IMG/VR virus record: IMGVR_UViG_3300045431_000194 | Location: 1-20,995 of that record | DNA: 20,995 nt | Reading direction: 5' to 3' (one strand) | Origin: a virus | In this document: piece by piece, positions 1 through 20,995 of the stretch | Position numbering within the stretch: position 1 is the stretch's first letter | How the letters are laid out: each line of letters opens with the position of its first letter | Notes under the pieces: model-generated | The model's input: the letters and a program-made list of their open reading frames with translations, nothing else | The model's database searches: none | What the model was told of the DNA's origin: nothing | Program-made: the position numbers and the translations under genes

Positions 1-117
1 GACGCGGGCCTGATCGGGGGTGGGGGTGTGCCCCGGCCGGGCGAAGTGAGTCTGGCGCACCGGGGGCTGCTGTTCCTGAAAAGTTATCTGGACATAGTGC
101 GGGTTATCCACAGGTAG
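1..117 (+). pseudogene. comM: ComM/YifB (Mg-chelatase-like AAA+ ATPase), fragment broken by prophage insertion
   Basis: Frame 1 is open from the window edge to a TAG at 115-117. Residues 1-26 (bases 1-78) contain AGLIGGGG and [15 protein letters not shown]. These match the well-known ComM/YifB signature that reads GLIGGG, then PGEISLAH, then GVLFLDELPEF, the last part being the Walker B strand. The match stops exactly after LLFL. The expected Asp-Glu is replaced by [12 protein letters not shown] and a stop. ComM is a hexameric branch-migration helicase that helps integrate transforming DNA in naturally competent bacteria. The N-terminal part must lie left of the window and the C-terminal part beyond the right end of the prophage. 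A truncated product lacking the Walker B acidic residues should have no ATPase activity. The family match is made by eye from memory, but the motif is long and specific. Confidence 0.88.
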
Positions 118-130
118 GGTGTGGATAACG
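66..130. other. Prophage-host attachment junction (putative)
   Basis: The comM coding match ends at about base 78 (CTGTTCCTG) and is followed by AAAAGTTATCTGG, an abruptly AT-richer stretch with no coding match. The crossover core should be a short identity ending at or near 78 and should recur at the other prophage end, followed by the codons for Asp-Glu-Leu-Pro of ComM. GTTATC occurs at 83-88 and 103-108 (20 bases apart) and inverted at 124-129, a layout reminiscent of integrase arm sites. The exact core cannot be fixed from one junction. Confidence 0.6.
103..129. repeat. Inverted repeat of two perfect DnaA-box-like sequences
   Basis: GTTATCCAC at 103-111 is repeated inverted as GTGGATAAC at 121-129. 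Each arm carries a perfect TTATCCACA (104-112 on plus, 128-120 on minus), the consensus DnaA box. The pair sits between the comM junction and the terminator. It could bind DnaA, or be integrase/excisionase arm sites that happen to resemble DnaA boxes. Function is inferred; the repeat itself is directly visible. Confidence 0.6.
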
Positions 131-172
131 AAAAACGCCCCCCACCCTGGCCTGCGCTGGGGTGGGGGGCGT
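131..172 (-). terminator. Rho-independent terminator of the late operon
   Basis: ACGCCCCCCACCC at 135-147 pairs perfectly over 13 bases with GGGTGGGGGGCGT at 160-172 around a 12-base loop. Read on the minus strand the stem is followed directly by a T run (A's at 131-135 on plus). It begins 25 bases beyond the stop of the last phage gene, at 198. It should end late transcription and keep it from running antisense into comM. Confidence 0.93.
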
Positions 173-197
173 CTCAATCGCCTGAGTTGTCCGAGCC

Positions 198-575
198 TTA
201 TCCGCCCGGGAACAGCCGCCGGAAGGCCATTTCGATCAGGAAGGCCGCGAACGGGCTGTCCAGCAGCAGGCGGAGCCACTGAGCACTGGGCGGGGCGAAC
301 TCCCGCACCAGGGACTGCACGACCGCCAGGACGAACGCCGCGCGGGCCGTGCCAGCCAGGACGGGCTTGAGTTCCTGGGCCGCCTGCACCGCGGCTTCGA
401 GCAGCGCGCCCACTTCGGTCCACGTCGCGCCGTCCCGCAGGGCCTGCGCCTTGGTGACAAGGTTCGGCAGGTGCTTATCCAGCCACGGCTGGACGGTGGG
501 CGCGTCGAGCGCAGCTCCGGAACGGGTGGCGGCGCCCAGGGCGACGAGGGCAGACAGGATCGTGAGCTGGTTCAT
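198..575 (-). CDS. Small protein of unknown function, last gene of the lysis cassette
   Basis: A 125-residue protein starting at ATG 575, preceded by GAGGTCC. The first about 23 residues (LTILSALVALGAA and onward) form a hydrophobic helix that could be a signal anchor. The middle is Ala/Leu-rich and helical. The C-terminus ends in a second hydrophobic, amphipathic stretch (SPFAAFLIEMAFRRLF). I do not recognise it firmly. The N-terminal helix, helical body and IE-containing C-terminal helix recall the LLH group of phage holins, but this is a weak impression. Position between the endolysin and the terminator fits an accessory lysis protein or a late-expressed lysogenic-conversion gene. Nothing looks truncated. 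Confidence 0.7.
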   Translation of the reverse strand: MNQLTILSALVALGAATRSGAALDAPTVQPWLDKHLPNLVTKAQALRDGATWTEVGALLEAAVQAAQELKPVLAGTARAAFVLAVVQSLVREFAPPSAQWLRLLLDSPFAAFLIEMAFRRLFPGG

Positions 576-663
576 GGTGGACCTCGATGTGGCGCGGCCC
601 CCGCGCTGAGGCAGGGGCCGGTGAGAGGGTGAGTTGTCAGCGCCCCATGGGGCACAGCGGGCC
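576..663. other. Intergenic spacer between endolysin and last gene
   Basis: Only 88 bases. It holds a 7-base inverted repeat (595-601 with 614-620) and a perfect palindrome GCCCCATGGGGC at 642-653. Neither is followed by a T run on either strand, so I do not call a terminator. The ribosome binding site of the last gene lies at about 580-586. No promoter is evident. Confidence 0.5.
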
Positions 664-1281
664 TTACTTCGTGACGCGGAGGTACACCTTGTCCGTGCCG
701 CCCACCAGCGTCCCCTCCCCCACCTGGGCGTTCGTGGCGGGGTCGAACAGGCGCACCGTGCGGTCCGTCCGGGTGTCCGGGGTGTGGGCAGGCTGGGGCA
801 CCAGCAGTTCGTTCACGCGGCGCAGGTAGGCGTCCCAGGGCCACGTCGGGCCGGGGCAGTTCGCGCGTGCCGCGCGGCCCGGGTTCACCTCGTTGTGCCC
901 GATGACGTGCACGCGGTCCGCTGGGATGCTGTAGCGCCGGCAGATGTCCGCCACGAGTCGAGCGCTGGCTTCCAGCTGGGCCGCGCTGGGTGTCCACGGT
1001 CCCCGGCTGGGCCGCCCTTCGTGTTCGATGCCGATGCTGCGCTCGTTCATCTCCCACTGTCCGGCGTGCCAGGCGGTGTCTGCTTCCGGCACGCTCTGCC
1101 CGACCCGTCCGTCGGTGGCGACGGTGTAGTGGGCGCTCGTGTTGCACTGCGGATTCTGGAACCAGTTGAGCGTCCCAGCGTACGTACCGTCCGCCACGTG
1201 GATCACCACGCGATCGGGCCGCACGGAGCGGCCCTTGGTGAAGTTCCCCGGGTGCGCCGGGCGCTGTTCGATGGTCGTCAT
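664..1281 (-). CDS. Endolysin: N-acetylmuramoyl-L-alanine amidase (Amidase_2/PGRP family)
   Basis: A 205-residue enzyme that should cleave the amide bond between N-acetylmuramic acid and L-alanine in peptidoglycan to release progeny. The start at 1281 (MTTIEQ) is set by AAGGGGGAAGG just upstream and by a 4-base ATGA overlap with the preceding membrane-protein gene; the frame is open further upstream, but that is the shadow of the neighbouring gene. The zinc ligands of the family are visible: His28 (VVIHVADGT), His129 (VIGHNEVNPG) and Cys142 (NCPGPTW). SAHYTV (about 49-54) and IGIEHEG (83-89) are typical. Two residues before the ligand Cys, where T7 lysozyme has a catalytic Lys, there is Ala. 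A C-terminal tail of about 35 residues could be a small wall-binding element. There is no signal peptide, so it would depend on a holin. Confidence 0.93.
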   Translation of the reverse strand: MTTIEQRPAHPGNFTKGRSVRPDRVVIHVADGTYAGTLNWFQNPQCNTSAHYTVATDGRVGQSVPEADTAWHAGQWEMNERSIGIEHEGRPSRGPWTPSAAQLEASARLVADICRRYSIPADRVHVIGHNEVNPGRAARANCPGPTWPWDAYLRRVNELLVPQPAHTPDTRTDRTVRLFDPATNAQVGEGTLVGGTDKVYLRVTK

Positions 1282-1802
1282 CCTTCCCCCTTCAGGCGCG
1301 CGAGTTCGGCCTCGGCGCGCTCGGCGCGATCTCGGTAGCTCTGCATCTGCTGCCACACGGTCGGGCGGATGCTCAGACGGAACAGCAGCAGCAGCAGGCC
1401 CGCCTGGGCCACGAGGAACGACAGGGTGCACGGCGCACCCGTGTACACGTTCCGGCTGTAGTTCATCAGCAGCCCGGTGGCGACCATCAGCCACGCGCCC
1501 CGCTGCGCCAGTGGTGCCTCCCGCACATGCCAGAACGTGTACCCCACCAGGATCACGACCGCCCAGCGCCCAGCAGCGAGCAGCGCGCCCGACAGGCTCC
1601 CGTTCAAATCCGCGATCCACGTGTCCGGGCCGATCTGCGTATCCCCCAGATCCGCCAGGATGCCCGGCGCGAACAGCGCCAGCGCTGCCGTGATGAGCAG
1701 CGCGGCCAGCAGCAGCACGTCCAGGGGATGCCACGCCGGACCCCGGCGCAGGGCCGCGCGCTCCAGGCGGCGGGAGAAGTGCGGCGAGCTCTTGAACGTC
1801 AT
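1278..1802 (-). CDS. Four-helix membrane protein of the lysis cassette
   Basis: 174 residues. The start at 1802 (MTFKSS) is chosen because AAGGAGGA precedes it and ATGA overlaps the stop of the holin gene; the frame reads open further upstream without a better start. Four hydrophobic segments are visible at about 28-50, 72-92, 102-117 and 124-143. They are followed by a charged C-terminal helix (about 148-172, AERAEAELARL) that looks like a short cytoplasmic coiled coil. The N-terminus is basic. Between an apparent holin and the endolysin, the likely roles are a second holin, antiholin or accessory lysis protein. I cannot assign a named family, and the helix count is larger than in most classic holins. 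Confidence 0.82.
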   Translation of the reverse strand: MTFKSSPHFSRRLERAALRRGPAWHPLDVLLLAALLITAALALFAPGILADLGDTQIGPDTWIADLNGSLSGALLAAGRWAVVILVGYTFWHVREAPLAQRGAWLMVATGLLMNYSRNVYTGAPCTLSFLVAQAGLLLLLFRLSIRPTVWQQMQSYRDRAERAEAELARLKGEG

Positions 1803-2149
1803 GGGGTGTCCTCCTTGCGGGTCAACTGGTACTGCCCGCGGGCGATGGCGGAGACGAAATCCCACGTTCCAGGTCCGATGGACCCGTAGAACATGGCGAG
1901 CCCCACGGCCGCCTTGATCGGCAGGGGCTTCACGGTGTCCTGCAGCAGCAGCAGGGCCAGCGCGGCGAGCGACCCGTAGATCACGTCCGCCGCGCCTTCC
2001 CCGATGGTCGTCAGGGGTTTACTCTCCCGTTGCTGCTCGGCGCGCTCGCGGGCGACGCGGGCGATGGACACGCAGAGGCTCATGACGAGGCTCGCGCCGA
2101 GCATCACGAGCGTCCGCAGGCTGATGAGCTCCTGCAGTTCAGGGGTCAC
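1799..2149 (-). CDS. Holin-like membrane protein
   Basis: 116 residues from GTG 2149, placed by GGAGGTGA upstream and a GTGA overlap with the stop of the preceding gene at 2146. Three hydrophobic segments are visible at about 13-34, 53-70 and 77-93. A charged loop (about 35-47, RERAEQQRESK) separates the first two, and the C-terminus is charged. The GSIGPGTW motif at the end of the third segment recalls three-helix phage holins of the LydA/holin III kind, though I would not name the family firmly. It should form membrane lesions that let the amidase reach the wall. It sits directly upstream of a second membrane protein and the endolysin, with translational coupling throughout. Confidence 0.8.
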   Translation of the reverse strand: MTPELQELISLRTLVMLGASLVMSLCVSIARVARERAEQQRESKPLTTIGEGAADVIYGSLAALALLLLQDTVKPLPIKAAVGLAMFYGSIGPGTWDFVSAIARGQYQLTRKEDTP

Positions 2150-2490
2150 GGTCTCACCTCCGGGATGCGGTAGGCGCGTCCGCTGGCGCTGATCCACTCC
2201 GCCCACCACCAGGGCCAGCTGACGCGGGTGAGGGTCTGCCCGGGCCGGATGGTGTAGGCCCCGGGTGGGTTGTCGGGCAGGCTGCCGCCGAGGCGACTGG
2301 CGAGCCGGACGCGGGCGTACCCGCCGGGCGGGCAGCCGGGCGCGGTCGTGATGGTCAGGGTGCGGCCCAGGCCCTCACGGTTCGGGACGCTGAGCGCCTG
2401 CACGCGGCAGAGCGTGGCGGGTGGAGGCGTGGCGGACGAGAGGAGCGGGAGCGCGGCCAGCAGCAGCGCCCCCAGGAGACAGCGAGTCAG
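2146..2490 (-). CDS. Small secreted protein of unknown function, apparent CTG start
   Basis: The frame contains a GTG at 2403, but it has no good ribosome binding site. Upstream it stays open to a TGA at 2497-2499. The first possible start after that stop is CTG at 2490, lying 9 bases after a perfect GGAGG that is part of GGAGGTGATC. Starting there adds 29 residues that read as a textbook Sec signal peptide: MTRC, then LLGALLLAALPLL, then SSA as a likely cleavage site, then TPPPATLC. The mature part of about 94 residues has two cysteines (about positions 28 and 53, perhaps a disulfide), a PGGYARVRLASR segment and a Trp-rich WPWWWAEW. I do not recognise the family. It is the first gene of the lysis cassette and overlaps the holin gene by four bases (GTGA). 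A spanin-like, inhibitory or exclusion role is possible but unproven. Confidence 0.65.
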   Translation of the reverse strand: MTRCLLGALLLAALPLLSSATPPPATLCRVQALSVPNREGLGRTLTITTAPGCPPGGYARVRLASRLGGSLPDNPPGAYTIRPGQTLTRVSWPWWWAEWISASGRAYRIPEVRP

Positions 2491-2524
2491 GGTCGATCAC
2501 CTCCACAGGTGCCCCAGCAATGTC

Positions 2525-2553
2525 AAAACCGCCCTGGGCTGGGGCCGGGGCGG
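2525..2553 (-). terminator. Intrinsic terminator between fibre and lysis genes
   Basis: CCGCCCTGG at 2529-2537 pairs with CCGGGGCGG at 2545-2553 (nine pairs, one G-T) around a 7-base loop. On the minus strand the stem is followed by TTTT (2528-2525). It lies 38 bases beyond the last fibre gene. The short T run suggests partial termination, which would lower lysis-gene expression relative to the tail genes. Confidence 0.6.
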
Positions 2554-2590
2554 GCGCGAGAAGGACTGATAACGGGGTGGATTCTGTGTG

Positions 2591-3409
2591 TTAGCTGAAC
2601 TTACCGTTAAACGCCGCCCAGTCCGCTGCGACCACCTGTGCCCCGGTGCGCCCGCTGGCGGTCAGGTTTTCCGGCAGGGCGCGGTAGTACACATAGCCTG
2701 CGGTCGTGCTGCCGCCGCCGTTGCCGACGCGGCGGTCCCCCAGTGCGATGCTGTACGTGCTGGGGTTGAGTTTCGCGCCGGGGAACGTGCTGGCCGCGAT
2801 CTGCGCGCCGTCCAGGTACAGCGCGTAGGAGCCGGTGCCAGCGCTGAAGGTCACGCTGAACCCGATCTGATGCACGCCCGTGGTGATGACGTTCGGCCCG
2901 CTGAGCGTGGCGTACCGGATGGTGGCGCCGTCCGCGTCGAGCATCATGATGTCCAGCCGGGGTTTCCCGTCCGCGCCGATGCTGAGCAGAAACTGGTTAT
3001 CCACCGCCGCGCTGGTGCTCTGCGCGCGCCCCGCAATCGGCGTGAGGGCAGTCGGCACACTCGGGATTTTGACCCACGCACTCACCACAACACCGGGGCT
3101 GCCCGTGCTGAGGTCCGGTGCGCCCAGGTCAATGCTGGTCGCCGCCACGCCGGGCCGCACGAACCCGCCCTGCGCCTGCCACGTCCACGTGGTTGGGATG
3201 GTCGCACTCGCGCCGCCCCGCACGAGGTTCAGCCACGAGTTTGCCCCCGATGCGGGCGCAGCCTGGGACGGCCAGCTTTTCGGGTTTTTGGCGTCCCACA
3301 CGCCGATTGCCCCCGCGCCCGTTGCCGAAATCACAGGATCGTATTGCACCTGCGGAATGGTGTTCGGGAGAGTGATGCCGTCAACGTTAATGATTGCGCT
3401 GTTTGCCAT
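2591..3409 (-). CDS. Tail fibre/appendage protein with LamG-like (concanavalin A-like) domain
   Basis: 272 residues. The start at 3409 (MANSAI) is preferred over an in-frame codon three residues upstream because it follows the previous stop by two bases and has GGGGGTGGT ahead. From about residue 75 to 255 the protein is beta-rich, with the pattern of a LamG-like jelly roll: VVSAWVKIPS, FSVTFSAGTGSYALYLDG and SIALGDRR. The end (AQVVAADWAAFNGKFS) resembles the tail of many phage LamG fibre proteins. Such domains bind glycans or adhesins on the host surface. The N-terminus has no obvious membrane segment. It follows the SGNH fibre gene with a two-base gap, suggesting that both proteins belong to the same adhesion apparatus. 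Confidence 0.75.
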   Translation of the reverse strand: MANSAIINVDGITLPNTIPQVQYDPVISATGAGAIGVWDAKNPKSWPSQAAPASGANSWLNLVRGGASATIPTTWTWQAQGGFVRPGVAATSIDLGAPDLSTGSPGVVVSAWVKIPSVPTALTPIAGRAQSTSAAVDNQFLLSIGADGKPRLDIMMLDADGATIRYATLSGPNVITTGVHQIGFSVTFSAGTGSYALYLDGAQIAASTFPGAKLNPSTYSIALGDRRVGNGGGSTTAGYVYYRALPENLTASGRTGAQVVAADWAAFNGKFS

Positions 3410-3411
3410 GA

Positions 3412-4968
3412 TTACCACCCCCGCGCAGTCAGCGCGTCACGAATATGCCCAGCCACGAGTGCGTACCCTGCCGAGTTGAGATGGATGTCATCCACCCGGT
3501 ACGCGGCGTCTACCACGTCGGTAAGCGGGTCTTTTGGCAGGAGTTTCTGGATGTCCACCACGTTGTTACTCAGGCGCATCATGTTGCGGTTGATGGTCAT
3601 CATGGTCTGGTAATCCGTGTTTGGGGCGTCGTTTGCCCTGCGCCCTGGGTAGTTCCCGTTCAGCATGGTCAGGATCAGGTACCGCGTTTTCATGGCCTCC
3701 AGCGTGCGGATGATTGCCAGGATGTCGCGCTGGATGTTGGCATCCTCGGCGTAGTTGTTGTTCCCAATCCAGATGATGGCAACCCGCTCCTTCAGCGCAC
3801 TGGTGTCCGGGATGATCTGCACGCGGGCGGGCACCGTCACGGCGCTGCCTGCTGTCGCCCTCGTGAACGTGTATGCGCCTGCGAACACGCCTGTTCCTGC
3901 GCCGCGCGTCAGGGTGCCGCGCACGCCGTACAGCGTCACGGCCATGCTCGCGCCTGCGCCTGTGCGGAGTAGGTCAACGTCATACACGGTTACGCCGACA
4001 CTCCCGCTAGCCGGGATGGTGTTGCCCGCCACGCTGAGGTACGTGGTGGACGCGCCGAACCGCGCGGCGATCTCGGTACTCGTCTGCCCGCCCAGCCCGT
4101 AATTCGCCACGTCCCGCCCGGTCAGCCCAGCCAGTGCCGTGGTGTACGGTGTTTGCCCCACCCCGTGCGTGAGGCTATCCCCGATACCCACGAGGTCCGG
4201 CCCGCTGACCGCCTGCACGCCGTCAATGCGGTTCCGGCTGGCGGCGTAGGTGATGCCCTGCACGCTGTTCGGGCTGACAATTCCAGCCGGAGCGACGAGC
4301 CGCCCGTCCGTTGCCAGGGCCAGGGCCACGCGCCCCCCAGTGTCTGCCAGGATGGGCACGGCCTCCACGCCTGAGACGTAGCCCCGCTGGCTGCTGTCCA
4401 CAGCCAGCCCACTGGTCGAGAGGGTGGTGATCGTTGCAGCAGCCAGAGTCAGAGCTTTTATCACAGCGAGATTATCGGTCACTAACCCGCCGTCCAGATG
4501 CCACTTTGCGGCAGTGTCCATCCACATCATCGGGCGGTCATCCTGCCCGAGCCACGCAAACGCGGCCTGGACGCCATTGATGTAGGTGCCAGCGGGGAGC
4601 ACGGCCGGGCGCAGCGGAGTAAGCTGCGTGAGTTTCGCCGCGACCTGTTGATCATTGGCCTGTTGCCGCTGGTCGTTCGCCGCCTGTTGCTGGGCAATAT
4701 CGGCCAGTGCGGTGTCCACCTCGGCGCGGCCCCAGTCGACCTTCGTGAGGGTGTAGTTGCTGAGCGTCCCAGGTGTGCCGTACCCGGGCTCGCCGTCCAC
4801 GCGGTAGGTGACCCGCTGGTCCCGCGCGGTGACGAGGGTGCCCACGACGGTATGGCCGGGGTAGTAGGTGCGCAGCCAGTCCAGCATGGCCGGGATGTCG
4901 GCGTACAGGGCCACGCTGGGCGATTTGCGGTCAACAGGCACGACGCCTGCGGGGGGACTCCATGCCAT
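3412..4968 (-). CDS. Tail fibre/receptor-binding protein with SGNH (GDSL) hydrolase domain
   Basis: 518 residues from ATG 4968, one base after the preceding stop, with GGGAG upstream. Residues 1-90 form a virion-attachment region. Residues 90-112 are a Gln/Asn/Ala-rich coiled-coil-like stretch (QQQAANDQRQQANDQQ). Residues about 125-235 are a linker or neck region. The C-terminal half is an SGNH hydrolase. Block I is GIGDSLTHG with the nucleophile Ser265, block II is NYGLGGQTS (289-297), block III is WIGNNNY (400-406), and block V is DDIHLNSAGY with Asp493 and His496. A beta-rich insert of about 75 residues (311-385) separates blocks II and III and may bind carbohydrate. The enzyme probably deacetylates surface polysaccharide during adsorption. 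The catalytic residues are all present. Confidence 0.87.
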   Translation of the reverse strand: MAWSPPAGVVPVDRKSPSVALYADIPAMLDWLRTYYPGHTVVGTLVTARDQRVTYRVDGEPGYGTPGTLSNYTLTKVDWGRAEVDTALADIAQQQAANDQRQQANDQQVAAKLTQLTPLRPAVLPAGTYINGVQAAFAWLGQDDRPMMWMDTAAKWHLDGGLVTDNLAVIKALTLAAATITTLSTSGLAVDSSQRGYVSGVEAVPILADTGGRVALALATDGRLVAPAGIVSPNSVQGITYAASRNRIDGVQAVSGPDLVGIGDSLTHGVGQTPYTTALAGLTGRDVANYGLGGQTSTEIAARFGASTTYLSVAGNTIPASGSVGVTVYDVDLLRTGAGASMAVTLYGVRGTLTRGAGTGVFAGAYTFTRATAGSAVTVPARVQIIPDTSALKERVAIIWIGNNNYAEDANIQRDILAIIRTLEAMKTRYLILTMLNGNYPGRRANDAPNTDYQTMMTINRNMMRLSNNVVDIQKLLPKDPLTDVVDAAYRVDDIHLNSAGYALVAGHIRDALTARGW

Positions 4969-4969
4969 G

Positions 4970-5386
4970 TCAGTACACTCCCGTGTCGGGGCTCACGGCT
5001 GGGACGCTCGATGCGCCTGCCGGGTAGAAGGTGAGTTCGAGGGTGTAGGCCTTCTCAGTCGGACTCTCCTGCGTGACCTCGCCCCACGTCACGGCCGTCT
5101 CGCGCTGGTCCGGGATGACGTAGATGCTCGTGGCGGCCCGAGCGAACGCGCGGATGGTGTCCATGGCGTCCCGCTGCTCGTCCCGCGTCAGGTCGCGCTT
5201 CAACGTCACCTGCCACTTGATCTCGCTGGGGTTCTCCATACGGTCGCCGAACACTTGCCAGACGTCGCTCTCGCCCGCCCTCCCCTGCCGCGCGGCGAAC
5301 GTCCGGGTGCGACTCAGCGGCATGGCACCCTCGCAGAACGCCGTGACGGGCAGCGTGCCGCTGGGCGTTCGGATTTCCAGACTCAC
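4970..5386 (-). CDS. Minor tail protein (tail tip), family unrecognised
   Basis: 138 residues from GTG 5386, overlapping the preceding stop by four bases (GTGA). The upstream ribosome binding site is weak, so translation is probably coupled. The protein is a mixed alpha/beta, soluble, single-domain protein. RDLTRDEQRDAMDTIRAFAR forms a helix between strand-rich halves, and the C-terminus has an alternating YTLELTFYP strand. Its size and position between the hub-like protein and the fibres suggest a tail-tip collar or fibre connector. I cannot link it to a named family from sequence alone. Confidence 0.75.
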   Translation of the reverse strand: MSLEIRTPSGTLPVTAFCEGAMPLSRTRTFAARQGRAGESDVWQVFGDRMENPSEIKWQVTLKRDLTRDEQRDAMDTIRAFARAATSIYVIPDQRETAVTWGEVTQESPTEKAYTLELTFYPAGASSVPAVSPDTGVY

Positions 5387-6906
5387 TGCCGCACCGCCCA
5401 GCGCAGCGCCCGCACCGTCTGGTCCTGGCCGGTCGTGCCGAGGCGCACCAGCGTCTGCCGCCCATCCTTGGTCGTGAGGGTGTACACGAACAGTCCCGCT
5501 GGGCCGCTCACGTCACCGTCGGGCGAGCCGGTCACCGTCACCGTCGGGCTGGGCGGGATCAGGCCCGGCAAGGTCAGTTCGGCAGGTGTCGAGAACGGTG
5601 CCTGAAGGTAGGATTCCGCCACCCGCTGGGCTGCATCCTCGTCCAGAGTCAGGAACACGACCTCATGGATGTTGATGGCGCTGGCGCCGTACGTCCGTAG
5701 CTGCACACTGAACGCCTGCCACTCGCCGTGTCGCGCGTCCGGTGGCAGGATGACCGTGCGCGAGACGGGCGCGTCCGCCCCGCCCAGTGCCATTGTCGCG
5801 ACCACCGTATTGCGGTTCACACCGTCCAGTGCCGACTCGCTCCGCACTTCCAGATCAACCCGCGCGTCACCCAGGATCAGGCCATAGGTGATCCGGAAGC
5901 CCAGCACGATGGCGGACGTCGCGTCCGACAGGAAGTACTGGGCGCGCCAGTCCAGACCGCTCCCGCTGGCGTACGTGCTGGGGTTGCCGTCAATGGCCGC
6001 GCCGGGGTTCGTGATGTTCTGGGTGCCGTCTCCCGCTGGGATGGTGGGCGCGGTACTTTTCAGGATGCTGGCACCCTCTGGTGTTTCGACGGCCTGCTGA
6101 GTTTGGTACGTCGGGTCGTCCGGGTGCGCGGCGGTGACGGTCACCGTGGCGGGCAGGTATGGCGTGACGACACCCGAGACGACATTCCAGAGGGCTGCGC
6201 TGTCCAAGCCGCTGGGCGCACTGACGACGCGCAGCACGGCCTGCGTGACCGTCTCCCGGCCCTGCGCGGGCAGGCGGCGCCAGGGCTGCCCAGCGTAGGC
6301 CACAGCGAGCGGCGCGGCAGCTGGGCGGCCCAGGTAGGGGCGGCCCAGCGCGTCCACGCCCCACGGGACCTTCGCGGACTCTGCCAGTGTCGCCAGCACA
6401 CCTTTCTGCTGCGTGTCCGGGTCTGGCGCGAGCGGCGCAGTGGGCGAGTAGAACGTGTCGAGGATCGGGCCGGTGTCCGTCCCGCTGCCGTCCCCGATCT
6501 GCGTGGGGTCGTAGACCAGGGCCGGGGGGCACAGGCGGGCCAGGATGTCACGGGCGATGGTGTACACGCCCTGATTGCGGTACACGGTGCCGTCCATGAG
6601 GGTCACGCGCAGCGCCTCGCTGCCGCCCGCCACGATGACGGCCTCAGCGTCCGGCGAGCCAGCAGAGGGCACGTCCGGCGCGATGCCGTGGAACTGGGCC
6701 GCGCCGTCCACCGTGAGGGTCACGACGCCACGGGGCGGGATGCCCAGGGTGTCGTTCCGGCCGTTCAGCTGCAGGTTCACGCAGCCTCCGTGCGGGTCCA
6801 GCTGCCAGCTGAACGTGTCAGCGTCCAGCCCGCCCGGGTTGGCAGGCGTCCACTCGTGCAGCAGGGTTGACCGGTTCGGGCTCCAGACTTTCAGGTTCCA
6901 GGTCAC
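5383..6906 (-). CDS. Tail hub-like minor tail protein with discoidin (F5/8 type C)-like domain
   Basis: 507 residues from GTG 6906. The preceding TAA is part of TAAGGAGGTGATC, an essentially perfect ribosome binding site seven bases from GTG. Residues 1-130 have the form common in siphophage hub proteins: TFSWQLDPHGGCVNLQL, GIPPRGVVTLTVDG and later VYRNQGVYTIARDIL. Residues about 285-420 look like a discoidin or F5/8-type carbohydrate-binding domain (NPGAAIDGNPSTYAS, YFLSDATSAIVLGFRITYG, AFSVQLRTYGASAINIHEV). The C-terminal segment (about 450-490) is an extra beta element. It follows the tape measure gene directly, where hub and distal-tail proteins are encoded. It should close the tail tube and contact the cell-surface glycan. 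Confidence 0.75.
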   Translation of the reverse strand: MTWNLKVWSPNRSTLLHEWTPANPGGLDADTFSWQLDPHGGCVNLQLNGRNDTLGIPPRGVVTLTVDGAAQFHGIAPDVPSAGSPDAEAVIVAGGSEALRVTLMDGTVYRNQGVYTIARDILARLCPPALVYDPTQIGDGSGTDTGPILDTFYSPTAPLAPDPDTQQKGVLATLAESAKVPWGVDALGRPYLGRPAAAPLAVAYAGQPWRRLPAQGRETVTQAVLRVVSAPSGLDSAALWNVVSGVVTPYLPATVTVTAAHPDDPTYQTQQAVETPEGASILKSTAPTIPAGDGTQNITNPGAAIDGNPSTYASGSGLDWRAQYFLSDATSAIVLGFRITYGLILGDARVDLEVRSESALDGVNRNTVVATMALGGADAPVSRTVILPPDARHGEWQAFSVQLRTYGASAINIHEVVFLTLDEDAAQRVAESYLQAPFSTPAELTLPGLIPPSPTVTVTGSPDGDVSGPAGLFVYTLTTKDGRQTLVRLGTTGQDQTVRALRWAVRQ

Positions 6907-6918
6907 AGGATCACCTCC

Positions 6919-9900
6919 TTAGGGCGTGAGAATCGAGAGGAGTGCGGGCGGGGCGCCGCCCCCGCCGGTGTTGCTGCTGGGCTCGGTGCGGATCAGGAAA
7001 CCCTGCGTGACGAGTGTCTGCACGTACCCACCGAACCGATCCACGTGCCCGCCGAAGCGCGCTTCCCACTCCGGGGCGGCCATGACGGTGACCTGGGATG
7101 TCGGGATCTGCACGACGTTGTTCCCGCTGGCGGTGGCCGGAGTAGTCGTGCTGGGCGCGGCTGGGGCTGGCGTGAGGGAGGCGCTGCCCTGCTTGTACTT
7201 GTCCCGCGTGATGTCCACGAGGCCGAAGGTGATGTTCTTCAGCAACTGGGCCAGCGCGTCGTACACCGCCACCAGCACCCGCATCAGCGGCGTGAGCACC
7301 GCGGCGAGCAGCTGCAGGTTCGGCACCATCAACGCCCCGACGAGTTCACCGAACAGCCGCAGCGGTTCCTGCAGGGCCTTCAGCGGCTCGGCGATCACGC
7401 TCAGCAGGCCTTCGAAGATCGTGCCGACGATGTTCAGTTTCTCCAGCACGAACGCGAGGTACGTGGCGGGGTTCGCCAGCGCCCCAATCGCCTCGACGGT
7501 GTTCAGGATCGTGCCCGCCGCCTTGTCGCTCGCCTCGGTCTTGCCCTTCTCGAACCGGCCCGAGACGTTCGTGCCGTTCAGTTCCAGCGCGGCCCGCTTG
7601 GCGGCTTCCTCAGCGGCCTTCTTGTCGGCCTCGGCCTGATCCTTCTTGAGCCGGGTGATCTCGGCCACCAGCACCGCGTACTTCTCCATCTGGCCCAGCT
7701 GTAGGGCCTGAGCCTTGAGGCTTTCCAGGTCGGCAACGGTCTTGCCGTCCAAGGTGCGGCGGTACTCCTCTTGCGCCTGAGCCGCGTACTCCTGAGCCTC
7801 GGTGCGGGTGCGCCACGCCTCGGCCTCAGCCGTGAGCGCGCCACGCGCCTGGTCCGCCTGCATGACGGTGGTGTTCACCGTGCCACGCGCTGCCACAGGA
7901 CCGTCAGGGGCAGCCGTGCCGCGTGTGCGCAGGGCGTCCACTGGCCCCAGCGCGGTAGCCGTGGCGCGAGCCTGCACCTCAAGCCCTTTCAGGCCTGCCA
8001 GGAAGTTCTGGGCCGCCACAGCCGCGTCATCCGTCCCCTCGGCGTACTCGGTCGCCAGCGCGATCAGGCCGTCGAGTGGGCGGTCCAGCAGGATCAGCTC
8101 GCGCTGCATGCCCGCGAAATCGGGCACCGCCCGGTCCGCCTCCTCCTGGCGCTTCTTGATCAGTGCGATGCGGTCGTTGCTCTGCTGTTCGTAACTGGCG
8201 TTGATCGCGTCGTTCAGCCGCACCTCCTCAGCAGCAGCGGCGCGGCGTTGCTCAAGGTTCGCGGCCCAGACCCGCTCAATGATCGCAGCGGCAGCCGGGG
8301 CGAACCGCTTCGCCTCGTCGAGCGCCCCAGTCACGTCCGCCCGGATCTGCGCGATGGTGCGGCCCGTGACGGCGGCGAGGCTACGGATCAGGCCCTCATC
8401 CCCCACGCCGAACGACTGCCGGAAAGCGGCATCAGCCGCACCCTGGGGGTCACGCTGGTACGCACTGTTCGCCGCGGCGATCTGCGCGTCGTTCAGTTCG
8501 GAGAGGGCCTGAGTGGTGGCATCGGCAGCAGCCTTCGCAGCTTCCAGGCGGGCCTTCTGTTCGGCCAGCACGGCGTTGAACTTCTGGCCGTCCCCAGCCG
8601 CGTAGGCGTTCGCCTTGGCCGCGTTCAGCTGGGCATCCGTGTAGCCGGTCAGGCCCTTGGTGTACGCCTCGAAGCTCAGCCCGTCCGTGATGGCCTTGCG
8701 GGCGCTGGCGAGCTGGTCCGCCTGAGCCTTGGTGGCCGCCGTGGCCTTCTCGGTGGCAGCGGTGGCCGCCTGTTCCCGGCGTTCCAGTTCGGTCTTGATG
8801 GCGCTGTACTTGTCAGCCTCGCCTGCCGCGCGTGCCGTGGCTTGGGCGGTCTTGAGCTGGGCGGTCGTGGCGTTCTGAAGGCTGTCCACCCAGGCGTCCA
8901 TCTTGATCGACTTCTCAAGCTCCGCGCGGGCCTTCTGGGCCTCAGTGATCACGCCCGTCGCCATGTCCTTGGCGGCCTTCTGGACGGCTGGCGTCTTGGC
9001 CGTGATCCCGTTCGTCAGGCCATCAGCGGTGTGCTCGCCGAGGATGTACATCTCTTTCGACGGGCTCTGAATCTTGAGCTTACTGCGGATGCCGTCGATG
9101 ATCCCGCCAGCCATGTTCCGGGCCGCCTGCACAACCTGCCCCGCCCCGTTCTCGATACCCCGGATGAGGCCGCGCAGGATGTCCGCTGCCGCGCCTGCCA
9201 TCTGGGGCGCGAGGTTGCGGATCAGGCCGAGCATCGTCGAGGCCATGTTCCGGACCTGGCGCACCACGAAGGTCACGCCGTCCTCAAAGATGCCCTGGAC
9301 GGCCTTCACGGCTCCGCCCAGGTCGCCGCGCAGCAGCGCGCTGACGGCGTTCACCACGCCAGTCACGACGCGCACGACGAGGTTCAGGGTGTTCCCGATG
9401 GTGGCAACCGTCCCCGCGATGAGCGGCGCGATGGCCGTCAGCACGGGCCGCAGCACCGTCTCCCAGAGCTGCTTGACCAGACCGAACACACTGGCGAACA
9501 GCGGCCCAATCGCCTGCAGCACGGGGCGGAACGTCACGAGGGCCCGTTCGATCTGCGGGCCGAACTGGTCCGCGAACTGCTGCCCAGCGGCGCGGCCCTG
9601 CCTGAAGCCGTCGACGAGGAACTTGACCACCTGCGTGACCACGGGGGTCACCTGACTCAGCGCCGCTTTGACCGCTGGCATGGCCTCGTTCGCCAGTCCC
9701 AAGAGTTCCTTGCCGACGGGGAGCAATGCCACCTGCACCTGCCGCCACACGCCCTGGAACACGTCCCGGAAAGAGTTGTAGCGGGTGTTCACGGCATCGA
9801 CACCACCGGCCAGATCCTTCATCGAGGTCTTCGTGAGGTCCAGCTGCGTCAGACCGTTGGCGAAGTCCTCGCCCGCCCCACCGAAGATGGCGGCGCCGAT

Positions 9901-10920
9901 GCGGGTGCGGTCCGCCTGACCCTTCACCTCGGCGAGCTTGTTCGTGACGAGTTCGAACGCCTGCGCCTGCGTGATGCTGCCGTCGTTGATGCCCTTGACG
10001 AGCTTCTCCTGGTTCAGGCCCAGTTCCTTGTACACGCCCGCGCTGTCCTCGCTGACATCGACGATGGTCAGGCCGAACTCTTTGAAGGCATCGGCGATCT
10101 TGTCAGTACCCAGCGCACCCTTGGCGGCGCCGGTTTCCAAGAGCGAGAACAACTGCCCGCCGCCGATCTTGGCCTTCTCGAACTGGGGCGCGTACTCGGT
10201 CAGCGTGTCGAGGAAATCGCCGGACGAGTTCAGGCCCTTCTGGAAGCCACGCGCGATGAAGTCGGTGGCTTCGGCGGCGCTCATGCCGGTGGCCTTCATC
10301 AGCGAGGACACGGCGGCTGCCACGCGGGCATTCTCCTCACCGAACGTCTCGGCGATGCCCACGACGGCGCCGGTCACCTGGCGCAGGTCCCCCTCGGCGA
10401 GTCCCTTGATCTCGCGGCGCACATCGGTCACAGCCGCTGCCGCCTCAGTGAGCGACCCAGTCCAGTTGTCCCCGAACACCTGCTCGGCGATACCCCCGAG
10501 ACGTTCGGCCTCTTCGCGAGTCGCGCCCAGCTGCGCCTGGAACTCGTTCACGTTCTGCGCGCTCTCGGCGGCCATGTTCGTCACGGCCACCACGCCAGCC
10601 ACCGCAGCAGCACCCACGGCCACGGCAGCCGCCGCGGCCATAGCGGGTAGGGCAGCGAGCGCCCCCTGGAACGCCCCGGCGAGCTTGCCCCCGGCCTTCC
10701 CGCCGCCGTCCTCAGCAGCGCGCTCGGCATCCTGCATGCCGTCCTGAACTGCCCGGGCGGCGTCCTGCGCGCCCTGCTCGGCACCCTCGACCAGCCCGCC
10801 GCCGAACCCTGCGCCGCTGCGCTGCCCGGCCCGCTCGGCGTCCTGTTGGATCTGGCGGAAGCTGCGCTCGTCGAGACGTGCGACGACATCGACGATCAGG
10901 GTGTCATTGCCTTGCGTCAT
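6919..10920 (-). CDS. Tape measure protein
   Basis: 1333 residues from ATG 10920, overlapping the end of the tail chaperone frame by 17 bases. It sets tail length and is ejected with the DNA. The N-terminal 85 residues are Gln/Glu/Ala/Gly-rich helix. Residues 87-116 are a strongly hydrophobic Ala/Val stretch. Residues about 125-380 carry the usual tape-measure core (GNDTLIVDVV near the start, GINDGSITQAQAFELV, IGAAIFGGAGEDFANGL). A hydrophobic central region and the MYILGEHTADGL segment, common in such proteins, follow. Three roughly 50-residue repeats lie at about 675-725, 750-800 and 1057-1105. At about 0.15 nm per residue the protein predicts a tail near 200 nm. No lytic domain is seen. 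Confidence 0.95.
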   Translation of the reverse strand: MTQGNDTLIVDVVARLDERSFRQIQQDAERAGQRSGAGFGGGLVEGAEQGAQDAARAVQDGMQDAERAAEDGGGKAGGKLAGAFQGALAALPAMAAAAAVAVGAAAVAGVVAVTNMAAESAQNVNEFQAQLGATREEAERLGGIAEQVFGDNWTGSLTEAAAAVTDVRREIKGLAEGDLRQVTGAVVGIAETFGEENARVAAAVSSLMKATGMSAAEATDFIARGFQKGLNSSGDFLDTLTEYAPQFEKAKIGGGQLFSLLETGAAKGALGTDKIADAFKEFGLTIVDVSEDSAGVYKELGLNQEKLVKGINDGSITQAQAFELVTNKLAEVKGQADRTRIGAAIFGGAGEDFANGLTQLDLTKTSMKDLAGGVDAVNTRYNSFRDVFQGVWRQVQVALLPVGKELLGLANEAMPAVKAALSQVTPVVTQVVKFLVDGFRQGRAAGQQFADQFGPQIERALVTFRPVLQAIGPLFASVFGLVKQLWETVLRPVLTAIAPLIAGTVATIGNTLNLVVRVVTGVVNAVSALLRGDLGGAVKAVQGIFEDGVTFVVRQVRNMASTMLGLIRNLAPQMAGAAADILRGLIRGIENGAGQVVQAARNMAGGIIDGIRSKLKIQSPSKEMYILGEHTADGLTNGITAKTPAVQKAAKDMATGVITEAQKARAELEKSIKMDAWVDSLQNATTAQLKTAQATARAAGEADKYSAIKTELERREQAATAATEKATAATKAQADQLASARKAITDGLSFEAYTKGLTGYTDAQLNAAKANAYAAGDGQKFNAVLAEQKARLEAAKAAADATTQALSELNDAQIAAANSAYQRDPQGAADAAFRQSFGVGDEGLIRSLAAVTGRTIAQIRADVTGALDEAKRFAPAAAAIIERVWAANLEQRRAAAAEEVRLNDAINASYEQQSNDRIALIKKRQEEADRAVPDFAGMQRELILLDRPLDGLIALATEYAEGTDDAAVAAQNFLAGLKGLEVQARATATALGPVDALRTRGTAAPDGPVAARGTVNTTVMQADQARGALTAEAEAWRTRTEAQEYAAQAQEEYRRTLDGKTVADLESLKAQALQLGQMEKYAVLVAEITRLKKDQAEADKKAAEEAAKRAALELNGTNVSGRFEKGKTEASDKAAGTILNTVEAIGALANPATYLAFVLEKLNIVGTIFEGLLSVIAEPLKALQEPLRLFGELVGALMVPNLQLLAAVLTPLMRVLVAVYDALAQLLKNITFGLVDITRDKYKQGSASLTPAPAAPSTTTPATASGNNVVQIPTSQVTVMAAPEWEARFGGHVDRFGGYVQTLVTQGFLIRTEPSSNTGGGGAPPALLSILTP

Positions 10921-11709
10921 GTTCCTTCATCACCTCCTTGATGTGCTTGAAGTCGGCTGGGGTCAGCAGGCTCAGCGCCCACCTGGGCAGCGGGCCGCAC
11001 CGCATGGCCAGCCCCACGTCCAGCGCGGTGAGCGTGGTCAGCTCCGGGCCGTCCGTGACGTACTCCCGCGTGAAGGCGGCCCAGGCTGCGGTCTGCAGCG
11101 GGTCCGGCTCGGCGTCCGGCTCTGCGTTCTTGATCAGCTCCGGGTACTTCTTCGGGTCGATCTTGCTGAACTGCGCCCGCAGCGCTGGCAGGTCCCGCAG
11201 GTACCGCACGAAGCCCACCTCTTTCGCCGCGGCGGTGGCCTGCCAGGGGGTCTGCTCGTCGTACTGCTCGGGGCTCAGCCCGTAGAGCCAGAGCTGGACG
11301 GCGTAACTCCGGCGGCGAGCGCGCTCAGCAGGGTGTCGGTCATCCCATTCAGGGTCTGATCCACCCCCGCCTTGAGCTTTCCCGACGCGTCACGCTCACC
11401 CGTGCGGTACGCGAGGATCAGCTCGCCCAGCTCGTGCGGGTGCAGTTGCTGGATGATCTCGCGCGCCACCTCGATGCTCACGGGCGGGTCTGCGCGGCGC
11501 GTGATGACCAGCGCCCCAGCCTCGAACGCCGCCTCGTTCTCCTGCTGACTGCGGGCCAGGAGCGGGTCCACCTGGCGCAGGTCACGCAGCGTGGCGGGCC
11601 GCAGGCGCAGCGTGACGCTCTGCGGGACGTCAGCGACTCCCTGGTCCGCCAGGATGGCGCGGGTTTCGTCGTCGATGGGGATGATCCAGGTGGGGTTCGC
11701 GTCAGTCAT
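10904..11709 (-). CDS. Tail assembly chaperone, long frameshifted product (gpG-T type)
   Basis: The long form is made by -1 slippage at GGGAAAG (11383-11377). The first 111 codons are those of the short chaperone. Re-reading base 11377 then opens a second frame, with no stop, down to 10904, giving about 268 residues. Just after the slip the frame reads AQGGGGSDPEWDD, and later SYAVQLWLYGLSPEQ and YDEQTPWQATAAAKEV. This is protein-like sequence that would be orphaned without the shift. In lambda the G and G-T proteins bind the tape measure and tail tube subunits and are absent from the finished tail. The second frame has a GTG at 11218, but starting there would discard clearly coding sequence upstream. 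The site, frame and open length are directly visible; use of the site is inferred. Confidence 0.88.
11275..11709 (-). CDS. Tail assembly chaperone, short product (gpG type)
   Basis: 144 residues from ATG 11709 (MTDANPTW), placed by TGGAGATC upstream and an eight-base overlap with the previous gene; the frame is open further upstream but that is not coding. It is an acidic, soluble, helical protein (ETRAILADQGVADV, LRPATLRDLRQVDPLL), as expected for the first of two tail chaperones just upstream of a tape measure gene. The last about 33 residues after the slippery site are low in character (AAGVTPSSSGSTG), while the overlapping -1 frame is conserved-looking. Confidence 0.87.
   Translation of the reverse strand: MTDANPTWIIPIDDETRAILADQGVADVPQSVTLRLRPATLRDLRQVDPLLARSQQENEAAFEAGALVITRRADPPVSIEVAREIIQQLHPHELGELILAYRTGERDASGKLKAGVDQTLNGMTDTLLSALAAGVTPSSSGSTG
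11377..11383 (-). promoter_or_regulatory. Programmed -1 ribosomal frameshift site GGGAAAG
   Basis: On the minus strand the heptamer lies in the required phase, G GGA AAG, within TCG GGA AAG CTC. It is the same heptamer lambda uses for gpG-T. The -1 frame is open from here to 10904. No strong downstream stem-loop or pseudoknot is obvious, only short potential stems. Confidence 0.88.
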
Positions 11710-11947
11710 CGGTGATCTCCAGTTCCTCGTAAATGAACCGCGCGTGCCCTGGCGTGCCGATTGCTTCGGCGGGCAGTTGCACGGTGGTCTCGTGTTGCCC
11801 GTCAGCGCTGCGGAGCGTGACGGTTCTGGCCTGCTGTCCCGCCTGCACGAGCAGCAGCCCAACGCGCAGGCGCGCACCGTGCTGGTACGCGCCGTACGCG
11901 ATGACCGCCGCCGAACCGCCTCGGGTCTCGGTGGCAGTCAGGTGCAT
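11702..11947 (-). CDS. Small protein between tail tube and chaperone, unknown function
   Basis: 81 residues from ATG 11947, sharing one base with the stop of the tail tube gene (TGATG). It is strand-rich (LRVGLLLVQAGQQ, RTVTLRSADGQHETTVQLP) and ends acidic (FIYEELEITDD). It has no membrane segment and no cysteine. It is not recognised as a known family. A conserved position between tail tube and chaperones suggests an accessory tail-assembly protein. The reading frame is real, judging from its one-base coupling upstream and eight-base overlap downstream. Confidence 0.75.
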   Translation of the reverse strand: MHLTATETRGGSAAVIAYGAYQHGARLRVGLLLVQAGQQARTVTLRSADGQHETTVQLPAEAIGTPGHARFIYEELEITDD

Positions 11948-12462
11948 CAGCTGGCGGCGGTGGCGGCGCTCGTGTCGACCCAGCGCTTGCCGCGCCCGGT
12001 GCCGGAGAAGGTGAACGTCTCGGCGGCATCGGCAGGTACGGGGAACCCGCCGGCGGTGATGAACATGGCCCCGCCGCGCGCGACGGTCTCGCCGTTCGGC
12101 ACGACTTCAACCCAGATGGTCTTGCGCTGGCTGGCCGCCAGTTCCAGGGCTTCCATGCTGGCGCGGTCGGTATCGACGGGCTGCACGTTCCCGCTGAAGG
12201 TCACGGTCCAGCTGGCCTGCCCGGGTTCACTGTCGGCCCAGTCCTCACCGGTGCCGGGGGCCGCGCTGCCGTACATGACGACGGGGGTCTCGCTGACCGT
12301 GGCGATGCTGAGGGGAATGTCACTGGTGGTGACCTCGGGAAGGCTGAGGGCGGTCGTGGCGAAGTTCGCAGGGCGCTTGTAGTTGCCCTGCGCGTCCTTG
12401 GTGAGGTCGGTCATGACCATGAAGCGGAGGGTGGAACCGCGGCCTTTGATGGTGCTGAGCAT
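11947..12462 (-). CDS. Major tail (tube) protein
   Basis: 171 residues from ATG 12462, with TAAGGAGTCACC directly upstream. The protein forms the hexameric rings of the tail tube. It starts LSTIKGRGSTLRFMV and contains SWTVTFSGNVQPVDTDRASMEALELAASQRK, cited here in parts: the WTVTFSGN strand, then the DRASMEALELAA helix, then KTIWVEVVP. This strand-helix-strand order is typical of siphophage tube proteins. The later GGAMFITAGGFPV and ETFTFSGTGRGKRW segments supply the remaining strands. The gene sits between the tail terminator and the chaperones, where the tube gene is expected. No extra Ig-like domain is appended. Confidence 0.87.
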   Translation of the reverse strand: MLSTIKGRGSTLRFMVMTDLTKDAQGNYKRPANFATTALSLPEVTTSDIPLSIATVSETPVVMYGSAAPGTGEDWADSEPGQASWTVTFSGNVQPVDTDRASMEALELAASQRKTIWVEVVPNGETVARGGAMFITAGGFPVPADAAETFTFSGTGRGKRWVDTSAATAAS

Positions 12463-12471
12463 GGTGACTCC

Positions 12472-12798
12472 TTAGTCGGTGAACTCTGAGAGCATCCCGA
12501 TGCTGTCGGGATCAGGCGCACGTCGCGCTTGCCGGTGGGTCAGGCCCACGCCGTCCAGGGCCGCGCGCACCAGCTTGTCGAGCTGGATGGCGCGCAGCAG
12601 CGTCTGGGCGTAGCAGGTGACCTGAATGAGAGTGTCGGTGGGCGTGCCGCCGTACGCAGGCCGGGCGGTATCGCTGACCAGGGCCAGGACGATCACCTCG
12701 GGCGTCCCAGGGCTGTCGTCCGCATCGAGGCGCACGGGCGGCCCGATGCTGCCCAGCGCGGCGCACACGGCAGGGAGGAAGGTGCCGAGGTCAGCCAC
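12472..12798 (-). CDS. Tail terminator/completion protein
   Basis: 108 residues from GTG 12798, overlapping the preceding gene by eight bases. It is an alpha/beta protein: an N-terminal helix (LGTFLPAVCAALGSI), strands (PEVIVLALVSD, TLIQVTCYAQ), then LLRAIQLDKLVRAAL as a helix. This is the arrangement of small tail-terminator proteins that cap the tail tube and join it to the neck. The ending, GMLSEFTD, is short. It is placed directly before the tube gene, as usual. The family name (DUF3168-like or gpU-like) is not certain. Confidence 0.72.
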   Translation of the reverse strand: MADLGTFLPAVCAALGSIGPPVRLDADDSPGTPEVIVLALVSDTARPAYGGTPTDTLIQVTCYAQTLLRAIQLDKLVRAALDGVGLTHRQARRAPDPDSIGMLSEFTD

Positions 12799-13066
12799 CG
12801 CGCACCGCCTCCAGTGCAGGCCGCATGAAGGGCTGGGCGCGGGCCCGGCGCGTGCCGAACTCCACGTACGGCGCGTACACGACGTTCGTGCCGACGCGGT
12901 AGTGACCGTCGCCCACTTTCTGCAGGCCGATGCTCTGGCGCAGCCGCCCAGTGTCCACTGGGCAGCGGCGCACCGCCTCGTTCCTGAGCTTCAGCGCGAG
13001 CAGCGCGGCGGCCCGGTCCCCAGCCTGCGCGGCCGTCACCCGGCCCACCCGCAACTCGAACGCCAT
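12791..13066 (-). CDS. Neck/tail-completion protein, HK97 gp10-like
   Basis: 91 residues from ATG 13066, sharing one base with the previous stop (TAATG). It shows the HK97-gp10 signature: RCPVDTGRLRQSIG, then VGTNVVYAPYVEFGT, then a C-terminal QPFMRPALEAV. These proteins link the head connector to the tail during assembly. The length is a little shorter than many gp10 proteins, which have a longer N-terminal helix. Neighbours on both sides are neck and tail-terminator genes, which supports the call. Confidence 0.9.
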   Translation of the reverse strand: MAFELRVGRVTAAQAGDRAAALLALKLRNEAVRRCPVDTGRLRQSIGLQKVGDGHYRVGTNVVYAPYVEFGTRRARAQPFMRPALEAVRGG

Positions 13067-13251
13067 TACTTGCCTTCGGTGGCCGTATTGGCCTTGTCGG
13101 TCTTGCTCGGTGCGCGTTCCAGTAGGCCCGCGTTCTGCAGCTCCAGCACGCGCTCGACGCGGCCGGTGAACGTGTCGCCCTTCTTGTAGGACTTGCCCGT
13201 TTCCGGGTCGACGAAGAGCCGGCGGACTTTGTACTTCTCCACTGTGATCAC
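13066..13251 (-). CDS. Small neck-region protein, DUF7210-like fold suspected
   Basis: 61 residues if started at GTG 13251, which overlaps the preceding stop as GTGA and follows GGAAGGAAG. An alternative start is GTG 13242, eight bases after AAGG (58 residues). The core is YKVRRLFVDPETGKSYKKG, DTFTGR and VLELQNAGLLE. This is a short beta hairpin with a Gly-Asp turn and a C-terminal helix ending in a Gly-Leu-Leu-Glu. It resembles small phage proteins of the pattern strand, PGD, leucine helix, LG(A/V)IE. The C-terminus is polar and disordered. Its function is unknown; similar small proteins lie in neck clusters of many siphophages. Confidence 0.7.
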   Translation of the reverse strand: MITVEKYKVRRLFVDPETGKSYKKGDTFTGRVERVLELQNAGLLERAPSKTDKANTATEGK

Positions 13252-13574
13252 CTTCCTTCCGTGACGAGTCCGGCGACGGTGAAGCCGTCCCACTCGTTCA
13301 CGAGCGTGATGCGGTACGTGATGCCGTCGATCAGCAGGCGATTGTTCTGGGGGTTCAGGTTCACGCTGCCCTGCAGGTACGCCTCGCGCGCCACACTCAC
13401 GCCGCGCAGCTGCGCCTGCCGGGTGATGCGGGAACCGGCGGGGAAGTGCGCGGCGGGCACGGGCGCGCCGGTGGGCTGCCAGCTGCGAGTGCTCTGCCCC
13501 AGCGCGTCAGGCGGCCCAGACTGCTCACTGAGCACCTGCGCGGTGGTCGTGAGCGGGAACGTGGGCAGCCGCAT
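13248..13574 (-). CDS. Head closure/head-tail joining protein
   Basis: 108 residues from ATG 13574, one-base overlap with the previous stop (TGATG). It opens MRLPTFPLTTTAQVLS and continues with strand-rich sequence. NNRLLIDGITYRITLVNEWDGFTVAGLV near the end is typical of gp16/gpFII-like stopper proteins that plug the connector after packaging. It carries no membrane segment. It follows the connector and precedes the gp10-like gene, the usual place of a head-closure protein. Confidence 0.8.
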   Translation of the reverse strand: MRLPTFPLTTTAQVLSEQSGPPDALGQSTRSWQPTGAPVPAAHFPAGSRITRQAQLRGVSVAREAYLQGSVNLNPQNNRLLIDGITYRITLVNEWDGFTVAGLVTEGR

Positions 13575-14104
13575 CAGAACCTCAGTGGGAGCCAGGGCCG
13601 CAGCAGCACGCGCGCGGTGGGTGGCACGCTCGTCCCGTCCGCCGTCTGCACGTAGCTGCGGCTGACCGGCCCCATGCTCTCGCTGGCGACACCGGCGGGC
13701 ACACTGGCGAGCTGCTCAGCGACGAGCAGCACCGCCTGCCGGATACCCTCAGGGAGCGTCCCAGCTCCCCAGCCTGCGGTGTAGCTCACGAGATACGGCA
13801 GCCGCGCGTACGTGGTGCCCAGCAGCCCGCCCGTCAGGTAAGGCCGCACTGCGCCGCTGACGTCGATCGTGCGCGGGCTGCTCAGCACGCCGATGACCGG
13901 CGCCCCTGCCACGACGAGGGACTGGATGCTCACCGCCGGGCGGCCCAGGGCGATCAGGCCACTGCTGCCGATCTCCCCGCTCTCCCCCACCCCAGACTGC
14001 TCGGCGAGGTCCGGCAGGCCCAGCTCAGCGGCCACCAGGGCCTCAGCGAGGGCGAGTTGCGCGGGGGTGAGGTTACTCCCCTCCGGCGGGCTGACCAGCG
14101 GCAT
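13574..14104 (-). CDS. Head-tail connector/adaptor protein, gp6-like
   Basis: 176 residues. The start at 14104 (MPLVSPPEG) is set by ACAGGAGG just upstream; the gene overlaps the previous one by 32 bases. The N-terminal helix (TPAQLALAEALVAAEL), the VSYTAGWGAGTLPEGIRQAVLLVAEQ segment (given here in two parts: VSYTAGWG and PEGIRQAVLLVAEQ), and the C-terminal PWLPLRF are characteristic of HK97 gp6/SPP1 gp15-like adaptors that form a ring below the portal. A middle insertion of strands (about 50-90) is longer than in minimal members. Confidence 0.8.
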   Translation of the reverse strand: MPLVSPPEGSNLTPAQLALAEALVAAELGLPDLAEQSGVGESGEIGSSGLIALGRPAVSIQSLVVAGAPVIGVLSSPRTIDVSGAVRPYLTGGLLGTTYARLPYLVSYTAGWGAGTLPEGIRQAVLLVAEQLASVPAGVASESMGPVSRSYVQTADGTSVPPTARVLLRPWLPLRF

Positions 14105-14498
14105 CGGCGGCCTCCTGTCGTTTCGCCAGTTCAGCCAGCGCGTCGTCACGGCCCTGCACCTTCACGAGCGCGTCACCCTCGCCGAAGTGGTACCAGCCGC
14201 CGCCCTTCTTGTGGGCGTCCAGCAGGCGGTCCTCTTCGGCCGTGACGAGTTCCGCGATGCGCTCCGGGCTGACCACGGGGCTCAGGTCCCCCCAGTCGAC
14301 GTTCACGGTCACGCTTTCGGTCTGAGTCGCTTCCGCCTCAGCTTTGGCTACCTGACGTTCCTGGTAGTCCTCTTCAGATTCGATGACGCCCAGATCGAGG
14401 AGATGCGCGGCGTCCGCGTCATCCAGCTTCACGGTGTCACCGGGCTCCTTGCTGCTCAGGAGGCCCAGCGCGCGGTACTTCACTCGGTAGTTCTTCAT
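14073..14498 (-). CDS. Small head-region protein with DUF7210-like N-terminus
   Basis: 141 residues from ATG 14498, placed by GGCGAGGTGATC immediately upstream; an in-frame earlier codon lacks a binding site. The N-terminus (NYRVKYRALGLLSSKEPGD, then TVKLDDADAAHLLDLGVIE) is the pattern seen in many small phage structural-region proteins: strand, PGD turn, acidic helix, LGVIE. The middle is helical and charged. DAHKKGGGWYHFGEGDALVKVQG (here in parts: KKGGGWYHFGEG and DALVKVQG) recurs in some phage and prophage proteins as a small beta motif. The C-terminus is Ala/Glu-rich. It lies between the major capsid and connector genes. Function unknown; decoration or assembly is possible. Confidence 0.75.
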   Translation of the reverse strand: MKNYRVKYRALGLLSSKEPGDTVKLDDADAAHLLDLGVIESEEDYQERQVAKAEAEATQTESVTVNVDWGDLSPVVSPERIAELVTAEEDRLLDAHKKGGGWYHFGEGDALVKVQGRDDALAELAKRQEAADAAGQPAGGE

Positions 14499-14520
14499 GA
14501 TCACCTCGCCCAATGGGCCA

Positions 14521-14542
14521 GGGCGCACCCGAAGATGCGCCC
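14521..14542 (-). promoter_or_regulatory. Strong cUUCGg hairpin after the capsid gene
   Basis: On the minus strand GGGCGCATC, TTCG, GGTGCGCCC forms a nine-pair stem (one U-G) closed by C(UUCG)G, an unusually stable tetraloop. It begins 14 bases after the capsid stop and is not followed by a T run. It may protect the 3' end of capsid mRNA or act as a partial terminator. Confidence 0.65.
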
Positions 14543-14555
14543 GTCGTCAGAAGGC

Positions 14556-15845
14556 TTAGGCGGGGGCGTTCTTGATGAAGCTCAGGCGGTCGTAGATCAC
14601 CAGCGCCAGGCGCTCCTCGGCGAGGATCGTGACCATGTTCTTCACGAAGTCGTCCTCGTTCTGGTTCGCCACGGTGATGTTCGCCTGACGGCGGTCGAAC
14701 AGCTGCGCGCCGCGGCGGAAGTCACCGGCGAGCCACTCACCCTTGGCCAGTTTGGTGCTGTCGCGCACGGGCTTGGCCATGATGCGGGGGTTGCCGTTGC
14801 CGTCCAGCACATTCAGCCAGATGTAGTTGTTGTCCGTGCCTTTGAGCAGCATGATCGTTTCCCAGTCCTCGGGGTTGAGGACGTACCCGGTCAGGGTGCG
14901 GTTCACGAGGCGCAGCTGCGTCTGCGCGCGGATCAGGACGTCCAGCATGGTGCCGGTGGCGGCGCGGTTGTACGCGGTGGCGACGGTGTACAGGCCCAGC
15001 AGGTTCTGGCCAGTGCCGTCCCCCTTGAGGATCTGAGCGTCTTCCACGTCGCGCAGGCCGTCGATCAGCTGCGCATCGATGTAGCTGCGCAGGGCGGGCT
15101 CGTCTTCGAGGATCTCGTCACTGGCCTTGATGTAGTGCGCGATCTTCTTGACTTCGGTGGTGACCATCTCGAAGGCGAAGTCACTCTGGGGCTTCGCGGC
15201 ACCCTCGGCCACCATGGCGGCGTTCTTCGCGTCGGCGCTGAGCTTGCGCTGGGGGAACTTCAGGCTGCGGGCACTGGTCTCGCCGCTGGGCAGCAGGTCA
15301 CGGATGTGCGGCTCGGTGGGCGTGTCCTGCATGGGGAGGCGCTGCGTTTCCAGCAGGCTGCCCACGCTGCCGACAGCACCGGTCAGGGCCTTCTGCTCGA
15401 CGCTCAGGCTGAAGCGGTTGCCGCTCACGTGCCGGAAGTTTTTGAACTCCTCGGCGCCAGTGAACAGCTCGCCGCTGCTCTTGCGCTCGCCCTGGCGGCC
15501 ACCGCCCAGGTCGAGACGGCCCATCTTGGTCTCGAGTTCCTTCATGGCGCCCTTGAGCTCCTGGCTCAGGGTGGTGTGCTCGCCTTCCAGGCGCTTGATT
15601 TCCTTGTCCACGTCGGGCACGCTGCCCAGCCCGTCGGCCTTGATCTTCTCCAGGCGGGCGTCGATCTTGGCGCTCAGCTTGGTTTCGATCTTGCCGATGG
15701 CTTCCATGACGGCGCTGGGGTCGTCGTCCTTGTACAGGGTGGCGGGGCCGCCGAACATCTTGCCGCTGCGGGCGGGACCGGAGAAAGCGTCACCGATGGC
15801 GAGACCCAGGGCGAGAGCGGCGGTGGTCAGGTGGGGTTTGGTCAT
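14556..15845 (-). CDS. Major capsid protein, HK97 family, with N-terminal scaffolding (delta) domain
   Basis: 429 residues from ATG 15845, one base after the protease stop. Residues 1-35 are hydrophobic and Gly-rich. Residues about 43-110 are a long charged coiled coil (VMEAIGKIETKLSAKIDARL, EIKRLEGEHTTLSQELKGAM), the delta domain that acts as internal scaffold in phages without a separate scaffold gene. The protease should cut in the polar linker about 111-145. The mature part shows HK97 features: LLETQRLPMQDT, LKFPQRKLSADAKNAAMVAEG, FEMVTTEVKKIAHYIKASDEIL, YIDAQLIDGLRDVEDAQIL and GDGTGQNLLGL. The final AEERLALVIYDRLSFIKN is typical. No separate scaffold gene lies nearby, which agrees with a fused delta domain. 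Confidence 0.95.
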   Translation of the reverse strand: MTKPHLTTAALALGLAIGDAFSGPARSGKMFGGPATLYKDDDPSAVMEAIGKIETKLSAKIDARLEKIKADGLGSVPDVDKEIKRLEGEHTTLSQELKGAMKELETKMGRLDLGGGRQGERKSSGELFTGAEEFKNFRHVSGNRFSLSVEQKALTGAVGSVGSLLETQRLPMQDTPTEPHIRDLLPSGETSARSLKFPQRKLSADAKNAAMVAEGAAKPQSDFAFEMVTTEVKKIAHYIKASDEILEDEPALRSYIDAQLIDGLRDVEDAQILKGDGTGQNLLGLYTVATAYNRAATGTMLDVLIRAQTQLRLVNRTLTGYVLNPEDWETIMLLKGTDNNYIWLNVLDGNGNPRIMAKPVRDSTKLAKGEWLAGDFRRGAQLFDRRQANITVANQNEDDFVKNMVTILAEERLALVIYDRLSFIKNAPA

Positions 15846-15846
15846 G

Positions 15847-16701
15847 TCAGTTCCCTCCGAGGGAAGCGCCGAACGCGCGCAGGTCAGCCAGGAGGCTGCC
15901 CGTCTTCACTTCGGCATCGAGTTGGCTGGCTTTCTGGTGCAGGGCGGACAGCAGGCTGGAGTGCTCGCGCGGCTCCCGACTGGTCTTGGACTCCCCAGTG
16001 GCGCCGTCCGCCGCATCGGAAGTGCCGGTGGCGGCTTCCTCTTCGGTGTCGAGTCCGGCTGCGGAGACAAGGTCTTGCAGTTCGTTGAGGGCCGTGAGGA
16101 TCTTCTTCGCGTTCGCCGCGGAGAGGACCCGCCCGGCCTTCGTGCTGAGGTTCACTTCGGTGATGGCGTGCCAGCGCTTGATCTCGCGCGCCAGGTCGTC
16201 ACCGCTCTTGATGCCGGTGATGATGGCGCCCTCGTTCGCTGGGAAGGGCACGAAGCTGTACTCGTAGAGTTTCAGTTCGGTGATGACGCGGTAGATGCCG
16301 GTCGTGCGGTAGTCCTCGGGGTACTCGGCCTTGATGGCGCTGTAGCCGATGCTCATGCTGTCCAGCGCACCCTCCTGCGCCAGCGTGTAGATGTCCTGCC
16401 CCATCTGGGTCTGGCTCATCTTCGTGCTGGTCAGCAGGCCGTACCCGTCTTCAGTCATGCTGACGGGCTTGCCGACGGGCAGGTGCTGCCACGTGTCGTG
16501 GTTGTAGAGCACCTTGACCTTGTCCTTGCGCTCGCTGACGGTCTTGATGAACGCACCCTTCTGGATGACGTCCCCGTAACTGTCGGTGTTGCCGAACGCG
16601 GCGGCGTACGCGGTCACGATCCCCTCGCCTTCGGCCTTCACTTCAACGGTGAAGTTCTTAGTCTCAGGCGCGGCGCTGGGCTTCTCGTTCGTCTTGGTCA
16701 T
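15847..16701 (-). CDS. Prohead protease, HK97 gp4-like (S78 family)
   Basis: 284 residues from ATG 16701. This serine protease matures the prohead by removing the capsid delta domain and itself. The core is residues 15-165: GIVTAYAAAFGNTDSYGDVI, then VLYNHDTWQHLPVG with catalytic His68, then ALDSMSIGYSAI with nucleophile Ser117, then LKLYEYSFVPFPAN, where the acidic member of the triad is expected. The C-terminal 120 residues are helical and polar (LTALNELQDLVSAAG, TGTSDAADGATG). They are the sort of tail that could interact with the capsid and be cut away. It lies between the portal-side genes and the capsid gene, in the usual order. Confidence 0.93.
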   Translation of the reverse strand: MTKTNEKPSAAPETKNFTVEVKAEGEGIVTAYAAAFGNTDSYGDVIQKGAFIKTVSERKDKVKVLYNHDTWQHLPVGKPVSMTEDGYGLLTSTKMSQTQMGQDIYTLAQEGALDSMSIGYSAIKAEYPEDYRTTGIYRVITELKLYEYSFVPFPANEGAIITGIKSGDDLAREIKRWHAITEVNLSTKAGRVLSAANAKKILTALNELQDLVSAAGLDTEEEAATGTSDAADGATGESKTSREPREHSSLLSALHQKASQLDAEVKTGSLLADLRAFGASLGGN

Positions 16702-16716
16702 GCTGGTTCACCTCCT

Positions 16717-16896
16717 TCACTTGTTTTGAGTTGGGAAGTCGTACGTGACGCGCACGAGGATGGGCTGCCCAGTTTCAGGACAGGTCGCCCAGTGCGTGAT
16801 GTCAGGGGGTGGGTTCAGGAGGGGCGTGAGTCGCAGGTCGTAGTGGGCGAACCCGCAGCGAGCGCAGGTGCTCACGTCGGTCGTGATCTCATCCAC
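16717..16896 (-). CDS. Tiny Cys/His protein, possible zinc-binding knuckle
   Basis: 59 residues if started at GTG 16896, five bases after the G run of AAGAAGGGGGG; an alternative GTG at 16902 overlaps the portal stop. The sequence holds Cys11-x2-Cys14 (TCARCGFAHYD) and His35-x3-Cys39 (HWATCPETGQ), a spacing able to hold one zinc ion. The end, LVRVTYDFPTQNK, is a strand. It is in a tight series between portal and protease genes. No family is recognised and a function cannot be given; similar small proteins often sit here in phages with a MuF-type portal neighbour. Confidence 0.65.
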   Translation of the reverse strand: MDEITTDVSTCARCGFAHYDLRLTPLLNPPPDITHWATCPETGQPILVRVTYDFPTQNK

Positions 16897-16898
16897 GT

Positions 16899-18911
16899 TC
16901 ACCCCCCTTCTTCGTAGAGCGTCACGCAGCGGCAATTGACGCCCGCCGGTGCCGACTGGGCACCGTTGCTGAAGGCCGCGTCGAGTGCGACCTGCTCACC
17001 ATTCATGGCGGCGTGCTCGTCACGGGTGCGGCTGTCGTTCGTGGCGAGCCAGACTTTCACGAGCTGCACGTCGTGCGTCTCGGCGATCTGCTCGGCACTG
17101 GCCTGATGCGCCTGCCCGAACGCCGCCCCGACTTCAGTGCGGGCGATGGTGTTCGCCCGGTAGTCGCTCCAGTCCTCGTGCAGGCTTCGCAGTCGCTTGG
17201 CGATGTCGCGCTGGGATTCCCCGGCTTCCACGCCCTGCTTGATCTGGGCGGCCACCGCCACGCGGCTGGTCTCGTCGATGCCTTTGACCATCGTGCCGAC
17301 GTGATCGTCGATCCACGCCACGACGTTGTCCGCCAGGACGTCGAACGTCCCACCCCCGCCCGCTGCGGTCGTGGCGGCGAGCAGCGCCGTGTACGCCACT
17401 GCTCCCTCGGCTTCTATGACAGCGGTGTGGATGGCGCGCAGCAGGGCGTCCCAGTCATCCAGGCTCAGCGCCTGCTCCCAGGGTTTCCCGTTGGCGTACG
17501 CGGCGGCGATGGCGTTGCCCTGGTCGATCAGCAGCGCGGCCACGCGGCCCCGGATCTCCGCGCTCCACTCATCCATGCGGGCGAGCTGCGCGGCCACCGG
17601 GTCACCCTTGTCCTTGCGCTCGAACCTGGGGGGCGCGGCCCTCGCCTTCGTGGCCGGACTGGGCAGTTGCGCGGCGGGCGCTGAGGCGCGCGGCACGTCC
17701 CCGCCCGGGATGTCCGTGAGCGGCAGCTGCGCGGTCTGGGCCGCCATGTTGGCCGGCACGCCCGCGTTCACCATCGCGGCGAACGCTTCGGCCCTGAGCT
17801 TGCCCACCTCGGCTTCCGTCTTGAGGTTGGCCTGCAGGGCCCGCACGCCGCTCAGGTCGGGGCGGATGCGGTACTGGTCCTCAGTGAAGTTCCAGAAGGG
17901 GAACAGCGCCCCCATGTAGCCCTGACACAGGTCATCCAGCAAGGGCACGACCCGGTCTTCCCAGAGGGCCGTCTTCGCTGCGTCGAGGTTGGCGTACGTG
18001 GCCGCGTCACCGAAGCTGAGCAGGATGGGCGGCACGCCGAACACGGCGGCGATCTCCTCTCTTGAAAACCGGCGGCCATTCAAGAAGTCGAGGTCGGACG
18101 CTGACAGGCTGAGGGGCTGGACCTTCGACGCGCCGCCCATGACCAGGGCCTTGCGAATGCTGCCCCCGTCAATCTGCTCACGCATGAACCCAGCTGCTTC
18201 CCGCATCTGCGCGAGCGTCAACCCGTCATTCAGGAAGATTGCCAGGGGCGGCTTGCCGTCGTTCCGGAGCACGGCGCGGTTCCAGCTGGCCGCCGCCTGG
18301 TCCATGTCCACGGCACTGGCTGCCGCTTGCAGGGGCGAGAGGCCCCAGCGGGGGTTGGTGGGGTCCGGGAACATCCAGTGGGCCACCTCAGCCACCGGTA
18401 ACAGCCGCTTGGTGCTGCTGTCCACCTTCCATTCGTACCCGCTCACGTACTCCGCGCGGGACTGGACGGGCTTGATGGTGTCGGGGTGGATCGGCCAGAG
18501 TTCGACGGGCTTGCCGCCCACGATGTTCAGCCAGACGAGCGCATTCCCGGCCAGCATCATGTACTGACCCCAGCGTTCGTTCAGGTCCTGGCGGCCCATG
18601 AACGGATTCGGGCGGTTCAGCAGTGCCTGGATCTCGTGCCCCGGGTCAGGCTGCCACTGGTCACCCTGCCTGCGTTCCAGCACGAGCGGCACCGAGGCCA
18701 CCGCACCCGCCACCTTCCCGACAGCGCTGTACACCCACGGGTTGACCTTGAGCCCCTCGTCGACGGCCTTGTCCGCGTTCCAGGTGCTGCTGATCGCCCG
18801 GCCGTCCTGCCCCTGGCTGGCGAACACGCCCGCCTGACTGTTCCGCACGGTCGCCTCGCGTTTCGATTCGAACGGCCAGAGGGCCGCGCTGAGTCGCTGC
18901 ATCCAGTTCAT
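16899..18911 (-). CDS. Portal protein fused to MuF-like minor head protein
   Basis: 670 residues from ATG 18911, with GGGGGTGAGGA just upstream, 13 bases after the terminase stop. Residues 1-400 are an HK97-type portal: NPWVYSAVGKVAGAVASVPL near residue 60, then NRPNPFMGRQDL, VGGKPVELWPIHPD, RRFSREEIAAVFGVPPILL and WNFTEDQYRIRPDL. A Pro/Ala linker (about 400-430) follows. The C-terminal 230 residues have the MuF/SPP1 gp7 pattern: ANTIARTEVGAAFGQAH, VWLATNDSRTRDEHAAMNG and GVNCRCVTLYEE. MuF proteins are normally a separate gene. No internal stop or restart is visible. No toxin or protease extension follows the MuF part. The fusion would put about one minor head domain per portal subunit. Confidence 0.92.
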   Translation of the reverse strand: MNWMQRLSAALWPFESKREATVRNSQAGVFASQGQDGRAISSTWNADKAVDEGLKVNPWVYSAVGKVAGAVASVPLVLERRQGDQWQPDPGHEIQALLNRPNPFMGRQDLNERWGQYMMLAGNALVWLNIVGGKPVELWPIHPDTIKPVQSRAEYVSGYEWKVDSSTKRLLPVAEVAHWMFPDPTNPRWGLSPLQAAASAVDMDQAAASWNRAVLRNDGKPPLAIFLNDGLTLAQMREAAGFMREQIDGGSIRKALVMGGASKVQPLSLSASDLDFLNGRRFSREEIAAVFGVPPILLSFGDAATYANLDAAKTALWEDRVVPLLDDLCQGYMGALFPFWNFTEDQYRIRPDLSGVRALQANLKTEAEVGKLRAEAFAAMVNAGVPANMAAQTAQLPLTDIPGGDVPRASAPAAQLPSPATKARAAPPRFERKDKGDPVAAQLARMDEWSAEIRGRVAALLIDQGNAIAAAYANGKPWEQALSLDDWDALLRAIHTAVIEAEGAVAYTALLAATTAAGGGGTFDVLADNVVAWIDDHVGTMVKGIDETSRVAVAAQIKQGVEAGESQRDIAKRLRSLHEDWSDYRANTIARTEVGAAFGQAHQASAEQIAETHDVQLVKVWLATNDSRTRDEHAAMNGEQVALDAAFSNGAQSAPAGVNCRCVTLYEEGG

Positions 18912-18924
18912 TCCTCACCCCCTT

Positions 18925-20277
18925 TCAGATCAGCTCCATGAAGAAGCCCGCCGAGCGGCCGAACCCGTCCACGTACCGCACCGCGTACCGCAGCGTGTCC
19001 ATGCCGTCGTCCGCCACCTTCACGGGCGCTTCCTTGAGGATTTCGCCGCCGGGTTTCTTCGCCCAGACGTACCCGTCCACTTCATCCGTCGTCCGCACCG
19101 GCCCCAGCGCGAGCCCCGTCTGCTCATCGACGAGCGCCGGGTCCACTTCGACCAGGGCATCCGCGAAGATGAACAGCCGCGGCTTGATCTCCGGCTCATC
19201 CGGCTTGTCCGGGTCGAACTCGCGGCCCAGACGATCCTGCACAGCCTGGATGCCCACCTGTACGGCCTTGTCCGCTGCGGTGGTCTTGATGCCCAGTTCC
19301 TGCTCGAGCGTCGCGCGGTCCTCGGCGTCGTGGTCGGTCACCCACGCCTCGATGTCCTCTCCTTCGCTCAGCGCCCTGATCTGGGCCGCGTGGTCCCGGA
19401 CGGTGCGCTGCGTGCGGTAAATCTCCCGGTACAGGTACATGTCGTCGTCCGGGCTGATCGCCCACCACTGGCAGACGAACGGGTGGTTGAACCCGAAGTC
19501 GATGGACACGATGCGGCGCCAGCTGGCGGGAAGATCCCGGCGCGGGATGATGTGCCGGTCGGGGCGCCAGGTCGGGTAGACCATGCCCTCGGCTGCGGCC
19601 CACAGCCCATTCAGCAGGCGGTCACGGCGCGGCCCGGTCAGCTTGTTCAGGCGGTCGATGTACGTCCGCCCGAAGGCCGTCCAGGCGTTGGCCTGCGCGT
19701 CCCAGAGGCGCGGGTTGTCCCGGTGGCTGCACCCGATCCGGGTGGTGACCCCGGCGTCCATGCGCTTCTTCAGCCAGTGGCTGGGGAACGATGGGTTGCA
19801 GTCCCCGAGCAGCTGCTGGTACGGGATGACGCCGTTGCGCAGGCGGGTGCTGAGGAACTCCCAGTCACGCACGCTCAGCTCGGTGGCTTCCATGACGTAG
19901 ATCACGTCGAACTCGGCGGACATCAACTTCACGGGGTCATCCACCCCGGCGACGATGATCTCGCTGCCGTTCGGGTAGACGTACGACTGCCGGACGTTCC
20001 GCTGCTGGTTCGTCGTGTCGCAGGGCGGCTTCACGTGCTGCTCGAACGTGACCAGCCCGGTCTCGGTGAGGCTGCGGCGCTTCTTGCGGACGATCGCGAG
20101 GCGGCACCCGGCGTACTTCACGGCCAGGGCGTTCAGCTTCTCCAGACTGGCGCGGCTCTTGCCGGTGCCTGCGGGGCCGTCCAGCATGATCTCGTCCGCC
20201 TTGCACTTGAGGAGTTCCAGCGCGCTGCCGCGAGGCATGTACGTGATGGCGCCCGGGGGGAGCTGGGCGGCCGTCAC
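18925..20277 (-). CDS. terL: Terminase large subunit
   Basis: 450 residues from GTG 20277, overlapping the small-subunit stop (GTGA). It is the packaging motor and headful/cos nuclease. The ATPase has Walker A GPAGTGKS (34-41), Walker B DVIYVMEA with Glu130 (124-131) and the coupling GDCNP (158-162). The nuclease domain starts with VSIDFGFNHPFVCQW (Asp260), continues with WVTDHDAED (Asp315/Asp317), and has KAVQVGIQAVQDRL, common in RNase H-like terminase nucleases. The PRLFIFADAL and TLRYAVRYV segments near the C-terminus fit the family. All motifs are intact. Confidence 0.95.
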   Translation of the reverse strand: MTAAQLPPGAITYMPRGSALELLKCKADEIMLDGPAGTGKSRASLEKLNALAVKYAGCRLAIVRKKRRSLTETGLVTFEQHVKPPCDTTNQQRNVRQSYVYPNGSEIIVAGVDDPVKLMSAEFDVIYVMEATELSVRDWEFLSTRLRNGVIPYQQLLGDCNPSFPSHWLKKRMDAGVTTRIGCSHRDNPRLWDAQANAWTAFGRTYIDRLNKLTGPRRDRLLNGLWAAAEGMVYPTWRPDRHIIPRRDLPASWRRIVSIDFGFNHPFVCQWWAISPDDDMYLYREIYRTQRTVRDHAAQIRALSEGEDIEAWVTDHDAEDRATLEQELGIKTTAADKAVQVGIQAVQDRLGREFDPDKPDEPEIKPRLFIFADALVEVDPALVDEQTGLALGPVRTTDEVDGYVWAKKPGGEILKEAPVKVADDGMDTLRYAVRYVDGFGRSAGFFMELI

Positions 20278-20987
20278 AGGTCGCCCTCGCTGAGCCCGAC
20301 AATGTACTTGATGGGGCTGCCGTCCGGGTTCTGATGCACCTGGCGCTGACCGAACATGTCGTACACCTTGCCCAGCAGTTCCAGGGCCCGCGTGGGGTCC
20401 TTGATGCGGTACTCGATGCTGCCGTCCCGGTTCTTCTTCAGCACGGCCATGCCGCTGATCGCACCGGCGGCCTTGGCGGCGGCCCAGTCGATCTCGACGT
20501 CCTGGCTGATCGTGGCGACACGCACGAGCATCTCGCCGTCACCGGTGCGGCTGATCTGATCCTCGCCGAAGTGGCCGCACAGGTCGTACAGGTCCAGGTC
20601 GTCCACGTGGCAGCCCTTGCGCTTCGCCAGCTCGCGCACGGGCTCGTGCTCCCGGGCGGGCACCCAGAAGGTCCGCTCGGTCGGCGCGACGGTCACGAAC
20701 TGGTCCATGTCCACGACACTCCGGGCTTCCAGGGTGAGGCGGGCTGCCACCTCGCTGCGGCTCATGACGTCGTCCTGTTCCTCGAGGCGCGCGGCGATGT
20801 ACGCCTTCACGCCTGCGTGGCGCAGCAGGTCCCACCCGGTCCGGTGGTCACCGTACCCGGCTTCGCGGGCGGCGGCGCTGGCGTTGAGCCTGCAGCGGCC
20901 CAGGTACAGGTCCGCGAACTTCCGTTGCTTCCCGGTGAGGGGCGCGCCCAGCTCCTCGGCGGTGGGTTGCGTCTTGGCGTCGGTCAT
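20274..20987 (-). CDS. terS: Terminase small subunit
   Basis: 237 residues from ATG 20987, very near the right edge, so upstream elements are mostly cut off. The N-terminal helix-turn-helix region (about 17-65) has LTGKQRKFADLYL, LNASAAAREAGYGD and VKAYIAARLEE, the pattern of Terminase_2 small subunits that recognise the packaging site. The middle carries RSEVAARLTLEARSVVDMD and FGEDQISRTGDGEMLV. The C-terminus (LELLGKVYDMFGQRQVHQNP) is expected to contact the large subunit. It begins the visible operon. No cos or pac site can be recognised in the window. Confidence 0.88.
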   Translation of the reverse strand: MTDAKTQPTAEELGAPLTGKQRKFADLYLGRCRLNASAAAREAGYGDHRTGWDLLRHAGVKAYIAARLEEQDDVMSRSEVAARLTLEARSVVDMDQFVTVAPTERTFWVPAREHEPVRELAKRKGCHVDDLDLYDLCGHFGEDQISRTGDGEMLVRVATISQDVEIDWAAAKAAGAISGMAVLKKNRDGSIEYRIKDPTRALELLGKVYDMFGQRQVHQNPDGSPIKYIVGLSEGDL

Positions 20988-20995
20988 GGGTGCGG

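Follow-up and report, generated by a model that had tools for sequence, protein, structure and literature searches.

The comM fragment and the late-gene block of the window

The stretch of DNA analysed here, called the window, is a linear virus record of 20,995 bp. At its left edge lies a fragment of a host comM/yifB gene (1–78, plus strand). These bases translate into 26 codons of ComM/YifB and end with G-L-L-F-L, directly before the Asp-Glu of the Walker B motif. The comM frame then reads through into the phage side (79–117, plus strand), with 12 foreign codons at 79–114 and a TAG stop codon at 115–117. The 38-aa product of 1–117 matches Pfam family PF01078 (E = 1.9e-8, 34.4 bits, with a cut-off of 20.3) and positions 278–309 of the 499 in TIGR00368, "YifB family Mg chelatase-like AAA ATPase" (E = 1.7e-9); these scores rule out chance as the source of the comM match. 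An intact yifB gene has 85% DNA identity to bases 32–77 of the window and then reads on G-V-L-F-L-D-E-L-P-E-F (L131); the window from base 79 reads AAAAGTTATC instead. The translation and the two family matches thus bear out a preliminary description of this DNA, according to which the frame at 1–78 is ComM/YifB up to LLFL and the catalytic Asp-Glu is replaced by 12 unrelated codons and TAG. The crossover must fall somewhere inside the codons for G-L-L-F-L in the Walker B stretch (64–78, plus strand), given the divergence from comM past base 78 and the complementary junctions found in relatives.

Beyond the comM piece, the window consists of one late-gene block of a tailed phage, and the recognised genes are all on the minus strand. 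In their order of reading, these encode the small terminase subunit (20274–20987; PF03592, E = 2.7e-14), the large terminase subunit (18925–20277; PF04466, E = 1.2e-8, with at most 46% identity to phage terminases by tblastn), a portal protein with a C-terminal Mu F-like domain (16899–18911; PF04860, E = 1.5e-59; PF04233, E = 1.3e-20), a prohead protease (15847–16701; PF04586, E = 4.8e-28), the major capsid protein (14556–15845; phrog_10, E = 2.5e-61), connectors, the major tail protein (11947–12462; phrog_1407, E = 2.1e-11), the tape measure protein (6919–10920; phrog_1272, E = 2.3e-43), a tail fibre protein with a GDSL-like hydrolase domain (3412–4968; phrog_11419, E = 4.4e-37; PF13472), an endolysin of the N-acetylmuramoyl-L-alanine amidase type (664–1281; PF01510, E = 1.1e-35), and a small protein. 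The last of these is the final phage gene before comM (198–575); it encodes 125 aa with no PHROG or Pfam match, and DNA similarity to a D. ficus plasmid extends over 206–628. The late operon is continuous from the small terminase at 20987 to the end of the small protein at 198. Given the minus-strand gene order terS, endolysin, small protein, the late operon points towards comM.

At its other end the contig stops 8 bp upstream of the small terminase start. Because it ends at terS, the integrase and the other half of comM are absent from it: no comM remainder was found within the 20,995 bp, PHROG and Pfam profiles found neither an integrase nor a large serine recombinase among the window genes, and no tns or Tsy genes (TnsF with YRec, or with TnsABC/TniQ) were seen in the window, the far, integrase end of the prophage lying outside the contig. 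The window also has no tRNA gene as a possible att site.

In a DNA similarity search, the window resembled plasmids of Deinococcus radiodurans, D. ficus and D. aetherius, and because of this similarity the host is probably a Deinococcus. The region 1360–2364 has ca. 66% DNA identity to a prophage region that lies outside comM, on a D. radiodurans plasmid (L065). By terminase, the nearest relative is a 4.1-kb contig (L003) with 91% DNA identity over 16280–19628. After this segment it diverges from the window inside terL, a sign of mosaic exchange; as a source of the prophage ends it was set aside, since it reaches neither end. A scan of genome contigs with TerL gave matches only to Lentzea and Chloroflexi contigs. 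The 173-aa protein encoded at 1278–1799 found no relatives as a query, and the DNA of 1–300 had no match among phage records.

Interrupted comM genes in other viral contigs

Scans of viral contigs with degenerate patterns of conserved comM DNA yielded many comM-bearing records, and in a large share of them comM is broken. The breaks recur at several conserved places: before [LI][VI]GGG, at Walker B, after AAMN, and at a few others. Four records (L084, L098, L106, L113) have the junction complementary to that of the window, with comM restarting at G-[VI]-L-[FL]-L-D-E. A fifth, the 11,728-bp contig L120, has both halves of comM flanking one insert, so that the comM remainder is present at the far end of the element. 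Its comM halves correspond to reference residues 255–301 at one end and 295–335 at the other, with the core GGTGT common to both. The complementary remainder and the two halves around one insert are thus seen in relatives, not in the window.

Large serine recombinases (Pfam Resolvase plus Recombinase) are encoded by L106, L113 and L120. Among the 37 loci judged to be broken in comM, 14 carry a large serine recombinase gene, mostly directly at the break; the recombinase was checked with Pfam for ten further loci. Tyrosine integrases at these loci were sought by a crude motif only, and absence from that list means little. The loci that combine a comM broken at one of several conserved motifs with a large serine recombinase are L068, L071, L080, L083, L089, L094, L095, L106, L110, L113, L119, L120, L123 and L129. 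Taken with the window, the collected proviruses show that the Walker B codons are used by elements of several lineages.

Near-identical copies of the window junction were sought by exact, 18-mer and degenerate searches, and none was found elsewhere. The exact junction CTGTTCCTGAAAAGTTATC is absent from the viral contigs searched. The 18-mer AGTTATCTGGACATAGTG matched once, within a gene on the contig of an unrelated phage, and this match was rejected as chance. A degenerate junction pattern had three matches, all outside comM.

The preliminary description also held that a prophage is joined to comM at Walker B. This stands, with phage late genes adjoining the fragment, complementary junctions in four relatives and both halves in a fifth. 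The left edge of the window is very probably one attachment junction, with 1–78 as the host side and the rest as the prophage side, formed when a tailed prophage integrated site-specifically into the Walker B codons of comM. An integrase encoded beyond the right end of the contig would have recombined attP with attB in these codons. An assembly chimera, in which a stray piece of comM was fused to the end of a phage, would look similar in some respects – the comM piece is only 78 bp, it lies at the extreme edge of the contig, and the evidence is one contig, with the right end that should carry the integrase and the comM remainder outside it. Such a chimera is nevertheless very unlikely, as the join coincides exactly with an established integration hot spot, in codons that also form the junctions of other elements (PMC10293859), and lies at the usual place, beside the lysis end of the late operon.

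Repeats near the junction and the class of recombinase

Two repeats lie close to the junction on the prophage side. The first, called by a repeat finder, is an inverted pair of GTTATCCACA at 103–112 and 120–129, which may be recombinase arm sites or DnaA-box-like sites. Three matches to GTTATCCACA were found at no more than one mismatch, a number reached in none of 100 shuffles. The pair at 103–129 contains the DnaA-box-like sequence TTATCCACA and sits 25 bp inside the prophage end. The second is a perfect 13-bp inverted repeat (135–172), also from the repeat finder, which stands between comM and the late operon and is a possible terminator closing that operon; no T-tract terminator was called there.

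The features around the crossover bear on the enzyme. Insertion by a tyrosine recombinase – an ordinary phage integrase, or one related to TnsF/YRec as in Tsy – rather than by a large serine integrase has somewhat less than an even chance. It concerns the enzyme only and is compatible with site-specific integration at the Walker B codons. Identity to comM extends to base 78, about 10 nt past GGTGT, the core of L120, which is a serine-integrase element, though similarity between the phage arm and the host arm could inflate the apparent length of the comM match. The inverted GTTATCCACA pair could be arm sites for a tyrosine recombinase. The end of ZooTsy that adjoins the 5' part of comM starts with AAGTT and the window has AAAAGTT, but five shared bases may be a coincidence. 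The comM breaks in the viral contigs, for their part, are associated with large serine recombinases. The GGTGT offset, the repeat pair and AAGTT lean slightly towards a tyrosine recombinase, and the abundance of serine integrases at comM favours the opposite.

Predicted loss of ComM function and comparison with known systems

Under integration at the Walker B codons, the interrupted comM would encode about 300 residues, then the 12 from the phage side, and would lack the Walker B acids. Because this frame is without the Walker B Asp-Glu and all that follows, the predicted product would be an inactive ATPase, and from the reading frame it can soundly be inferred that ComM function is lost while the prophage is integrated. 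If ComM matters for transformation in the host of the window, lysogens should recombine heterologous DNA less well.

The distances between contig ends and crossovers suggest that some of the sampled populations have both alleles. Both ends of L120 are exactly 127 nt from the crossovers – GGTGT ends at base 127, and there are 127 nt from GGTGT to the other end. The contigs L098, L106 and L113 end 123–124 nt past the GG of the same motif, or about 127 nt past the crossover. A k of 127 is usual for such assemblies, and a de Bruijn assembly at k=127 breaks at such a distance if an intact comM allele coexists with the inserted one. Intact comM thus seems to coexist with the inserted form in the samples of these four contigs. 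The window starts 77–78 nt before its divergence from comM, which would fit k=77, but this is only a hint because the assembler and k are not given for the window. Mixed alleles would be evidence that part of the population has an empty site, and not that excision is regulated. The distance from contig end to crossover may be a general way of spotting empty sites in metagenomes.

These observations bear on whether the prophage is a reversible competence switch (active lysogeny). In such a switch, the prophage would benefit from the lower transformation that insertion brings, and regulated excision would restore comM. In its favour, a helicase that acts in transformation loses its ATPase acids through the cut, and intact and inserted comM seem to coexist in the samples of the four contigs, with the k=77 fit of the window as a further hint. 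The effect of comM interruption has precedent in A. baumannii, where 22% of strains had an inactivated comM and where, for DNA that includes a non-homologous segment, transformation drops by two orders of magnitude when the gene is lost (PMC11472951). However, loss of comM there lowers transformation and does not abolish it (PMC11472951), the mixed alleles are equally well explained by uninfected cells, the k=77 fit is only a hint, and a literature search turned up no paper dedicated to ComM in the transformation of Deinococcus. A competence switch of this kind is very unlikely. It is likewise very unlikely that the probable Deinococcus prophage works as a reversible switch on ComM-dependent recombination, with regulated excision restoring ComM and shielding the prophage from curing by transformation.

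The choice of the Walker B codons as integration site is most likely explained by their strong conservation within a dispensable gene, a combination that would provide a stable anchor across hosts. A possible additional gain is that the prophage would be cured less often through transformation.

In Listeria, a prophage occupies the competence gene comK, and regulated excision (active lysogeny) is established for it. The window is similar in that a prophage lies in a competence gene, and regulated excision is the feature of comK. The AbaR islands of A. baumannii also interrupt comM, but they are resistance islands of transposon origin, not prophages, and it is for AbaR that the transformation effect was measured (PMC11472951).

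Closer precedents than AbaR or Listeria comK are the large serine integrase elements, for which magnesium chelatase/ATP-dependent protease genes are a leading attB, the sr1WO prophages, and Tn6022 and Tsy. Magnesium chelatase/protease genes are the target of 12.4% of predicted site-specific large serine integrases (PMC10083194). As in the window, these elements cut the same target gene family in its coding sequence, and L120, L106 and L113 are large serine integrase elements at the same Walker B codons as the window. The window differs from them in that its integrase lies outside the contig, so that the class is not assignable from the window, and in its probable Deinococcus host. The sr1WO prophages split the magnesium chelatase gene of Wolbachia (PMC9203015). 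Like the window they are prophages in this gene, with the parts of the gene lying either side of sr1WO, but their serine recombinase is known and their host is unrelated to that of the window. TnsF directs Tn6022 and Tsy to comM, at a conserved 10-bp region of Walker B; the authors suggested that the site is a conserved anchor and that insertion may limit transformation (PMC10293859). They share the Walker B region of comM with the window as a target; however, they are transposons without a virion gene set, whereas the window has phage genes. Given these three precedents (PMC10083194, PMC9203015, PMC10293859), integration at the Walker B codons of comM is ordinary, not exceptional, and the window is a real new example of a known habit, in which a probable Deinococcus phage joins the unrelated mobile elements that dock in comM.

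Follow-up and report, generated by a model that had tools for sequence, protein, structure and literature searches.

A probable CTG-initiated gene for an exported protein in a conserved phage lysis module

Where does the gene that precedes the putative holin of this phage begin? The window, by which we mean the whole 20,995-base stretch of virus record IMGVR_UViG_3300045431_000194, carries tailed-phage genes on its minus strand. A standard open reading frame call starts one gene at GTG 2403, and the earlier note had argued that this choice cuts off a signal peptide encoded from CTG 2490. Its frame and coordinates held up: on the minus strand, TGA 2499-2497 is followed in frame by TCG ACC CTG (2490) ACT CGC TGT CTC CTG GGG GCG CTG, and no ATG, GTG or TTG lies in frame between that stop and GTG 2403. 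Read from CTG 2490, with the initial residue taken as Met, the product has 114 residues, MTRCLLGALLLAALPLLSSATPPPATLCRVQALSVPNREGLGRTLTITTAPGCPPGGYARVRLASRLGGSLPDNPPGAYTIRPGQTLTRVSWPWWWAEWISASGRAYRIPEVRP. The features concerned are these:

2146 to 2490, minus strand: secreted-protein gene of 114 codons plus stop, with proposed start CTG 2490, stop TGA 2148-2146 and known homologues
2488 to 2490, minus strand: CTG, the proposed initiation codon and the first near-cognate codon of the frame, with the GGAGG spacing of the protease gene
2401 to 2403, minus strand: GTG chosen by the standard call, which codes for Val30 within the conserved core, after C28, and has no Shine-Dalgarno sequence
2495 to 2504, minus strand: Shine-Dalgarno sequence GGAGGTGATC, a ten-base match to the 16S tail that includes the frame-closing TGA 2499-2497
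2431 to 2490, minus strand: predicted signal peptide, residues 1-20, with a likely signal-peptidase-I site after SSA and counterparts in all homologues
2149 to 2430, minus strand: mature domain of 94 residues, predicted all-beta, with invariant C28 (codon 2409-2407) and C53 (codon 2334-2332)

Signal peptides were judged by inspecting for a basic n-region, a hydrophobic core and small residues at positions -3 and -1. The N terminus encoded from CTG 2490 has all of these in a Sec-type layout (MTR / CLLGALLLAALPLL / SSA^T; full signal MTRCLLGALLLAALPLLSSA^T), so that export and processing by signal peptidase I are predicted. Its hydrophobicity is rare. Among the 26,325 stretches of 29 open codons that the window offers across all frames, 25 (about 0.1%) match its best 14-residue Kyte-Doolittle mean of 2.59; when the same bases were shuffled without creating stops, 1 of 17,150 sequences did so. 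These values, together with similarly built N termini in six of six homologues, agree with the proposal that a protein started at CTG 2490 would be a Sec substrate.

The homologues bear most directly on the choice of start. Six were found: two in IMG/VR phages (L004 and L005) and four in Deinococcus plasmid or prophage loci (L011 to L014). The start codon is ATG in L004, L005, L011 (D. radiodurans) and L013 and GTG in L012 (D. gobiensis) and L014. The earlier note had proposed examining homologues beside holins, and had counted the finding of homologues that lack the signal sequence as evidence against its reading; none lacked it, and in all six the signal peptide is encoded from ATG or GTG. 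Both C28 and C53 are invariant across the family. At the sequence level, the homologues confirm the predicted exported form as the real one. Between L004 and L005 the gene differs by 40 synonymous changes and only 7 changed residues; hence the protein is under purifying selection.

Two members of the family serve as reference points. WP_034349856.1 (D. radiodurans DRR11 plasmid 3) and WP_014686815.1 (D. gobiensis plasmid P2) are respectively 61% and 43% identical to the window protein over the mature part. Like it, they have a signal peptide and the two conserved cysteines, and they are followed by a pair of membrane proteins and an endolysin. They differ from it in their starts, which are ATG and GTG respectively where the window has CTG, and in the endolysin, annotated beside both as a family 19 glycoside hydrolase where the window has an amidase. 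Neither query matched Deinococcus chromosomes in the genome collection, and no homologue was present among 50,697 records of isolated phages. The cassette's relatives come from Deinococcus plasmid or prophage regions and from two IMG/VR contigs; the host of the window phage is therefore most likely Deinococcus.

Could translation nevertheless begin at GTG 2403, giving an 85-residue cytoplasmic protein? This is the first canonical start of the frame. However, a start at residue 30 would discard both the conserved C28 and the signal peptide common to all homologues, and it would leave the signal-like stretch and the ten-base Shine-Dalgarno sequence unexplained. The duplex with the 16S tail is also +0.2 kcal/mol at GTG 2403, compared with -20.1 kcal/mol over ten bases at CTG 2490. 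We regard initiation at GTG 2403 as extremely unlikely. Two other candidates were rejected: GTG 2500 lies inside the Shine-Dalgarno sequence, in a different frame that stops after 41 codons, and the further in-frame CTGs (2475, 2466 and on) would lose the basic n-region and are distant from the Shine-Dalgarno sequence.

The Shine-Dalgarno sequence that favors CTG 2490 is exceptional. A duplex of -20.1 kcal/mol was reached by 7 of 13,982 sampled 22-nt stretches, and it ranks second strongest among twelve starts of this phage that were examined; the sites of the ATG- and GTG-started homologues are weaker, between -3.0 and -12.1 kcal/mol. The window has five copies of GGAGGTGA, all of them on the minus strand and each with its first G 12-17 nt ahead of a start: those of the protease (16701), tape measure (10920), tail protein (6906) and holin-like (2149) genes, and CTG 2490. 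Apart from the copy at CTG 2490, then, all four stand before gene starts of the ordinary kind. The distance from GGAGG to CTG 2490 is 9 nt, as at the protease gene. By itself the pattern of GGAGG with a CTG 5-10 nt after it is weak evidence, since it occurs 8 times on the two strands of the window. A gene initiated at CTG is expected to have its CTG behind a Shine-Dalgarno sequence and no canonical start that serves the conserved protein, and this is the arrangement found here. The pairing of a strong Shine-Dalgarno sequence with a weak codon looks like compensation.

In the leader, two segments (2545-2538 and 2518-2511) form an inverted repeat, and a CACCT/AGGTG hairpin covers the Shine-Dalgarno sequence. 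A regulatory RNA structure was rejected: the leader folds no better than shuffled sequences (z +0.5 to +1.4). A search for a consensus promoter upstream of the secreted-protein gene found none.

Because ATG or GTG starts the gene in every one of the six homologues, the CTG is private to one metagenome-derived record, and when IMG/VR was scanned with any base allowed in the first position of the start codon, no second copy of the gene was found. Perhaps, then, codon 2490 is truly ATG or GTG, and CTG arose as an error in sequencing or assembly, or belongs to a minority variant? The exported protein would still be real and its start ordinary. CTG is one base from either codon, and a single change would turn CTGAC into ATGAC or GTGAC, with which several genes of the phage open. 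On the other side, the gene shows no trace of further errors, assembled contigs seldom carry consensus errors, and the unusually strong Shine-Dalgarno sequence fits a weak codon. A base-call error in the single metagenome record is the main open risk to the CTG start, but we consider this explanation unlikely.

The private CTG would also fit a naturally arisen mutation that lowers expression almost to silence, making the window copy a decaying member of a functional family. However, the 114-codon frame is intact, the conserved residues are retained and the stop-start overlap with the holin-like gene is preserved. Third-position GC also remains high, at 0.86 in the disputed 2490-2404 segment and 0.94 in the gene body, against 0.76 in the 100 nt upstream. 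Decay is thus a highly improbable account.

We conclude that 2490-2146 (minus strand) is probably a real phage gene for an exported protein, with initiation at CTG the likely reading of its start. The initiator tRNA would begin at the near-cognate CTG 2490 because the extended, near-perfect Shine-Dalgarno sequence would hold the ribosome there and offset the weak codon. The product would then pass through Sec and be cleaved after residue 20. Within the 94-residue beta domain, C28 and C53 would probably form one disulfide, and the mature domain may act in the envelope or outside it.

How unusual would such a start be? A passage in PMC5960689, citing Baudet et al. 2010, states that rpsL of D. 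deserti starts with CTG; CTG starts are therefore known in the genus associated with this phage family, which counts further against a base-call error. That gene is cellular and its start is reported to have been shown by proteomics, whereas the start of the window gene is read from sequence. The tape-measure gene of mycobacteriophage Corndog likewise has a true beginning without ATG, GTG or TTG where its relatives have ATG (PMC4351075). That case concerns another gene in another host, the suspected codon is different (perhaps ACG), and peptide evidence exists for it (PMC4351075). Against a CTG start, E. coli ribosome complexes on CUG are less stable than those on AUG, GUG or UUG (PMC11497404). 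Taken together, the two precedents and the weak binding of CUG make a CTG start plausible and unusual, with no new principle required. On this analysis, such a start in the window gene is unusual but not unprecedented.

The secreted-protein gene heads a group of minus-strand genes, which continues as follows:

1799 to 2149, minus strand: holin-like membrane protein 1, whose GTG start overlaps the TGA of the secreted-protein gene (GTGA 2149-2146)
1278 to 1802, minus strand: membrane protein 2, 49% identical to its D. radiodurans counterpart
664 to 1281, minus strand: endolysin, an N-acetylmuramoyl-L-alanine amidase (Amidase_2), with start ATG 1281 (MTTIEQRP)

Given the overlap of its stop with the holin-like start, the secreted-protein gene is probably translationally coupled to its neighbor. 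Membrane protein 1 is 54-62% identical to its counterparts in L004, L005 and D. radiodurans. The gene order is conserved: the exported gene comes first, then the two membrane proteins, then the endolysin, and all six homologues likewise stand ahead of such a pair and an endolysin. The membrane-protein pair with an endolysin directly downstream has the form of a holin-endolysin module, in which holin function is putative. Of the lysis cassette and holin described earlier, the cassette stands on its conserved order and its endolysin, while the holin is identified by position and hydropathy only: membrane protein 1 belongs to no Pfam or PHROG family, and the neighboring membrane proteins have no Pfam match above cut-off.

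The enzyme itself varies. Where the window has Amidase_2, L011, L012 and L013 have annotated family 19 glycoside hydrolases (L011:9129-9956, L012:5284-6060, L013:5168-5845); L014 has a weak family-19 match, and the L004 protein has no similarity to the amidase. We infer from these differences that the exported gene stays with the membrane pair while the enzyme is exchanged. L004 and L005 are 84-96% identical across the exported gene and both membrane genes and fall to background level from the endolysin (about 5144 on), a sharp mosaic boundary.

What might the mature domain be? The earlier note had likened it to no known family, and our searches bear this out: Pfam, PHROGs, NCBIfam and PDB sequences gave no family match above cut-off or at E <= 0.001. 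An AlphaFold2 model built from three sequences is all-beta, with moderate confidence (pLDDT 70, pTM 0.62). A structure search with this model returned no match at E <= 0.001; the Foldseek matches to Ig-like and similar domains all had E > 0.04 and were not counted as evidence of fold identity.

Because o- and u-spanins are small exported lysis-module proteins, in phages of outer-membrane hosts (PMC6139136), they resemble the window protein. Spanin lipoproteins were recognized by a lipobox, [LVI][ASTVI][GAS]C at the signal end (PMC6139136). The window protein and its six homologues have none and are predicted instead to form a compact beta domain, and an o- or u-spanin identity was rejected. 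No lipobox protein was found in the cassette within the window's reach. Small lipoprotein genes with a lipobox (LASC and LGSC) do occur a few genes past the endolysin at L005:6556-6903 and L013:6268-6636; these are o-spanin candidates in Deinococcus phages, and the window stops before the matching place.

Gene order and predicted export suggest that the protein is an accessory of the lysis module that acts in the envelope, a role to which we give a little less than an even chance. The main functional rival, a role in exclusion or in modifying the surface, is possible but clearly less likely. More speculative still, CTG and the very strong Shine-Dalgarno sequence might form a selected throttle, supplying a low dose of a new-family exported lysis accessory that takes the place of a spanin in opening or conditioning the layered envelope of Deinococcus; we think this improbable.

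In Deinococcus phages and prophages the family stands at the head of the lysis module, and the databases searched give it no functional annotation. It is a specific candidate for phage action on a layered envelope, and its D. radiodurans copy, M7777_RS15940 in a prophage region, is amenable to genetics. Gene callers restricted to ATG, GTG and TTG would render the exported window protein as a truncated cytoplasmic one. The window gene is also a clean test case for CTG initiation in a genus with reported starts of this kind.

Upstream of the secreted-protein gene, window positions 2591-3418 (minus strand) encode a Concanavalin A-like (Laminin_G_3) protein related to PHROG 19357, a family with unknown function. 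A terminator-like hairpin at 2738-2765 (plus strand) within this lectin-like gene is at chance level (1 found, 2 expected). The gene lies between that of the exported protein and one at 3412-4968 (minus strand) for a tail-fibre-like protein with a GDSL-type lipase/acylhydrolase domain (Pfam PF13472, E 3.5e-11).
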